64,000 nucleotides of DNA, from contig CALVYD010000001.1 in the NCBI GenBank assembly GCA_944371995.1, forward strand, positions 1 to 64,000. The letters are read 5' to 3'. Each line of letters opens with the position of its first letter. Within the stretch, counting starts at the first letter, position 1. This stretch comes from an uncultured Bacilli bacterium. GTDB lineage: Bacteria > Bacillota_I > Bacilli_A > RF39 > UBA660. The notes below the pieces were generated by a model that saw nothing but the letters and a program-made list of their open reading frames with translations, was not told the DNA's origin and did no database searches. Position numbers and translations under genes: made by a program. Shown here in pieces: positions 1 through 64,000 of this stretch.

Positions 1-70
1 TTATTTGTTATCAACATTAAATCATATAAAAAGTTGCATTTAACTTTTCAAAATTGCATTTACTTTTTCA
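1..70 (-). mobile_element. possible end of an IS21-like insertion sequence (partial)
   Basis: Read on the minus strand, two near-identical copies of AAAAGTNAATGCAA follow each other with a short spacer, starting after a TG dinucleotide near position 70. Tandem terminal repeats next to a TG end are typical of IS21-family termini, and I recall A/T-rich repeats of this kind from Firmicutes copies. No istA or istB coding sequence is inside the window, so the call rests on the repeat alone. It could instead be a plain intergenic duplication. Confidence 0.3.
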
Positions 71-110
71 TCTCAGCTAAATCTTTTCCTTTGGTATTTT
101 TTTCTTTCAT
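60..110 (-). CDS. 16-codon ORF with ribosome-binding site, possibly the 5' stub of an interrupted gene
   Basis: A short reading frame begins MKEKNTKGKDL and stops after 16 codons. It has a GGAGAG Shine-Dalgarno sequence eight bases before its ATG, so it looks translatable. The last codons and the stop lie inside the repeats interpreted as an IS end. The simplest reading is that a gene downstream of rbfA was cut off after about 13 codons by an insertion. I do not recognise the remaining residues; in Bacillus truB follows rbfA, but this is not a TruB N-terminus. Confidence 0.35.
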   Translation of the reverse strand: MKEKNTKGKDLAEMKK

Positions 111-115
111 AATAA

Positions 116-155
116 AAATCTCTCCATTTCTTTTTATTTTATCATGGAAAGATTT
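116..155 (-). terminator. hairpin after rbfA, overlapping the next ribosome-binding site
   Basis: The arms 116-127 and 144-155 pair over 12 positions with one mismatch around a 16-base loop. On the minus strand the 3' arm runs into TTTTTATT, so it can terminate the rimP-rbfA operon. The same 3' arm contains the GGAGAG sequence of the small ORF at 60-110. Confidence 0.55.
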
Positions 156-173
156 CTATTTACACAGATTTAT

Positions 174-521
174 TTACAGACTCTCTTCATGAATCTTATC
201 AATAATTTTCTCAATATGTTCACCATACTCAATAGAAGTATCATAGATAAATTTTAATTCTGGAGTATGTCTAATATCAATACGTTCAGCAAGCTTACTA
301 CGTATAAAAGCACTAGCTCCCTCCAAAGCTTCTAAAACAGAAGCTCTTTTTGTATCATCAAGTATTGTAAAATATACCTTACAATAACTATAATCACTAC
401 TTGTATCACAATCGGTAATTGTTACAAATTTCAAATCTTCATCTCTGACTTCTTCCATCAAAATAATACTAATTTCTTGTTGTATCAAATGATTAAGTCT
501 TTCTATTTTAACATTTGCCAT
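174..521 (-). CDS. rbfA: ribosome-binding factor A
   Basis: This 115-residue protein matches RbfA in length and pattern: a single KH-type domain opening with MANVKIERLNHLIQQEIS and containing the family segment around RHTPELKFIYD near residue 85. RbfA binds the free 30S subunit and helps mature the 5' end of 16S rRNA, and it is needed for cold adaptation in model bacteria. It is the last gene of the rimP-nusA-ylxR-infB-rbfA operon, the standard bacterial order. An AGGAGG sequence precedes the ATG. A hairpin terminator follows. The truB and ribF genes usually found next are absent from the window edge. Confidence 0.95.
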   Translation of the reverse strand: MANVKIERLNHLIQQEISIILMEEVRDEDLKFVTITDCDTSSDYSYCKVYFTILDDTKRASVLEALEGASAFIRSKLAERIDIRHTPELKFIYDTSIEYGEHIEKIIDKIHEESL

Positions 522-585
522 AATAGTTTCCTCCTATCTGGTAACATCCATATTTTATTAAAATAAACAGTATTGTCTATAAATA

Positions 586-2721
586 TTATCTTTTAATTTC
601 TACTAAATCGTAAATTTCAATGATGTCTCCTTCTTTATAATCTTGACAATTTTCTAAAGTAATACCACAATCCATCCCTTTAGTAACTTCTTTTACTTGA
701 TCTTTTTCATGTTGCAATGTATTAACAGCACCATTATAAACAACGACATCATCACGAATAATACGAGCTTTTTCATTATTTCTAACAACACCAGTAACAA
801 CATGACATCCAGCTATAAGCCCTACTTTTGAGAACTTAAAGATTTGACGAACTTCAAGTTTACCAGTTACTTTTTCTTCATACTCTGGATCAAGCATACC
901 TTTCATAGCATCTTCCATATCTTCTACTACTTTATAAATAATATCATAAGTTCTAATTTCTACACCATATTGTTTAGCATCATCCATAGCTTGATTATTA
1001 GCTCGAACATTAAAACCTATAATAATAGCATCACTAGCTCTTGCTAAAACAATATCACTTTCAGTAATACCACCAACAGCACCACGAATAATATTAATTT
1101 TAACGCCCTCAACATCAATTTTCTCTAATGCACCACGGACAGCTTCCAAACTACCATTAACATCTGCCTTTAGTACAACATTAATTTCTTTAACACCCTC
1201 TTGAATACGACCAAATAAATCATCTAAAGACATACCACTAAAATTAGTATCCGCATCTCTTGCTCTTAAACTTCTCTCATCTGCAATATGCTTAGCTTGT
1301 TTCTCAGATTCAAAAGCCATAAACTTATCTCCTGCATTAGGAACATCACTAAGACCAGTCACCTCTACAGGTGTAGATGGAGTTGCTTCTACAATATTCT
1401 GACCTAAATCATTCTTTAAAGTACGAACCTTTCCATAAATAGTACCAACAACAATAGGATCACCTAAACGTAACGTACCATTTTGAATAAGTAAGGTAGC
1501 AACAGAACCAACTTTACTATTTTTCTTAGACTCAATAACAACACCTGTTGCATAACGTGATGGATTTGCTTTATATTCTTGCATTTCAGCAACTAATAAA
1601 ATATTTTCTAATAATTCATTAATACCTTCTCCTGTAGCAGCAGAAATCTTATTAACGATAATGTCTCCTCCCCATTCTTCTGGAGTAAGACCATTCTCAA
1701 CTAAACCAGTCATGACACGCTCAACATTAGCTTCAGGTTTATCAATCTTATTAATTGCAACAATAATTGGTACACCAGCAGCTTTAGCATGATCAATTGC
1801 TTCTTTTGTCTGTGGCATAACACCATCATCAGCTGCTACGATAATAATAACAATATCTGTAATAGACGCACCACGTGCTCTCATCTCAGTAAAAGCAGCA
1901 TGTCCTGGAGTATCAATAAAAGTAATCTTCTTGCCATTACAAGTAACAGAATAAGCACCAATAGCCTGTGTAATTCCTCCTGCTTCTCCAACTGCAACAT
2001 TACTCTTACGAATAGCATCAAGTAATGTAGTCTTACCATGATCAACATGACCCATGATAGTTACAACAGGTGGACGCTCTACTAAATCTTCTTCCTTATC
2101 TTCAATCTCAAAATTTTCAAAATTAGAAATATCAGCAGTTTCTTCTTTCTTTAATATTTTATTATAATCAGCAACTAATACTTCAGCAGTTTCAAAATCA
2201 ACAGACTGATTAACATTAGCCATAACTCCTAATCCCATAAGCTTTTTAACTAATTCCACTGCTGCAACATCAAGCATAGTAGCAAGCTCTGATACAGTCA
2301 TACCATCTTTATATAAGATAACATTATCATCTTGTACAGCTTCATTCTTTTGTAATTTTTCACGATGCTTATAAATTTTCTTTCTCTCTTTAAAGAAGTC
2401 TGATTTTTTATTATCATTTTTCTTTTGAGACTTAGGTTTTACTTTTTCAAAAGAAGTAGAATTATCTAAATCAATCTTAGTATTCATAGCCAACTCTTCT
2501 GCTTTATCATAAACTTCTTCTTCATAAAGTCTAGACTCTAAATCCTCAATATCACCTTCAACATAATCTTCTTGATCTTGAATTTCATTGTCAAGTAAAA
2601 TAATATCAGTCTCATCTAAAACAGTACTTTCATCTTTATAATTAATTCCAATCTTATCACATAAAGCTTTAATCTCTTCTACTGTTTTTCCTACATCTAA
2701 AGCATAATCTTCAATATTCAT
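586..2721 (-). CDS. infB: translation initiation factor IF-2
   Basis: About 711 residues. The order is a lysine-rich, charged N-terminal region, an IF-2N segment ([12 protein letters not shown] near the start and a second around [11 protein letters not shown]), then the GTPase domain with G1 GHVDHGKTT near residue 225, G3 DTPGH and G4 NKID, followed by the C-terminal beta-barrel domains that bind fMet-tRNA. It delivers initiator tRNA to the 30S subunit. The start chosen is the ATG nine bases after GGAGGTG; the ATG six codons upstream lies inside that Shine-Dalgarno sequence. The N-terminal linker is short compared with enterobacterial IF-2, as is normal for Bacilli. It lies just downstream of rnpM/ylxR in the nusA operon. 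Confidence 0.97.
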
Positions 2722-2740
2722 GATTACCTTCACCTCCATT

Positions 2741-3004
2741 TTATTTTTCTAATACATTTTTTATTTCCTCATACACACTATCATCTATACTACATTCTAA
2801 GTGTCTTTCTAAAACTTTTTTCTTTCTTGCTTGTTCTAATACTTGAACATCTCTTTTAATATATGCACCTCGACCATTCATCTTTCCACCTTCATCAATC
2901 ATAACATTGCCTTCTGGTGTACGAACAATACGAAGTAATTCTTGTTTAGGTAATTTTTCTTTTGTAACAACACAAGTTCTTAAAGGTATTTTTCTAACTT
3001 TCAT
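2741..3004 (-). CDS. rnpM: YlxR-family RNA-binding protein (RNase P modulator RnpM)
   Basis: The 87-residue product has the YlxR signature: RKIPLRTCVVTKEKLPKQEL at the start, then LLRIVRTPEG and GGKMNGRGAYI. This fold binds RNA; the Bacillus homologue, encoded between nusA and infB, has been linked to RNase P and renamed RnpM. The position here is the same, downstream of nusA and two bases before infB. Many homologues are followed by a ribosomal L7Ae-like gene (ylxQ), which is missing here. The family call is secure; the RNase P role is carried over from Bacillus. Confidence 0.9.
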   Translation of the reverse strand: MKVRKIPLRTCVVTKEKLPKQELLRIVRTPEGNVMIDEGGKMNGRGAYIKRDVQVLEQARKKKVLERHLECSIDDSVYEEIKNVLEK

Positions 3005-3023
3005 AAAACCTCCTTAAAAACAA

Positions 3024-4196
3024 TTATCTAAAGTTAATGCCAGCTTCTCTAGCTTGTTCTGTAGTCTTAATATCAATCTTATAGTGCGTAAGTTTACTAG
3101 CAAGACGAGCATTTTGTCCTTTCTTACCAATAGCTAAAGAGAAATTATCTCCATCAGCAATAACCATAGCTTCCTGTTTTTTAGGATCAGTAATACATAC
3201 TGTTAAATCTTTTGCAGGACTTAAAGCATTCTCAATAAAGATAGCTGGATCCTTATCATATTTAACAACATCTAACTTTTCTCCATGTAACTCTTCAATA
3301 ATACGAGCAATTCTACTACCCTTCTCACCAATACATGCACCAATTGGATCAATATTAGAATACTCTGAATAAACAGCAACTTTACTTCTATTTCCAGGAT
3401 CTCTTGCTACGCTATATAACATAATAGTTCCATCAGCAAGTTCAGGAATCTCAAGTTCAAAAAGTCTCTTAACAAATCCATAATGACTACGACTTAATAA
3501 AATAAGTAAGTTTTTACCATTATTATCTACTTTAGTAACATATACTTTAATTTGAGAACCCATTTCTATCTTCTCACCAGGAATAATATCTTTCTTAGGT
3601 AAAATACCATTAGTACGACCTAAATCAATAAAGTAATTATCTGTATCCTCTAATGCTACAGTACCAATTAAAAGTTCATCTTGTTTATCTCCGAACTCTT
3701 CCATAATACTATTTCTCTCAGCTTCACGAATCTTTTGAATAACAACTTGTTTAGCAGTAGATGCTGCAACACGTCCAAAATCTTTTGGAGTAACTTCTTT
3801 ATCAATAGTATCTCCAACTTCTAAAGTTTTATCGATTTTTTTAGCTTCGCTTACTTTAATTTCAGTCTCAGGATTAAAGTAACTTACAGGAGCTTCTTCT
3901 TCCTCCTCACCTTCTACTTCTTCCTCTTCATCATCTTCATCAGTATAATGTTCAAATAAATAATCTTCATATTCTTCTTTTGTCATTTTATCATCAGGAA
4001 CAACTGTTAAATAAGAATAAACTTTAATTTCTCCAGTAACTCGATCAAACAATACTTTTACATTAGTCTTAGAATTAAAATTTTTCTTATAAGCAGAAGT
4101 AAGAGCTAATTCCATAGCATCATATACTACTTCTGGATCAATATTTTTTTCTTTAACAATATTATTTAATGCTTTTAAAAACTCTTTACCATTCAT
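3024..4196 (-). CDS. nusA: transcription termination/antitermination factor NusA
   Basis: The 390-residue protein has the NusA order: an N-terminal RNA-polymerase-binding domain (residues 1 to about 125), an S1 domain (about 160-225, beginning around LLIGTVALEDTDNYFIDLG) and two KH domains with GACIGEKGSRI and FSLAIGKKGQNARLA. It modulates pausing, termination and antitermination. It is slightly longer than Bacillus NusA (371) because of an Asp/Glu-rich insertion (DEDDEEEEVEGEEEEEAP) at about residues 88-105 in the N-terminal domain. It follows rimP with a one-base gap. Confidence 0.96.
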   Translation of the reverse strand: MNGKEFLKALNNIVKEKNIDPEVVYDAMELALTSAYKKNFNSKTNVKVLFDRVTGEIKVYSYLTVVPDDKMTKEEYEDYLFEHYTDEDDEEEEVEGEEEEEAPVSYFNPETEIKVSEAKKIDKTLEVGDTIDKEVTPKDFGRVAASTAKQVVIQKIREAERNSIMEEFGDKQDELLIGTVALEDTDNYFIDLGRTNGILPKKDIIPGEKIEMGSQIKVYVTKVDNNGKNLLILLSRSHYGFVKRLFELEIPELADGTIMLYSVARDPGNRSKVAVYSEYSNIDPIGACIGEKGSRIARIIEELHGEKLDVVKYDKDPAIFIENALSPAKDLTVCITDPKKQEAMVIADGDNFSLAIGKKGQNARLASKLTHYKIDIKTTEQAREAGINFR

Positions 4197-4197
4197 A

Positions 4198-4452
4198 TTA
4201 ATCTTCTCCCTTCTCTTTAGAATAAATATCTACTTCATAAATATCATCATCTAATACATTATTTTTATCTATTATTTGGTTAATAACTCTAGAAGCCTCC
4301 GTAATTAGATTTAAATCAATAATACCAACATTACTATCTAAGACAATATTTAATATCTTCTTTCCTTCCTCTACAGATACAAAAACATCATCAATATAGA
4401 CTTGAAACTCACCTAAATGATCACTCACCAAATCAATTATTTTCTCTTTCAT
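4198..4452 (-). CDS. rimP: RimP-like ribosome maturation protein, N-terminal domain only
   Basis: First gene of the nusA operon, the position of rimP. The 84 residues fit the N-terminal alpha/beta domain of RimP (VFVSVEEGKKILNIVLDSNVGIIDLNLITEASRVINQIID, split here as VFVSVEEGKK then ILNIVLDSNVGI and so on), but the usual 150-residue protein continues through a conserved SPG motif into an SH3-like C-terminal domain. Here the frame ends at IYEVDIYSKEKGED, just where that motif would be, and nusA starts one base later. The identity therefore rests on position plus half a domain. It may be a reduced but working version or a degenerate one. Confidence 0.7.
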   Translation of the reverse strand: MKEKIIDLVSDHLGEFQVYIDDVFVSVEEGKKILNIVLDSNVGIIDLNLITEASRVINQIIDKNNVLDDDIYEVDIYSKEKGED

Positions 4453-4470
4453 ACTTCACCTCCTAGAAAT

Positions 4471-4502
4471 AATAAGGAGCGGGACAAATTTCTTCCCACT
4501 CC
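4471..4502 (-). promoter_or_regulatory. leader hairpin upstream of rimP
   Basis: In the short leader of the rimP operon an 11-bp stem (4472-4482 with 4492-4502, one G-T pair) is followed on the minus strand by ATTATTT and then the AGGAGGTGA ribosome site. It may be an attenuator or an mRNA-stability element for the nusA-infB operon. Confidence 0.5.
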
Positions 4503-4513
4503 TTTCTGTACAT

Positions 4514-4541
4514 AGTATAACATACTTTTTGTAAAATACAA
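4514..4541 (-). promoter_or_regulatory. promoter of the rimP-rbfA operon
   Basis: On the minus strand a TATACT -10 hexamer (4514-4519) lies 16 bases from a partial -35 TTGTAT (4536-4541). The inferred start of transcription is near 4507, just before the leader hairpin. Confidence 0.5.
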
Positions 4542-4636
4542 ACAAATATCTTTAATTTTAGTCACTTTTATGCTATTCTTGAAGAAGGAATTACCTAATA
4601 ATAATTTACAATTTATAAGAAAGGAAGAATTATATT

Positions 4637-5332
4637 ATGAATAAGTTTAAAAAAAATGAACTAATAAATATTAAAGGAGTAATTATTGGTATTATATTAT
4701 TTCTTTTATACTATTTTAGCGCATATTTACAATTAATCCCAATATTTTTATTTAACATTAAAACAATTACCGGATCAACTCAAGTACTATTATCTCTGTT
4801 TTCTAATACAATCATATTAATAATCCTAATCATTATATTTAGAAAACAATTAATTCATGAATGGAAAATATTTAAGGAAAAATTTTTAGAAAATATTGAT
4901 ACCGGAATAAAATATTGGATTATAGGATTACTCATAATGATGGTATCTAATACGATTCTTACTTTTATTTTAAATATGGGACAAGCTACAAATGAACAAA
5001 AAGTACAACAATTAATTTCTTACTTACCATGGATAATGGTAATAAATGCTGGCATCATCGCTCCATGTGTAGAAGAAATTATATTTAGAAAATGTTACAA
5101 AAACGCATTCCCTAATAAATGGTTATTTATTGGTTTATCTAGTTTAGTATTTGGTTCATTACACGTAATAACAAGTATGACATCCCTTATGGATTTATTA
5201 TTTATTATACCATATGGAAGTCTAGGAGCAGCATTTGCCATAATGTATCAAAAAACAGACACAATATACACATCAATGTTAATGCATATGCTTCATAATA
5301 CAATATTAATAATATTATCAATTATCACATAA
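4637..5332 (+). CDS. CPBP-family intramembrane metalloprotease (CAAX/Abi)
   Basis: A 231-residue protein with about six hydrophobic segments. It carries the CPBP motifs in order: EEIIFRKCYKN (motif 1, Glu-Glu and Arg) at about residue 147, FGSLHV (motif 2 His) at about 176, and HMLHNT (motif 3) near the C-terminus. These residues form the metal-binding active site in the Rce1/CPBP fold. Bacterial members are linked to bacteriocin immunity, protein processing or surface display, and nothing nearby fixes the substrate. It is transcribed alone, divergent from the rimP operon, and shares a bidirectional terminator with the convergent gene at 5356. Confidence 0.85.
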   Translation: MNKFKKNELINIKGVIIGIILFLLYYFSAYLQLIPIFLFNIKTITGSTQVLLSLFSNTIILIILIIIFRKQLIHEWKIFKEKFLENIDTGIKYWIIGLLIMMVSNTILTFILNMGQATNEQKVQQLISYLPWIMVINAGIIAPCVEEIIFRKCYKNAFPNKWLFIGLSSLVFGSLHVITSMTSLMDLLFIIPYGSLGAAFAIMYQKTDTIYTSMLMHMLHNTILIILSIIT

Positions 5333-5357
5333 AAAAATCGCTATCAAGCGATTTTTT
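5332..5357. terminator. bidirectional intrinsic terminator
   Basis: Perfect 10-bp stem AAAAAATCGC/GCGATTTTTT with a 6-base loop between convergent genes. Each strand ends in a run of T. Confidence 0.85.
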
Positions 5358-5994
5358 AAATTTCTAAGCCCGGCTTCGTATTAACATCAAAGAATGTTAA
5401 TAACAGACAAATAATACCTTGAAGAAGAAGTGTTGAAAAATATGATGTCCAATAATTATCAAATACTAACAGATTCATATAAAGCAATGTATAGAATAAA
5501 TAAAAAACAACAAAAGCAAACATATAAGTTAAATAAATTAAAATAAATGAACCCGTAGTATTTACTAATAAAAATTGATAAATAGTCAAGTTAACAAACT
5601 GACTAACAACATACCCGCAAAACTCACCACTAATATCATAAAAATTAAAACTTTTACCTATTACAAAGCTCATAATAATACTAAACAATACTAATAATAA
5701 TCCAGACATAGCAATACTAACAACAGATTTCGCATAGCCATATTTCTTAGTAATATAATTAGTAACAAAATATATCACTGGTAATATAAAAATAGAATAT
5801 GTCAAAGTTATATTATCAAAAGAGAAGGTATAATCTTTTAAAGAATGAGCAAGTATTACTATAGTAGATAACAATAAAACATATACCCACCATCCATCTT
5901 GTTCAACTTCAAGAACTTCTTTTTGTTCTTTAGTATATCTTTTTGGTACACTTCTTCCTCTTCGTTTAACTTTTCTTATATTTTCATCAGTCAT
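5356..5994 (-). CDS. VUT/YhhQ-like membrane protein (possible queuosine-precursor transporter)
   Basis: The 212 residues begin with a basic cytoplasmic stretch (KVKRRGRSVPKRYTK) followed by about six membrane segments. The segment SIFILPVIYFVTNYITKKYGYAKS resembles, when read in pieces, the VUT motif: a helix, then T-N-Y-I-T-K-K-Y-G-Y, the place of T/D-x-x-T-E-x-Y-G-Y in queuosine-precursor transporters. A later helix with GYVVSQFVNLTIYQF also fits. Key acidic residues of the family motif are replaced here, so transport of queuosine precursors is uncertain. It stands alone and converges on the CPBP gene. Confidence 0.5.
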   Translation of the reverse strand: MTDENIRKVKRRGRSVPKRYTKEQKEVLEVEQDGWWVYVLLLSTIVILAHSLKDYTFSFDNITLTYSIFILPVIYFVTNYITKKYGYAKSVVSIAMSGLLLVLFSIIMSFVIGKSFNFYDISGEFCGYVVSQFVNLTIYQFLLVNTTGSFILIYLTYMFAFVVFYLFYTLLYMNLLVFDNYWTSYFSTLLLQGIICLLLTFFDVNTKPGLEI

Positions 5995-6117
5995 ACTATC
6001 CTACCCTTCCTATTATGAAATCATTGTATCATAATTTTAAAAAGATGAGAAGTAGTTAATTAAATTTTTAACAAAGGAAAAATATGATATACTTGCATTA
6101 AGAAATGGAAGGGAAAT

Positions 6118-6672
6118 ATGGATATAGAAACAATAAAAGGAGAGCTAAAAAAATCTCTCTCGCCAAAAAGATATAATCATAGTATATTAGTCGCCGAAGA
6201 AGCAAAGTCTTTAGCAAAACATTATCATATAAATGAAGATAAAGCATACCTAGCAGGATTAATTCATGATGTTGCAAAAGAATTAACAGAAGAAGAAAAT
6301 ATTTATTGGATAGAAAAAGGAAAATTATCGAAAAACTTAGAAAATAAAGAAAACATAAATATTAAACATGCCGATATTGGAGCCGTAATAGCAAAAGAAA
6401 AATATAATTTAGATGACGATATTTGCAATGCTATAAAATACCATACAATAGGAAATAAAAATATGGATTTACTAGCAAAAATTATTTACATAGCTGATAA
6501 AATCGGTAGAGAAAAAATACCAGAAGCATTAAAACCAGTAAAAGAACTAGCCTATCAAAATATAAATAAAGCTCTACTCTATTGTCTAGAAAAACAAAAA
6601 ATAAGACTAAAAGAAAAAGGTATCAAAATACATGATGATACAGAAGAATTGTTAAAAGAATTACAAAAATAG
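6118..6672 (+). CDS. yqeK: HD-domain phosphohydrolase YqeK (symmetrical Ap4A hydrolase)
   Basis: 184 residues with the HD-domain pattern of YqeK: RYNHSILVAEEAKSLAKHY (His), LIHDVAKEL (the HD pair) near residue 50, and a C-terminal D in IIYIADKI. YqeK enzymes split diadenosine tetraphosphate symmetrically to ADP. In Bacillus the gene lies between nadD and rsfS, but here those neighbours are missing and yqeK stands alone, followed by the unknown gene at 6745. The length is normal. Family assignment is good; the substrate is taken from the family. Confidence 0.85.
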   Translation: MDIETIKGELKKSLSPKRYNHSILVAEEAKSLAKHYHINEDKAYLAGLIHDVAKELTEEENIYWIEKGKLSKNLENKENINIKHADIGAVIAKEKYNLDDDICNAIKYHTIGNKNMDLLAKIIYIADKIGREKIPEALKPVKELAYQNINKALLYCLEKQKIRLKEKGIKIHDDTEELLKELQK

Positions 6673-6744
6673 ACTAGCAACCTTTTCTTTTAAACTGATA
6701 TAATCTATAATACTTCATAAACAGCGGAAAGAGGTAAATAATCA

Positions 6745-7986
6745 ATGACAACAAAATTTATAGAGCAAGTTATTTATGCCCAAGAAATACTAGAAGATAT
6801 GAATAAGACATTAATATCTTATTACACGTCGCAATATGGTAAAAAAAATAAAGAACTGATAGAACACAGAATAAATCATACTTTCTACTTAATGAGTTCT
6901 ACACCAGATTTAGTATATGAAGAACTAAAAGATTTTAATAATCATTTTAAAAGTCAAATACAATATGATAACATGATTACAGAATATTTAGATTACATAA
7001 AAATTAATAAAGAATTAGAAAAAATGAAAATAATGAACATAAGAAGATTATTATGTAAAGAATATGGAATCTCTAAAGCAGTATTAAATAAAAAAGATAT
7101 ACCTATTGAAGAATTATCTTTAAGTAGCTACTCTAGCGATGTAATTAACATATTAAATAGTCCATATACGCTCGATGATATGAAAAATCAAATACACAAA
7201 TCACAGCAAAAATATTTTTCGCAATGCAGCAATTTAGGATGCAAGCCCATAACGGATACTCATATTATCGATTCAATATTAGATAAAATGAAAAAAATAG
7301 AAACAGAATATCAAATATCCTTACTAAAGAAAACATTATGGGGACAAAGACTATTTAGATACTTTACAAAAAATAATGGTATTAGTGAAAACGATCTAAA
7401 ATTGACAAACCTAGAAGATTTATTATACAGAATGTTACAACAAGATATCTTTTTACAAAATGGACAAATGCAATGTGTACATTTCTACATTGAAGAAAAT
7501 AATATAGAGACAATAAATAATTGGATTATATCTCCTATATTAGAAAATAAAGGACTTGATCTAAATCATAATTTCTATCATGAAATAAGGCACGCTGTCG
7601 AAAACGGAGGTATTGACTATAATGTAATTAATGAACTAAGAACTGATAAACATGCTTATGAAGATAAACATATTTTACCACAACTATTTGATAATAATGG
7701 AGAATGTCAATCTGTGTATCTTTCTATATTACCTTTATCAGGTGACTTGTTTAATACATTTGAAGGCTTTTTTGATAAAATCGCAATCAATAATGACACC
7801 GAGAAATTAGAAAGTGTAGTAAGTAAAGACACTCTAACAGAATATAATAATATGCTAAACAATATACTTTCGTTAATGATTAATCCAAATGTTCCTAATA
7901 TATATTTAGAAATAAATAGCAAACCATATAAAGAAAAATGTGACCAGATATCAAAATCTTTACAAAAACATTTACATAAAAAATAG
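6745..7986 (+). CDS. unknown protein with an HExxH zincin-type motif
   Basis: I do not recognise the family of this 413-residue protein. No signal peptide or membrane segment is visible, so it should be cytosolic. The N-terminal two thirds are charged and helical. Near the C-terminal third is HEIRH (residues 279-283) followed by INELRTDKHAYE with Glu297. An HExxH motif with a Glu about 14 residues after it is the zinc site layout of gluzincin-like metallopeptidases. One short motif is weak evidence. An AGAGGT ribosome site precedes the ATG, and a strong hairpin terminator follows. Confidence 0.6.
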   Translation: MTTKFIEQVIYAQEILEDMNKTLISYYTSQYGKKNKELIEHRINHTFYLMSSTPDLVYEELKDFNNHFKSQIQYDNMITEYLDYIKINKELEKMKIMNIRRLLCKEYGISKAVLNKKDIPIEELSLSSYSSDVINILNSPYTLDDMKNQIHKSQQKYFSQCSNLGCKPITDTHIIDSILDKMKKIETEYQISLLKKTLWGQRLFRYFTKNNGISENDLKLTNLEDLLYRMLQQDIFLQNGQMQCVHFYIEENNIETINNWIISPILENKGLDLNHNFYHEIRHAVENGGIDYNVINELRTDKHAYEDKHILPQLFDNNGECQSVYLSILPLSGDLFNTFEGFFDKIAINNDTEKLESVVSKDTLTEYNNMLNNILSLMINPNVPNIYLEINSKPYKEKCDQISKSLQKHLHKK

Positions 7987-8019
7987 CTAAACTACAATTG
8001 CACTTAAAAATGCATTATA

Positions 8020-8050
8020 AAAAACTCATACCAAACAGTATGAGTTTTAA
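8020..8050. terminator. bidirectional intrinsic terminator
   Basis: A stem of AAACTCATAC with GTATGAGTTT and flanking A/T runs lies between the zincin-like gene and the oppositely oriented tRNA-Gly, so it can end both transcripts. Confidence 0.75.
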
Positions 8051-8059
8051 TTGCTCTTA

Positions 8060-8134
8060 TGGAGCGGATGAGGGAAATCGAATCCCCGTCACAGCCTTGG
8101 CAAGGCCGTATTCTAACCACTAAACTACATCCGC
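8060..8134 (-). tRNA. tRNA-Gly (anticodon GCC)
   Basis: Full cloverleaf on the minus strand. The acceptor GCGGATG pairs with CATCCGC, the anticodon loop is TTGCCAA, and the T-loop is TTCGATT. The discriminator is T and CCA is encoded. It is 180 bases from the gene at 8315 and faces away from it. Confidence 0.95.
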
Positions 8135-8145
8135 ATGGAGCGTAT

Positions 8146-8217
8146 AGAGAAGAAGTCGAATAACTTTTCTCATACCAATAAGTTAGGTAGTAATAACTAC
8201 TAACTAATAAAATTATA
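8146..8217 (-). promoter_or_regulatory. probable tRNA-Gly promoter and hairpin-containing leader
   Basis: A TATAAT hexamer on the minus strand at 8212-8217 would start a transcript near 8205 that reads into tRNA-Gly. The leader can form an AGTTAG/CTAACT-type hairpin (about 8181-8206) and a second GAGAA/TTCTC hairpin (about 8146-8172). No good -35 box is visible. Confidence 0.35.
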
Positions 8218-8314
8218 TCACAACATTTACATTTTGAAACAAAAAATGCCCAATTTTACACTAAAATTATGAATTTCTTTAAGAATGTGTTATAATTGTA
8301 TCAGGAGGTAGAAA

Positions 8315-8935
8315 ATGGAAAACATTAATACAAACTTAGGTAAAAATTTTGATGTATCAAAATTATATATTGGTATTTACGAATCAAAAGATGGTGAAAG
8401 AATTGGACTATTCAAAAAAGATAGCATTCATTCAACTATAGATGAAGAACGTTCATATCAATTTTATAAAGATATATTGAGCGATTATTATGTGGCAATG
8501 AGTTTAGATTCTCAAGGAAATGACAGAAAAGCACAATATAGTGTTATGACTGGCGATCCTGAAGAAAAAGCAAATTGGAGGGGAATAGTAGGAACAGCTA
8601 ATCTTCAAGATTTATTAGCAGTTCCACATACAAATGCTTCAATGGGAGAAATAGATAGAGGATTTGGTCTTATTGAATTATCAAGTGCTATTCCAAATTT
8701 AAAAGCAAGTTCATCTTTAGTTGAAATGGTTGAAGCATTAATTAGTTTTTATTCTAAAATAAATTTAAAAGATGAAGTTGTTAAAGAATTAACTGAAAAT
8801 TTAAAATCAGTTCCTACATATTTTGAGAACAAAAACGAAAAAATGCCAACATTCTTTAATGCTAGTGCTTTAGAACTTAATGAAATTGATATGTCAAATA
8901 TACCTGAAGATTTTAATACTATAAAGCATCGTTAA
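8315..8935 (+). CDS. unknown 206-residue protein
   Basis: I do not recognise this protein. It is soluble, with no membrane segment and no known catalytic motif. Visible features are an N-terminal alpha/beta stretch (VSKLYIGIYESKDGERIGLF), a mid-section with WRGIVGTANLQDLLAVP and a helical C-terminal third. The start is well supported: an AGGAGGT sequence six bases before the ATG and a TATAAT hexamer at 8291-8296. It lies between tRNA-Gly and the hairpin array of the mobilizable element, so it may be either cargo or a host gene. No terminator follows directly; the first T-run terminator on this strand is at 9216-9238. Confidence 0.6.
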   Translation: MENINTNLGKNFDVSKLYIGIYESKDGERIGLFKKDSIHSTIDEERSYQFYKDILSDYYVAMSLDSQGNDRKAQYSVMTGDPEEKANWRGIVGTANLQDLLAVPHTNASMGEIDRGFGLIELSSAIPNLKASSSLVEMVEALISFYSKINLKDEVVKELTENLKSVPTYFENKNEKMPTFFNASALELNEIDMSNIPEDFNTIKHR

Positions 8936-8964
8936 AATTGAATTCAATAAGAAAAAGAAAAATC

Positions 8965-9236
8965 AAGTCGTGGCACGTTTCCGTTTGCGATAGCAAATGA
9001 AAGTGGCGATAGACTTTTAGGGTTTATTTTCATTATGAAGTTTTGAAAATAAATAATTGCAATTTATTGCAATTCAAAAAAAACATAATTATTGCTTGAA
9101 CGATTAGTTCTTGCTTAATTATGTTTTAGGGTTTCAAAAGGGAATATTCCCTTTGCACACCTATTGGCTCTGCCAATAGAGAAGTGTGTTTTATCTATTG
9201 GAAATAGATATTACCGACAAGCGAATGCTTGTCTTT

Positions 9237-9238
<2 letters not shown>
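8965..9238 (+). other. non-coding array of about seven hairpins beside the relaxase gene
   Basis: This gap contains successive inverted repeats: 8965-9016 (AAGTC/GACTT outer stem with an inner GTTTGC/GCAAAT stem and GATA loop), 9022-9052 (TTTATTTTC/GAAAATAAA), 9081-9126 (AAACATAATTA/TAATTATGTTT), the palindrome AAAGGGAATATTCCCTTT at 9137-9154, 9156-9188 (CACAC and CTATTGGC arms), 9192-9210 and 9216-9233. TTTTAGGGTTT occurs twice (9015-9025, 9124-9134), each time between hairpins. Only the last hairpin has a T run, on the plus strand, so any RNA would be read rightward and stop near 9238. It could be a structured RNA, an oriT or both. Confidence 0.55.
9216..9238 (+). terminator. plus-strand intrinsic terminator
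   Basis: GACAAGC/GCTTGTC stem with GAAT loop followed by TTTTT on the plus strand. The relaxase gene converges on it, but on the minus strand there is no T run. Confidence 0.7.
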
Positions 9239-12345
<3,107 letters not shown>

Positions 12346-12368
12346 TCATCAACTCCTTTTCTAACAAA

Positions 12369-12414
12369 AAGAGGTGTCAAAAGTATTAAGTGCTTAATAC
12401 TACTGACACCTCTT
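12369..12414 (-). terminator. attenuator-type hairpin in the recombinase leader
   Basis: An 11-bp outer stem (12369-12379 with 12404-12414) and a 9-bp inner stem (12382-12390 with 12393-12401) are separated by a 2-by-2 internal loop. On the minus strand the structure ends in CTCTTTTTG, and the recombinase ribosome site follows it. It overlaps the last codons of the leader peptide, which is the layout of a translation-coupled attenuator. Confidence 0.75.
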
Positions 12415-12459
12415 AAAATCTAATTTAGAATAATATTTGCTTTTAAACTTGAATCTCAT
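12400..12459 (-). CDS. 19-residue basic leader peptide upstream of the recombinase
   Basis: The short frame MRFKFKSKYYSKLDFKRCQ starts eight bases after AGGGGG and ends inside the 5' arm of the attenuator hairpin. It has seven Lys/Arg residues and four aromatics. Ribosome position on this frame could decide whether the hairpin forms, as with leader peptides of ribosome-targeting antibiotic resistance genes. I do not recognise the peptide itself. Confidence 0.55.
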   Translation of the reverse strand: MRFKFKSKYYSKLDFKRCQ

Positions 12460-12503
12460 ACTATTTAACCCCCTTAAATAGATATAAGTTTTCTTGGTTG
12501 AAT

Positions 12504-12531
12504 ATTCTATCACAAAATTAAGAAATGTCAA
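12504..12531 (-). promoter_or_regulatory. promoter of the leader peptide and recombinase operon
   Basis: On the minus strand a perfect -35 TTGACA (12526-12531) is separated by 16 bases from TAGAAT (12504-12509). Transcription would begin near 12497 and run through the leader peptide. Confidence 0.8.
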
Positions 12532-12540
12532 ATATTTGGC

Positions 12541-12816
12541 TTAAAAATGGCTTTTAATGTAGGTTTCAAAGTCTTTAAACTTAATTTTCTCATCATAACC
12601 ATTAACAAATATGTCATCACATTCATCAAACATTAAATAATCAATATTATTAACTTTAATAATATGTGGCATTACATAGGCAATATTTGTTTCTTTAATG
12701 CTTTTGATATTTCCATTTGTGAAAGTAGGTTTAGCACAAGCAAACTTACAAATCATTTCAACCTTTCTTTTTAGTTCTAAACTTATTTCTAATTCTTTAG
12801 TTTCTATTGTTAACAT
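12541..12816 (-). CDS. small unknown protein upstream of the recombinase
   Basis: A 91-residue soluble protein beginning MLTIETKELEISLELKRKV. The frame can be opened 11 codons further upstream only with a TTG that has no ribosome site, so the internal ATG was chosen; its own Shine-Dalgarno sequence (GTGAGAG) is weak. It is rich in acidic and aromatic residues and contains Cys residues in MICKFACAKP. No family is recognised. Its stop codon lies just before the recombinase promoter. It could be a regulator carried by the element or a host gene at its edge. Confidence 0.5.
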   Translation of the reverse strand: MLTIETKELEISLELKRKVEMICKFACAKPTFTNGNIKSIKETNIAYVMPHIIKVNNIDYLMFDECDDIFVNGYDEKIKFKDFETYIKSHF

Positions 12817-12846
12817 ATAATCACTCTCACTTTCTTTCTTAAATAA

Positions 12847-12872
12847 CAAAAAAACTAACTATTTCTAGTTAG
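12847..12872 (-). terminator. terminator of the tRNA-Cys transcript
   Basis: CTAACTA/TAGTTAG stem with a 4-base loop, followed on the minus strand by seven T residues. It lies directly downstream of tRNA-Cys. Confidence 0.75.
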
Positions 12873-12917
12873 CATTTATTACTCTCGAAGTCTATTAGTT
12901 CGAGTTTCCTATCATAT

Positions 12918-12991
12918 TGGAGGGGCCTACCGGATTTGAACCGGTGATCAGGGTGTTGCAGACCCACGCCTTACCACTTGGCTAAAGCCCC
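12918..12991 (-). tRNA. tRNA-Cys (anticodon GCA)
   Basis: Cloverleaf on the minus strand. The acceptor GGGGCTT pairs with AGGCCCC, the anticodon loop is CTGCAAC, the T-arm is CCGGTTCAAATCCGG, the discriminator is T and CCA is encoded. Pair 27-43 is a T-T mismatch. Confidence 0.93.
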
Positions 12992-13065
12992 GTTGCACTT
13001 ATGATTATATCAAAGCTAATATAAAATTTCAATAATATTTTTACATTTTCTTAATTCATTATATG

Positions 13066-13089
13066 AAAAAAAGAGGATTTTATTCCTCT
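13066..13089 (-). terminator. intrinsic terminator overlapping a stop codon
   Basis: AGAGGA/TCCTCT stem with seven T residues after it on the minus strand. It overlaps the stop codon of the gene at 13080. Confidence 0.7.
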
Positions 13090-14321
13090 CTAATGAAATG
13101 AGTAATATTTTTGTAATTATATTTAAACTCCAAATTCTTAACTATCGGTTTAACACCATACAAATCACTATAAAAATATAAAGTATCATCAATTATAAAA
13201 CTAAGACCATCATCATGAACCTGCCATTCCTTAATATCATCAAACTGACACAGTAAAATAGGATGCTCATAATCATTCTGAATTACTCGGTACAATCCTC
13301 CATCACTAGTTTTAAAATAAAAATCATCCCCGTTTTTTCTAATATCAGTAGTATCATACAAAGAAGTAATTTTTTTATTAGTAACATTATTAGAGTCTAC
13401 CTGAATAGAATCAAAAAAATCTTTATCAGCAGTTTTCAATTGTGAATTAATAACCTGTTTAGGCTGATCTACTTCCTGAATTGTTTTCTTACTAGGATCT
13501 AATACATACTGAACTTTCGCCTTAGGATCAGTAATATAAACTTTATCATTAACCGTACCATTAAAATAAGAATCTTGTGACAAATCAACCTCAACCAATG
13601 TTTTTCCACCATCTTGTAAATTATAAAGAATAATTTGATTATAATTTAATTGTTTTTCTTCATCATCGGTGTTAACAGTAACATAATATTTACCAGCCAC
13701 GATAGATAAATTATTTTCATAATGGTCTTCATTCAAAAAAACTTTATTTTCAACACCATCAGAACTAATTATATAAATTCCTCGATAATTCCAAATAGTA
13801 AATAAGTAATCTTTAGGAATATAGTCATAATAAATAGACAAATTTTCTTCTTCTATAGCATTCTCCTCTAATTTAAAATAAACCTCATCATAGCCTTCTT
13901 CTGAAAATTTTTTTGCGATAAATGAAAAATCAGAATTACCACTTTCTAACAAATAAAAAGGAGACACTTGTTGACTATCTAATAAACATAACACATCAAA
14001 AGTATGATTTCTTTTATAGACAGGAAAAATACACTCTAAATCATTTTTCTTATAATATTTGATATCCGTAATAACTCTATCTTGCTTATTAAAATCATTA
14101 AAAACAGCAGTGGTATAATGTTTATTCTTAGACTGTATTAAAAAAGAATAATAATGTCTTTCTCCTTCTCTTTGATATTCCTCAGAAATAGTGTAATGTC
14201 TTTGATCAGAAGCAATTAAAGAATAATCAATTTTATGCTCAGTAATAAAAAAAGTAACTACAATTTGATAACAAAAAGCAACAAAAGCAAGCAAAACTAA
14301 GATTGGCAAAAGTTTTTTCAT
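13080..14321 (-). CDS. membrane-anchored extracellular protein of unknown function
   Basis: 413 residues with one N-terminal membrane helix (about 3-25) and a long outside part. The outside part is made of repeated short beta-strand patterns (for example VFNDFNKQDRVITDIKYY, DDFYFKTSDGGLYRVI, WQVHDDGLSFIIDDTLYFY), which suggests a beta-propeller-like domain. I cannot assign a named family. It is followed downstream by its own terminator and preceded by the PH-domain and thioredoxin-like genes on the same strand, which may share transcription. Confidence 0.65.
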   Translation of the reverse strand: MKKLLPILVLLAFVAFCYQIVVTFFITEHKIDYSLIASDQRHYTISEEYQREGERHYYSFLIQSKNKHYTTAVFNDFNKQDRVITDIKYYKKNDLECIFPVYKRNHTFDVLCLLDSQQVSPFYLLESGNSDFSFIAKKFSEEGYDEVYFKLEENAIEEENLSIYYDYIPKDYLFTIWNYRGIYIISSDGVENKVFLNEDHYENNLSIVAGKYYVTVNTDDEEKQLNYNQIILYNLQDGGKTLVEVDLSQDSYFNGTVNDKVYITDPKAKVQYVLDPSKKTIQEVDQPKQVINSQLKTADKDFFDSIQVDSNNVTNKKITSLYDTTDIRKNGDDFYFKTSDGGLYRVIQNDYEHPILLCQFDDIKEWQVHDDGLSFIIDDTLYFYSDLYGVKPIVKNLEFKYNYKNITHFIREE

Positions 14322-14369
14322 AAGACCACCACTATACTCAGTATATCAAAAAAAAAGAAAGAAAAAAAG

Positions 14370-14813
14370 TTATTTTTGTACAGGATTACCACCATACTTC
14401 TTTTTTTCTTCCATCATATATGAAGATATTGCATTCTCTATCTCAGCTAAAGCATCTTTAGAAATATTAGATAAAGCAATAAATTCCTTCACTGTATCAA
14501 TATATATTTTTCCCCAGAGAATACCACTAGTAACTTTTAAATCATTAAACATATCTGGAGTAATAGAGTTCAAAAAATATCCTATGACTACTCTTTTTCT
14601 TCCGATTAAAATTCTCTTATTAGTAAGAGCTATTACAGCTGTTCCTAATATATTAAAAGGATTATTATTTTTTTGAGCAACAAAAGCATACAAAACATGC
14701 TCATCATCATTTAAATGCTTCTCTACTACAGATGCATTCTGTTTAATTCTCCATCCAACAGTAAAAGGATGTCTTTTTTTAAATTCCAATGCTAACTCAT
14801 ATACACTTTTCAT
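14370..14813 (-). CDS. bacterial PH-domain protein (YokE-like)
   Basis: 147 residues. The central part fits a bacterial PH domain: VIALTNKRILIGRKRVVIGY, then SITPDMFNDLKV, GILWGKIYIDTVKEFIALSNI and a closing helix (KDALAEIENAISSYMM). This is the pattern of the YokE-like PH family. There are no membrane segments, so it probably binds membrane or protein from the cytosol. Precise function is unknown. It lies between a membrane-anchored thioredoxin-like gene (11 bases upstream) and the anchored protein at 13080. Confidence 0.7.
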   Translation of the reverse strand: MKSVYELALEFKKRHPFTVGWRIKQNASVVEKHLNDDEHVLYAFVAQKNNNPFNILGTAVIALTNKRILIGRKRVVIGYFLNSITPDMFNDLKVTSGILWGKIYIDTVKEFIALSNISKDALAEIENAISSYMMEEKKKYGGNPVQK

Positions 14814-14824
14814 AAATGCTTCCC

Positions 14825-15391
14825 CTATTCTTTAATAAATCCATTATCAGTAAAGAAACTAACGTAGCTTTCAGTATCAACTAATCCACTAACCATATCA
14901 ACAATTTCTCCATTAGAAACAACTAGTAACAATGGTGTACCAAATCCACCACTAAAATAATCATCTGATTCGACTAAATTAGCTTCATCATCAGAAGACA
15001 TCTCATCTGTATTAACATGATTGATAGTAAGATTATATTGATATGCTATATGATGTAAAATTGGTTCTGCAATTTGACAATAACCACAAGTAGGTCTAGA
15101 AAATAATACTATACTATTTTTGCTTCCATCATATAAATCTAAATACTCATCTATATCAATATCGTTAAAATCCTTTTGTTCATCTTCAGGAACATTGGCA
15201 CTCTCTTCCTGAGCACGTGCTGTCATATTTGCAGCATCATTATTAGAATTACTACTACTATCGGATTCACTATAATTATCTCCTGACTTAGCACTAACAG
15301 CAGATGACGCAAAATAACATAAGGCACAAACTAAAATAACACCAACTGCAACCATAATTCCTATAACTATTTTTTTACTCTTATCATTCAT
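14825..15391 (-). CDS. membrane-anchored thioredoxin-like protein
   Basis: 188 residues: an N-terminal membrane helix (about 8-30), a Ser/Asn/Asp-rich linker (about 36-75) and a thioredoxin fold with the active-site pair Cys102-Gly-Tyr-Cys105 in RPTCGYCQIAEP. The cis-proline loop follows as FGTPLLLVV. The thioredoxin domain should face the outside, where it could reduce or isomerise disulfides in exported proteins. It is the first gene of a minus-strand group with the PH-domain protein and the anchored protein at 13080. Confidence 0.85.
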   Translation of the reverse strand: MNDKSKKIVIGIMVAVGVILVCALCYFASSAVSAKSGDNYSESDSSSNSNNDAANMTARAQEESANVPEDEQKDFNDIDIDEYLDLYDGSKNSIVLFSRPTCGYCQIAEPILHHIAYQYNLTINHVNTDEMSSDDEANLVESDDYFSGGFGTPLLLVVSNGEIVDMVSGLVDTESYVSFFTDNGFIKE

Positions 15392-15533
15392 TTTATTCGA
15401 CTCCTTCCATACTTATACATTATAACATAATTTATCAAAAATAAAAGACATCCACAATATTTTCACAATAATTTGTCGAAAGAAAATATTATTTTTTAAA
15501 AATATTCATCATAAAGTAAAATGAGGACGTGAT

Positions 15534-16460
15534 ATTATCAAAACAAAAATTGGAATACCAAGAGCATTGCTTTACTACTATGATAAAGACTTATGGATAG
15601 AATTCTTTAAAAACTTAGGAATAGACGTAATAATCAGTCCAAACACCAATAAAAAAATAGTAGATTCCGGTACCAAATTAGCACCTTCTGAAGCTTGTCT
15701 TTCTCTAAAAATATACCTAGGACACATAATAGAATTAAAAGATAAATGTGATTATATATTGATACCTAGACTCTATTCATTAAAAAAGAATGAACAAGTA
15801 TGTACTAATTTTAATGCTTTATATGATTTAGTAAATAACTTATTTGACGTCAACATCTTAAATTATAATGTGGACATATCAACCAAAAACTACCAATTAC
15901 TAGGCCTCTTAAGTATCGGAGAACAGTTAGGTTTTTCTTATATAAAGTCTTATAAAGCCTATAAATATGCCGAAAAAATAAAAAGAATGAAACAAAAAAA
16001 ACAAGAATTACTGCAACAAAAAGAAATCGAAGAAAACAAGGACAATATCAAAATATTACTAGCGGGACACCCTTACAATCTATATGACTCTCTAATTGGA
16101 AAATCAGTAATAGACTTTCTAAAAGGAAATAATATCACAATTTTATATAGCGATAAAATAAATCATGAACTAGTAGATGAAGAATGTAGAAAAATATCGA
16201 CAGATATTCACTGGACTCATAATAAAGAAATTGTAGCAAGTACAAAATACTATGAAGATATAGTAGATGGTATAATTCTAATTTCATCTTTTCCCTGCGG
16301 ACCAGATTCCCTAATGAATGAACAAATCAGTCACAAAATAAAAAAAGTACCAATCATCACCCTAATTTTTGAAGATTTAAACAATGATGCTGGTATTATT
16401 ACTAGATTAGAAAGTTTCATAGATATTTTAAATAATTTAAAGGAGAATTCCCATGAATAA
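15534..16460 (+). CDS. acyl-CoA dehydratase activase-related protein, DUF2229-type half
   Basis: The protein matches the DUF2229/activase-related family: the N-terminus TKIGIPRALLYYYDKDLW, then SPNTNKKIVDSG, LAPSEACLSLKIYLGHI and later PCGPDSLMNEQ. In Clostridia this region is fused with the HgdB-like part and the activase in one protein of about 1,400 residues; here the three parts are separate genes. The first standard start codon is TTG at 15567, but it would remove the conserved IGIPRA motif. An ATT at 15534, six bases after GAGGA, keeps it, and an in-frame TGA lies just upstream. I therefore propose an ATT start. It overlaps the next gene by eight bases. Confidence 0.75.
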   Translation: MIKTKIGIPRALLYYYDKDLWIEFFKNLGIDVIISPNTNKKIVDSGTKLAPSEACLSLKIYLGHIIELKDKCDYILIPRLYSLKKNEQVCTNFNALYDLVNNLFDVNILNYNVDISTKNYQLLGLLSIGEQLGFSYIKSYKAYKYAEKIKRMKQKKQELLQQKEIEENKDNIKILLAGHPYNLYDSLIGKSVIDFLKGNNITILYSDKINHELVDEECRKISTDIHWTHNKEIVASTKYYEDIVDGIILISSFPCGPDSLMNEQISHKIKKVPIITLIFEDLNNDAGIITRLESFIDILNNLKENSHE

Positions 16461-17541
16461 TATCATTAGTTTTCCACATTTAGGAAATTATTACCATCCG
16501 ATATCAAAACTACTATCATTAATCACCAAAGATAAAGTTATGCCGGCTCCACCTATCACAAAAAAAACTTTAGAATTAGGAACAAAATACGCACCAGATA
16601 CAGTATGTATTCCTTTTAAATATAATCTGGGCAACTTTATCGAAAGTCTAGAACAAGGAGCAAATGTTTTATTTACAGCAGGAGGAGGATGTAGATATCG
16701 CTATTATGCAGAAGTAACAGAAACCATTTTAAGAGACCTAGGTTATAATTTTAAGTTTTACAAACTAATAAAACAAGACCTGATTAACTGGAAAGATGCC
16801 TATAATATTTTTAAAGAAATTAATCCCAATCTAACAATACCATATTTTATTCATAGCGTCATTTATACCTTACTCTATATTTTTTATATGGATGAAATCG
16901 ATAAAATAATCAGAAAAAACATCGGATTTGAAATAGAAAAAAATGCTCATCAAACTCTACAAAAAGAAATGTTTAATGACTTTAATAAAACATCATCTAT
17001 AACTAAATTAACTATACTATATAAAAGATATAAAAGAAGATTTAAAAAAATAAAAACGAATAAGCCAAAAGATTGTTTAAAAGTAGGAATAATTGGAGAA
17101 CTATATACTTCGATGGAACCATATTCAAACTATGACTTAGAAAAAGAACTTGCAAAAGAACATATAGAAATTAAAAGATTTACGAATCTTTCTTACCTAT
17201 TATGGCAAAAACCACTATTAAGAAGAAGATTAAAAAAGAAAGCAAAAAAGTATTGTAAATATAAATTAGGAGCTGATGGTCTAGATAATGTTTATCGTTC
17301 TATTTATTTAGGCAAGAAAAAATATGATGGAATAATTCATATAAAACCATTCGGCTGTACTCCAGAAATAACAGCAATACCAATTATTCAAAAGGTATGT
17401 AATGATTATGAAATTCCTATTATCTTCTTTTCTTATGATTCTGAAACAGGATCAGAAGGAATAAATACTAGATTAGAAGCATTCAAAGATTTAATAACCA
17501 TAAGGAGGAATAAAATTGACAAAAGCTTATCTAGGAATTGA
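16453..17541 (+). CDS. acyl-CoA dehydratase activase-related protein, HgdB-like half
   Basis: 362 residues. The motifs ISFPHLGNYY, GTKYAPDTVCIPFKYNLGNF, FTAGGGCRYRYY and IKPFGCTPEITAIPII are those of the 2-hydroxyglutaryl-CoA dehydratase D-component-like proteins, with conserved Cys residues that could hold an Fe-S cluster. It sits between the DUF2229-type half and the activase with overlaps of 8 and 26 bases, so the three should work together as one ATP-dependent redox machine. No dehydratase alpha subunit or CoA-transferase is present, so the true substrate is unknown. Confidence 0.8.
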   Translation: MNNIISFPHLGNYYHPISKLLSLITKDKVMPAPPITKKTLELGTKYAPDTVCIPFKYNLGNFIESLEQGANVLFTAGGGCRYRYYAEVTETILRDLGYNFKFYKLIKQDLINWKDAYNIFKEINPNLTIPYFIHSVIYTLLYIFYMDEIDKIIRKNIGFEIEKNAHQTLQKEMFNDFNKTSSITKLTILYKRYKRRFKKIKTNKPKDCLKVGIIGELYTSMEPYSNYDLEKELAKEHIEIKRFTNLSYLLWQKPLLRRRLKKKAKKYCKYKLGADGLDNVYRSIYLGKKKYDGIIHIKPFGCTPEITAIPIIQKVCNDYEIPIIFFSYDSETGSEGINTRLEAFKDLITIRRNKIDKSLSRN

Positions 17542-18466
17542 TATTGGTTCCATTTCTACAAAAGGTGTTGTAATTGATAAAGATAACAACATAGTAGCAA
17601 GTACCTATCTTTGGACCAGAGGGAATCCTCTAAAAGCTGTAAAAGAAGTTTTAGTAGACATTAAAAAACAACTACCAAAAAATTATAAAGTGGTAGGTGT
17701 TGGAACAACGGGATCAGCTAGAAAATTAGTAGGTACTATTTTAGGCGCTAATATTATAAAAAATGAAATAACAGCTCATGCTATTGGAACACTATCAAAA
17801 TATCCCGATATTAGAACCATTATTGAAATTGGCGGGCAAGACTCTAAAATTATTCTCTTAAAAGACCAAGTAGTAATAGATTATGCTATGAATACACTTT
17901 GTGCTGCCGGTACTGGAGCTTTCCTATCAAGTCAAGCAGAAAGATTAGATATCCCGGTAGAAGAATTTGGCTCTATTGCATTAACCAGCAACAATCCCAC
18001 TCCTATTGCTGCTAGATGTACTGTATTTGCAGAAAGCGACTTAGTTCATAAAGCACAAATGGGTCATAAAAAAGAAGACATTGTCGCAGGTCTTTGTAAA
18101 AGTGTTGCTCTAAATTATTTAAACAATGTTGGAAAAGGAAAGAAGATAGCATCCCCTATTATCTTTCAAGGAGGAGTATCTAAAAATATTGGCGTAGTAA
18201 AAGCTTTCGAAAAAATATTAAACGAAAAAATTATAACAGATGAAAACGGACATCTTCTGGGAGCCTTAGGAGTAGCAATTCTTTCCAAAAAAGAACCAGA
18301 AATAAATTTTTCGTTTGACACCGTAGAAGAAGACTTTGAAACATCAAGCATTAACTGTTCAGGATGTCCTAATAATTGTGAAATTATTTGCATAAAAAAA
18401 GATGATAAATTATTAGACTCCTGGGGAAATCGTTGTGAAAAAGGAAAAAAAGTAGTTACAAAATAA
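17516..18466 (+). CDS. acyl-CoA dehydratase activase (BadF/BadG/HgdC-type ATPase)
   Basis: 316 residues of the ASKHA ATPase fold. Phosphate-binding loops are AYLGIDIGSISTKGVV and TIIEIGGQDSKIILL, followed by NTLCAAGTGAFL, with the cluster-ligand Cys in MNTLCAAGTG and in IAARCTVFAESDLVH. The C-terminal SGCPNNCEIICI is an extra Cys motif. These proteins are homodimers with one [4Fe-4S] cluster that pass an electron at low potential using ATP. It starts at TTG, seven bases after AAGGAGG, and ends the operon at a long bidirectional terminator. Confidence 0.88.
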   Translation: MTKAYLGIDIGSISTKGVVIDKDNNIVASTYLWTRGNPLKAVKEVLVDIKKQLPKNYKVVGVGTTGSARKLVGTILGANIIKNEITAHAIGTLSKYPDIRTIIEIGGQDSKIILLKDQVVIDYAMNTLCAAGTGAFLSSQAERLDIPVEEFGSIALTSNNPTPIAARCTVFAESDLVHKAQMGHKKEDIVAGLCKSVALNYLNNVGKGKKIASPIIFQGGVSKNIGVVKAFEKILNEKIITDENGHLLGALGVAILSKKEPEINFSFDTVEEDFETSSINCSGCPNNCEIICIKKDDKLLDSWGNRCEKGKKVVTK

Positions 18467-18507
18467 AAGATAAGAACTAGGAAGCTTTGGTTCTTATCTT
18501 TTATTTT
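18461..18507. terminator. long bidirectional terminator
   Basis: A 17-bp perfect stem (18461-18477 with 18490-18506) and 12-base loop lie between convergent genes, overlapping both stop codons. Confidence 0.88.
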
Positions 18508-18892
18508 GCCTTAACCTTTGATTAATCATTCTGTTTTGCTGTTTAATCATTTTTTTCATATTAGTTTTAAAGAAATTGTTAGAAGATTGTTCACCATAAT
18601 CATCCATAACTTGATTCTTTTCTTCAACAACCATAATACCCATGTTCTTATCCTGATTATCAAGAGGAAAAAGTCCAAAAACACTAGAGAGAGAATCAGC
18701 TAACTTTTGATTCTCTAAAAAATGCACAATTTGATTCCAATCCTGTTTAACATCATAAAAGCGATAAATATGATCTAGAAAATGAAACTCATTTTCAATC
18801 TGTACATAACTAACTCCTCTAGAAATTAAATCTCTAACTAATATCTCTAAAAAATACTCTTTATTACTAACCGCAACATTTACTACTCTCAT
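18494..18892 (-). CDS. unknown 132-residue protein downstream of the ABC-F gene
   Basis: The product begins MRVVNVAVSNKEYFLEILVRDLIS, continues with an alternating alpha/beta region and ends in a basic helical tail (MKKMIKQQNRMINQRLRQNKR read in two parts: MKKMIKQQN and RMINQRLRQNKR). No membrane segment or known catalytic motif is present, and I do not recognise a family. Its first base overlaps the last base of the ABC-F gene, so the two are translationally coupled. The basic tail would suit a nucleic-acid or ribosome partner, but that is a guess. Confidence 0.55.
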   Translation of the reverse strand: MRVVNVAVSNKEYFLEILVRDLISRGVSYVQIENEFHFLDHIYRFYDVKQDWNQIVHFLENQKLADSLSSVFGLFPLDNQDKNMGIMVVEEKNQVMDDYGEQSSNNFFKTNMKKMIKQQNRMINQRLRQNKR

Positions 18893-20475
18893 TACTTCTT
18901 CTCCAAGTACTCCTCATAAGGAATAGCTCTATCAATGATTTTACCATTTTCTAAAATTTCAATAACACGATTACTTACAGTACTATTTAATTCATAATCC
19001 CTGGAAGTAAATAAAATTTCTCCCTTAAAGTTAACCATACCTTTATTTAAAGAAGTAATACTTTCCAAATCTAAATGGTTCGTTGGTTCATCTAAAATCA
19101 AGAAATTAGGTTCTTCTAACATCATCTTAGATAACATACAACGAGCTTTTTCTCCACCTGATAAGACAGATACTTTTTTAAATACATCCTCACCAGAAAA
19201 TAACATCCTACCTAAAAATCCTCGAAGAACGGTCTCATCTTTAACATCATAATACTGACCAATCCACTCCATAATATTTTTATCAGTATTAAAGTACTCC
19301 GTATTATCTTGTGGCAAATAACCATAATTAATAGTCTTACCCCATTCAATAGTTCCATCATCATATTCTTCTTTTCCGGATAAAATATTAAATAACGTTG
19401 TTTTAACAAAATCATCTTGTGCCAAAAACGTAATTTTATCACCTTTTAAAACAGTAAAGGAAACATGGTCTAAAATTGTTTTTCCATCGATAATTTTAGT
19501 TAAATTCTCAACTTTTAAAATTTCTTTTCCAGCTTCTTTTTCTATCTTAAAATCAATATATGGATATTTACGTGAAGATGGAACAATTTCATCCAACTGA
19601 ATTTTATCTAACAATTTTTTACGAGAAGTGGCTTGTTTTGATTTAGAAGCATTCGCACTGAATCTAGCAATAAATGCTTGCAATTCTTTAATTTTTTCTT
19701 CTTTCTTTTTATTTGACTCCTTCATTTGTCTTTGCAAAAGTTCACTAGATTCATACCAGAAATCATAGTTACCTACATATAATTTAATCTTACCATAGTC
19801 AATATCAGCAATATGAGTACACACTTTATTTAAAAAGTGACGATCATGAGAAACAATAATAACTGTATTATTAAAATTAATTAAAAACTCTTCTAACCAT
19901 TTAATCGCTTCAATATCCAAACTATTAGTAGGCTCATCTAAAAGTAAAATATCAGGATCTCCAAATAAGGCTTGAGCAAGTAATACTTTAACTCTTAACT
20001 TAACTGGAATATCTTTCATCTTCATAGAATGATACTCCATATCAACACCTAAACTATTTAATAATGTTGCAGCATCACTCTCTGCATTCCAACCGTCAAG
20101 TTCCATAAACTCAGCTTCTAAATTAGCAAGCTTCATACCATCTTCTTCACTAAACTCTGTTTGCATATACATTTTATTTTTTTCAGACATGATACTATAT
20201 AATTTTTCATTTCCCATTATAACAACATCTAAAACCGTATCATCTTCATATTGATAATGGTCCTGTCTTAAGAATGAAATTCGCTCTCCCTTAGAAACGA
20301 TAACTTCTCCAGTAGTAGTTTCAACCTCACCAGACAATACTTTTAAAAAAGTACTCTTTCCAGATCCGTTTGCACCAATTAATCCATAACAATTTCCACT
20401 AGTAAACTTAATATTAACGTCCTCAAATAAAGTACGTTTACCAAACTTCAAACTAACATTATTTACTTGTATCAT
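18892..20475 (-). CDS. ABC-F family ATPase (YkpA/YbiT-like)
   Basis: 527 residues with two ATP-binding cassettes and no membrane domain. Cassette 1 has GANGSGKSTFL, an LSG-like signature region and LLLDEPTNSLDIEA; cassette 2 has LSGGEKARCML and LILDEPTNHLDLES. Between them lies the charged linker (about 240-310) that in ABC-F proteins reaches the ribosomal tRNA sites. This subclass is usually a housekeeping translation factor. The start is the ATG seven bases after GAGGTG; the GTG three codons upstream lies within that site. There is nothing specific to suggest drug resistance. Confidence 0.9.
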   Translation of the reverse strand: MIQVNNVSLKFGKRTLFEDVNIKFTSGNCYGLIGANGSGKSTFLKVLSGEVETTTGEVIVSKGERISFLRQDHYQYEDDTVLDVVIMGNEKLYSIMSEKNKMYMQTEFSEEDGMKLANLEAEFMELDGWNAESDAATLLNSLGVDMEYHSMKMKDIPVKLRVKVLLAQALFGDPDILLLDEPTNSLDIEAIKWLEEFLINFNNTVIIVSHDRHFLNKVCTHIADIDYGKIKLYVGNYDFWYESSELLQRQMKESNKKKEEKIKELQAFIARFSANASKSKQATSRKKLLDKIQLDEIVPSSRKYPYIDFKIEKEAGKEILKVENLTKIIDGKTILDHVSFTVLKGDKITFLAQDDFVKTTLFNILSGKEEYDDGTIEWGKTINYGYLPQDNTEYFNTDKNIMEWIGQYYDVKDETVLRGFLGRMLFSGEDVFKKVSVLSGGEKARCMLSKMMLEEPNFLILDEPTNHLDLESITSLNKGMVNFKGEILFTSRDYELNSTVSNRVIEILENGKIIDRAIPYEEYLEKK

Positions 20476-20676
20476 TTTTATCACCTCAAAACTCCTTAAA
20501 TTTTACTATAGAAAAGAAAAAAAGACAAGCAACTTACATCACTTTTCTTTTAGCATATTTTCCGGAATTATTTTTCTAGTATTTTTAGCAGTATAATTTC
20601 AGGAAAACAAAATATCTAACTCAGTATTACTAACTACCAATTTCAAAAAATTACATCATTTCTATAAATAAAAATC

Positions 20677-21552
20677 TTACAACTCTGAAAATTCTTTCAA
20701 ATATTGATAAATCTTTTCTATTTGTTCAATTTCTTCTTGTTCTTTACCAATACCTTTTAACAAGAAAGAAATATCAATATCATTCTTTTTAGACTTCTTT
20801 TTTTCTTGTAAATTTTCAAGTTTATTCTCAATAACTTCAATACTTTCTAAATCGCTAAGAATCTTTTTACTATCCACCTGCATAATACCTTGCTTTCTAG
20901 GAACATGATCAAACTGATAACGAAAATAATCCATCTGTCTAAAAAAACTAGGTCGTTTATAGTTTTCAAAAATCATAATGGCATAAATCAAAAAACGCAT
21001 ATTTCCTTGGACTTGAATCTCTTTACCATATTTCTTTTTCATTTTAGCATACTGTAAAATGATATACTGCCCTCTATCTGCAATAGATAGCTTTTTAGAA
21101 ATTTTCTCAGTAGAAGTAATAATTTCTTTCTTATAAAAAAATTGATAGATAAATAAAATAATAAAAATCCAAAGTAAAAATTTCAACTGTTCTGGATTCA
21201 AAAACACCATATCTACTTGCCTAATAATAAACTGATTAAGTAAATACGCAACTATAACATTACCTAAATATAAAGACAAAACGCCTTCTTCTTTAGAAAA
21301 GAAATCTTTCTCTAGTAAATAAGTAGTATAAAGCATACGAATTAAAAACTCAAAAATAACAATGATGAATATATCATCACAAAAAGTATTTAAATGAAAA
21401 TAGCTAGCAACACTTGCTAAAAAAACTAAGAAAATATTAGTAAACAAAACATATTGAACCTTAGTCAAAGAAAACCTTTTCACAACAAAATTAAGAAATA
21501 AAAATAATAAAAAGGCAAAAAACACATAACTAATAAACACTAAAAATTCCAT
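20677..21552 (-). CDS. unknown polytopic membrane protein
   Basis: 291 residues. The first 150 contain about five hydrophobic helices. The remainder is soluble: a segment around SKKLSIADRGQYIILQYAKM, then FLIYAIMIFENYKRPSFF and a coiled-coil, Lys/Glu-rich end (ENLQEEKKKSKK-like, followed by ISFLLKGIGKEQEEIEQIEK). The layout is like a sensor or scaffold with a cytosolic tail, but I cannot name a family. It stands alone on the minus strand between the ABC-F gene and the DUF2798 gene. Confidence 0.6.
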   Translation of the reverse strand: MEFLVFISYVFFAFLLFLFLNFVVKRFSLTKVQYVLFTNIFLVFLASVASYFHLNTFCDDIFIIVIFEFLIRMLYTTYLLEKDFFSKEEGVLSLYLGNVIVAYLLNQFIIRQVDMVFLNPEQLKFLLWIFIILFIYQFFYKKEIITSTEKISKKLSIADRGQYIILQYAKMKKKYGKEIQVQGNMRFLIYAIMIFENYKRPSFFRQMDYFRYQFDHVPRKQGIMQVDSKKILSDLESIEVIENKLENLQEKKKSKKNDIDISFLLKGIGKEQEEIEQIEKIYQYLKEFSEL

Positions 21553-21697
21553 AGTAATCCCCCTAAAATTTATGCTTATTATACTATAATATTACAAAAT
21601 AAACAAGGTAATATTATCATATACTATTTACAATTTCTAAATCTTCCACAAATATTCACCTTACTATTTAAATTAAAATTTAAAAAAAAGACAACTA

Positions 21698-22168
21698 TTA
21701 TTTTGCCTTTTCTCTAAAAAGTAACGAAAAAAGAAATCTAACCAATGGTCCTGCATAAAAAAGTTGAAAGCATAATGCCATTGGAAAGCTTATTACCATA
21801 AATTGTAACCATGTTACAACAAATTGACTAATTTCTGGTTTAGATATAAATATAGTTGCAATAAAACTCATAATCGGACACATAAATGAAACGATAACAA
21901 TCGATATTGCATAAGAAACAATAATAGAAGGTTGTTCTTTAGGATTAATTGCTTTAAAAACTAATTTATGAGCAATTTTTCCAATTAGGAAAAACTCTAA
22001 CACTCCAGCAATAACATACATAAAGAAAAACTCTTTAAATGCTTCTAAAAATACAAAATTATGTAATCCTCCACTATGAATTGCAATATTATAACAAACC
22101 ATCACATAAACCATCAAAGCTGCCATAATAATCGTATAAATAAAATCTTGAAATTTAGTCTTTGGCAT
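21698..22168 (-). CDS. DUF2798-family membrane protein
   Basis: 156 residues with four membrane helices. The N-terminal PKTKFQDFIYTIIMAALMVY and the helix after it fit the DUF2798 family, whose function is unknown. The start chosen is the ATG preceded by GGAAAGGAG; two ATGs upstream lie in or before that site. It is downstream of a hairpin terminator and has a separate near-consensus promoter further upstream, so its expression probably depends on read-through of the hairpin. Confidence 0.7.
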   Translation of the reverse strand: MPKTKFQDFIYTIIMAALMVYVMVCYNIAIHSGGLHNFVFLEAFKEFFFMYVIAGVLEFFLIGKIAHKLVFKAINPKEQPSIIVSYAISIVIVSFMCPIMSFIATIFISKPEISQFVVTWLQFMVISFPMALCFQLFYAGPLVRFLFSLLFREKAK

Positions 22169-22200
22169 AAATACACTACTCCTTTCCATAACAAAACAAA

Positions 22201-22221
22201 ACAACACATAACATGTGTTGT
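22201..22221 (-). terminator. terminator-like hairpin in the leader of the DUF2798 gene
   Basis: Perfect 9-bp stem ACAACACAT/ATGTGTTGT with a 3-base loop, followed on the minus strand by TTTTGTTTTG and then by the ribosome site of the gene at 21698. Confidence 0.6.
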
Positions 22222-22287
22222 TCGTTAGTCATTCAAAAAGAATGTGCGTTTCCAATATTTACCGATTATCTCTTGTTTCCATTCTAA

Positions 22288-22316
22288 ATTATATCAAAAA
22301 AAACACAACTTTTCAA
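22288..22316 (-). promoter_or_regulatory. promoter for the DUF2798 leader
   Basis: On the minus strand TTGAAA (22311-22316) and TATAAT (22288-22293) are 17 bases apart. The transcript would start near 22281 and meet the hairpin at 22201-22221 before the coding region. Confidence 0.7.
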
Positions 22317-22621
22317 GAAGAATTTTTATTCTTATCCAATTTCTTCAATCTAGCTTTAACCATAAATACTAAATCCATAGGAGCATTTATTTTATATAAA
22401 ACTAATAAACTATCTTGTAACTTTGTCCTAAGTGACATCGTATCTTTAATATTTTCTGCTTCTTTTTTATAATCAAAATTAGATAAAGGATTCTCTTCAA
22501 TAAATGCACGAATATAATTTTCAATATCTTTTAATACAAAAACCTTTAAATCATATTCATCCATTTCCATAATTCCATAATATCCACCAACTAAATATTT
22601 AAATTCATCTTCTATTGTCAT
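22313..22621 (-). CDS. unknown small soluble protein, last gene of the ybaK group
   Basis: 102 residues, acidic, helical, beginning MTIEDEFKYLVGGYYGIMEM. I do not recognise the family. The start is the ATG eight bases after GAGGTG; an ATG eight codons upstream is less well placed. It overlaps the stop of the DUF4186 gene in an ATGA junction and so belongs to the same transcript as ybaK. The C-terminal end (MVKARLKKLDKNKNSS) is basic. Confidence 0.65.
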   Translation of the reverse strand: MTIEDEFKYLVGGYYGIMEMDEYDLKVFVLKDIENYIRAFIEENPLSNFDYKKEAENIKDTMSLRTKLQDSLLVLYKINAPMDLVFMVKARLKKLDKNKNSS

Positions 22622-22995
22622 TTCATCACCTCTTTTTTTATCCATCGCATAATAACACGCACAACATAATCAACTTGTTCTTTTGTTAAATCTTTATCTT
22701 TAGAAATATGATGCCATTTATAAAGACACCCTCGACAACAAGTTGCAGTCGCATGTTGTGCTACAAAAACAGGATGCCCTTTCATCGGCGTTTGCTTACC
22801 ATCATTAACTAAATTAGCTGGAGCTAATCGTTTAGAAATAAAATCATATGCATGAGATGAGACAACATCCATGCCTTTTTCCAAAACATATTTTTTATCT
22901 TTATCTGTTAAATGAAAGCGACTACGGAACTTAGAATTTCCAAGTCTAAAAAACAATTTATCTATCTCCATATCTTGATACTCTTCTAATGTCAT
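22618..22995 (-). CDS. DUF4186 family protein
   Basis: 125 residues that fit DUF4186 closely: NSKFRSRFHLTDKDKKYV, SSHAYDFISKRLAPA, DGKQTPMKGHPVFVAQHATA and TCCRGCLYKWHHI. The conserved His and Cys residues (HPVFVAQH, CCRGC) look like a metal site, probably zinc or iron, but the biochemical role of the family is not known to me. It overlaps both its neighbours by four bases, between ybaK and the unknown gene at 22313. Confidence 0.85.
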   Translation of the reverse strand: MTLEEYQDMEIDKLFFRLGNSKFRSRFHLTDKDKKYVLEKGMDVVSSHAYDFISKRLAPANLVNDGKQTPMKGHPVFVAQHATATCCRGCLYKWHHISKDKDLTKEQVDYVVRVIMRWIKKEVMK

Positions 22996-23471
22996 AAACT
23001 AACACCTTCTATAATACTTGCAAATTGACAATGAAGTAATTTTCTCAAATCACAAACCTCAACTTCAACCTGATATCCTATCTTCCCTGCACTAAAAATA
23101 ATCGCCGGAAACTCTAAAGCACTAGAATCAATCACTGTTAAAAATGCTTTTTTCATACCAATTGGAGAACATCCTCCATGAATATACCCGGTAAGAGGAA
23201 GCAACTCTTTAGAAGGTAACATAGAAATAGACTTACAAGAAACACTTCTAGCAGCTTTTTTTAAATCCAATTCTTGATTAACAGGAATCATAAACACATA
23301 ATATTTTTTTGAATTAGAAACAGTAACTAACGTTTTAAAAACCCTTCTAAAATCTTGATTTAGAGCAATCGCCACTTCAACACCACTAACAGCAGAAGTA
23401 TCACCATAATAATAAGACTGATATTTTATTTTACGCTGTTCTAAAATTCTCATAACATTAGTTTTCTCCAT
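22992..23471 (-). CDS. ybaK: Cys-tRNA(Pro)/Cys-tRNA(Cys) deacylase YbaK
   Basis: 159 residues of the YbaK/EbsC fold. The catalytic Lys lies in RRVFKTLVTV, and the family segments YIHGGCSPIGMKK and ALEFPAIIFSAGKIGYQVEV are present. The enzyme removes cysteine mischarged by ProRS onto tRNA-Pro. Length is normal. First gene of a three-gene overlapping group with DUF4186 and an unknown gene. Confidence 0.93.
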   Translation of the reverse strand: MEKTNVMRILEQRKIKYQSYYYGDTSAVSGVEVAIALNQDFRRVFKTLVTVSNSKKYYVFMIPVNQELDLKKAARSVSCKSISMLPSKELLPLTGYIHGGCSPIGMKKAFLTVIDSSALEFPAIIFSAGKIGYQVEVEVCDLRKLLHCQFASIIEGVSL

Positions 23472-23503
23472 AGTATCACCCTTCCATAAAAATTATACCA
23501 TAG

Positions 23504-23527
23504 AAAAAGTAGATTGGAATAATCTAC
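23504..23527 (-). terminator. terminator of the CarD-like gene
   Basis: GTAGATT/AATCTAC stem with a 5-base loop and TTTTTC after it on the minus strand, just downstream of the stop at 23534. Confidence 0.7.
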
Positions 23528-23533
23528 TAAACC

Positions 23534-24022
23534 TTATGCTAACAAAGCCTTTACAGAATCAATAACATATTGCCTTGTCTCATCAAAAGTTAACTGTAAA
23601 CTGATAGATAATTCATTATATAATCGTCTCTCAGCCTGATTAAAATACTGTTCATCTTTTTCACTAATTTTTTTATTTTGATCTAATCGCGTCATGTTTC
23701 TTAAATAAGCTGTTTTTATAATCTTTATTAAACTTTCTAAAGTATTTTCACCTAGTAATCGTTTATACTCATATTCAATATCCCTATCATTAACTTGGAT
23801 AGTTTCAATAAATGGAATTTTAGCAATTAAATCTTCTGCTTCCTCTTTCGTAATAACATCACGTAAATAAGAAGTCGTATCTACAGGAACACTGGTAACT
23901 AACGAATCATCATCAATTGGATTCATAATATAATAAGTTTTATTAAAAAAATAATTATCTTGCACATCCTTTATCCTATAAACATCTCTTCTATAAACAA
24001 CAACATCTCCAGATTTATACAT
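23534..24022 (-). CDS. CarD family RNA-polymerase-binding regulator
   Basis: 162 residues. The N-terminal 60 residues (MYKSGDVVVYRRDVYRIKDV then YYIMNPIDDDSLVTSVPVDT) match the CarD/TRCF RNA-polymerase interaction domain, and the rest is a helical DNA-binding domain (YEYKRLLGENTLESLIKIIK and on). CarD proteins contact RNA polymerase beta and stabilise open complexes, for example at rRNA promoters. The start is the ATG after GGAGGC, ten codons inside the longest frame. It is monocistronic with its own terminator. Confidence 0.85.
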   Translation of the reverse strand: MYKSGDVVVYRRDVYRIKDVQDNYFFNKTYYIMNPIDDDSLVTSVPVDTTSYLRDVITKEEAEDLIAKIPFIETIQVNDRDIEYEYKRLLGENTLESLIKIIKTAYLRNMTRLDQNKKISEKDEQYFNQAERRLYNELSISLQLTFDETRQYVIDSVKALLA

Positions 24023-24128
24023 TTTAAGCCTCCTAAAAAAAATAGCTATCAACTGGACTTACACCAATAAACAGCTACTCGTTGTAATTTAATTATAACA
24101 TTTTTTCACTTTTTTCATAAGCAACATT

Positions 24129-24899
24129 TTATTTTTTTTCTACGATTTTTTTATATTGATAACTTTTTTTCAGCAGACAACAATCAGTAAATTCTCTATA
24201 AGAATCAATTTTATAATCAGCTAGAAAATTAATCTCTAATCGGTCTTTATCAGAATATTTATCATACACATTAATAGTTTCTATTTCGGCACCTTTAGAA
24301 GCCATAACACCGTGTAAAGAATCCTCAAATACTAAACATAATTCTGGATTTGTTTGATAATGTTCTAAGACTTTCAAATAAACTTCTGGATGAGGCTTTT
24401 TATAAACAACATCTTCTTTTCTAATAATAAAATCAAAAATATCATAAATAGAAACAGCATGTGCCATAGTCAGATTTTGATTAGCATAAATATCAATCTG
24501 TCTTTGTGTCGTTGCAGTTGCAAGAACTAAAGTAAAACCTCGATCTTTCAATTCTCGCAACAATTCCGGAACACCTGGTTTATACGTCAACTCATATGTT
24601 AAAATTGATTCAACACTACTCCATCTCTCTAATATTAACTCATCTTTAGAAATACTCATATGATATTTTTGAATTAAGTAATCACAATAAGCAACATAGA
24701 TATCTTCACTAGAGTGAGTTTCTAAAAACCAGTCTCTTTCTTGCTGAATATTATTCAAATCAACTTGTACTCCTGCAAATTTATCAATAATCCGAAAATC
24801 CGCTTCATTCCAAATTCCAATAGAATCAATCAAAGTACCATCCATATCAAAAATAATATATTTCTTTTTAGACAAATCTAACTCTTCTAACTTTTTCAC
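24129..24899 (-). CDS. HAD superfamily hydrolase (beta-phosphoglucomutase-like)
   Basis: 256 residues with all four HAD motifs: IIFDMDGTLIDSIG (nucleophile Asp), LATATT (motif II), YKKPHPEVYL (motif III Lys) and VFEDSLHGVMASKGA (motif IV acidic pair). The helical cap inserted after motif I places it in subfamily IA, with phosphoglycolate phosphatases and beta-phosphoglucomutases. The substrate cannot be read from the sequence. It stands alone. Confidence 0.85.
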   Translation of the reverse strand: MKKLEELDLSKKKYIIFDMDGTLIDSIGIWNEADFRIIDKFAGVQVDLNNIQQERDWFLETHSSEDIYVAYCDYLIQKYHMSISKDELILERWSSVESILTYELTYKPGVPELLRELKDRGFTLVLATATTQRQIDIYANQNLTMAHAVSIYDIFDFIIRKEDVVYKKPHPEVYLKVLEHYQTNPELCLVFEDSLHGVMASKGAEIETINVYDKYSDKDRLEINFLADYKIDSYREFTDCCLLKKSYQYKKIVEKK

Positions 24900-25016
24900 A
24901 ATATCACCCTTCCATAAAAATTATTCTACCATAATAATAAATTATTTAAAACTGGGCGTTTGCTGTATATATTTATCATTATTTTGATTATACTATAATG
25001 AAAGGAATGAAGTAAT

Positions 25017-25172
25017 ATGTACGGAATGTATCCTTATCCATACAATTATGGAAATAATGATGGTTTTGGTTCAGGATGGATCTGGGCAATCATCATCGTT
25101 ATTATAATTATTTTCTTCATCTGGGGAGGAAATAATAATTGCTGCAACAACGGAGGAAATGGTTGCAGATAA
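25017..25172 (+). CDS. 51-residue glycine/tyrosine-rich single-span membrane peptide
   Basis: Begins MYGMYPYPYNYGNNDGFG, has one very hydrophobic helix (WIWAIIIVIIIIFFIW) and ends in NNNCCNNGGNGCR with three cysteines. The pattern, Gly/Tyr-rich head plus one helix, is like small sporulation-linked membrane proteins of the YjcZ type in Bacilli. It has a TATAAT hexamer at 24994-24999, an AAGGAATG ribosome site and its own terminator, so it is likely real. Function unknown. Confidence 0.65.
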   Translation: MYGMYPYPYNYGNNDGFGSGWIWAIIIVIIIIFFIWGGNNNCCNNGGNGCR

Positions 25173-25197
25173 AAAAAGCACAACCTTGTGCTTTTTT
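25172..25197. terminator. bidirectional terminator
   Basis: 12-bp stem AAAAAAGCACAA/TTGTGCTTTTTT with a 2-base loop between the small membrane peptide and the convergent gene at 25196. Confidence 0.85.
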
Positions 25198-25648
25198 ATT
25201 TGGTATTAAACTTACTTTCTAAAATAGTAAGCATTTTTTCATTAATAATAGAAGGATCATATGTAATATTGATAACTGCATCACACTTATCGTTTTCCAC
25301 TATATCATCATATTCCATAAAGGCACTTATAACACCATTCGTTAAAAACAACTCATCTAGCATTCCCTTTAAACAGTATTCACAACAAATATCAGTTATC
25401 TTCATACAATAACTTAGTAATTCTTTATTCGCATGTTTATCAAAAGAAATCAAAGATGGCCTTTTAAAAATATCTAAAAACAAAAAAACTTCCATGCGTA
25501 AAATATAATCGCTAAGTTTTTGATTATCATACTCTATCATTAATGTACGATGATGAATATTAACATCGATAACACCTGGTATAGTAAATAAATACTCTTT
25601 AATTTCACGATTTAAAAAGAAATCAAATACGAATGACAGTTTACTCAT
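25196..25648 (-). CDS. unknown protein with HMA-like halves
   Basis: 150 residues. Two parts resemble heavy-metal-associated (ferredoxin-like) folds: an N-terminal one (IPGVIDVNIHHRTLMIEYDNQKL read in parts: IPGVIDVNIHH and LMIEYDNQKL) without Cys, and a C-terminal one with ITDICCEYCLKGMLDEL, NGVISAFMEYDDI and AVINITYDPSII. The CCEYC motif sits where HMA domains bind metal. The spacing differs from the usual CxxC, so it is a tentative match. The start is the ATG after AGAGGATG. Confidence 0.5.
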   Translation of the reverse strand: MSKLSFVFDFFLNREIKEYLFTIPGVIDVNIHHRTLMIEYDNQKLSDYILRMEVFLFLDIFKRPSLISFDKHANKELLSYCMKITDICCEYCLKGMLDELFLTNGVISAFMEYDDIVENDKCDAVINITYDPSIINEKMLTILESKFNTK

Positions 25649-25705
25649 AAGCATCCTCTCTACAGATAAATAAAAAAACGCTACTTAGTAGCGTAATAAT
25701 CAATA

Positions 25706-25781
25706 TGGTGGAGCATAGCGGGATCGAACCGCTGACCTCCACGGTGCAAACGTGGCGCTCTCCCAGCTGAGCTAATGCCCC
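25706..25781 (-). tRNA. tRNA-Ala (anticodon TGC)
   Basis: Minus-strand cloverleaf with acceptor GGGGCAT/ATGCTCC, anticodon loop TTTGCAC, T-arm GGTTCGATCC, discriminator A and encoded CCA. Confidence 0.95.
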
Positions 25782-25839
25782 ATATTTGTCTCCCTTTCTC
25801 AAGTCGACAAATTGATTATAGCAAGCAAAACATGAAATG

Positions 25840-26592
25840 TCAACAACTTTTATACTTTTTTTCTAAATATTCATCTTCAAGATAATAAAAATCCCCTTCT
25901 TTTATCAAATGACGATACCCGCGATAAAAATTATCAGTATTTTTAATTAACTTACTCTTCTTAAAACAATAATGATTTAGATATCTTTCTAGTAAAAATC
26001 TCTCATAAAAATAAGGAATTTGCTGATACTCTCTCGTAAGTTTAACTAATAAAAAAATAGATAAAAAGAAAACATTCAACGAAAAAGAAAAAACCGTAAA
26101 AACTAAAAAACAAAATAACAATAAATAACCAATGCAAAAAGTAAAATAAAATGCCTTTTTATAAGAACAAACTGTATGAAAAATTAAACATAATAATTTT
26201 CCACCATCCAAAGGATAAATAGGAAGCAAATTAAAAAATAGAATTCCATAATGATAAGTAGATATTAAAATTTCTTTTTCAGGAAACAAATGAATTAGTA
26301 AAAACCATCCCAAAATTTGAAATAACGGTCCAAATACTAAAATAATCAATTCTTTTACTAAAGAAATATTATAAGAAGTAGAAAACTTAGAAATTCCTCC
26401 CAGAGGATAAATTAATATCTTGTGAATCTCTCCTCCTAACAAATATACCATAAGAAAATGCCCTATCTCATGAATAACAATTAAAAACGTAATCACACAG
26501 AAAGAAAAAAAGGAAGCCGTAATAACAGCAAAAAAGGCCAATAAATAAAATAAAGGATGAACTTCTACATAACTAAATATAGTCTTTATAAT
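25840..26592 (-). CDS. spoIVFB: SpoIVFB-like M50 site-2-type metalloprotease
   Basis: A polytopic membrane protein with the M50 zinc site HEIGHFLMVYLLGGEI and the third-ligand motif LLPIYPLDGGKL. SpoIVFB cleaves pro-sigma-K during spore formation in Bacillus and is held inactive by SpoIVFA, the gene directly upstream here. The first standard start (TTG at 26541) would drop the family N-terminus EVHPLFYLL (Bacillus: VHPFLW). Keeping it needs a start upstream; ATT at 26590-26592, right after an in-frame TAA, gives MIKTIFSYVEVHP. That start overlaps spoIVFA by 20 bases and has only a weak ribosome site. Protein length would be 250. Confidence 0.85.
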   Translation of the reverse strand: MIKTIFSYVEVHPLFYLLAFFAVITASFFSFCVITFLIVIHEIGHFLMVYLLGGEIHKILIYPLGGISKFSTSYNISLVKELIILVFGPLFQILGWFLLIHLFPEKEILISTYHYGILFFNLLPIYPLDGGKLLCLIFHTVCSYKKAFYFTFCIGYLLLFCFLVFTVFSFSLNVFFLSIFLLVKLTREYQQIPYFYERFLLERYLNHYCFKKSKLIKNTDNFYRGYRHLIKEGDFYYLEDEYLEKKYKSC

Positions 26593-27148
26593 TTAAAAAA
26601 GTCCCATCTTTTTGAAAAACTAAATATAATTTTTTATCTTCTGCCTCTCCTAACAACGTTCCCTTTTCTACATAATCATAGAGTTTAATGCCATCAGTCG
26701 AAATATTGGAATAGTAAACATCAACACCATCGACTTGCTCTATAATAACCGTATTTCCATATCCTTCTTTTTCTCCTAAAAAAATAACAATTCCGCTCTC
26801 AAGTACAGGAACCATATAATTTTCATCTACTGTCAACTTCACACCATCTAAATAGGTATGCGCATTTTTATAAGACAAAGTCTCTTGAAAAACAGCCTGT
26901 TCTTTCACTGCCAATTGATCAATAGACAAAATATTACCAAAATATTTTTGATACACATCTTTTATCTTCGCAAACTCAAAATTCTTATCATACACATTTT
27001 CTAATATAGTATTCTTAATATTATTATCTTTCTTTATGAGTATCATACCTACTAAAAAAATAATTACTGTAATAAGTGCTCTGGTTATAAATGATTTGAC
27101 ACTTTTTTTTAACACTAGTCTCTTCTTTACTGTTTTTTTTGTATTCAT
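26573..27148 (-). CDS. spoIVFA: SpoIVFA-like protein with degenerate M23 domain
   Basis: 191 residues: basic N-terminus, one membrane helix (about 22-43), then an M23/LysM-peptidase-like beta domain (GYGNTVIIEQVDGVDVYYSN and DYVEKGTLLGEAEDKKLYLV). The catalytic His residues of M23 enzymes are not evident, as in SpoIVFA, which inhibits SpoIVFB rather than acting as a peptidase. Position confirms it: mreC-mreD-spoIVFA-spoIVFB as in Bacillus, except that minC and minD are missing. An AGAGGAG site precedes the ATG; a terminator separates it from mreD. Confidence 0.8.
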   Translation of the reverse strand: MNTKKTVKKRLVLKKSVKSFITRALITVIIFLVGMILIKKDNNIKNTILENVYDKNFEFAKIKDVYQKYFGNILSIDQLAVKEQAVFQETLSYKNAHTYLDGVKLTVDENYMVPVLESGIVIFLGEKEGYGNTVIIEQVDGVDVYYSNISTDGIKLYDYVEKGTLLGEAEDKKLYLVFQKDGTFLNYKDYI

Positions 27149-27174
27149 AGTATAATCTCCTCTAATAAAGGATA

Positions 27175-27207
27175 TGAAAAAAGAAAAGCAGATATTCTGC
27201 TTTTCTT
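27175..27207 (-). terminator. terminator between mreD and spoIVFA
   Basis: A 12-bp stem AAGAAAAGCAGA/TCTGCTTTTCTT with a 3-base loop and a following T run on the minus strand. It would separate cell-shape genes from spore genes. Confidence 0.8.
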
Positions 27208-27718
27208 AAGAATTAATAGTAAGCCTCTTATATTTTTTAGGAATAAGAGAAATAATAAAGTAAAGAACTTCTCCATAAATTAAGTTCAACAATAAACTAT
27301 GACTAATCTTATATAAAAAGCGATAAAAAGTCATCGGAACCAGCTGAAAAATCAAAATAACAATGACATTCATAACCTCATATCCAATAATTGCCAAACT
27401 GATAAATAATAATAAGCTTAACCAGTTAAGCCGAATATAACGATAAAGTAGCAGCACAAGAGCACCTAATCCTAAAAATAATATTGCATTATAAAACAAT
27501 AAATTAGTATACATAAAGTCATAAACCAATCCTGTTACAAAACAGATAGTTAAATACTTACGAATTGTTTTTGTAAAAAAAGGATAGATAACAACGAAAG
27601 AAACAATAGTAAGCATAGGCGTAAATAATGATAAATCTCCTACCATATATGGTAAAAAATTAGAAAGAATACCATCTAAAAGAAAAGAGATAACAAGGAT
27701 AACTATAGGAATCAACAT
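27206..27718 (-). CDS. mreD: rod-shape protein MreD
   Basis: 170 residues with about five membrane helices and no soluble domain, directly downstream of mreC with a one-base gap. Family features are FVTGLVYDFMYTNLLFYNA (the G-x-x-x-D region) and the helix after it. MreD works with MreC, RodA and PBP2 in the elongation complex that synthesises side-wall peptidoglycan. Ends at a strong terminator before spoIVFA. Confidence 0.88.
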   Translation of the reverse strand: MLIPIVILVISFLLDGILSNFLPYMVGDLSLFTPMLTIVSFVVIYPFFTKTIRKYLTICFVTGLVYDFMYTNLLFYNAILFLGLGALVLLLYRYIRLNWLSLLLFISLAIIGYEVMNVIVILIFQLVPMTFYRFLYKISHSLLLNLIYGEVLYFIISLIPKKYKRLTINS

Positions 27719-27719
27719 A

Positions 27720-28520
27720 TTACTCTTTCTCCTTTAAAACAGTAACATAATGAATATCATTAAAATCCTGCGATGTCTTAATATATAATGTTTTACTTAA
27801 ATCATACTTATCACTTTTTATATCTTGTACAACACCTACATAAATTCCTCCAGGAAACATACCACCTAAACCACTAGTAATAATCGTATCTCCTTTTTGT
27901 ACTGTACTCATTTTATCTACACCAGTAACAGTAACACACTCAGTATCAGAATCATAGCCATTTAAAATAGCATAACTATCACCTGTACCCGTTTGAATAG
28001 TAACACTAACTTTATAATTAACATCATCTGAAGTAATTAATTTAATCTCACTAGAATTTTTATATACTCTTGAAATCTTTCCAACTAAACCATGTTTAGT
28101 AACAACAGCCATATCCTTTTTTATTCCATCTTTTGAACCCTTATCTATCATTAATTGGTTAAACCAATAATTTTTATTTCTAGATAAAATTGTAGCATTA
28201 ATAGGCGTATATTCAGTAAGTGTTCTATTTAAATCTAACACATCTTTTAATTCTTGAATTTCTTGTTCCAAAGAAGCATTAACGTTTTTCTGAATAAGAT
28301 AACTCTCTGTTTGGTCAACATCTTTTTCACCATTTAACGCCGTAAAAGGATACATAACTACTTTATCTATCATAGTAATCACATCTTTAACAATGCCTTC
28401 TCCAAAAAAATTAGAACGATTCATCTTAATAGAAACCGTAAGACCAAATATAATTAAAAAGATAACCGCTATAACTACAATTTTAAAATTTAAATTTTTT
28501 CTTTTTCTACTCTTGTACAT
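27720..28520 (-). CDS. mreC: rod-shape-determining protein MreC
   Basis: 266 residues: a basic N-terminus, one membrane helix (about 14-36), a coiled coil (about 70-100, ending LKDVLDLNRTLTEYTPINAT read in pieces) and the double beta-barrel with VVTKHGLVGKISRVYK and ITSGLGGMFPGGIYVGVV. MreC links MreB filaments to the cell-wall machinery. Start taken as the ATG before YKSRKRKNLNFK. mreB is not adjacent, unlike in Bacillus. Together with mreD it implies rod-type elongation. Confidence 0.92.
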   Translation of the reverse strand: MYKSRKRKNLNFKIVVIAVIFLIIFGLTVSIKMNRSNFFGEGIVKDVITMIDKVVMYPFTALNGEKDVDQTESYLIQKNVNASLEQEIQELKDVLDLNRTLTEYTPINATILSRNKNYWFNQLMIDKGSKDGIKKDMAVVTKHGLVGKISRVYKNSSEIKLITSDDVNYKVSVTIQTGTGDSYAILNGYDSDTECVTVTGVDKMSTVQKGDTIITSGLGGMFPGGIYVGVVQDIKSDKYDLSKTLYIKTSQDFNDIHYVTVLKEKE

Positions 28521-28570
28521 AACATCATCCCATTCCAACTTATTATAATATAAATAAATTAGCCTCGCAA

Positions 28571-29245
28571 CTATAGATTTAAAATATTATGATGTTCATA
28601 AAAACTATAATAAGAATCTTCTCCTGCAATAATATGATCACGAATAGGAATACCTTGAACATAACCAGTTTTTACTAAATGATCAGTAAGTAAAACATCC
28701 TCTTTACTAGGCATAACATGATTAGAAGGATGATTATGAATACACACAATACTAGATGCACTCAAACGATATGCCTCCTTAAAAATTTCCCTAGGATGAA
28801 CAACACTACGATTAATAGTTCCCATAAACAATAACTTCCTTTCTAATAATTCTTGTTTTTGATTAAAATAATAACAATAAAAATATTCTTGCTTTAGATC
28901 AGCAATATAATATTTAATATCTTTCCAAATATCTTCTGCACATTGAAATTTGATTAACGATTCTTTATCTCGCAAAAAAATACGTCGTCCAAATTCAATA
29001 GCAGCTAGTATTTCAATTGCTTTTACTTTTCCTATTCCTTTAACAGAAATAAAATCATAATAACTACACTCTTTAATTGTTGCAACAGGATATTTCTTTA
29101 AAACTTCTATCGCTAATTCATGTACATTTTTATTATGACACCCGTTACGAAGAAGAATAGATAATACCTGTGAATCTGATAATGATTGAGCACCATGCAT
29201 AATTAACTTTTCTCTAGGACGTTCATCATCAGGAAGTTCTTTCAT
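28571..29245 (-). CDS. radC: RadC/YeeS-family JAB1/MPN protein
   Basis: About 225 residues with the RadC layout: ELPDDERPREKLIMHGA at the start, a helix-hairpin-helix region (FISVKGIGKVKAIEILAAIE) and the JAMM motif HNHPSNHVMPSKEDVLLTD. The true function of RadC is uncertain; the old DNA-repair assignment was not upheld. The ATG used here is 15 bases from the AGAGGTG site, further than normal. An ATT at 29252-29254 has normal spacing and would add three residues, so the start is uncertain. It is next to mreC, as in Bacillus. Confidence 0.9.
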   Translation of the reverse strand: MKELPDDERPREKLIMHGAQSLSDSQVLSILLRNGCHNKNVHELAIEVLKKYPVATIKECSYYDFISVKGIGKVKAIEILAAIEFGRRIFLRDKESLIKFQCAEDIWKDIKYYIADLKQEYFYCYYFNQKQELLERKLLFMGTINRSVVHPREIFKEAYRLSASSIVCIHNHPSNHVMPSKEDVLLTDHLVKTGYVQGIPIRDHIIAGEDSYYSFYEHHNILNL

Positions 29246-29289
29246 CTTATAAATAATAATCACCTCTATATTATTATAGGAAAAAACTT

Positions 29290-29742
29290 CTACATTCCTG
29301 TACCAATTAGTTCCTCATAATTAGCAAGTACAACCTCTTCTATAGTTAAAATATCATCTGCAGAATCCGACTCCTTCACCAATAAATCAAATTGAACTAC
29401 ATTATTAGAAAACTCTTCATTGTCTAATTTCATTTCCTTGATATAAGTTTGATATCCCATATCCTTATATATCTTTTGAATTTTTTCTGCATTCTCACGT
29501 GTCTTAGTAATACCAACATATACATAATACTTATTATCTTCTAAAACTGTTAATTTATTCGCTAAGTCACCAACATTTTCCTGCATAATTTCCTTAGAAG
29601 AATAAACTCCCTCTTGCAAAAAATAATAAGCATTATCTTCTTGAAATACAGAAATACTATCTGGTGCTTTCTGATATAAATAATTACCACAAATAGCACC
29701 AAGTACTACAAAAATTACTGCTAATAACATTGTCTTTTTCAT
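29290..29742 (-). CDS. SPOR-domain-like anchored protein (SpoIIB-like by position)
   Basis: 150 residues: an N-terminal membrane helix (1-22), then YYFLQEGVYSSKEIMQENV and NKYYVYVGITKTRENAEKI with a following helix, the alternating pattern of a SPOR domain that binds bare glycan at division septa. In Bacillus the gene upstream of maf-radC is spoIIB, a SPOR-domain protein of the engulfing septum; the place here is equivalent. The spoIIB assignment depends on this synteny, since the sequence is short and variable. Confidence 0.6.
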   Translation of the reverse strand: MKKTMLLAVIFVVLGAICGNYLYQKAPDSISVFQEDNAYYFLQEGVYSSKEIMQENVGDLANKLTVLEDNKYYVYVGITKTRENAEKIQKIYKDMGYQTYIKEMKLDNEEFSNNVVQFDLLVKESDSADDILTIEEVVLANYEELIGTGM

Positions 29743-29827
29743 TTTTTCATCACCATCTACAGAATACTAAAAAAAAAGTGAATTATTTGTCGAAAAAAAA
29801 AGACACTTTCAAAATTTTACAAAAGTA

Positions 29828-30679
29828 TCATAATTTTTTAACAAATTGATATGTATAAGCTTCTTCCTTTCTCGGTTCTAACGAATCAAAAGAATACCTT
29901 GAAAAAGTAAGATCAAAATGCATTTCATAAGAAGTTGTCTCCATAACAACAAAACCAGGTACTCCTTCAGGCAAATTTTTATAATGAATATCATCACTCA
30001 AAGTTGGAAGTTTGATAAAATTATCAGCAAACCGACTTTTATGTGCATGACCTGAAATAACAAAAGGATACTCGACTAACCGATAGGAAGAATGTTTTTT
30101 GCTATAATGCTCAAAGGAAATTGGATAACCAAATACAGTAAAATAAGATTGTGTATATCCTAATGGAAAAACATTTTTCTTCTCCGAAGACAAAACCTTT
30201 AATAAATCAATACCATGTTCTAAATATTTATAATCATGATTACCTCCTAAAAGGTATTGACGAATACTTTCATCTTCTAGATATACATCTAAAATACGTT
30301 CACATTGCTTCATAGGTGTTTGATAATTCTTATCAGCTTCTACTAATCCATCACCAATATCACCAGCATGAAATAAATAAAAAATCCCATGGTTATGACA
30401 AAAATTTAAAACCATAGGAAAATAATCAGGATTTTCTTTTTTACTCGCAAAATGAGTATCAGAAACTAACATAACTTTTTGACCAGTCAAATCCACCATA
30501 CTATAAGATGACAAATAAGTAGTCCTCAATTGATCCATTTGTTCCAAGTTAAAATCCTTCTGATAAGAAAGAAGTTCCTTGCGTAAAACAGCTAATAACT
30601 CATACTTACTCAACTGAAATTCCTCTAAAACAAATTCAAAACTTTTACCATCAACTAACGCATCCAAAACTTCTTTCAT
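29828..30679 (-). CDS. calcineurin-like metallophosphoesterase with N-terminal helical domain
   Basis: 283 residues. The first 65 residues form a helical domain (VLDALVDGKSFEFVLEEFQL) resembling a small HTH or protein-binding module. The phosphoesterase motifs then follow: VSDTHFASK, FHAGDIGDG, GGNHDYKY and ISGHAHKSR. These bind two metals. Substrate unknown; relatives include nucleotidases and phosphodiesterases. It lies between valS and the SPOR-protein gene. Confidence 0.8.
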   Translation of the reverse strand: MKEVLDALVDGKSFEFVLEEFQLSKYELLAVLRKELLSYQKDFNLEQMDQLRTTYLSSYSMVDLTGQKVMLVSDTHFASKKENPDYFPMVLNFCHNHGIFYLFHAGDIGDGLVEADKNYQTPMKQCERILDVYLEDESIRQYLLGGNHDYKYLEHGIDLLKVLSSEKKNVFPLGYTQSYFTVFGYPISFEHYSKKHSSYRLVEYPFVISGHAHKSRFADNFIKLPTLSDDIHYKNLPEGVPGFVVMETTSYEMHFDLTFSRYSFDSLEPRKEEAYTYQFVKKL

Positions 30680-30720
30680 TTAACCACTTCCTACTACAAA
30701 ACTAGAATACTAAAAAAGTA

Positions 30721-30750
30721 TAAAAAAAGCAATAGACAAAACTCTATTGC
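30721..30750 (-). terminator. terminator of the valS operon
   Basis: GCAATAGA/TCTATTGC stem followed by TTTTTTT on the minus strand, just after the valS stop codon. Confidence 0.8.
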
Positions 30751-30756
30751 TAAAAA

Positions 30757-33300
30757 CTATAGTTGTGATTCCAAAGATACTAACTTTTCTTTCTCCTCTG
30801 CTAGTTTTTCTCGGTCCATATCTACAATATTCTTTGGTGCTTTATTTACATAATTTTCATTAGAAAGAAGTTTTTCACGTCGTTCAATAGAAGCTTTTAG
30901 TTTCTTAATTTCTTCTTGTAATTGCTCTTTATTAACTTCATTTTCAAAATAATAAGTTATCTGAACCAAAGAAGATTGATAAGAGATTGTCTGATAACTA
31001 GTAGTATCATCATTATCAGTAATTAAATTATCATCCGTAATTTTTAGTTGAGAACGATAAATATATTCTAAATCTTTATCAGTTTCTAACTGAACTTTAG
31101 CATCCTTCTTAACTCCATTTGTAACTTTTAAATTACGAATTTCTGTTAAATCAGTAATTACTTTTCTAACATCTTCATAGTCATTTACAAAAACTTCATT
31201 CTCATTATATGTAGGATAAGAACTAATCATAATAGATTCACTATCTCTAACTGGAAGCTTATCATAAATCTCCTCTGTTACATAAGGCATAAATGGATGT
31301 AACAATTTTAAAATTGTTGTAAGAACATCTAATAATACACTCTTAGTAGTATCATTCATTAAGGCTTTACTAAGTTCAATATAATTATCGCAGAAATCTT
31401 CCCAAATAAATTGATACAAAGTATTACCAACATTATGGAAATCATAACTATCCATATTTTTAATAACTTCTTGAATTAGTTGATTTTTAGCAGTCAAAAT
31501 CCACTTATCTGCTTTACTTAAATTACTAAACGTAATTTTTTCTTTCGTTAAATCCTCAATATTCATTAAAACATAACGAGAAGCATTCCATAATTTATTA
31601 ATAAAATTCCAAGTAGATTTTACTTTCTCCTCATCGTAACGTAAATCTGTACCAGGAGCCGTATTGGTTGTTAAAAAGAAACGTAAGCTATCAGCACCAT
31701 ACTTATCAATAACATCCATTGGATCTACCCCATTACCTAAAGATTTACTCATCTTACGTCCTTCTTTATCACGAATAAGACCATGAATAAGGCAATCTTT
31801 AAATGGACGTTTTCCAGTAAACTCTAAGCCTTGAAAAGTCATACGGTTTACCCAGAATGGAATAATATCATATCCAGTAACTAATACGTTATTTGGATAA
31901 TATCTTTTAAAATCTTCTGTTTCTTCAGGCCAACCTAAAGTGGAAAATGGCCATAAAGCAGATGAAAACCAAGTATCAAGAACATCCTCATCCTGTACCC
32001 AGCCATCACCTTCTGGAGCACTAAGTCCAACATAAACTTCATCCCCGCGATACCAAGCAGGAATTCTGTGTCCCCACCAAAGTTGTCTAGAAATACACCA
32101 ATCATAGGTAATTTCCATCCAATGATTCATCGTCTTCTCATAACGTTCAGGTACAAAATTAACTTTTGTATCTTTATTTTTTTGATTTTCTAAAACTCGA
32201 TCCGCAAGAGGTCTCATCTTAACAAACCATTGTTTAGAAAGAGTTGGTTCAACAACTGCATCACTTCGTTCACTATGTCCGACATTATGTACCATCTCTT
32301 CAACACGAATCAATAAATCTTGCTCCTTCAAATCTTCTAGTAATTTCTCACGACACTCCTCACGAGTCATTCCTTCATATCCAGGAGCATTCTCATTCAT
32401 AGTGGCATCCAAATTCATAACAACAACTCTTGGCAAATTATGACGCATACCAACTTCATAATCGTTAGGATCATGAGCAGGCGTAATTTTAACTACACCA
32501 GTACCAAACTCAGGATCTGCATGCATATCACCAACGATTGGAATTTCCTTATTAACAATTGGTAAAATAACCGTTTTTCCAATCAAATGTTTATAACGGT
32601 CATCCTTCGGATTAACTGCAACTGCCGTATCACCAAATAAAGTTTCAGGACGAGTTGTTGCTACATCCAAATATTGATCAGTTCCGCTAATAAAATACTT
32701 AATATGATAAAATGCACCTTTATCTTCTTTATAAATAACTTCCTCATTAGAAAGTGCTGTCATTTGAACTGGATCCCAGTTGATAATTCGCTCTCCTCGA
32801 TAAATAAGACCCTTTTCATAAAGTTTAACGAATACATAATTAACTGCATCGTTAAGGCCTTTATCTAAAGTAAATCTCTCTTTTGTGTAATCAAGACTTA
32901 GTCCTAACTTTGCCCATTGCTCGTGAATAGTATTTGCATACTCATCTTTCCAATTCCAAGCATGGTTAAGCCATTCATCACGAGAAATTCCACGAGGATT
33001 TATTCCTATATCTCGAAGACGTTTATCAACTTTAGCTTGAGTCGCAATACCAGCATGATCCATTCCAGGAAGCCATAATGTATCATATCCCTGCATTCTC
33101 TTATAACGAATCAAAATATCTTGAAGCGTTGTATCCCAGGCATGACCTAGATGAAGCTTACCTGTTACATTTGGAGGAGGTATTACAATACAATAAGGAG
33201 TCTTGTCACTCTTACTATCAGACTTAAAATATCCCTTACTCTTCCATTCTTCATATTTGTTTTTTTCAACCTCTACATGGTTATATTTTTTATCTAACAT
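30757..33300 (-). CDS. valS: valyl-tRNA synthetase, bacterial type
   Basis: 847 residues, class I synthetase. The HIGH motif is KLHLGHAWD, the editing (CP1) domain includes [17 protein letters not shown], and the KMSKS motif is [16 protein letters not shown]. The anticodon-binding domain and a C-terminal coiled-coil arm (about 785-847, [19 protein letters not shown]) are present, so this is the standard bacterial form. It charges tRNA-Val and hydrolyses mischarged Thr. It is the last gene of a T-box operon, directly downstream of a second valS-like gene; its own position next to the spoIIB-radC-mre cluster is ancestral. Confidence 0.97.
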
Positions 33301-33317
33301 AATTCACCCTCCTTAAA

Positions 33318-35729
33318 TTATTCTAACTCTAACTCAATATTTTTTATATTATAATCATCTTCAATAAGACTTATATTTAATTTTTTAATAAATAAGGTAG
33401 CCTTAAAATCTTTAATTGATTTTTCTATGGCATCTTTCAAATCTTCATTAACATCTAAATCAAAATTCTTAATTGGAGTTTTTAAAGAAACATTATTATT
33501 AGTTTTTTCTCCTCTTGCAATACTAATGATTTCAATAATTTGATCTCCTAATTTCATTTCTTTATCAAAATTATTATTTAATTTTATAATCTCTGTTAAA
33601 TGAATAGATATTTTATCATGATACAATTCTTGATAAATCTCTTCTGTAATAAATGGAAAATAAATACTAAAATCTTGCAATAATTTATAAAGTAAAGTAT
33701 AAACTGTTTTTTGTCCTGAATATCTAGCTTCTGCACCAAATTCCTCAGGACGATATAACCTGTGCTTTACTATTTCAATGTAATTATCACAAAAATTCCA
33801 GAAAAACTTCTCTAAATGATTTAATGCAAGACCAACTTCATAATCATCAAGATATTTAAGAAATCCTTGTTCCATTTCTTGATATTTTCCTAATATCCAT
33901 TTATCAATGTATTCATAATTATTAAATTCTTTATCTTCATAATCTTGAAGGTGCATTTCAATGAATTTAGATACATTCCAAATCTTATTTACTAATTTAC
34001 GTCCTCTTTGTAACGTCTCTTCACTATACACAATATCTGTACCTAAACGCCCTGAACCTGCCCAGTAACGTATTACATCAGCCGAATATTGATTTATAAG
34101 AGATAATGGTTCTATCTTACTATTGCCTTTACTCTTACTTATTTTTTGTCCCTTATCCGCCATAACAAATCCAGAAATCATAACATTATCCCATGGTCTC
34201 GCACCAAAATGATAAAAACTCTTAACTATCGTATAAAAATCCCAGGTTCTAATAATTTCTGATGCATTCGTTCTTAAACTCATAGATTTTAAAATATCTT
34301 CATAACTATCCTTTTCACCATATTTCATGTTTATTAATGGAGTGACTGAAGAAGTTGCCCAGGTGTCCATTACATCGGTTTCAGGAACAAATTCAGTGCA
34401 TCCACATTTAGGACATTTATCTATCATTGGTGAATCTACTAATGGATTTACAGGTAAATCCTCTTTTTTGGCAAATATAGGTTCTCCACATTCTCTACAA
34501 TACCAAACAGGGAATGGAACACCAAAATACCTTTGTCTAGAAATACACCAATCCCACATAATGTTCTGAACCCATTCATTATACCTATTTTTCATATGTC
34601 CAGGATACCAGTGAATTTCATTACCTATTTTCAAAAAATCTTCTTTATGATTCATAGTATCTATAAACCATTGCTTCATAACAGAATACTCTACTTCTTT
34701 ACCACATCTTTCATGAGTTTGAACATCGTGTTCTAATTCTTCTATCTTTACAATAAATCCTCCATTTTGTAAATCCTCAATAATCCGCTTTCTTGCTTCT
34801 TTAATTTTTAATCCACCATAATTTGGTACATCATCTATAATTCTTCCATCATCTGTAAAAATATATTTTAATGGTAAATTATATTTTTTCCACCATTCAA
34901 TATCTGTCTGATCTCCAAAAGTACAGCACATTACTACACCAGTACCTTTGTCTATAGCGACCTTCTCATCTGCCATAATAGGAACTCCTACATCTATAAC
35001 AGGAATATGTGCTGTCTTCCCAATTAAATGATTATGTTCATCATCATTAGGATTGACAAATACACACACAATAGCCGGTAATAATTCTGGACGAGTTGTT
35101 GCGATAGTAAACTCTTCTCCATCTTCTACAGTTTTAAAATTGATGTAATTAAAAGTTGTTTTAATAGTCTTGGTTTCTAACTCTGCCTGTGCTATAGAAG
35201 TTAAGCATTCATTACACCATAATGCAGGTGATTCTTTATGATAACAATGTCCTTTATCTACTAAATCCAAAAAAGACAACTGACTAATCTTAATAGTTGA
35301 AGGACTAACTGTCTTATAATGAATATCCCAATCCGTACTTACTCCCATTTTACTAAACAACTCTTGAAATTCTTCTTCATATTTATTTGTAGTCCTATAA
35401 CACAATTTTGAAAATTCTTCTCTACCAATTTCATGTGCCTTTTTACCTTGCTCTTTTTCTACAAGTCTTTCACTAGGTAACCCGTTATCATCGAATCCGA
35501 AAGGATAAAAAACATTGTAACCTCTCAATCTTTTGTATCTAGCAATCATTTCTGTCTGTGAATAAGAAAAAATATGCCCGATATGGATTTTACCATTAAC
35601 TGTTGGTGGTGGAGTATCGATTGAAAATACTTCTCTACCATCTGGAATAAACTGATATATTTTATTATCATTCCAATAATTCAACCATTTTGCCTCTTTT
35701 TCTTGTGCTTTATATTTATTATCTAACAT
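33318..35729 (-). CDS. second, divergent valyl-tRNA synthetase (type without coiled-coil arm)
   Basis: 803 residues, class I synthetase with HIGH motif GKIHIGHIFS and KMSKS motif KGQKISKSKGN, editing-domain motif TTRPELLPAIVCVFVNP and a zinc-knuckle pair (WYCRECGEPIFA and DKCPKCGCTEF) in the CP region plus WCNECLTS. There is no C-terminal coiled coil. These features fit the archaeal-like ValRS form found in some bacteria such as spirochaetes and Rickettsia. It lies 17 bases upstream of the standard valS and under the same T-box. It may be a functional second ValRS acquired by transfer, for example a version resistant to an inhibitor, but I have only layout as evidence. Confidence 0.9.
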   Translation of the reverse strand: MLDNKYKAQEKEAKWLNYWNDNKIYQFIPDGREVFSIDTPPPTVNGKIHIGHIFSYSQTEMIARYKRLRGYNVFYPFGFDDNGLPSERLVEKEQGKKAHEIGREEFSKLCYRTTNKYEEEFQELFSKMGVSTDWDIHYKTVSPSTIKISQLSFLDLVDKGHCYHKESPALWCNECLTSIAQAELETKTIKTTFNYINFKTVEDGEEFTIATTRPELLPAIVCVFVNPNDDEHNHLIGKTAHIPVIDVGVPIMADEKVAIDKGTGVVMCCTFGDQTDIEWWKKYNLPLKYIFTDDGRIIDDVPNYGGLKIKEARKRIIEDLQNGGFIVKIEELEHDVQTHERCGKEVEYSVMKQWFIDTMNHKEDFLKIGNEIHWYPGHMKNRYNEWVQNIMWDWCISRQRYFGVPFPVWYCRECGEPIFAKKEDLPVNPLVDSPMIDKCPKCGCTEFVPETDVMDTWATSSVTPLINMKYGEKDSYEDILKSMSLRTNASEIIRTWDFYTIVKSFYHFGARPWDNVMISGFVMADKGQKISKSKGNSKIEPLSLINQYSADVIRYWAGSGRLGTDIVYSEETLQRGRKLVNKIWNVSKFIEMHLQDYEDKEFNNYEYIDKWILGKYQEMEQGFLKYLDDYEVGLALNHLEKFFWNFCDNYIEIVKHRLYRPEEFGAEARYSGQKTVYTLLYKLLQDFSIYFPFITEEIYQELYHDKISIHLTEIIKLNNNFDKEMKLGDQIIEIISIARGEKTNNNVSLKTPIKNFDLDVNEDLKDAIEKSIKDFKATLFIKKLNISLIEDDYNIKNIELELE

Positions 35730-35740
35730 AAAAATCTCAC

Positions 35741-36187
35741 CTATCTACCTTTTAAATTTACTTGATTTGAATGAAACAACTGATTCTTGACTCGCATCGT
35801 TTGTAAAATCGTAGATAAACCTTTTAATGATACAACTTCCTTTTCATCATTATCTTCTGAAAAACTATAAGCACCAACCATATTCCAAGAAAAAAAATCA
35901 TATTGATGTGTTTCAAAATAATTTAATTGCTGATCAGTTATTTCTTTAGGTAAATAAAAAATAATAATACCCGCATCATTTTCCGTTTTATAAGAAAAAT
36001 GACCTAGACGTGCAATTTCTAAAGAAGCATGTTGAGAATCATCTTTTAAAAAAGAATAACCAAGTCGATATTTATCAGAAAACTCCTGATAAACCTCTAC
36101 ATGATCCTCACCATAATATACATCTCTCTCGAAAGAATCAGCCAAAATTTGTCTCTCATCAGGTATAATAACAACTTTTCCTCTCAT
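35741..36187 (-). CDS. unknown protein, first gene of the Val T-box operon
   Basis: 148 residues beginning MRGKVVIIPDERQILADSF, an alpha/beta soluble protein with ASLEIARLGHFSYKTEND, GIIIFYLPKEITDQQLNYF and a helical end (LKGLSTILQTMRVKNQLFH). I do not know the family. It lies between the T-box terminator and the second ValRS gene (11-base gap), so it will be made when valyl-tRNA is short. The start is the ATG after AGAGGTG; an ATG 12 codons upstream lies in the T-box terminator. Confidence 0.7.
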   Translation of the reverse strand: MRGKVVIIPDERQILADSFERDVYYGEDHVEVYQEFSDKYRLGYSFLKDDSQHASLEIARLGHFSYKTENDAGIIIFYLPKEITDQQLNYFETHQYDFFSWNMVGAYSFSEDNDEKEVVSLKGLSTILQTMRVKNQLFHSNQVNLKGR

Positions 36188-36195
36188 AATTTCAC

Positions 36196-36426
36196 CTCTT
36201 AACAAAAAACGAGCTTCATCCAAAGGACGAAAACTCGTGGTACCACCTTATTTTATAGAATTAAAAACTCTATCTCAACATCGTAACGTGATGAACGGAT
36301 ATTTCTTACTACTAGTTCAGAAACTCTGCTCCACTGCTACCTTCAAAATAGTTCATCAGCTATTTTCACCAACCATAGCCTCTCTAAAGACTCTCCATTT
36401 TTACTCCTCAGTATCATCGCATCTAC
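36196..36426 (-). promoter_or_regulatory. T-box leader, apparent Val specifier (GTA)
   Basis: Read on the minus strand, the leader has a GGAGAG-type Stem I region, a T-box core AAGGTGGTACCACG (36236-36249) and a terminator (36209-36238 stem with TTTTTT at 36204-36209). In Stem I the sequence GAAGGTAGCAGTGGA matches the usual specifier region; the three bases in the specifier place are GTA (36338-36340), a Val codon. Uncharged tRNA-Val would pair there and with the T-box bulge, stopping terminator formation. The downstream genes are two valyl-tRNA synthetases, which agrees. Confidence 0.92.
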
Positions 36427-36431
36427 GAATG

Positions 36432-36460
36432 ATTATAACGTATATTGATAACTTTTTCAA
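36432..36460 (-). promoter_or_regulatory. promoter of the T-box operon
   Basis: TTGAAA (36455-36460) and TATAAT (36432-36437) on the minus strand with a 17-base spacer, about 7 bases before the T-box leader. Confidence 0.85.
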
Positions 36461-36478
36461 GAGTAATTTCTATTTAAA

Positions 36479-37147
36479 CTATTCCTCATCAATCTTCTTA
36501 ACATCAGGATACTCTTTTCCTTTTAAATCAATAATTGTCTTCTTAATAGTCAAATTATGAGTAAGCTTTCCTGAATTAGGATCAGAAATACCTTCATTTT
36601 TAACAATTCGATTAATATTATCTTTACCATCAATAACTTTGCCAAATGCTGCATACTCTCCATCTAAATATTCTGCTTCACCTAACATGATAAAGAACTG
36701 ACTACCTGCAGAATCATAATCCTCACTGCGAGCCATAGAAACTACCCATTTATCATGTTTTAAATCGTTTTCAAAACCATTTTCACTAAACTCACCTTTA
36801 ATTGTATATCCAGGCCCGCCAGTACCATTTCCATTAGGATCTCCTCCTTGTAATACAAAGTCCTTCACCAAACGATGAAAAGTATTATTATCATAAAATC
36901 CAGATTTTACCAAAGAAATAAAATTATTAACAGTATTAGGAGCAACATCAGGATAAAGCTCAATAACAATAGACCCGTAGTCCTCCACATACATAGCAAC
37001 TACTGGATTTTTAGTATCATACTGATCAAGAGTTGTCTCATTACCATCCACATCATAAGAAATACCAAGCAAATCTTCTTTTACTCCACAACCTGTTAAA
37101 GTGAACAAAGTAGCAATAGTAACAAACACCAATAATATTTTTTTCAT
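36479..37147 (-). CDS. lipoprotein peptidyl-prolyl isomerase (cyclophilin type)
   Basis: 222 residues. A signal peptide with lipobox LFTLTGC ends at Cys near residue 20. The cyclophilin domain follows: VNNFISLVKSGFYDNNTFHR, FVLQGGDPNGNGTGGPGYTI and SAGSQFFIMLGEAEYLDG. It would help fold proteins outside the membrane. The start is the ATG nine bases after GGAGAAG; the longest frame begins in the previous gene. It follows the flavoprotein gene with a one-base gap. Confidence 0.9.
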   Translation of the reverse strand: MKKILLVFVTIATLFTLTGCGVKEDLLGISYDVDGNETTLDQYDTKNPVVAMYVEDYGSIVIELYPDVAPNTVNNFISLVKSGFYDNNTFHRLVKDFVLQGGDPNGNGTGGPGYTIKGEFSENGFENDLKHDKWVVSMARSEDYDSAGSQFFIMLGEAEYLDGEYAAFGKVIDGKDNINRIVKNEGISDPNSGKLTHNLTIKKTIIDLKGKEYPDVKKIDEE

Positions 37148-37148
37148 A

Positions 37149-38531
37149 CTACTTCTCCTTCTCCAAAATATCACGTGCCGCAACTAATCCTGTTGCTGCA
37201 GCAACTACTATATTTCCAGCTTTTCCAGCACCATCACCAATAAAATATATATCTTCTGATTTTAACTTAAAGTAATTATCCGTCTCAATTTCATTACTAA
37301 AAAACTTAATTTCTGGTCCATAAAGAAGTGTCTCATCATTATTAACACCAGGAATAATCTTATCTAACTTTTGTAATCCCTCTAAAATATTAGTAATAAT
37401 ACGATGTGGTAAAACTAAAGCAAGGTCCCCGGCAACGCAATCCTTTAACGTTGGCTCTACAAAACCCTGATTAATCCGATGCCAAGTAGATCTTCTTCCA
37501 CTTCTAAGATCCTTAAGAGATTGAATTATCGGCTTAGAATCTCCTAACACATTCGCAATTCTAGCAATAGACTCACCATAAAGCCTAGTATTAGTAACTG
37601 GCTCTGTCAAATGAACACGACTGATAAATGCAAAATTACTATTATTAGACTTCACATCCTTTAATGCATGACCATTAACACAAATATAACCATAATAATT
37701 TTCTTTCGCAACAAATCCACCAGGATTCGTACAAAATGTCCTAATCTCATCACCATAAGTATCCGTACGAATAAAAATAGTAGGATCATATATTACATTA
37801 GTAATAGCCTCTAAAATCTCTTTTCTAACTTCAACCCTAACACCTATTTCAATACTCTGCGACAAATATGGAATATGATATTTATCGGCTAATTCTTGAA
37901 TCCATTTTGCTCCCGTTCTGCCAGGAGCAACAACCACCTTACGAGCAGTAACCTTTTTCTTACCATAAACAACTTCATATCCATTATTGACAGAAACTAT
38001 ATCAGAAACATCAGTATTTTCATACAAAGTAACACCATGCTCTTCTAAATAATTACTAAATTCATCAATGTATTCAGGTAAGTGATCACTTCCTAAATGT
38101 TTTTGACGAATTAATAATAATCTAGCACCTTGAATGGCAACTTTTCGCTTAATCTCCAAAGCCTCTTCCATATTACTAGGAAAAACTTCACTGTCCATAC
38201 CAAATTTAGTAAAAATCTCTTCAGTATCATCAATCAATTGATTAGCTTCAGACTCGCTCATATACTTAAATAAATCACTTTTTCCAAGTTTAGGAATAAA
38301 ATTTAATTTTCCATCTGAAAAAGTGCCTGCACCACCATATCCGGATAAAATACGACACGGATTGCAATTTACACATTTTGTTTTATATTTATTCATAGGA
38401 CAAAATCTAGTTTTCACTTTTTGCCCTTTATCCATCAAAGCAACTTTTAAATCTTTATTTTTTGTAATAAGTTCATAAGCTGTAAATAGCCCTGCTGGTC
38501 CAGCTCCTATAATTACAACATCATATTTCAT
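37149..38531 (-). CDS. FAD-dependent dehydrogenase (COG2509 type)
   Basis: 460 residues with an N-terminal dinucleotide-binding site (YDVVIIGAGPAGLFTAYEL), a Cys-rich stretch (NKYKTKCVNCNPCRILSG) and GGAGTFSDGKLN, all typical of the COG2509 flavoproteins. FIGDGAGKAGNIVVAAATG near the C-terminus forms part of the FAD site. Its substrate is unknown. Cys-x2-Cys-x2-Cys could bind a metal cluster or be redox active. It is translated with the cyclophilin gene. The start is the ATG after GGTGATG. Confidence 0.85.
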   Translation of the reverse strand: MKYDVVIIGAGPAGLFTAYELITKNKDLKVALMDKGQKVKTRFCPMNKYKTKCVNCNPCRILSGYGGAGTFSDGKLNFIPKLGKSDLFKYMSESEANQLIDDTEEIFTKFGMDSEVFPSNMEEALEIKRKVAIQGARLLLIRQKHLGSDHLPEYIDEFSNYLEEHGVTLYENTDVSDIVSVNNGYEVVYGKKKVTARKVVVAPGRTGAKWIQELADKYHIPYLSQSIEIGVRVEVRKEILEAITNVIYDPTIFIRTDTYGDEIRTFCTNPGGFVAKENYYGYICVNGHALKDVKSNNSNFAFISRVHLTEPVTNTRLYGESIARIANVLGDSKPIIQSLKDLRSGRRSTWHRINQGFVEPTLKDCVAGDLALVLPHRIITNILEGLQKLDKIIPGVNNDETLLYGPEIKFFSNEIETDNYFKLKSEDIYFIGDGAGKAGNIVVAAATGLVAARDILEKEK

Positions 38532-38661
38532 TTTCATCACCATTAATATTGTATCATAAAAAATAAAATTCATCTATTTTTCTAATGTCAACTCTAAAAT
38601 AAAAGAATAGGAATTATTTTATACTTACTATAAATTATGGTACAATAATATTGGTGATAAG

Positions 38662-39582
38662 ATGACGACAAGAACAGAAAGAAATGAAGAAAAGCAAAAA
38701 GAAATCATAAGAGAAGAAAATAGAGAACTACGTAAAAAAATTGTTTTAACAAGTCTAAAAATCATCTTTATAGTAATTATAATAAGTATCTCATTTTTTC
38801 TGTATACAACATATATCTCATCTAAATTAATTACTGTGAAAGAAGAACGGATTATAGATGAAAAAATCCCAGAAAGTTTTGATGGTTTAAAAATAATTCA
38901 ACTATCAGATATCCATTATGGTTCTACAATATTTATGGATGACATAAAAGAATTAGTAAAAATGATAAATCGTAGAAATCCAGATTTAGTAGTATTTACT
39001 GGAGACTTAATTAATAAAAATTATAAATTAAAATCAAAAGAACAAGAAACATTAATTAATGAACTTAAAAAGATTAAGTCTACAATTGGGAAATACGCTA
39101 TTTTTGGAGAAGAAGACAAAGAACAATTTACTACTATTATGAATCAAAGTGAATTTACAATACTAAATAATAGCTATGAATTAATCTATAACAACAGTAA
39201 CACACCTATTCTTTTAATTGGATTAAATAGTAGCATATCAGGAAACATAAACATTAATCAAGCATATCAATATTTCGAAGAACCAACCCATGACTCCAAT
39301 ATATATACAATAACTTTATTGCATGAACCAGATACTGTAGATGATATTACTGCAAGCTATCAAACAAATCTTTTCTTGGCAGGACACTCGCACAATGGAC
39401 AAGTAGTTATACCATATTTTGGAGGAATTTTCAAAAAAGAAGGAGCAACTAAATATATAAATCCATTTTATCAACTAGAACAATCAAAATTATATATATC
39501 CAGTGGAATAGGAACCATAGATAATGGATTTCGTTTATTTTGCAGACCTAGCATTAATTTTTTTAGACTATCAAGAAAATAA
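38662..39582 (+). CDS. membrane-anchored metallophosphoesterase (YkuE-like) with altered motif
   Basis: 306 residues: a charged N-terminus, one membrane helix (about 30-50) and a phosphoesterase domain with LSDIHYGS, FTGDLINKN and GHSHNGQVVIPYFGG. Related YkuE proteins act on membrane or wall substrates. The third motif, normally GNH[D/E], reads IFGEEDKEQF here, so the Asn and His metal ligands are missing. Either the enzyme uses other residues or it has lost activity. It overlaps the convergent gene at 39571 by 12 bases. Confidence 0.8.
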   Translation: MTTRTERNEEKQKEIIREENRELRKKIVLTSLKIIFIVIIISISFFLYTTYISSKLITVKEERIIDEKIPESFDGLKIIQLSDIHYGSTIFMDDIKELVKMINRRNPDLVVFTGDLINKNYKLKSKEQETLINELKKIKSTIGKYAIFGEEDKEQFTTIMNQSEFTILNNSYELIYNNSNTPILLIGLNSSISGNININQAYQYFEEPTHDSNIYTITLLHEPDTVDDITASYQTNLFLAGHSHNGQVVIPYFGGIFKKEGATKYINPFYQLEQSKLYISSGIGTIDNGFRLFCRPSINFFRLSRK

Positions 39583-40629
39583 CCCTTTTAACCACTTTAG
39601 GAAAGAAAACTGCCCTTTCCTTTTTACTTTGTAATAAATAGGAACTTCCCCAATCCTTTGATCATTTAAAAAAATTTCAATATTTCCAATCTCATCGGTT
39701 GCAGAGTCTTCAAAAAAATGTACTATTGTTTTTATATTATCAATTTCATTTAAAGTAAGTGGATAATAAAACGATTCTTTAAGATATACTTCATCATCTA
39801 CAAACTCCTTATCTATAGAAAATTCATTTTTATCAATAATTTTATATCGCTGATACTGCGAAAACATATTCTCATACAAATCAAGATGATTATGATATAT
39901 ATCTCCATCAGATAAAGTAACAACAGTTAAATTAAGTCCATTTTTTGAAGCCGTTGTTACTAAAGTTTTTCCCGCTCTAGGAGTATAACCATTTTTACCA
40001 CCTGTACAATACTCATATGTCGTTAACAACTTATTACGATTATACCAAAGATAGGTTTTTTTACCAGTAGAAACTTCATACTTATTAGTAGAAACTATAT
40101 TGCGATAAGTTTTATTTTTATACGCATATTTAGAAAGTAATGCCATGTCATAAGCAGTAGAATAATTTTCTGACTCCTCATCTAAACCATGTGGATTTTT
40201 AAAAGTTGTATTTTTCATACCTATTTCTTTAGCCTTCTGATTCATCATATCTACAAATTTCTCTTCACTTCCTGCAATCGCTTTTGCAATTACAACCGAA
40301 GCATCATTTCCACTTCGAAGAAGTAAACCATACAATAGATCGCGCAATTTCATTTTTTCTCCTACTTCTACATAAATATTAGTTCCATACATAGAAAGGA
40401 CTTCTTCGCCAACAGTAATTTTCTCCGTTAAATCACCTTCTTCAATAGCAACAATTGCTGTCATAATTTTTGTAATTGATGCTATTAATCTTCTTTGTTC
40501 CGCATTTTTCTCATACAAAATTCTTCCACTATCTAAATCCATTACAATAGTAGATTTTGCTGTATCCGCCGAAACAGTAAATGGTAGAAAAAAAAGAAAG
40601 AAAGTTAGAAAAAGAAAAATTTTTTTCAA
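39571..40629 (-). CDS. D-alanyl-D-alanine carboxypeptidase (DacF-like)
   Basis: 352 residues: signal peptide (1 to about 21, ending TVSADT), the penicillin-binding serine motif IASITKIM (Ser51, Lys54), the SGN motif LRSGNDAS and the third motif in TGGKNGYTPRAG. The last motif is normally KTG; KNG here is a variant. A beta-sandwich domain and a basic end (KVKRKGQFSFLKWLKGLFS) resemble the membrane anchor of low-molecular-mass PBPs. It trims the peptidoglycan stem peptide. It starts at TTG after AGGTGA. Confidence 0.9.
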   Translation of the reverse strand: MKKIFLFLTFFLFFLPFTVSADTAKSTIVMDLDSGRILYEKNAEQRRLIASITKIMTAIVAIEEGDLTEKITVGEEVLSMYGTNIYVEVGEKMKLRDLLYGLLLRSGNDASVVIAKAIAGSEEKFVDMMNQKAKEIGMKNTTFKNPHGLDEESENYSTAYDMALLSKYAYKNKTYRNIVSTNKYEVSTGKKTYLWYNRNKLLTTYEYCTGGKNGYTPRAGKTLVTTASKNGLNLTVVTLSDGDIYHNHLDLYENMFSQYQRYKIIDKNEFSIDKEFVDDEVYLKESFYYPLTLNEIDNIKTIVHFFEDSATDEIGNIEIFLNDQRIGEVPIYYKVKRKGQFSFLKWLKGLFS

Positions 40630-40801
40630 AAAAAATCACCTATTAAAGTATATGATATTTTTAATTATATAAAACAAATTTATATTTTATTTAAAATAGA
40701 CATATTTAATAGACCATAAAAGAAATAAATTTACTATTTTATATCAATTTTTATGCCAACATCCTCTTTTTTTTATAATGATATATATGAGGAGGTTAAA
40801 T

Positions 40802-41551
40802 ATGGAAGAAACTATAGAAGAATTAAAATTAAAATTTATAGAAATTAAAAAACGAAATTGGATAGAAGGAACATCTCATGGAAAAGGTAACGTTGGAATT
40901 ACATTTGAAAATCTAATAGGAAAAGAACGAGAAAACCTTCCAATAGCAGACTATAATGGAATAGAAATTAAAACAAGCTTAAAATATATAAAATATTATA
41001 GTAGAGCAAACGTAACGCTATTTAGTGCTACATTTGATGGTCCTTACATTTATGGAAGTCAATATCTAAAAACTCAATATGGATGGTACGATAAAATTTT
41101 ACCTAAATATAAAGTATTTTACGCAACTATTTCAGCAAATAAATTAACAAGAGTAAACAATCATTATTTCATGAAATTAGAAATAAATTATTTCTATCAA
41201 AAAATATATTTAGTAATTCTAAACCAACACTATCAGCTTATTGAAAAATGTTGTTTCTGGAATTTTAAAACTTTAAAAGAAAAATTAGACGCAAAAATAA
41301 AATATTTAGCATTTATTGAAGCTGAAAAAAAGAAAGAAAAAAATATAGTTTATTTTCGATATACAAATATAAACTTCTATAAAATTAAAGACTTTAGTAC
41401 ATTCTTGTCGTTAATAGAAAAAGGAGAAATAAAAATTGCATTTAATATTGGCATATATCGCAATGGTAAAAAAATCGGACAAACCTATGATCATGGAACT
41501 AATTTCGAAATAAGAAAAGAAAATATTTCAATGCTTTATCAACATTTATAA
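40802..41551 (+). CDS. MvaI/BcnI-family restriction endonuclease-like protein, without a methylase
   Basis: 249 residues. The core fits MvaI/BcnI-like nucleases: GKGNVGITFENLIGKERENLP, then ADYNGIEIKTSLKY, i.e. an Asp and an ExK pair that form the PD-(D/E)xK active site. No DNA methyltransferase is visible near it; the neighbours are a carboxypeptidase and a tRNA operon. It may act alone (for example on modified or foreign DNA) or have a methylase elsewhere. The start is the ATG after GAGGAGG; an ATG eight codons upstream overlaps that site. Confidence 0.7.
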   Translation: MEETIEELKLKFIEIKKRNWIEGTSHGKGNVGITFENLIGKERENLPIADYNGIEIKTSLKYIKYYSRANVTLFSATFDGPYIYGSQYLKTQYGWYDKILPKYKVFYATISANKLTRVNNHYFMKLEINYFYQKIYLVILNQHYQLIEKCCFWNFKTLKEKLDAKIKYLAFIEAEKKKEKNIVYFRYTNINFYKIKDFSTFLSLIEKGEIKIAFNIGIYRNGKKIGQTYDHGTNFEIRKENISMLYQHL

Positions 41552-41641
41552 ATATTCATCTTATTAATATTTATATTCTAACTAACAAAAAGACTAAAAT
41601 TTACGACGTAATTACGACGTAAACGACATTAGAGCATAAAA

Positions 41642-41663
41642 AAACGTTGACAAATCAACGTTT
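41642..41663 (-). terminator. terminator of the second tRNA operon
   Basis: AAACGTTGA/TCAACGTTT stem with a 4-base loop and TTTTTTT beyond it on the minus strand, after tRNA-Pro. Confidence 0.85.
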
Positions 41664-41672
41664 AATATCAAA

Positions 41673-41749
41673 TGGTCGGGAAGACAGGATTTGAACCTGC
41701 AACCCCTTGGTCCCAAACCAAGTGCTCTACCAAGTTGAGCCACTTCCCG
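41673..41749 (-). tRNA. tRNA-Pro (anticodon TGG)
   Basis: Minus-strand cloverleaf with CGGGAAG/CTTCCCG acceptor, anticodon loop TTTGGGA, CAGGTTCAAATCCTG T-arm and encoded CCA. Last tRNA of the operon. Confidence 0.95.
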
Positions 41750-41754
41750 AAACA

Positions 41755-41831
41755 TGGTGCGCTCGAAGGGATTCGAACCCCTGACCTTTTGGTTCGTAGC
41801 CAAACACTCTATCCAACTGAGCTACGAGCGC
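41755..41831 (-). tRNA. tRNA-Arg (anticodon ACG)
   Basis: GCGCTCG acceptor, anticodon loop CTACGAA (A34 to be edited to inosine), T-arm GGGGTTCGAATCCC and encoded CCA. Confidence 0.95.
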
Positions 41832-41872
41832 AGTACGTAACCAATTTATATAAAACTAAGTTATTAACAAAA

Positions 41873-41948
41873 TGGTGGCTCCAGCGGGAATCGAACCAGC
41901 GACACAGGGATTTTCAGTCCCTTGCTCTACCGACTGAGCTATGAAGCC
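41873..41948 (-). tRNA. tRNA-Phe (anticodon GAA)
   Basis: GGCTTCA acceptor, anticodon loop CTGAAAA, T-arm GCTGGTTCGATTCCCGC region, and encoded CCA. Confidence 0.94.
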
Positions 41949-41951
41949 ATA

Positions 41952-42028
41952 TGGCGGTCTCAACGGGACTCGAACCCGCGATCTTCTGCGTGACAGGCAG
42001 ACGTGTTAACCAGCTGCACCATGAGACC
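41952..42028 (-). tRNA. tRNA-Asp (anticodon GTC)
   Basis: GGTCTCA acceptor pairs with TGAGACC, anticodon loop CTGTCAC, GCGGGTTCGAGTCCCG T-arm and CCA encoded. Confidence 0.95.
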
Positions 42029-42032
42029 AAAT

Positions 42033-42109
42033 TGGTTGCGGGAGAAGGATTTGAACCTCCGGCCTCAGGGTTATGAGCCCTGCGAGCTACCGAACTGCTC
42101 CATCCCGCG
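42033..42109 (-). tRNA. initiator tRNA-fMet (anticodon CAT)
   Basis: CGCGGGA/TCCCGCA acceptor with the C1-A72 mismatch that marks initiator tRNA, anticodon loop CTCATAA, and encoded CCA. Confidence 0.95.
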
Positions 42110-42115
42110 ATATAA

Positions 42116-42208
42116 TGGCGGAGGAAAAGGGATTCGAACCCCTGCGCCGCTCGCACGACCTCCCGGTTTTCAAGACCGGTCCCTTCAACCAGACTTGGGT
42201 ATTCCTCC
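42116..42208 (-). tRNA. tRNA-Ser (anticodon TGA)
   Basis: Class II tRNA with a long variable arm. GGAGGAA acceptor, anticodon loop CTTGAAA, and CCA encoded. First gene of the second operon. Confidence 0.94.
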
Positions 42209-42236
42209 AAAAACGTCTTTTTCAGACGACAAAATG

Positions 42237-42265
42237 ATTATAACAAAACATTTTCACTATGTCAA
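42237..42265 (-). promoter_or_regulatory. promoter of the Ser-fMet-Asp-Phe-Arg-Pro tRNA operon
   Basis: Perfect -35 TTGACA (42260-42265) and perfect -10 TATAAT (42237-42242), 17 bases apart, on the minus strand. A CGTCT/AGACG leader hairpin lies between the start and tRNA-Ser. Confidence 0.9.
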
Positions 42266-42294
42266 CACTTTTTAAAAAACTAGAACATAGTTTA

Positions 42295-42323
42295 TAAAAA
42301 AACTCATCAGTAACTAATGAGTA
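42295..42323 (-). terminator. terminator of the first tRNA operon
   Basis: ACTCAT/ATGAGT stem with a 9-base loop and seven T residues on the minus strand, just after tRNA-Leu and before the next promoter. Confidence 0.8.
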
Positions 42324-42333
42324 ATTATTAAAA

Positions 42334-42422
42334 TGGTGCCTAAGGCCGGACTTGAACCGGCACGAGGGTTGAATCTCGCAGGATTTTAAGTCCTGTGCGT
42401 CTACCAATTCCGCCACTCAGGC
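42334..42422 (-). tRNA. tRNA-Leu (anticodon TAA)
   Basis: Class II tRNA with a long variable arm, GCCTGAG acceptor, anticodon loop CTTAAAA and encoded CCA. Last gene of the first tRNA operon. Confidence 0.94.
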
Positions 42423-42425
42423 AAC

Positions 42426-42501
42426 TGGTGATCTGTATGAGATTCGAACTCATGACCCTTTGATTAAAAGTCAAATGCTCTACCGACTGAGCTAACAGAT
42501 C
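42426..42501 (-). tRNA. tRNA-Lys (anticodon TTT)
   Basis: GATCTGT/ACAGATC acceptor, anticodon loop CTTTTAA, ATGAGTTCGAATCTCAT T-arm and encoded CCA. Confidence 0.95.
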
Positions 42502-42510
42502 ATATAATAA

Positions 42511-42585
42511 TGGCTGCCTCGGTTAGATTCGAACTAACGCATGTCAGAGTCAAAGTCTGATGCCTTACCACTTGGCTACGAGGCA
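42511..42585 (-). tRNA. tRNA-Gln (anticodon TTG)
   Basis: TGCCTCG acceptor, anticodon loop CTTTGAC, GTTAGTTCGAATCTAAC T-arm and encoded CCA. Confidence 0.95.
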
Positions 42586-42591
42586 ATACAG

Positions 42592-42675
42592 TGGTGGAGA
42601 GGAATGGATTCGAACCATTGAACCCGAAGGAACAGATTTACAGTCTGTCGCGTTTAGCCTCTTCGCTACCTCTCC
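42592..42675 (-). tRNA. tRNA-Tyr (anticodon GTA)
   Basis: Class II tRNA with GGAGAGG/CCTCTCC acceptor, anticodon loop CTGTAAA, variable arm CCTTCGGGTT region and CCA encoded. Confidence 0.95.
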
Positions 42676-42683
42676 AAAAAAAA

Positions 42684-42759
<76 letters not shown>

Positions 42760-42760
42760 A

Positions 42761-42837
42761 TGGTGGGCGATATAGGACTCGAACCTGTGACCCCCTGCTT
42801 GTAAGGCAGGTGCTCTAACCAACTGAGCTAATCGCCC
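42761..42837 (-). tRNA. tRNA-Val (anticodon TAC)
   Basis: GGGCGAT/ATCGCCC acceptor, anticodon loop CTTACAA, CAGGTTCGAGTCCT T-arm and encoded CCA. First tRNA of the first operon and the only tRNA-Val in the window. Its anticodon UAC matches the GTA specifier proposed for the T-box at 36196. Confidence 0.95.
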
Positions 42838-42860
42838 GTTAATGTCAGTTGACAGTACTA

Positions 42861-42889
42861 AATATACCAATAAAAACTTCGTTTGTCAA
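42861..42889 (-). promoter_or_regulatory. promoter of the Val-Thr-Tyr-Gln-Lys-Leu tRNA operon
   Basis: TTGACA (42884-42889) and TATATT (42861-42866) with a 17-base spacer on the minus strand. The short leader contains TGTCAACTGACA, a small palindrome. Confidence 0.88.
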
Positions 42890-42908
42890 TACTCTCAACA
42901 TACTTTTT

Positions 42909-43283
42909 TTAATTTTTTTGCAACTTTTTTTTAATTTCCTCTTTTTTTAAAGATATCCATACAGGTAAACATTCACCTAAAGTCATAAAGCCCTTACTAG
43001 TTTCAACTATTTTTACTCTCCTACAACGTTTATTAAACCTATAATCCATATTTTTTATACTAAGTTTAACATGAAAAGATTCAGTCTCACTATCGTCAAT
43101 AACTCTAGCTTTAATTGTTTCCCCTATATGAACATAATCAGCAGGATTCTTTACAAAAAAATCAGAAATTTCCGAAATATGAATTAATCCACTATAATAA
43201 TCATCTAAACTCACAAAGATCCCGTAATTTTCTATGCCGGTAACGCATCCTGTAACAATTTGGTCCTTTTTGTATTGACTCAT
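42909..43283 (-). CDS. S1-domain RNA-binding protein (YugI/CvfD-like)
   Basis: 124 residues. An S1 domain fills residues 5-75: DQIVTGCVTGIENYGIFVSL, GLIHISEISDFFV and VKLSIKNMDYRF. A basic tail follows (KCRR, KKEEIKKKLQKN). The length and form match YugI/CvfD (general stress protein 13), which binds RNA and the ribosome in Bacilli. It lies alone next to the tRNA operons. Confidence 0.85.
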   Translation of the reverse strand: MSQYKKDQIVTGCVTGIENYGIFVSLDDYYSGLIHISEISDFFVKNPADYVHIGETIKARVIDDSETESFHVKLSIKNMDYRFNKRCRRVKIVETSKGFMTLGECLPVWISLKKEEIKKKLQKN

Positions 43284-43391
43284 TCAAACACTTCCCAACA
43301 TAAATAGTATAACACTAAAATCACGTAATCACAAGAAGATAATACTTTACCAATTTTAAAAAAAAAGATATAATAACATTGGTGATTAAAA

Positions 43392-43625
43392 ATGAAAAAT
43401 GAAACGGAAGAGAAAATAAAAATATTAATCGAAAAAATAAGACCATATTTAATTAATGACGGCGGAGATTTAAAATTTATTAAATATGAAGAAAATATTG
43501 TATATGTACAACTAACAGGAGCATGTGAAGGATGTCCAATGATGGATGTCACTTTAAAAGACGGAATAGAAGAAATTTTAAAAAATGAAATACCAGAAAT
43601 AAAAGAAGTACAAAATATATCATAA
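43392..43625 (+). CDS. NifU C-terminal domain protein (YutI-like)
   Basis: 77 residues made only of the NifU C-terminal domain: IRPYLINDGGDLKFIKYEE and LTGACEGCPMMDVTLKDGIE with the CxxC pair (Cys-Glu-Gly-Cys). Such proteins carry or pass on an Fe-S cluster. A YutI-like protein of this kind is encoded near yutH and yutD in Bacillus; here it directly converges on the yutH-like gene, three bases away. GGTGAT precedes the ATG. Confidence 0.9.
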   Translation: MKNETEEKIKILIEKIRPYLINDGGDLKFIKYEENIVYVQLTGACEGCPMMDVTLKDGIEEILKNEIPEIKEVQNIS

Positions 43626-43628
43626 AAA

Positions 43629-44507
43629 TTACTTTTTTAACCATAAAACCTCGGGAATTTCAACAAAATTGCAAATAACAGTATAAATATAAGATAAAAA
43701 AGTATTATATTCATCTACACGTAATAAAATAGATTTTAACTCCGAATAATCTGAATGAGTATTCACGATATTATCATATATATCAAAAAAGTAAGAAGGA
43801 AAAAGTAACCGTGAAAACAATAAAACAAAATCATTATAAGAAAAATGTAATAATTTAAAAAAAGAAGAAAAACAAAAGCTTTGATATGTATTAGAAAAAA
43901 ATAAATATTTTATATATTCAGATACATCTCTAGCATAGCAATCAACAATCACATTCTGTGGATGAAAAAAATCTTTAACTGAAATGCGCTTATGACATAA
44001 GTATAATTTAGAAGAAAAATGTGCAAAATTATATTTTAAATAAGAAATTGCATTCTCAGCCATTCCAATATAATAATAAACACAATCATTAATTATTGAT
44101 GTAGTATCAACATTAAAAATATGCCCTATTTGATACTCATAATAATTAATTTTTTTTATCCATAAAAAATCCCAAGGATAAATTTTAACATTAGATATAT
44201 GATAATTTAACATTGGCAAGTTAATTATTTCTTTGCAAAGAGAAAACTCAACTACTTTATGCATAAACAATGCATAAACCTGATTATTAATAGTGCAAAA
44301 TTCATCATTAAAAATATTGGGAACAACTTTAAAAAATTTAGAATTAGGAATTGATTTAAGAATAAAAAGTATAACCTGAAAATAATCAATATTTTCTATT
44401 CTTTCAAACGAATAAAGCACATTCTGATATCTAAAATAATAATTATCTTTAATTCTAGTAAGACTAAAATCATTAAAATTATAATAATATCTAATTTTAT
44501 TTTTCAT
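43629..44507 (-). CDS. YutH-like spore coat-associated kinase-fold protein
   Basis: About 292 residues from the ATG before KNKIRYYYNFNDFSL. The segments IYPWDFLWIKKINYYEYQI and LLFPSYFFDIYDNIV fit the CotS/YutH family of kinase-like coat proteins, in which the phosphate-binding residues are usually degenerate. The gene context (NifU/YutI on one side, YutD and YunB nearby) is the same as in Bacillus. No strong ribosome site is visible before this ATG; a TTG 22 codons upstream would add a hydrophobic extension and seems less likely. Confidence 0.65.
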   Translation of the reverse strand: MKNKIRYYYNFNDFSLTRIKDNYYFRYQNVLYSFERIENIDYFQVILFILKSIPNSKFFKVVPNIFNDEFCTINNQVYALFMHKVVEFSLCKEIINLPMLNYHISNVKIYPWDFLWIKKINYYEYQIGHIFNVDTTSIINDCVYYYIGMAENAISYLKYNFAHFSSKLYLCHKRISVKDFFHPQNVIVDCYARDVSEYIKYLFFSNTYQSFCFSSFFKLLHFSYNDFVLLFSRLLFPSYFFDIYDNIVNTHSDYSELKSILLRVDEYNTFLSYIYTVICNFVEIPEVLWLKK

Positions 44508-44596
44508 AATTAATAATATGAAATAAAATTGAAAATATAACTTTACTATCAAAATACTTATTTTCACTGGCAAATAATTACATCCTTTTTATTTAC

Positions 44597-44620
44597 AAAA
44601 AAAGATGACACCAGTCATCC
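44597..44620 (-). terminator. terminator after the coiled-coil protein gene
   Basis: GATGAC/GTCATC stem with a 4-base loop followed by TTTTTTT on the minus strand. Confidence 0.75.
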
Positions 44621-44649
44621 TTATAAACATTATCTTATGATACACAAAC

Positions 44650-45918
44650 TCAAGCTGCCCTTTGTTTAACAAATTGCGTAGACTCTGAATAATCCGTAGC
44701 TCCAGAGATTAAGCTTGTAATTTCTGCCTTTTGTTGTGCATAATCTGCAGCAATCTTTTCTTGTTGAAGACGTTTTTCTTCAAGTTGCTGAACTTCCTGT
44801 TGTCTATCCTCATTCGCCTTTTGCCAATAAGCAATCTCTTCTCTAACCTGTTGACAAACCTTCTTATATTCTTCACGTTGTTCATTACAATTTTCAACAG
44901 CAGCTTCTAATTTTTGTTCTTCTTCTTGTTTCTTTTCATCTAAACTAGCTGCTTTTTTCTTTTCCTCCTCAATAATGGCTTTAGCTTTCGCAAAATCAAT
45001 GATATCTGCATCGATATTAGAACTTTCTACAGTAGTTGCTTGATTTTCTACAACTTCTTCCTTATCATCATCCATTGATTGATCAAAAACAAATTGCTGA
45101 ACTTCAGGTTCTTTTTTCTCATCTACAACCATTACCTTTTCTTCTCTAACAGGAGCAACAATAGGAACAACTCTATCTTTATTATCTTCAACAACCTTAG
45201 GTTGAATATCAACTACATCTTCTGAAGTATTACTAACAGTAGTAGAAAAAATGCTATCATTAATATGACCAAACTTAGGAACTTCATTTACTACTTTAAT
45301 ATCTTCGTTATATTTTTCAACTTTAGCTTTAGAATTAGAATAACCTACTTTTTTGACATTCTCTTCAGTAGCATTAAATGCATCACTAACTGTATCTTGA
45401 ATCTTCTGAGTATCAACAGCACTAGTATCAATAGAATTTGATACAACAACACCACCATTTACACCAGTTTCAGACATAGAATCAAAAACAGGTGTATTAA
45501 AAGGAAAATTAACAACATTAGTTGCATCTGAAGAATTCTCTTTAGCAACCAAAGCATTAGCACCAACCTTTAAATACATAGAATCAGTTAATCGAATAGG
45601 TTTTGATTCGATAAAAGGGAAAAATTGTAACACATAATCGTTAATATTCTCTTTTTCGATATTATCTAAAGTAGAAGTCTTAATAATATTTTCAGGTTTT
45701 ACATCAGAAACAGGAACTACTACAGAAGCAGAAGGAGTCTGTGTTACTTCAGGAGCATTCATATCAACACCAGCAACAGCAACAGATACAGGACTATACT
45801 TAGCCACTTTATGTAAAAGTTGTTCCATAGATACAGGCTTCATCTTAATTCTTCTACTACCTATACCCGTCTGCACCTCATCTAAAGCCATCTCCTTGAA
45901 AACTACATTTTCATTCAT
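44650..45918 (-). CDS. unknown low-complexity protein with C-terminal coiled coil
   Basis: 422 residues. The N-terminal 60 (RRIKMKPVSMEQLLHKVAKY) is followed by a long Val/Ser/Asn/Asp-rich region that looks unfolded (about 60-285). Residues about 290-400 form a Glu/Lys/Gln-rich coiled coil (EEEKKKAASLDEKKQEEEQK and QQEVQQLEEKRLQQEKIA). No signal peptide or membrane helix. I do not recognise it. The placing among yutH, yutD and yunB homologues suggests a spore or cell-surface structural role, but nothing proves this. Confidence 0.6.
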   Translation of the reverse strand: MNENVVFKEMALDEVQTGIGSRRIKMKPVSMEQLLHKVAKYSPVSVAVAGVDMNAPEVTQTPSASVVVPVSDVKPENIIKTSTLDNIEKENINDYVLQFFPFIESKPIRLTDSMYLKVGANALVAKENSSDATNVVNFPFNTPVFDSMSETGVNGGVVVSNSIDTSAVDTQKIQDTVSDAFNATEENVKKVGYSNSKAKVEKYNEDIKVVNEVPKFGHINDSIFSTTVSNTSEDVVDIQPKVVEDNKDRVVPIVAPVREEKVMVVDEKKEPEVQQFVFDQSMDDDKEEVVENQATTVESSNIDADIIDFAKAKAIIEEEKKKAASLDEKKQEEEQKLEAAVENCNEQREEYKKVCQQVREEIAYWQKANEDRQQEVQQLEEKRLQQEKIAADYAQQKAEITSLISGATDYSESTQFVKQRAA

Positions 45919-45937
45919 AATTATCCCTCCTCAAACA

Positions 45938-46201
45938 TTATTCTCCTTTAGCAAGTTCACGTAAAACATCTTTTATTCTATTCCACTCTTCTTCGCTATC
46001 AACACCTAAAAGTCTTGCACTACCATTTGAACGATCTACATGTGAAACATAAATAGTAATATTATTATCATCGTCACGCTCATTCTTTGTATAAATTACA
46101 TACTCTTTTTTATTATCTTTAAACTCGAAAGCAAATACAACTTCTACATCTTCAGTAGAACCATCTTCTGCCACGATTTTCATCATTTTCTTTTCTTCCA
46201 T
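45938..46201 (-). CDS. DUF1292 family protein (YrzB-like)
   Basis: 87 residues: MKIVAEDGSTEDVEVVFAFE, then KKEYVIYTKNERDDDNNITIYVSHV read in two parts (KKEYVIYTKNE and NITIYVSHV) and VDSEEEWNRIKDVLRELA. This is the DUF1292 pattern, a small acidic protein common in Bacilli and Clostridia, usually encoded by yrzB next to yrrK. That neighbourhood is not present here. Function unknown. A CTCC-like ribosome site (AGGGAGGA on the minus strand) precedes the start. Confidence 0.85.
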   Translation of the reverse strand: MEEKKMMKIVAEDGSTEDVEVVFAFEFKDNKKEYVIYTKNERDDDNNITIYVSHVDRSNGSARLLGVDSEEEWNRIKDVLRELAKGE

Positions 46202-46262
46202 AAATTGTCCTCCCTTTATTATCCATATAATACAATTATATCGTATTTTAAAGAAAATACAA

Positions 46263-46544
46263 CTATTTTTTATTAACTTTTTTTAATAAAAAGGTTTTTG
46301 CACCATAATTACAATACTCTTTACGATAGTAATCTAAATATTTTATATCATTATATTTCTTCACATTCTTGTATTCACTCCGATAAAATCCTTTTAACCT
46401 AACTTTATCGCCAGAAAAATCACCAAAAATATAATCAAAATCTTTAAAATAATCCGTAACATAATCCTTTACATAATCATATGAAAAGCAACCATCATCA
46501 GATAACAACTCATATTCATTGTCATTGAATGTATAAATCTTCAT
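46263..46544 (-). CDS. yutD: YutD family protein
   Basis: 93 residues. The pairs DYIFGDFSGDKVRLKGFY and EYCNYGAKTFLLKK match the conserved parts of YutD (usually YDYIVGDWG, QLRLRGFF and EYCNFGCAYFVL). YutD is a small protein of unknown role, found near lytH, yunA, yunB and yutH in Bacillus; here the yunB gene is the next one upstream. The length is close to the family norm. Confidence 0.75.
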   Translation of the reverse strand: MKIYTFNDNEYELLSDDGCFSYDYVKDYVTDYFKDFDYIFGDFSGDKVRLKGFYRSEYKNVKKYNDIKYLDYYRKEYCNYGAKTFLLKKVNKK

Positions 46545-46595
46545 TCTAACACGCCCTATTCTTAATATCTTCTATAAAGATTATATCATATAATG

Positions 46596-47321
46596 TCAAT
46601 ACATATCATTTTCTTCTAAAAAAACTGTCTCCGAATTTTTACCAACAATACCACCATAATAATCTGGAACACTACCAGAAATAATCTTAATACTTAATGG
46701 TGCGTCCATATGGATTGTAACATCCTTAGAGGAGCTAGGTAAAGATATACGTTCTTTCACTTCAACATCAACATATACTTCTAAATATAAATTATTAATT
46801 CCGTAACTAGTAACCTTAGTCCTCAGACTACTACTGACATGTCCCAAAAATGACATCTTAATAGGAATAACAGGACCTAAATTACTTAAAAATCCATTAC
46901 CAGTTAAAGAACCAAATGGTATTTCACAGACAATACCATTTTCTACACTCTGAAAACCATCTCCTAATAAAGAAGAAGACAAATCAAATTCTTTAACATC
47001 ACCTTCTTCTAATTTTTTTAATTTCAAATAAACTTTTTGATTAATATCGGATAGTAGTGCATTAACTTCTTGAGAATTATAATCTATCATTTCAATCTCG
47101 TTATTAGTATTCTTAGAAACAATAAATAACTCTTGTGTTAAACCCTGCGCTAAAACATCATTTACTGTAGAATCAATAACATTTGAAGTAATCCTCTCCA
47201 CTTCTAGATTTAAATAATTTAGCAAAATAGGATTTACCTTTTTTCCTAACAATGAAACACAAAAAAAAGAAATGAAAATAGAAAAAACAAAAACCATCCC
47301 TAGCTTCTTTCCAAGATTCAT
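46596..47321 (-). CDS. yunB: sporulation protein YunB
   Basis: 241 residues: an N-terminal membrane helix (about 9-27) and an outside domain with ITSNVIDSTVNDVLAQGLTQ, IPIKMSFLGHVSSSLRTKVT, YGINNLYLEVYVDVEVKERI and VPDYYGG. These are the features of YunB, a sigma-E-dependent sporulation protein of Bacilli. It overlaps the ylmC-like gene by four bases, and both follow sigG, so they may share sporulation-time transcription. Confidence 0.85.
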   Translation of the reverse strand: MNLGKKLGMVFVFSIFISFFCVSLLGKKVNPILLNYLNLEVERITSNVIDSTVNDVLAQGLTQELFIVSKNTNNEIEMIDYNSQEVNALLSDINQKVYLKLKKLEEGDVKEFDLSSSLLGDGFQSVENGIVCEIPFGSLTGNGFLSNLGPVIPIKMSFLGHVSSSLRTKVTSYGINNLYLEVYVDVEVKERISLPSSSKDVTIHMDAPLSIKIISGSVPDYYGGIVGKNSETVFLEENDMY

Positions 47322-47548
47322 TTCAAATTAACATTTACCAAAATAACGTCCTCTCCTATTTTAGTAATATCCTTCCATAAAATTTTTGTATCCCCGTCTC
47401 TATTAAAACTAAAAATAGATTTACCTCTCTCTATAATCAAAGATTCAATACGCCCGTCCATCATAATATTAACATCAATAATATTACCAATATTTCTTCC
47501 ATCTACAACACTGACAATATTTTTACCTTGAAGTTCTGATAAACGCAT
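47318..47548 (-). CDS. YlmC/YmxH family sporulation protein (PRC-barrel type)
   Basis: 76 residues: MRLSELQGKNIVSVVDGRNI, then IDVNIMMDGRIESLIIERG and WKDITKIGEDVILVNV. This is a single PRC-barrel-like domain of the YlmC/YmxH family. In Bacillus ylmC is close to sigE-sigG, and here it follows sigG by 27 bases. The role in sporulation is not well defined. Confidence 0.85.
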   Translation of the reverse strand: MRLSELQGKNIVSVVDGRNIGNIIDVNIMMDGRIESLIIERGKSIFSFNRDGDTKILWKDITKIGEDVILVNVNLK

Positions 47549-47575
47549 CCTACCACCTAATAAAATATATGCAAC

Positions 47576-48352
47576 TCATTTCAAAACTTTCTTCAATTGT
47601 TTAATAGCACCTTTTTCAATTCTCGAAACTTGAGCCTGGCTAATATTAAGTTCTTCAGCAATTTCCATCTGTGTCTTGCCAACAATAAAACGTTCATCTA
47701 AAATATGCTGTTCCCTATCTTCCAATTGTTGAATTGCATCATTTAAAGCCATTTTCAAAGATACGTCATCACTATTATTAGATTTATCTTCCAACTGATC
47801 AAATAAATAAATAGTATCACCACCATCAGAATAAATGGGTTCAAACATACTTACAGGTTCTCGCAAAGAATCTAAAGCCTGAACAACTTCAAATGGTTTT
47901 ACATTCAGTTGTGTAGCAATATCCTCAATCGATGGTTCTTTTCCAGTTTGATTATAACTTTGTTCTTTTATTTTTAACGACTTATAAGCTATATCACGTA
48001 AAGATCTACTAACACGTACACTGTTATTATCTCTTAAATATCTACGCACCTCTCCTAATATCATTGGAACTGCATAAGTCGAAAATTTCACCTCGTGAGA
48101 TAAATCAAAATTGTCAATTGCCTTTAGCAATCCAACACAACCAATTTGAAACAAATCATCCATATTTTCAACACGATGATGAAATCTCTGTAAAATAGAT
48201 AAAACTAACTTCAAATTACCTTCAACTAACTTAGTTCGTGCTTCCATATTACCATTTTGCATCTTTTGAAACAACTCATTCATTTCCGAATTACTAAGAA
48301 CTTCTATATAACTAGTATCCATACCGCTAATTTCCACTTTGTATTTAGACAT
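47576..48352 (-). CDS. sigG: forespore sigma factor SigG
   Basis: 258 residues. The N-terminus KYKVEISGMDTSYIEVLSN is specific to sigma-G. Region 2 follows with DDLFQIGCVGLLKAIDNFDL and KFSTYAVPMILGEVRRYLRD, then region 3 and region 4.2 with KTQMEIAEELNISQAQVSRI. Sigma-G directs late forespore transcription. Its neighbours (ylmC, yunB) fit. The ribosome site AAAGGAG is part of an 18-bp hairpin directly before the ATG, so translation is probably limited. The sigE gene usually found upstream is not here; a TtcA-like gene is. Confidence 0.96.
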   Translation of the reverse strand: MSKYKVEISGMDTSYIEVLSNSEMNELFQKMQNGNMEARTKLVEGNLKLVLSILQRFHHRVENMDDLFQIGCVGLLKAIDNFDLSHEVKFSTYAVPMILGEVRRYLRDNNSVRVSRSLRDIAYKSLKIKEQSYNQTGKEPSIEDIATQLNVKPFEVVQALDSLREPVSMFEPIYSDGGDTIYLFDQLEDKSNNSDDVSLKMALNDAIQQLEDREQHILDERFIVGKTQMEIAEELNISQAQVSRIEKGAIKQLKKVLK

Positions 48353-48396
48353 AAAAAGCTCCTTTCATCTTTCTTATGAGATAAAAGAAGCTTTTT
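48353..48396 (-). promoter_or_regulatory. sigG leader hairpin that hides the ribosome-binding site
   Basis: Arms 48353-48370 and 48379-48396 pair over 18 positions (two or three G-T pairs) around an 8-base loop. On the minus strand the 3' arm holds AAAGGAG and ends in CTTTTT directly before the ATG. It can act as a terminator of upstream transcription and as a block to translation of any read-through mRNA. Confidence 0.85.
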
Positions 48397-48447
48397 TATT
48401 CAACAATATCAATATTTTCATATGATAACTTCATTCAATACCGTTAC

Positions 48448-49263
48448 TTATCTATCATAGTTATCTAAAAACGAAATTTTCTTTCCATCCTTCTTTATAC
48501 CTAAAATCGTTTCAATATTAACGTTTTCTGAAGATTTAAAGATATTAGCCGCTACATGAGGATTTTTCTTTTCAAACTGATGTATTAAATTCTTCATTTC
48601 TAATCGCTTAGAATCAATATGTGAAGAGTTTGTAAACTTACAAGCACAATTAATAAAATCTAATTGATTATATTTAGCCCAGCGGATAATAGCATCCTCC
48701 CTAATCAAGTAAAGTGGCCTAATAAGTTCCATACCATCAAAATTGATACTCCATAACTTAGGTGGCATACTTTTATATTCACCACCATAAAAAATAGATA
48801 ACAAAATCGTCTCAATAACATCATCAAAATGATGACCCAGTGCAATCTTATTACACCCTAATTCTTGAGCACGAGCATATAAAAAGCCTCTTCGCATTCT
48901 AGCACACAAATAGCAAGGAGAAGAATTTTGCTTATCAACAACATCAAAAATATTAGAAGAAAAAACCTGAATATCAATTCCCAAAATTTTAGCATTGTTC
49001 AAAACTTGTTCATAAATCTCCGGACGATATCCAGGATTCATCACAATATAACAAACATCAAATTTTACCTTGCCATGTTTTTGTAATTCTTCTATACATT
49101 TCGCTAAAAGCATAGAATCCTTACCACCAGAGATACATACAGCAATCTTATCTCCTTCTTGAATCAATTGATACTCTCGAACAGCCTTAGTAAACGGTCT
49201 CCAAATTTCTTTACGAAATCTTGTAATAATACTACGCTCAATCTCTTCTTTTCTTGATAACAT
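48448..49263 (-). CDS. TtcA-like PP-loop ATPase (tRNA thiolation family)
   Basis: About 271 residues. The PP-loop is VCISGGKDSMLLAKCIEEL; the Cys pair PCYLCARMRRGFLYARA and a later NCACKFTN with the HHFDDVIETI segment agree with the TtcA/TtuA group. These enzymes adenylate a tRNA base and replace oxygen with sulfur, often using an Fe-S cluster bound by the Cys residues. Bacilli usually lack a true TtcA, so the target base is uncertain. The start taken is the ATG before LSRKEEIERS. Confidence 0.85.
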   Translation of the reverse strand: MLSRKEEIERSIITRFRKEIWRPFTKAVREYQLIQEGDKIAVCISGGKDSMLLAKCIEELQKHGKVKFDVCYIVMNPGYRPEIYEQVLNNAKILGIDIQVFSSNIFDVVDKQNSSPCYLCARMRRGFLYARAQELGCNKIALGHHFDDVIETILLSIFYGGEYKSMPPKLWSINFDGMELIRPLYLIREDAIIRWAKYNQLDFINCACKFTNSSHIDSKRLEMKNLIHQFEKKNPHVAANIFKSSENVNIETILGIKKDGKKISFLDNYDR

Positions 49264-49327
49264 TTCTATCACTACTTTCAATAAAATATCAACAACTATT
49301 ATAACGAAATTTCCATAAAAGAACTAC

Positions 49328-49996
49328 TTAATCTTCATAAAAAGACACAAACTTCTCTTTCAATCCTTCTTCTTCTATATAATTCCATGCATCTAAATAA
49401 ACTTTTCGTGCAAAATCTTTATTTAAAAAATCACTCTTAAATTTTTTCATCATTTTCAAAATATTAGAATTGCCTGTCCACAAATGGAATGGTTTTTTAT
49501 TCCTATGTAAAATATACTGATAACACCTCTCAAAATGGTCATCAAAGGAAGTTAACTCAGGATAATATTTAATACTTGTCTGTAACTGACGCTTTGCCAG
49601 AATATAAATATCAACATCTCTATCAGCATCACTAACAATTTCACCATAAATACTCCTTGGCTGTCTATTTAAAGATCCGGAATGATCCTCTATAGCTTCT
49701 TTCATAATCTGTAATTGCTTATCATCAAAAAACTCTCGCAAATTATGATCATTCATTAATAATTTTCCCGATTCTATAGCATGATCTTCCCGATTCATAT
49801 CAATAGCTAAAAGGCCTAAATCATGATAACAAGCTATACAATAAACCATATTTAAATCAACATCATATTCTTTAGCAATTATAAAAGAATGATCAATAAC
49901 ATACTGAATATGTAACAATCCATGTGCATACAATCTATCATATTTCGGAAAAATGCAACATTCAATATAAGAAACTAAACCCTGATTTAATTTCAT
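49328..49996 (-). CDS. HD-domain phosphohydrolase
   Basis: 222 residues. HD motif in order: His in YAHGLLHIQYVIDHSF, the HD pair in ACYHDLGLL, and the later Asp in IVSDADRDVDIYIL. The HGLLHI opening and position of ligands fit HD nucleotidases of the YfbR/uncharacterised group. Substrate unknown. It overlaps the 3' end of trmL by four bases (ATGA), so the two are co-translated. Confidence 0.75.
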   Translation of the reverse strand: MKLNQGLVSYIECCIFPKYDRLYAHGLLHIQYVIDHSFIIAKEYDVDLNMVYCIACYHDLGLLAIDMNREDHAIESGKLLMNDHNLREFFDDKQLQIMKEAIEDHSGSLNRQPRSIYGEIVSDADRDVDIYILAKRQLQTSIKYYPELTSFDDHFERCYQYILHRNKKPFHLWTGNSNILKMMKKFKSDFLNKDFARKVYLDAWNYIEEEGLKEKFVSFYED

Positions 49997-50517
49997 TCTC
50001 TCTCCAAATAATCCGCACCCTTATGTTGTGTCGTAGACGGTTCTGTAAGTAATAATCCCTCATAATTTTGCTGTCTTAACACTTCATAAATAACAATAGC
50101 AACACTATTGGAAACATTCAAAGCACGCACACCTGCAGTCATAGGAATACGCATACAATACTCTAAATCACGCCTTAAAATTTCTTTAGGAATCCCTGTA
50201 GATTCTTTTCCGAAAATAAAATATAAATTATCCTTACCAGGATTACTATAATCAAAGCTAGAATGTGGCTTTTTACCATATCTCGTAAAATAATAATAAA
50301 TACCTTGATTTTTAGATACAAAGTCATCAAAATTTTCATATACTTGATACTTTAATTTATCAATATAATTAACGCCTGCTCTCTTTAAATGTGCATCATC
50401 TAAAGAAAAACCTAAAGGCTTTATTAAATGTAACATAGTACCTGTCGCAACGCATGTTCTCATTATATTTCCTGTATTCTGTGGAATTTCAGGTTCAAAT
50501 AAAACTATATGATTCAT
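49993..50517 (-). CDS. trmL: tRNA (cytidine/uridine-34 2'-O)-methyltransferase TrmL
   Basis: 174 residues of the SPOUT fold: IVLFEPEIPQNTGNIMRTCV at the start, GKESTGIPKEIL and the knot MRIPMTAGVRALNVSNSVAI. TrmL methylates the wobble base of tRNA-Leu isoacceptors. Two ATGs are adjacent; the second gives the better spacing to GGAGGG. A long leader of about 250 bases lies between the promoter near 50785 and the start. Confidence 0.93.
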   Translation of the reverse strand: MNHIVLFEPEIPQNTGNIMRTCVATGTMLHLIKPLGFSLDDAHLKRAGVNYIDKLKYQVYENFDDFVSKNQGIYYYFTRYGKKPHSSFDYSNPGKDNLYFIFGKESTGIPKEILRRDLEYCMRIPMTAGVRALNVSNSVAIVIYEVLRQQNYEGLLLTEPSTTQHKGADYLERE

Positions 50518-50520
50518 CAT

Positions 50521-50860
50521 ATCCCTCCACTTCTTAAAACTAACAAATACTCATCCAAATAACCTATTTTAAATCAGTTCAACAGAATTAATTTTCTCTC
50601 CACACTTTCCGAAATATCCACTTTACTAACTAGACATTCCTACTTCACAATTGCTTCATGGAAAGAAACACTCATCAAATTTTTGTTCATTTTTTCTACA
50701 TTAATTCTATTTACTTTTCGTTAGATACAAACGAAGATAATAAAATTTATACATAATACAATCTTTGGACAGAACCAATATATAATACGTTCGTTCGCCT
50801 GTCAACTATTTTTTATAAATTATTCAAATTTGTATTTGAAAGAAACAACTTCCTTATAAA
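50521..50860 (-). other. long untranslated leader of trmL or unrecognised small RNA
   Basis: The gap holds no protein gene I can support. On the minus strand it has a consensus promoter, then a TTCGTT/AACGAA hairpin, A/T-rich unstructured stretches and a 16-codon frame beginning MNKNLMSVSF that lacks a good ribosome site. I do not match it to 6S RNA, SRP RNA or a known riboswitch. Confidence 0.4.
50784..50812 (-). promoter_or_regulatory. promoter upstream of the trmL leader
   Basis: TTGACA and TATATT with a 17-base spacer on the minus strand (coordinates within a few bases). It starts about 260 bases before trmL. Confidence 0.8.
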
Positions 50861-50888
50861 TAAAAAGTAGACATATTATGATGTCTAC
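50861..50888 (-). terminator. terminator of the thioredoxin-like gene
   Basis: GTAGACAT/ATGTCTAC stem with a 5-base loop and CTTTTTA after it on the minus strand. Confidence 0.75.
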
Positions 50889-50907
50889 AATTATCTTACA
50901 ACTTCAA

Positions 50908-51438
50908 TTATTCACCTTGCTTTTTTATTTGATGCATATCTATAAATTGCTCTGTCTTAGAAATCGTTATCTCATGATTAGAAGTTCCTTGTAAAATTCC
51001 TTCTATTTCACCATCCTCGAAAGAAACCAATGCTGGATAATGTTCTTCCAAAGAATTTTTATATGGATAAGTACGATTAAAAGAATCAACAAATTGTTCT
51101 TGATCAACATTACTTAAATTCAAATAAATTATACTTTCTTGTAAATCATCCTGTTTAATTAACTTTTTAAAATCTTTTTCATAATCTCTACACGTAGAAT
51201 CAGAAGCAGTACACATATAAATAACAGTAGTTGGATTTTCCATAATATAATGATCTAATTCATCCGGTAAAATTTCAGATAATGTTCCTCGAATCACAGG
51301 TATTTCACGTTGGTGTTCATCATATACACGATATAAACTACATAAGTAAATAACTAAAACCACTACGACAAGAAACATAATCGCAACTATTATATAATTT
51401 TTCTTAGGTATAATTTTCTCTTCAGTGTCATTAGCCAT
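50908..51438 (-). CDS. membrane-anchored thioredoxin-like protein with unusual Cys spacing
   Basis: 176 residues: an N-terminal basic stretch, one membrane helix (about 15-36) and an outside thioredoxin-like domain with TTVIYMCTASDSTCRDYEKD, then HYPALVSFEDGEIEGIL. The cysteine pair is spaced C-x6-C instead of C-x2-C, so it is not a standard thioredoxin. Relatives of this kind act as anchored redox or bacteriocin-type proteins. Compare the second anchored thioredoxin-like protein at 14825. Monocistronic with a terminator. Confidence 0.65.
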   Translation of the reverse strand: MANDTEEKIIPKKNYIIVAIMFLVVVVLVIYLCSLYRVYDEHQREIPVIRGTLSEILPDELDHYIMENPTTVIYMCTASDSTCRDYEKDFKKLIKQDDLQESIIYLNLSNVDQEQFVDSFNRTYPYKNSLEEHYPALVSFEDGEIEGILQGTSNHEITISKTEQFIDMHQIKKQGE

Positions 51439-51498
51439 TAAATATCACTTCCTATCTAAAATTATTTTATCATAAAACAACTAATTTTAGTACTATAA

Positions 51499-53682
51499 TT
51501 AGTTGTTTTTTACAATTTCGAAAATCTCCTTTCCACTTTCCTGATAAAATTGATAACGAACAGATAACTCTTTATGCAAAGAATTAAAATCTAATTTAGA
51601 CTGTGTATTATAATTTAAAACTATTGTTTGAACTCCATTAAAGTAAACAGGAAATAACCGTTGATGTAAATCCTTTAAATAATAAGAAAATACATTTTCT
51701 TTCAAATCTAAAATATTATCTTTAATAACCATAACTTCAACCGCACCATATTGGACTACTTCAACATTAGGAAAACAACCAAAAGTTTGATAGAACAAAT
51801 CAATAAAATTATTTACTTCAAAAGAAGAAAGTTCAACAGAAAGTGTAATCTTAGATAATCCTAATTGATATAAATAATAAGCCGTATAAATATTACATAC
51901 ATTTAAAGTATAATCTCCAATCAAAAATTCCTTACTAGAAAAAGAAAATAAATCTTTTACTAAAGTACGAGACGGTATCATATCCTGTCCAGAAAATAGA
52001 CATCTTGGCATAGAATAATAAATTGAAGAATTAGATTGATATTTCAAAAATAATGAATAATTATTTACATAAATACGTTTAAATTCCAATTTTAAACAAG
52101 CAAGAAGTTGTTCTTCGGTAAATACAGAACAGCTTTTTTCTGTATCAAAAGAAAGCTTTAAACAATTAAACTCTACTTCACGAATGACTGGCGCATAACC
52201 TACTTCCATCCTAGCAAAAGATAATTTATCCACCAAAGTACGCCGGATCTCATTAATTTCTCGTAGAGAAATAAAGATATCATCATCCATATCAATATCA
52301 AATGTCTGACTAACAAACGGACTTTTTCCTAATTTACCAAGCTGAGTACGAATCTTTTCCTCACTAACCGGAGATGTAATAGACTTTTCTACGACACTCC
52401 CCTTCTCTACAATACGATGAACACCATCACTAATAGATACTATAAAAGACTCTCCTACGTGTGCACTAACAGAATAAGTAACAGGAACCTTTCTATCAGG
52501 AAGCCTTCGCAACTCTTGCATCAACAAAGAATCAGAAGTTTTAGAAACCGTTTCAAAATCAGTAAGTCCTATTTTATTATCAATATAACAAACATTACCC
52601 TTACATACTTCTGAAACAAGTAATCCTTTAGCATCATACAAATAATTAACAATAAGTCCCTTGCCACTTTCTAAAAACCGAATACCATCACCTTGATGTA
52701 GATTTTTCTTTAAATGAATACCTATCTTTTTATTATCACAAGAAATAACTTTACCTATCGTAAGTCCGATATGATTAGGACTAGACGTATTCATTAATTC
52801 ACAAACACTCGATTGAAATAAATGTCCACTGGTAAACTCACGATTAAAAATAGTCTTTAATCTATCATTTTCCAAATCTAAATCACAATCACTAGCATTA
52901 GAATCTATCAAATGACGATACATCCTAGTAATGAAACCTACATACTCAGGACTCTTCATACGTCCCTCAATTTTAAAACTATAAATACTACTATCCAAAA
53001 GCTCACGAAAACGATAACTTGTATTTAACTCTTTTGTACTTAGTAAATATTTAGAATCAGATAACATTGTATCGCCTTCATATAATTGATATGGTAAACG
53101 ACAAGAACCAGCACATTCACCACGATTACCACTGCGACCACCTATCATCGAACTCATAAGGCAACATCCAGAATAAGAAATACAAAGTGCGCCATGAACA
53201 AAAACTTCTTTTTCAATAGGAACATCTATTTTTTCAATTTCCTCTAAAGACATTTCTCTCGACAATACTACTCTTTTGACACCCTTCTCATAAAGTAATT
53301 TTACAATATCATAAGATGAATTATTCAACTGAGTAGAAGCATGAACTTCTAAATTAGGATACCGATCTAAAACATAACAAATCATTCCAAAGTCCTGCAT
53401 AATAATCGCATCGACACCATTCTTATATAAAAACTCTACTTGTTCTAAAAAAGAAGTAACCTCACTATCTTTAACTAAAGTATTCATCGTAACATAAAAC
53501 TTAACACCATACAAATGACATAACCGAATAGCCTCGACAATTTCCTCATTTGTAAAATTTTTAGCAAACTTCCTAGCTCCAAAACACTGACAAGCACCAT
53601 AAACAGCATCCGCTCCATTAGCAATTGCTTGATATAAACAATCCATATTACCAACAGGTACTAAAAGTTCATGTTTTTTCAC
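51499..53682 (-). CDS. U32 family peptidase-like protein with DUF3656 (RlhA-like)
   Basis: 727 residues. The U32 domain fills residues about 1-290, with the signature EKEVFVHGALCISYSGCCLM and GNRGECAGSCRLPYQLY, including Cys ligands for a possible cluster. The rest includes the DUF3656-type segment. Proteins of this layout (YdcP/RlhA, TrhP) take part in hydroxylation of 23S rRNA or tRNA rather than protein cleavage. The end has a repeated short barrel. It is divergent from the gene at 53744. Confidence 0.85.
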   Translation of the reverse strand: MKKHELLVPVGNMDCLYQAIANGADAVYGACQCFGARKFAKNFTNEEIVEAIRLCHLYGVKFYVTMNTLVKDSEVTSFLEQVEFLYKNGVDAIIMQDFGMICYVLDRYPNLEVHASTQLNNSSYDIVKLLYEKGVKRVVLSREMSLEEIEKIDVPIEKEVFVHGALCISYSGCCLMSSMIGGRSGNRGECAGSCRLPYQLYEGDTMLSDSKYLLSTKELNTSYRFRELLDSSIYSFKIEGRMKSPEYVGFITRMYRHLIDSNASDCDLDLENDRLKTIFNREFTSGHLFQSSVCELMNTSSPNHIGLTIGKVISCDNKKIGIHLKKNLHQGDGIRFLESGKGLIVNYLYDAKGLLVSEVCKGNVCYIDNKIGLTDFETVSKTSDSLLMQELRRLPDRKVPVTYSVSAHVGESFIVSISDGVHRIVEKGSVVEKSITSPVSEEKIRTQLGKLGKSPFVSQTFDIDMDDDIFISLREINEIRRTLVDKLSFARMEVGYAPVIREVEFNCLKLSFDTEKSCSVFTEEQLLACLKLEFKRIYVNNYSLFLKYQSNSSIYYSMPRCLFSGQDMIPSRTLVKDLFSFSSKEFLIGDYTLNVCNIYTAYYLYQLGLSKITLSVELSSFEVNNFIDLFYQTFGCFPNVEVVQYGAVEVMVIKDNILDLKENVFSYYLKDLHQRLFPVYFNGVQTIVLNYNTQSKLDFNSLHKELSVRYQFYQESGKEIFEIVKNN

Positions 53683-53743
53683 AAAACATCACCACCAGTA
53701 CTATTATAACATAACAAACACCCTTTTAGACATATACTAGAAT

Positions 53744-54043
53744 ATGAAACAAAACGCATTAATCAATAACCAGACATTCATAACCTGGGCACTCATAAGC
53801 ATAGGCCTAGCCATTATATTTATTAATTACGGAAACACCCTTTTAAGAAGTCCATACAACATGCAACAAAAAAACTTACAGAAATTAGGATGGACAATTA
53901 CCATCATCACGCTACTTTGCATATACATCACAGAACAAACCATTCCTAACACACAAGAAAGAAAACTAATTAATAGTGTAATTATTTTTGCAAGTACCTT
54001 CTCTTATCTATACTACTTAGCACAACAAGACAAATTGGCATAA
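53744..54043 (+). CDS. small unknown membrane protein
   Basis: 99 residues with three membrane helices (about 14-30, 48-64 and 75-91). The start follows within a few bases of the U32 promoter region and there is little Shine-Dalgarno sequence. It ends at a good terminator. I do not recognise a family; helical size and charge resemble DUF-type small membrane proteins. Confidence 0.5.
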   Translation: MKQNALINNQTFITWALISIGLAIIFINYGNTLLRSPYNMQQKNLQKLGWTITIITLLCIYITEQTIPNTQERKLINSVIIFASTFSYLYYLAQQDKLA

Positions 54044-54049
54044 ACTAAA

Positions 54050-54076
54050 AAAATCTACACCATACTGTGTAGATTT
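54050..54076. terminator. bidirectional terminator
   Basis: AAATCTACAC/GTGTAGATTT stem with a 6-base loop between the small membrane protein and the convergent rubrerythrin gene. Confidence 0.8.
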
Positions 54077-54095
54077 AATAATTAAACCATAAGAA

Positions 54096-54638
54096 CTATT
54101 CGTAATTATCGGCTTTAACTTCCATAAAACTTTGTGGATGAGCACAAACAGGACAAACAGCAAGAGCTTCTTTTCCAGTATAAACATATCCACAATTACG
54201 GCATACCCAGATTTTGTCTCCGTCTTTCTTAAATACTCTATCATCTTTAATATTTTGAAGTAATGTTAAATATCTCTTTTCATGTTCTTTTTCAATTTCG
54301 CCAACTTTTTCAAATAAGATAGCAAGTCTTGTAAATCCTTCTTCTCTTGCAGTTTCTGCAAAACTCTTATACATATCTGTCCACTCATAATTTTCACCAG
54401 CTGCAGCATCTTCTAAGTTAACAGTAGTTTCAGGAATATCTCCACCGTGTAATTCTTTAAACCAAAGTTTAGCATGTTCCTTTTCATTATTAGCAGTCTC
54501 TTCGAATATAGCAGCTAATTGTTCATAACCATCTTTACGAGCCTTACTAGCATAAAAAGTATATTTATTTCTAGCTTGACTTTCTCCTGCAAAAGCAGTC
54601 ATTAAATTTTGTTCAGTCTTAGATCCTTTTAATTCCAT
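54096..54638 (-). CDS. rubrerythrin
   Basis: 180 residues. The N-terminal ferritin-like di-iron domain has [35 protein letters not shown] and [15 protein letters not shown] (Glu and ExxH ligands). The C-terminal rubredoxin-like domain has [21 protein letters not shown]. It reduces hydrogen peroxide in anaerobes. The PerR/Fur regulator gene lies next to it, on the same strand upstream, so oxidative-stress control is likely. No operator copy is seen at its own promoter. Confidence 0.96.
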
Positions 54639-54704
54639 TAAAATACCTTCTTTCTTAATTATTTTATATTAAAGGAACAAATCCCTAATATACTTATCAC
54701 CTGT

Positions 54705-54733
54705 ATAGTAACATAAACTACTAAGTATATCAA
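54705..54733 (-). promoter_or_regulatory. rubrerythrin promoter
   Basis: TTGATA (54728-54733) and TACTAT (54705-54710), 17 bases apart on the minus strand. Confidence 0.65.
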
Positions 54734-54775
54734 GAGTTCCCATATAATTATTAAATCAGTAAAGAAAACTTACCT

Positions 54776-55153
54776 TTATTCACATTCCTGACAAACTCCT
54801 TCAAGTAAAAGATGAACACGATTCACTTTAAAATTATGACCTTTTTCTAATTTTCTTAAAACGCGCAAAAAGCTATCGTCATACAAATCATACAATCTAT
54901 GGCACTTTTGACATATAAAATGATAATGATCCGTACAGTCTCCATCATAGTGATCCACACCATCATTCGTTGGAATCTTCATGACGATTCCTTCTTCCAC
55001 TAATTTAGATACATTTCTATAAACCGTAGCTTGTCCAATAGTAGCATCAGATTTTCTAACTTGTTCATATAATTCCAAAATAGTTGGATGATTATGCATC
55101 TGTTTTAATGTGTTTAAAATAACTTCTTTCTGCTTTGTATTTCGTGTATTCAT
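54776..55153 (-). CDS. Fur-family regulator, PerR-like
   Basis: 125 residues with a winged helix (HPTILELYEQVRKSDATIGQ then ATVYRNVSKLVEEGIV) and a metal/dimer domain with VDHYDGDCTDHYHFICQKC and a second Cys pair (GVCQECE). The Asp residues at the sites used for regulatory metal in PerR (HYD and LYDLYDD) favour peroxide-sensing PerR over Fur. Its promoter carries a palindrome directly downstream of the -10 box, so it should repress itself. Rubrerythrin next to it fits a PerR role. Confidence 0.85.
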   Translation of the reverse strand: MNTRNTKQKEVILNTLKQMHNHPTILELYEQVRKSDATIGQATVYRNVSKLVEEGIVMKIPTNDGVDHYDGDCTDHYHFICQKCHRLYDLYDDSFLRVLRKLEKGHNFKVNRVHLLLEGVCQECE

Positions 55154-55163
55154 AAGCCTTCCT

Positions 55164-55184
55164 TATTGATAATAATTATCAATA
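55164..55184. promoter_or_regulatory. Fur/PerR-type operator
   Basis: Perfect 21-base palindrome with core TTGATAATAATTATCAA (55166-55182), just downstream of the -10 hexamer of the regulator gene. The core has the TGATAAT-N-ATTATCA form of a Fur box. Confidence 0.9.
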
Positions 55185-55186
55185 AT

Positions 55187-55215
55187 ATTATAGTAAAAAT
55201 ACCCGAGTTTGTCAA
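55187..55215 (-). promoter_or_regulatory. promoter of the PerR-like gene
   Basis: Perfect TTGACA (55210-55215) and TATAAT (55187-55192), 17 bases apart on the minus strand. Confidence 0.9.
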
Positions 55216-55254
55216 CACAAAAAAAGATGTGCATACATTATAATAGGTGATAAA

Positions 55255-55467
55255 ATGAAAACAAAACATAATCTCTTCTGTAGATGTAATTTTTGCAAGC
55301 AAAAAAGAAGAAATAGTTTATTATATCTTCTAGGTATCGTTGCAACAATAATCATAATATTCTACCAAATTATACTACTAATTTTCATAACAACAAGACT
55401 AAATGCCATCATATTATTATTAGAATTTGTTCTCATTTGTTTCTTGATATTCCTCATTTTGTTTTGA
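55255..55467 (+). CDS. small Cys-rich membrane protein
   Basis: 70 residues: a basic head with LFCRCNFCKQKRR and two membrane helices. An AGGTGAT ribosome site and a TATAAT hexamer just before it support a real gene. It overlaps the 3' end of the ysxE-like gene on the other strand by 48 bases. Cys-x-Cys-x2-Cys could bind metal. No family recognised. Confidence 0.5.
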   Translation: MKTKHNLFCRCNFCKQKRRNSLLYLLGIVATIIIIFYQIILLIFITTRLNAIILLLEFVLICFLIFLILF

Positions 55468-56301
55468 TACAAAATCCCTTACTTTAGCCGAGTATAAAAT
55501 ATGATGATGTACTAAAATAGTATTCTGATAATGATCCATAGAAAGCTCAATTTTCTCATCTAATAATAACAAACAAAAAAATAAAGTTTTCTCATCAGGT
55601 GTAAATAAAAACTTACTTTGATAAATCTGAAATAAAGAATCCATTTCCAATTCCAGATAATGACATCTATAAAAATATAGAAAATCATAAATAGGATAAC
55701 CTTTCTCCGATAAATCCCAGTGAATAAAATAAGGTGTCTTAAAATCAATAAAATTAGAAAGAGAGGGCTGTTTATGTAAAAAAACTACCCTTTCTTTTTT
55801 TTCATTCTTCTTACTCTCATACCATTGCTCTAAATACTCCCTAGAAAGATTTAAATTCTCATATAATAAACTAATATTACGAATTAATAAATACTCATCA
55901 GGAGCCATATAAATATGTTCTTCAATAACATCTTGTAATTGATAATAATACTCATTCAAGCTCTCAATTTTTTGTAATGTTCTTTCATAAATCTCTTTAA
56001 TAGAATCCATTTGAATTTCACGGTATGATGTCGTTTTAATATGTAGTAAACTCAAAACATGTATCAAGTCAACAGCTTTATCACTAGGCTCCATAGAATC
56101 AGCTATATATGGATAAACTTCATAAGCATCAGAACTTGAACTTCTCATAGGTAAAAAGAATGGAAAATCTTTTTTTTCTAAATAATCAAAAATTTTTGAT
56201 TTATCATTACACCTAGGAGTAACTAAGAATTCTCCATCTGGAGTATCTATAATCTTTTCTCCATGAATATAAAAACATCTTCTAATTTTTAAATCACTCA
56301 T
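55420..56301 (-). CDS. YsxE-like CotS-family spore coat kinase-fold protein
   Basis: 293 residues. The middle and end have kinase-like fold traits: the two-helix stretch after residue 100, then TPYFIHWDLSEKGYPIYDFL, which corresponds to the loop of aminoglycoside-phosphotransferase-like kinases. The nucleotide-binding motifs are poor, as in CotS-type coat proteins. It overlaps the spoVID-like gene by eight bases, and spoVID-ysxE is also the order in Bacillus. The identity rests on fold plus synteny. Confidence 0.75.
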   Translation of the reverse strand: MSDLKIRRCFYIHGEKIIDTPDGEFLVTPRCNDKSKIFDYLEKKDFPFFLPMRSSSSDAYEVYPYIADSMEPSDKAVDLIHVLSLLHIKTTSYREIQMDSIKEIYERTLQKIESLNEYYYQLQDVIEEHIYMAPDEYLLIRNISLLYENLNLSREYLEQWYESKKNEKKERVVFLHKQPSLSNFIDFKTPYFIHWDLSEKGYPIYDFLYFYRCHYLELEMDSLFQIYQSKFLFTPDEKTLFFCLLLLDEKIELSMDHYQNTILVHHHILYSAKVRDFVSKQNEEYQETNENKF

Positions 56302-57184
56302 GAATATGTGTTGGAATAATTACCTTAGATCCAATGGTTAAGGAAGATAAATCATTATAATTTTCCAATTCTTCTTTAGTAACTTGATACTTATCCATAA
56401 TCATCTCTATAGTATCATTAGCCCTAAAAATATATACAGAATAAGTAGCAAAAGTCTCATCACTATCTTTAAATGAAGAAAACAATGACCCTACTCCATC
56501 ATGAGTATCATCATCTTTAACAGCATTAGCATCAACATCAACCATAGAATTAGTAACAACATTAGTGTTAATATTATCATTATCATTAGTATTAGTATTA
56601 ATGTTAACATTAACATCTACATCAACTGCTTGATCTAAAGGATTAGATAAAATAGAAGTATCATTAGATACTACCTCTTGTCTTGGTGAAACTGGCTCAG
56701 AAGGAGTTGAAAAATCTACTGGAGTAACTATTTCAGATACTTGTGCCGGTTGAATTTCTTCCGTAGACTGACTATCACTAGTAACTTCTACAGCACGAAC
56801 TGCATCTGATTTTTCAATAATATCTTCACGCTCATCAGAATCACCCTCTACATCATCAATAATTTCCACACCTTCAACTAATAAATCAATATGACAAAGT
56901 AAAATATCGTTATCTTCTACTTCATATCTGAAGTCTTCAATATTAACATTTCGTGTTTCAGGATCTAATCGCTCAGTAAGAACAATCTCCATAGGTAAAT
57001 GGAATGAAAAATCCTCTTCTAATCTAGAAGCCGCAGTTAATTTATATTTACCAGACACAACAAGCTCACCAGTAACAGTACTATCATCTTGAAACGATAA
57101 ATGTTGATCTAAAGAAATAGAAGTAACCTCACCTATCATAGTCTTAAATTCTAACTCTTTATCAAAAGAAATAACTTTTCTCAT
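56294..57184 (-). CDS. spoVID: SpoVID-like spore coat assembly protein with C-terminal LysM
   Basis: 296 residues. The N-terminal region (VISFDKELEFKTMIGEVTSI, then TGELVVSGKYKL and FSFHLPMEIVLTERL) is the beta domain shared by SpoVID and SipL. An Asp/Asn-rich region of low complexity (about 110-240) follows, then a LysM domain (FRANDTIEMIMDKYQVTKEE, and LSSLTIGSKVIIPTHIHE). SpoVID guides coat layers onto the forespore. Partner ysxE is next. It has its own transcription start, since a terminator lies upstream. Confidence 0.85.
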   Translation of the reverse strand: MRKVISFDKELEFKTMIGEVTSISLDQHLSFQDDSTVTGELVVSGKYKLTAASRLEEDFSFHLPMEIVLTERLDPETRNVNIEDFRYEVEDNDILLCHIDLLVEGVEIIDDVEGDSDEREDIIEKSDAVRAVEVTSDSQSTEEIQPAQVSEIVTPVDFSTPSEPVSPRQEVVSNDTSILSNPLDQAVDVDVNVNINTNTNDNDNINTNVVTNSMVDVDANAVKDDDTHDGVGSLFSSFKDSDETFATYSVYIFRANDTIEMIMDKYQVTKEELENYNDLSSLTIGSKVIIPTHIHE

Positions 57185-57230
57185 ATCATCCCTCCTAACA
57201 GATTATATGAATTGAAAAAAAGAATATGAA

Positions 57231-57257
57231 AAAAAGGACCTAATTTAAGTCCTTTTT
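57231..57257 (-). terminator. terminator between the lon-linked gene and spoVID
   Basis: AAAAAGGAC/GTCCTTTTT stem with a 9-base loop followed by a T run on the minus strand. Confidence 0.8.
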
Positions 57258-57896
57258 TATTTTTTGAATAGTATCCCTTGTCCTAACGATAGCATCTTTA
57301 TGATTTTTACGTATGAATAACTTGTTAGCCTGATGATCTAAATATTCCATAGAATTTTGATAAAAACTAGAATCCATAAATACTAAAGGACACATAGTAG
57401 AAAAATAATTCAAAGAAGAATAAATAGTTACATCAGAAATCTTTTCATCATAACTATCTAAAAATTTTCGATAAACAAAGTAATCAGCTGCCATAGTACT
57501 AATAAAATCATCAAAATCTGTAAAATAAACATCTCGAACATCTTCTTGCCAATCTAAATAATGTTCTTTTTTAGCTTCCATCGTCATCTGAGTAGCAAAA
57601 ACAATATCATTTAATCGACAAATTAAATCATTAACAACCGGAACATAAGAAGAATCGGTATAAGCAAAACGATACTCTTCAATCACACTAGAAATCTTAG
57701 AAGAAAGCTCCGAATCCAATCGTAAAAAACCTTCATCATATTCTACTAACAACAGAGCAGAATCAAGAAACGTAGCATACTGACTTTCATCCTTACACAA
57801 TTCTATAAAATCATCTACATTATAATAATAAAGCGAACACTTTAGTTGCAACATAGTAAGAAAATCCTGTGGACAAATACTCTTATTCTTAACCAT
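57240..57896 (-). CDS. unknown 218-residue protein between lon and spoVID
   Basis: Mainly helical, acidic, with frequent Asp/Tyr (LCRLNDIVFATQMTMEAKKE-like and DWQEDVRDVYFTDFDDFIST). No membrane segment. Not recognised. The start is the ATG after AGGTGG, three codons inside the frame. Its gene is almost joined to lon (9 bases), so it is co-expressed with the protease and may be a partner or substrate adaptor; this is inference from location only. Confidence 0.6.
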   Translation of the reverse strand: MVKNKSICPQDFLTMLQLKCSLYYYNVDDFIELCKDESQYATFLDSALLLVEYDEGFLRLDSELSSKISSVIEEYRFAYTDSSYVPVVNDLICRLNDIVFATQMTMEAKKEHYLDWQEDVRDVYFTDFDDFISTMAADYFVYRKFLDSYDEKISDVTIYSSLNYFSTMCPLVFMDSSFYQNSMEYLDHQANKLFIRKNHKDAIVRTRDTIQKIKKDLN

Positions 57897-57905
57897 AAAA
57901 TCCAC

Positions 57906-60206
57906 CTACTTAAATATCTTTTTATATACTTCCCTATATTGTTCAACAAACACAAACTTCATATCTTTCTTTACTTCCTCAGGAACTTCATCTAAATCTT
58001 TTTCATTCTCTTTAGGTAAAAATATCTTTCGTATTCCTGCTCGATGTGCACCAATTACTTTTTCACGAAGACCACCAATTTCTAAAATCTTACCACGCAA
58101 AGTAATTTCTCCAGTCATTGCAATATCATTCGCAACCGCCTGATTCTTAAACAGACTAATTAGTGCCGTTGTAATAGCAATACCAGCCGAAGGACCATCT
58201 TTATTGATAGCACCTTCTGGAAAATGAATATGAATATCATGTTCAAACAAAGTAGCATAATCTATTGCGAAATCTTCCCGATTAGATTTAATATAGCTAA
58301 AAGCAATTTGACAAGACTCCTGCATAACCTCTCCTAAAGAACCCGTAAGAATTAATTCACCTTTACCAGAGAAACTAGTTACTTCAATTGGTAAAATATC
58401 ACCACCGAACAAAGTATATGCCATGCCATTAACAACACCAACATCAGCATTTTTACCCTTCTTTTCATAACTAAACTTTCTCTTACCTAAGAAAGAAACC
58501 AAATCCTTAGACTGAATATGATAAAATACTTGCTCCTTTTCAAGTAATATTTTCTTAACAATTTTTCTAAATAATGTAGCAATCATACGATCAAGTTCAC
58601 GTACACCTGCTTCTTTCGTATAATACCGAATAATATCAAAGATAGCGTCATCATCTAACTGAACTTGTAAAGAAGTTAGTCCATGCTCTTCTAGTGCTCT
58701 GGGAATCAAATGATTTTTCGCAATATCTAACTTTTCATATTCCGTATAACTAGTTAACTCAATAATTTCCAAACGGTCACGAAGTTCATAAGGAATCTGA
58801 TCAATATAATTAGCCGTTGCTATAAACAACACCTTAGATAAATCAAACTCTTCTTCAATATAATGATCAGAAAACTTACTATTCTGTTCTGGATCTAAAA
58901 CTTCCAATAAACTACTAGCAGGATCACCCTTAATATCCTTAGTCATCTTATCAATCTCATCGATAATAAAAACAGGATTAGCTGTACCAGCCTTACGAAT
59001 TCCTTGAATAATACGTCCAGGATTAGCGCCGATATAAGTACGTCGATGTCCTACAATTTCAGCTTCATCATTAATTCCACCAACACTAATTTTAGCCGTT
59101 TTTCTGCCAAGACTCTCCGCAATACTTAGAGCTAAAGATGTCTTACCAACACCTGGAGGTCCTACAAGACAAAGAATAGGACTTCGTAAATTATTTGTAT
59201 TCTGCTTCACTGCCAAATACTCTAAAATACGAGATTTTACCTCTTCTAAAGCATGATGAGTAGAGTTTAATATTCTCTCCACTTTAGCCAAATCCTTCGT
59301 ATCTTTCGTATAGACATTCCAAGGCAAATTAAGCATCCAATCTAAGTAATCACGAATCATTCCAACCTCAGGAGAATGACTACTAACAGCCTCATATCTA
59401 GAAATCTCACTTTGAATTTTTTCTTTTACTTTATAATTACATTTCAACTTCGAAAGTTTCTTACGTAGAATCTCGATCTCATCATCTTTACTATTAATAT
59501 CTCCCAGTTCTCTTTTTATAGCCTTAAGCTTTTCCCGTAAGAAATATTCTTTTTGACTCTCCTCAATATCCTGAGTAACTTCACTTTCAATTTTTTGCTC
59601 AAGCTCAATAAACTTGCACTCTTCACTCATATCTTCAATCAACAAACGAGCCCTATCACAAGGAGAAATCGTAAGCAAATATTGTTTCTTCTTAGCATAA
59701 TCAACAGGTAAAAAAGACCCTATAACATCACACAATTCATCTAATGTTTCAACAGTATCTAATTGACTGATGATAGCATTACTCATATAAGGAACTTTTT
59801 CTATATACTTATCTAAAGACTTCATTAAAAGTGAATAATAATTCTTCTCATCTTCAACAGATACCACTGGAATTTCTGAAACATCTGCTTTATAAAAATC
59901 ATCTTCATAAAAATAGTTTGAAACTTCTACCCTTTGAATACCAGAAATCACCACTCTGGTCTTACCATTAGGAACATTTAACTTAAACTTAATTTGCCCT
60001 AACACACCATAACTAGGTAACGAAGTAACATCAACAACATAATTACTATCAAGAGGTTGAACGATAACCAAATACTTATCTTCAGTAGCATCAGCATAAT
60101 CAATACTCGCTTTTTCGAAAGTATTATCATATTCAATCCGAACCTCATTATTAGGAAAGACTACTATATCATTCAAAACTAAAACTGCTAGTTTTTTCAT
60201 ATTCAT
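57906..60206 (-). CDS. lon: ATP-dependent protease LonA
   Basis: 766 residues: N-terminal LAN domain (LAVLVLNDIVVFPNNEVRIE), a coiled-coil middle (about 190-270), AAA+ domain with GPPGVGKTSLALSIAESLG and VFIIDEIDKM, and a peptidase domain with the catalytic Ser in DGPSAGIAITTA and Lys in LREKVIGAHRAGI. It degrades damaged and regulatory proteins. Length is normal. GGAGGTG lies nine bases before the ATG. It lies next to tig, as in Bacillus where clpX and lonB are between them. Confidence 0.97.
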   Translation of the reverse strand: MNMKKLAVLVLNDIVVFPNNEVRIEYDNTFEKASIDYADATEDKYLVIVQPLDSNYVVDVTSLPSYGVLGQIKFKLNVPNGKTRVVISGIQRVEVSNYFYEDDFYKADVSEIPVVSVEDEKNYYSLLMKSLDKYIEKVPYMSNAIISQLDTVETLDELCDVIGSFLPVDYAKKKQYLLTISPCDRARLLIEDMSEECKFIELEQKIESEVTQDIEESQKEYFLREKLKAIKRELGDINSKDDEIEILRKKLSKLKCNYKVKEKIQSEISRYEAVSSHSPEVGMIRDYLDWMLNLPWNVYTKDTKDLAKVERILNSTHHALEEVKSRILEYLAVKQNTNNLRSPILCLVGPPGVGKTSLALSIAESLGRKTAKISVGGINDEAEIVGHRRTYIGANPGRIIQGIRKAGTANPVFIIDEIDKMTKDIKGDPASSLLEVLDPEQNSKFSDHYIEEEFDLSKVLFIATANYIDQIPYELRDRLEIIELTSYTEYEKLDIAKNHLIPRALEEHGLTSLQVQLDDDAIFDIIRYYTKEAGVRELDRMIATLFRKIVKKILLEKEQVFYHIQSKDLVSFLGKRKFSYEKKGKNADVGVVNGMAYTLFGGDILPIEVTSFSGKGELILTGSLGEVMQESCQIAFSYIKSNREDFAIDYATLFEHDIHIHFPEGAINKDGPSAGIAITTALISLFKNQAVANDIAMTGEITLRGKILEIGGLREKVIGAHRAGIRKIFLPKENEKDLDEVPEEVKKDMKFVFVEQYREVYKKIFK

Positions 60207-60297
60207 AGATAGTCCACCTCCAAGATTTAATACTGCTTACTATTATATAATAAAAGAAGATTCACTTCAAGAAATTAACCAAATTTTCCAAAAAATG

Positions 60298-60327
60298 TCG
60301 AAAAAAAAGAGAGAAAAAATCTCTCTT
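60298..60327 (-). terminator. terminator of the trigger factor gene
   Basis: AAGAGAGA/TCTCTCTT stem with a 5-base A loop and eight T residues after it on the minus strand. Confidence 0.8.
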
Positions 60328-61636
60328 ACTTATTAGCTTCTTTCAATAATTCAATAGTCTTTCTCATCTCTAAATCATATTGAACCATATCAATACCACC
60401 AAATTGACTTAAGAACTCTTCTTTTTCCATTTGATACTTATGAGCTAACTCTTCAGCTTCTTTTTCTGCTTCTTCTACAGATACTTCAATCTTTTCAAGA
60501 TTCATAATCTCTTCTAACATTAAACGATAAAGTACATTAGAATAAGCTTCTTTTTCTAATTGATTTCTAAGATCAGCTTCACTTGACTGAGTAAATTGAT
60601 AATATAAATCTAAAGAAATTCCTTGCATTCTCATTTGTTCTTCAAAACGTTTCATTAGACGAGTAACTTCTTCTTCTACCATCTCTTCAGGAATATCTAC
60701 TTCAACATTCTTAGATACACCTTCTAAAATAGCATCGATATATTTATTTTCAGCATCCATCTCTTTTTGAGCAGAAATACTCTTCCTAATTTCTTCTTTC
60801 AAGCTCTCTTCAGAATTAACGCCTTCCATACCTAAATCTTCAAAGAAATCTTCATCTAATTCTCTATTTTGTTTTTCTTTAATTTCGTTAACTTTTACTT
60901 TAAAAGTAGCTTTAGCACCAGCTAAATCCTTAGCACCATAATCTTCAGGGAAAGTAACTTCAATATCTTTCTCTTCTCCAGTCTTCATTCCAATTACTTG
61001 TTCTTCAAATCCAGGAATAAAAGTGTGAGATCCAATTTCTAAAGAGTAATTTTCTCCCTTTCCACCATCGAAAGCTACACCATCTTTAAATCCTTCAAAG
61101 TCAATAACTGCAACATTACCTTCTTCTACAGCACCATCTTCTTTAGTAACTAATTCAGTATATCTTTCTAATAAATGACCAAGTTCATGTTCTACTTCTT
61201 CATCAGTTACTTCAACAGTCTCAGGTTTAATATTTAATCCCTTATATTTTTTTACCTTAACCTCAGGTTTAGTAATGATCTTAAAAGTAAACTCTACTCC
61301 ATCTTCATTTAAACTCTTTAAATCAACAACAGGTTGAACAACAGGTACTAACTTAGACTCTTCCATTGCCTTTGTATAAGCATCTTGTAATACACTATCA
61401 GCTGCATCAATAAATAAAGATTCTTTACCAAAATGTTTTTCATAAATATCTCTAGGTACTTTACCCTTTCTAAATCCATCCACTTTAGCAGTTTTTTGTT
61501 TTTTCTTAAAAGCTTGATCAAGAGCCTTCGTCCAAGCTTCACCATCTATCTTAATAACTACTTCATGAACGTTTTTCTTACTATCTTTTTTTTCTTCTTT
61601 TTTAACATCTTTTTTTTCAGTTTCTTTTTTTGCCAT
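60326..61636 (-). CDS. tig: trigger factor
   Basis: 436 residues: an N-terminal ribosome-binding domain (with GFRKGKVPRDIYEKHFGKES), a PPIase (FKBP-like) domain around residues 150-235 and a helical C-terminal chaperone domain. The N-terminal 25 residues are Lys/Glu-rich, an extension common in this kind of low-GC genome. It holds nascent chains at the ribosome exit. The start is the ATG after GGAGGG; an ATG ten codons upstream has no site. Confidence 0.96.
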   Translation of the reverse strand: MAKKETEKKDVKKEEKKDSKKNVHEVVIKIDGEAWTKALDQAFKKKQKTAKVDGFRKGKVPRDIYEKHFGKESLFIDAADSVLQDAYTKAMEESKLVPVVQPVVDLKSLNEDGVEFTFKIITKPEVKVKKYKGLNIKPETVEVTDEEVEHELGHLLERYTELVTKEDGAVEEGNVAVIDFEGFKDGVAFDGGKGENYSLEIGSHTFIPGFEEQVIGMKTGEEKDIEVTFPEDYGAKDLAGAKATFKVKVNEIKEKQNRELDEDFFEDLGMEGVNSEESLKEEIRKSISAQKEMDAENKYIDAILEGVSKNVEVDIPEEMVEEEVTRLMKRFEEQMRMQGISLDLYYQFTQSSEADLRNQLEKEAYSNVLYRLMLEEIMNLEKIEVSVEEAEKEAEELAHKYQMEKEEFLSQFGGIDMVQYDLEMRKTIELLKEANK

Positions 61637-61760
61637 AATATCCCTCCAACGCCTTATATTATACATTACAATTTAATTTAAGACAACACTTTAAAATGAA
61701 ATACTGCTTTTTTTGTCCGCAAAAATATGCTAAAATAAATAACAGAAAGAAAGTGATAAA

Positions 61761-62765
61761 ATGAAAAAAACAATATTAACTGGATTAAGACCAACGGGAA
61801 ATCTTCACCTAGGACATCTATTCGGTGCAGGACAAAACTATATAAAATTACAAGATGACTATGATTTTTATCTAGAAATTGCTGATGTACAAGCTCTAAC
61901 TGATAATTTCAACAATCCAGAAAAAGTAAGAAAAAATGTTACAGAAATTACAATTGATTTATTATCCATAGGACTAGACCCTAACAAAGTAAATTTCTTT
62001 ATTCAATCAAAAATACCAGAAATTGCAGAACTTACTGTTTTCTACTCTAACCTAGTAACAGTCGCAAGACTAGAAAGAAATCCTACCGTAAAAACAGAAA
62101 TTGCTCAGAAAAAAGAACTATTCGGAAACAATGGAGAATCGATTACCTATGGATTTCTAGGTTATCCTGTATCACAAGCTGCAGATATTACTACCTTTGA
62201 TGGAGAAGTTGTTCCAGTAGGAGAAGATCAACTACCTCTTTTAGAACAATGTCGTGAAATCGTTAGAAAATTTAATTCTATCTACGGTGAAACACTAAAA
62301 GAACCAAATGCAATACTAAGTGATGCAAAAAGAGTAAAAGGACTAGACGGTAACGATAAAATGGGAAAAAGTCTAGGAAATGCAATTTTCCTAAACGATA
62401 CAGAAGAGACTATCAAGAAAAAAATAATGGCAGCAGTAACCGATCCAGAAAAAATAAAAAAAGATGACCCGGCCAATCCTGAAGTATGCATGGTCTATTA
62501 TTACCATAACCTAGTAAATACCAAAGAAAACAAAGAAAAAGTATGTAGTGAATGTAAAAAAGGAAGCCGTGGATGTGTACAATGCAAAAAAGAATTAATA
62601 GAAGCAATGAACGACTTCTTAAAACCAATCAAAGAAAAAAGATCATACTATGAAAATCATCCAGAAGAAGTAAAAGAAATATTAGACAATGGTACAAAGA
62701 AAGCACAAGAAAAAGCAAAAGAACAAATGAAAAAAGTAAAAAAAGCCATGATGATAGATTATTAA
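61761..62765 (+). CDS. trpS: tryptophanyl-tRNA synthetase
   Basis: 334 residues, class I. The HIGH motif is GNLHLGHLFG and the KMSKS motif is NDKMGKSLGNAI, with GEDQLPLLEQCREI between. Cys residues in VCSECKKGSRGCVQCKK form a possible extra metal site at about 255-275. There is no T-box in the short leader. It ends at a bidirectional hairpin. Confidence 0.95.
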   Translation: MKKTILTGLRPTGNLHLGHLFGAGQNYIKLQDDYDFYLEIADVQALTDNFNNPEKVRKNVTEITIDLLSIGLDPNKVNFFIQSKIPEIAELTVFYSNLVTVARLERNPTVKTEIAQKKELFGNNGESITYGFLGYPVSQAADITTFDGEVVPVGEDQLPLLEQCREIVRKFNSIYGETLKEPNAILSDAKRVKGLDGNDKMGKSLGNAIFLNDTEETIKKKIMAAVTDPEKIKKDDPANPEVCMVYYYHNLVNTKENKEKVCSECKKGSRGCVQCKKELIEAMNDFLKPIKEKRSYYENHPEEVKEILDNGTKKAQEKAKEQMKKVKKAMMIDY

Positions 62766-62766
62766 A

Positions 62767-62796
62767 AAGAAGCAATATCGATAAATATTGCTTCTT
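62767..62796. terminator. terminator between trpS and the convergent gene
   Basis: AAGAAGCAATAT/ATATTGCTTCTT 12-bp stem with a 6-base loop, then ATTTTTTT on the plus strand. Confidence 0.85.
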
Positions 62797-63439
62797 ATTT
62801 TTTTGAATAACTTAGTCTAACTACTTCATAAAGGTTCTGATATCTTCTATCAAAAGACTTACTTACTCCCTCAATTAATCGTTCATATTTATAATCAAAC
62901 AAACTATCATCATGACCAAAAACCTCTTCATACAAATAAGTTAATTTATCAACATCTCTCTGCTCAAATAAACTCTTTAATTCTTGATACAAATATCGCT
63001 GCTGAAACTCTTCTGATCTAGTTAAAAAAGTAAAATTATCTTCTCTTTTCAATACTTTATACGAAACATCAAAAACTTCTAAGTCCTGGGAATTATCAAT
63101 AACATCCCCTTCTTCATCTAGCAATAAACAACTCTTAGCAATCACTTCCCCTTGCTTAGAAATCTCAACCGCAACTGCTCTATTCAAATCACAAAACAAA
63201 GCAGCATAAGTAATAGCCTTTTTCTTTTTATAAAGTAATGTTTTAAACTTAATTTTTTCTAAAAAAGTAGAATCAAACTTTACAGTACCATAACAAATAT
63301 TATCCATATCAATAGAATTAATTCGAAACAGAGGAATCTTCTTAATATGTTCCAACACATCTTGATCAGACCATTCAAAAAACTCAACTAACCTACCTGT
63401 ATCTTGAAAATTAAGCAATAAATCATAAACATATATCAT
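62795..63439 (-). CDS. unknown protein, possibly UPF0736/DUF3603-like
   Basis: 214 residues. The start MIYVYDLLLNFQDTGRLVEF then FFEWSDQDVLEHIKKIPLFR faintly resembles the UPF0736/DUF3603 group (YjbA of Bacillus), in which a YDVW-type opening is followed by an EW and a loop ending IPLF. The rest is alpha/beta and acidic. It overlaps the next gene upstream by four bases. The match is weak. Confidence 0.45.
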   Translation of the reverse strand: MIYVYDLLLNFQDTGRLVEFFEWSDQDVLEHIKKIPLFRINSIDMDNICYGTVKFDSTFLEKIKFKTLLYKKKKAITYAALFCDLNRAVAVEISKQGEVIAKSCLLLDEEGDVIDNSQDLEVFDVSYKVLKREDNFTFLTRSEEFQQRYLYQELKSLFEQRDVDKLTYLYEEVFGHDDSLFDYKYERLIEGVSKSFDRRYQNLYEVVRLSYSKK

Positions 63440-63642
63440 ATCTTTTTCTCCTTTCTAACTAAAGAAACAGTAACCAAAAACAAACCTATCAGAAAAAAAT
63501 AACACTCTACACGTTGAAATAAAAATAAAAGATATTCAAAAAAACTATATCCAAAGACAAATAAATTAAAATATAATATAAAGAAAGTACATCCCATAAT
63601 CATAAAAATAAATCCAATAAAAAACAATATCAAATGTCTCAT
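63436..63642 (-). CDS. small membrane protein
   Basis: 68 residues with two hydrophobic helices (about 3-25 and 33-60) and a basic C-terminus (VRKEKKI). Translationally coupled to the gene at 62795 through an ATGA overlap. No family recognised; probably a small membrane partner. Confidence 0.5.
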   Translation of the reverse strand: MRHLILFFIGFIFMIMGCTFFILYFNLFVFGYSFFEYLLFLFQRVECYFFLIGLFLVTVSLVRKEKKI

Positions 63643-63737
63643 AATTCATTTTATGAATCAACTATTTTTAGTATACTGACATTCTAAAAAAATATACAAA
63701 AAACTAATAAATAACAAAAGTAAAAAAACAAGGAATT

Positions 63738-64000
63738 TGAACTGAACCCTAAAAATTGGACAGTTTATAATTAGTATTAGTTAGAGGATTGTAACCTGTA
63801 ATTTACAGGAGACAATCCTTTTAATTTTTCTTTAATTCTATCATGATTATAATAATAAATATAGTTTTTTATTGCATTTATTAAATCATCTAATGTTTCA
63901 TATTTATCTTCTTGATCATAAAACATTTCTGTTTTAAGTATTCCAAAAAAGTTTTCCATTAATCCATTATCCATACTATTTCCTTTTCTAGACATACTTT
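63738..64000 (-). mobile_element. IS3-family (IS150 group) insertion sequence, one end
   Basis: A terminal inverted repeat beginning TGAACTGAACCCTAAAAATT at 63738, typical of IS3/IS150 elements, is followed inward by the transposase C-terminus. The rest of the element extends past the window. Confidence 0.9.
63777..64000 (-). CDS. IS3-family transposase OrfB, C-terminal part (partial)
   Basis: The visible end of the integrase core: GNSMDNGLMENFFGILKTEM carries the last acidic residue of the DDE triad (Glu in MENFF), followed by YETLDDLINAIKNYIYYYNH and LKGLSPVNYRLQ. It is the rve-type transposase of the IS150 group. The gene continues beyond position 64000 and cannot be checked for completeness. 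Confidence 0.92.
   Translation of the reverse strand, partial: SMSRKGNSMDNGLMENFFGILKTEMFYDQEDKYETLDDLINAIKNYIYYYNHDRIKEKLKGLSPVNYRLQSSN

Follow-up and report, generated by a model that had tools for sequence, protein, structure and literature searches.

The window, a stretch of 64,000 nucleotides, comes from an uncultured Bacilli bacterium (GCA_944371995.1, contig CALVYD010000001.1; UBA660, RF39) and carries an integrative mobilizable element (IME) between two tRNA genes (Table 1). Homology to near-identical elements ends at the 3' end of the tRNA-Cys gene and at the 5' end of the tRNA-Gly gene, and CTCCA is found at both junctions. Moreover, three genomes of the same genus hold the empty site, CTCCA-T-GCGG, in which tRNA-Cys and tRNA-Gly lie one base apart with no insertion. 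The recombinase, relaxase, defined ends, and empty site by which an IME is recognized are all present. The initial annotation spoke of a transposon, but the element is instead an IME that carries a MobV relaxase and lies at the 3' end of a tRNA gene. Relatives are inserted just past the CCA at the 3' ends of tRNA-Gly, -Thr, -Leu, -Cys, or tmRNA genes. In three of them (L016, L017, and L025), what seems to be the start of a further element (CACCAGATTGATAG..CTCGAACTTTTA) comes after the far end, which looks like tandem accretion at one tRNA. Elsewhere in the window we note a cluster of tRNA genes (41676-42837) and a T-box leader (36220-36426).

Element genes and the supply of recombinase

The element encodes a MobV relaxase, a small conserved protein, a large serine recombinase, and a variable cargo gene. 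A search of viral contigs found no relative. The putative cargo slot is a segment (about 8300-8965) that is not common to near-identical elements, and we note within it a 206-amino-acid open reading frame (8315-8935) without a family match. The recombinase zinc ribbon (PF13408) gave a match below the cutoff, in addition to the domains listed in Table 1. Large serine integrases integrate alone, and excision normally requires a separate directionality factor. Thus, a leader in front of the recombinase would control recombinase supply and not excision itself, and the earlier suggestion that excision responds to ribosome stalling is unsupported. The 91-amino-acid protein is encoded upstream of both leader-bearing and leaderless recombinases and gave a confident predicted model (pLDDT 92). 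That this protein is a recombination directionality factor remains a guess, because the model matched no fold among solved PDB structures. Little is known about how small mobilizable elements control their serine integrases.

Table 1. Positions in the window of the element, its genes, and the parts of the recombinase leader
Feature	Position	Strand	Basis or remark
Integrative mobilizable element, ~4.8 kb, between tRNA-Cys and tRNA-Gly	8136..12917		Homology ends, empty sites
tRNA-Gly	8060-8134		
tRNA-Cys	12918-12991		
MobV-family relaxase	9237..10493	-	PF01076 E 1e-29; NF041497 MobV above cutoff
Large serine recombinase, 622 aa	10474..12342	-	PF00239 and PF07508 above cutoff; phrog_95 integrase E 7e-106
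Small conserved protein, ~91 aa, likely start ATG 12816	12541..12816	-	Between tRNA and leader
Promoter TTGACA - 16 nt - TAGAAT, extended -10 (TGA)	12504..12531	-	11/12 matches
Promoter boxes TTGACA; TAGAAT	12531-12526; 12509-12504	-	
Hairpin P1 (CTATTTAA-GGGGG-TTAAATAG), leader Shine-Dalgarno in loop	12461..12481	-	Folding and relatives
GGGGG ribosome site of leader, in P1 loop	12473-12469	-	
Leader ORF, 19 codons, MRFKFKSKYYSKLDFKRCQ	12400..12459	-	ATG 12459; frame openness in relatives
Leader stop TAG, within P2 5' arm	12402-12400	-	
Hairpin P2, intrinsic terminator stem-loop, 46 nt	12369..12414	-	Folding, covariation, model R1
T run (T5) of terminator	12366..12370	-	Sequence
Recombinase Shine-Dalgarno AAGGAG	12353..12358	-	By sequence

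Conservation, spread, and loss of the leader

A promoter, a leader ORF, and an intrinsic terminator precede the recombinase gene in that order, all on the minus strand. The initial annotation had placed here a near-consensus promoter and a 19-codon frame with a ribosome site, ending inside a 46-base hairpin with a T run ahead of the recombinase, and both the coordinates and the order were right. P2 alone folds at -25 kcal/mol, and the whole leader folds at -37.8 kcal/mol against -21.0 +/- 3.2 kcal/mol for shuffled sequences (z -5.2; 0 of 200 shuffles as good). No Rfam family reached its gathering score in the leader region, and a plasmid search by similarity to the leader DNA returned only chance matches. 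By itself, the promoter-like match is not beyond chance, as 17 such matches were found where about 21 were expected in this A+T-rich region. Thus, relatives had to decide the promoter question, and a promoter scoring at least 9/12 was present at the equivalent place in 43 of 45 distinct relatives.

Relatives were gathered by a recombinase scan of a genome collection, which gave 34 loci; many more came when 193 genomes from the family were searched. At most loci, the order of parts before the recombinase is kept while their sequences differ. A hairpin (of at least -11 kcal/mol strength) with a T run lies within 180 nt upstream of the recombinase start at 82 of the 118 loci with a placeable start, a count that takes in near-copies and a few unrelated terminators. 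Across relatives, P2 has 17 consensus pairs, 14 of which covary with changes on both sides. Double-change cells numbered 90 against 32 +/- 5.5 in shuffled alignments, pairing was 93% compared with at most 66% when the alignment was slid, and on every measure of P2 covariation the real alignment beat each of the 500 shuffles and each slid version. The hairpin in the window scored 62.3 bits (E 2.4e-11) with R1, a covariance model of P2 that was built from this hairpin among others. The P1 stems are unrelated in sequence between clades (CTATTTAA/TTAAATAG, AATCATAA/TTATGATT, and GTAT.CTCT/GGAGGTAC), and each clade's P1 places the Shine-Dalgarno sequence in the loop or the 3' arm. The P1 hairpins that hold this sequence in relatives had a mean z of -1.56, with 33 of 45 below -1.

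Whether the leader frame is conserved in relatives had been set beforehand as a test that could refute the attenuator, and its outcome favored the attenuator. The leader start codon was picked from the ribosome site alone, and only then was the frame scored for openness as far as the hairpin. The chosen frame was open in 37 of 42 distinct leaders, and the other two frames were open in 3/42 and 2/42. In an earlier, smaller set, the frame was open in 27 of 33 leaders where dinucleotide shuffles gave 7.0 +/- 2.3. Judged from these sequences, the leader frame is not due to chance. Of the 37 open frames, 34 have their stop codon within the hairpin and 3 have it farther on. Entry of the frame into the hairpin is spread over the three phases, 16/15/15 among 46 distinct peptides and 18/8/11 among the 37 open frames. 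The peptides end variously (KRCQ, KRSQRY, RGVKGISLN, EESVVFRLY, and others), and pN/pS for the leader is 0.54, a value from compared pairs that are not independent. Since all three entry phases are used and the peptides differ, the position of the ribosome is what appears conserved rather than the peptide. The peptide itself seems weakly constrained, and what is kept appears to be a ribosome that enters the hairpin and stops within it. One subclade (L057, L063, L074, and L157) has the P2 terminator and a short MFLxG-like first frame but no frame that reaches the hairpin, and its leader is either decayed or works in another way.

R1 matched 52 of 117 genomes of the family and 90 of 288 genomes of the order, and in the order, too, all matching genomes belonged to that family. 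In a class-wide draw, 19 of 19 R1-positive genomes fell in that family as well. In the genomes searched, the leader is restricted to a single bacterial family. A complete leader also precedes an unrelated gene of 207 to 210 amino acids at two loci (L165 and L169), in two genomes and with different neighbors; the L165 gene has a weak match to a phage transcriptional activator (phrog_248, E 0.0017). The cassette is therefore portable. Conversely, the whole cassette is absent from some related recombinase loci (L019 to L024, L030, L033, and L044) and is therefore dispensable. L044 is a close relative whose recombinase is 86% identical, nests among leader-bearing elements on the recombinase tree, and sits behind the small-protein gene. 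In the last 60 nt before the start of this recombinase, the promoter, the leader, and most of the terminator are gone, apparently through a natural deletion bounded by two TTTGACA repeats, one at the -35 box and the other in P2. Counts of leader gain and loss on the tree were set aside, as automatic labels missed several leader-bearing loci.

Proposed ribosome occlusion and rival explanations

How might the leader act? It is fairly likely, in our view, that a ribosome-occlusion transcription attenuator, in effect a translation gate, controls the serine recombinase of the element. The recombinase would probably be made only if a ribosome trails RNA polymerase closely enough to block the terminator. 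Transcription would start near 12497, and if no ribosome followed, P2 would fold as RNA polymerase reached the T run, ending transcription before the recombinase. A ribosome that loaded on the leader at the Shine-Dalgarno sequence within P1 and advanced into the final third of the frame, or as far as its stop codon, would cover the 5' arm of P2, the terminator would be blocked, and recombinase mRNA would be made. With occlusion by a trailing ribosome, output would follow how promptly ribosomes start and whether they keep pace with RNA polymerase. Termination at P2 in vivo, translation of the leader, and an effect of this translation on readthrough are all inferred; on translation, the open frames and the pN/pS ratio are indirect signs.

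Pairing between the 5' arm of P2 and the leader RNA upstream of it was not stronger than with shuffled sequence (mean z +0.4, n=45), and thus an antiterminator of the kind modeled for ermK, vmlR, or bmrCD was not found. When a ribosome footprint was placed on the leader in a folding model, footprints at codons 1 to 10 left P2 intact and those from codon 13 to the stop broke it. Direct occlusion is the simplest mechanism on this model, in which a leader translated to its end in step with the polymerase would prevent termination. Translation of a gene in E. coli represses almost completely an intrinsic terminator that lies a few bases beyond it (PMC4824070), and a ribosome near the stop codon of the B. 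subtilis tlrB leader has been proposed to interfere with the terminator (PMC6851288). In B. subtilis, however, RNA polymerase outruns ribosomes (PMC13323073), and therefore the leader ribosome may come too late and a polymerase pause may be needed. The subclade in which no frame reaches P2 and the related recombinases that lack the cassette also weigh against the gate.

P1 could serve as a pause hairpin, and this favors an alternative in which the geometry of occlusion is equal while leader translation is constant and polymerase pausing or nucleotide supply varies. Such a sensor of polymerase speed would be of the E. coli pyrBI type, in which the leader frame likewise enters the terminator and no antiterminator takes part. 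The long U tract of that type was not seen in the leader, and we regard the alternative as unlikely. A supply of particular charged tRNAs is very improbable as the signal. Tyrosine is mildly in excess (77 against 58.5 expected), but most other residues are near the expectation from composition, the peptides have no run of regulatory codons, and three identical residues occur in a row in only 2 of 46. On these grounds this codon-starvation reading, in which a leader of the trp or his type would carry a run of codons for one amino acid, was rejected. Finally, P2 might be a constitutive terminator, with the promoter yielding an abundant RNA of about 130 nt, either a small RNA or the mRNA of a tiny peptide, and with the recombinase expressed by leak-through. 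A strong promoter does stand directly before a strong terminator in leader-bearing relatives. A frame kept open with its stop inside the hairpin in any phase would be unexpected of a noncoding RNA, however, peptides that differ among lineages would be unexpected of a functional peptide, and P2 sits between the promoter and the gene. We find this explanation decidedly improbable.

The initial annotation took the layout for that of antibiotic-inducible leaders. In that reading, ribosomes slowed or stalled by a ribosome-targeting drug late in the leader block P2, and expression of the recombinase rises, in the manner of tetracycline with Tn916 or tylosin with tlrB. The same parts make up the tet(M) leader of Tn916 and the tlrB leader of B. 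subtilis (PMC9154091 and PMC6851288), and the motif [RK]x[RK] is overrepresented among the first eight residues, occurring in 19 of 46 leaders against 8.1 in shuffles. Relative to ordinary N termini, taken from open frames in the fetched loci, the enrichment is about 2-fold (31/160, or 8.9 expected), and shared leader ancestry and A-rich early codons may explain the excess. Against an arrest near the peptide end, the motif was found at the very C terminus in 1 of 46 peptides and within the last eight residues in 4 of 46, which is rarer than in shuffles (9.6). Moreover, early stalls leave P2 intact in the folding model, where a ribosome held at an [RK]x[RK] this close to the N terminus would favor termination and a stall at any of codons 1 to 10 should keep the recombinase off. 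Inducible leaders have either an antiterminator, as in ermK, vmlR, and bmrCD, or a C-terminal arrest motif, as in tlrB, and neither was found here; the element in the window also lacks a recognized resistance gene. Antibiotic induction is possible but not indicated, and a drug-stalling switch seems unlikely to us. What survives of the earlier interpretation is a leader-peptide attenuator before the recombinase of a mobile element, without the antibiotic-stalling layout, the excision, or the transposon.

Ribosome occlusion could also be read more broadly, as a speculative extension that we find plausible but would not bet on. There, the leader would be a previously undescribed, portable RNA cassette with at least 46 distinct versions within a single family of gut bacteria. 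Any open leader frame would do, whatever its phase, since the hairpin would provide each entering frame with a stop codon. The cassette would gauge whether the ribosome keeps up with RNA polymerase, license the recombinase only in a particular translation state, and also control at least one unrelated gene. The data point to a simple RNA switch that ribosome traffic would set, that sits directly on the recombinase, and that recurs throughout a large group of uncultured gut bacteria. A link between integration or mobility of the element and translation, ribosome-targeting drugs included, becomes testable. Moreover, with a peptide that can vary freely and no antiterminator found, the leader offers a clean natural setting in which to ask about ribosome-polymerase coupling in the Bacilli, the group in which runaway transcription is reported.

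Relation to known leaders and elements

Several antibiotic-inducible leaders are among the closest known systems. The tet(M) leader of Tn916 (orf12) likewise combines a leader frame with transcription attenuation on a Gram-positive mobile element, and its attenuation is relieved by translation inhibitors (PMC9154091). The Tn916 leader precedes a resistance gene, whereas the present leader directly precedes a recombinase. B. subtilis tlrB (yxjB) also has a short leader ORF with a terminator behind it, but it differs in the RYR arrest motif at the C terminus of its peptide, and it has in addition a mapped NusG-dependent pause and a hairpin that sequesters the Shine-Dalgarno sequence of the gene (PMC6851288). 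Leader ORFs with an intrinsic terminator before the gene are likewise found in vmlR, bmrCD, and ermK (PMC9226507, PMC4191407, and PMC5418344), which, unlike the present leaders, are modeled with an antiterminator.

Attenuation without an antiterminator has its own precedent. At E. coli pyrBI, the leader frame overlaps the terminator, and the spacing of ribosome and polymerase decides. The present leader differs in that no U-rich pause tract was seen, in that a recombinase is controlled, and in belonging to a different phylum. As for the element, IMEs with a serine integrase and a MobV relaxase are alike in gene content and size, but the present family, unlike those, integrates at the 3' CCA end of many tRNA and tmRNA genes. 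The proposed attenuator belongs to a known kind of control, ribosome-mediated attenuation.
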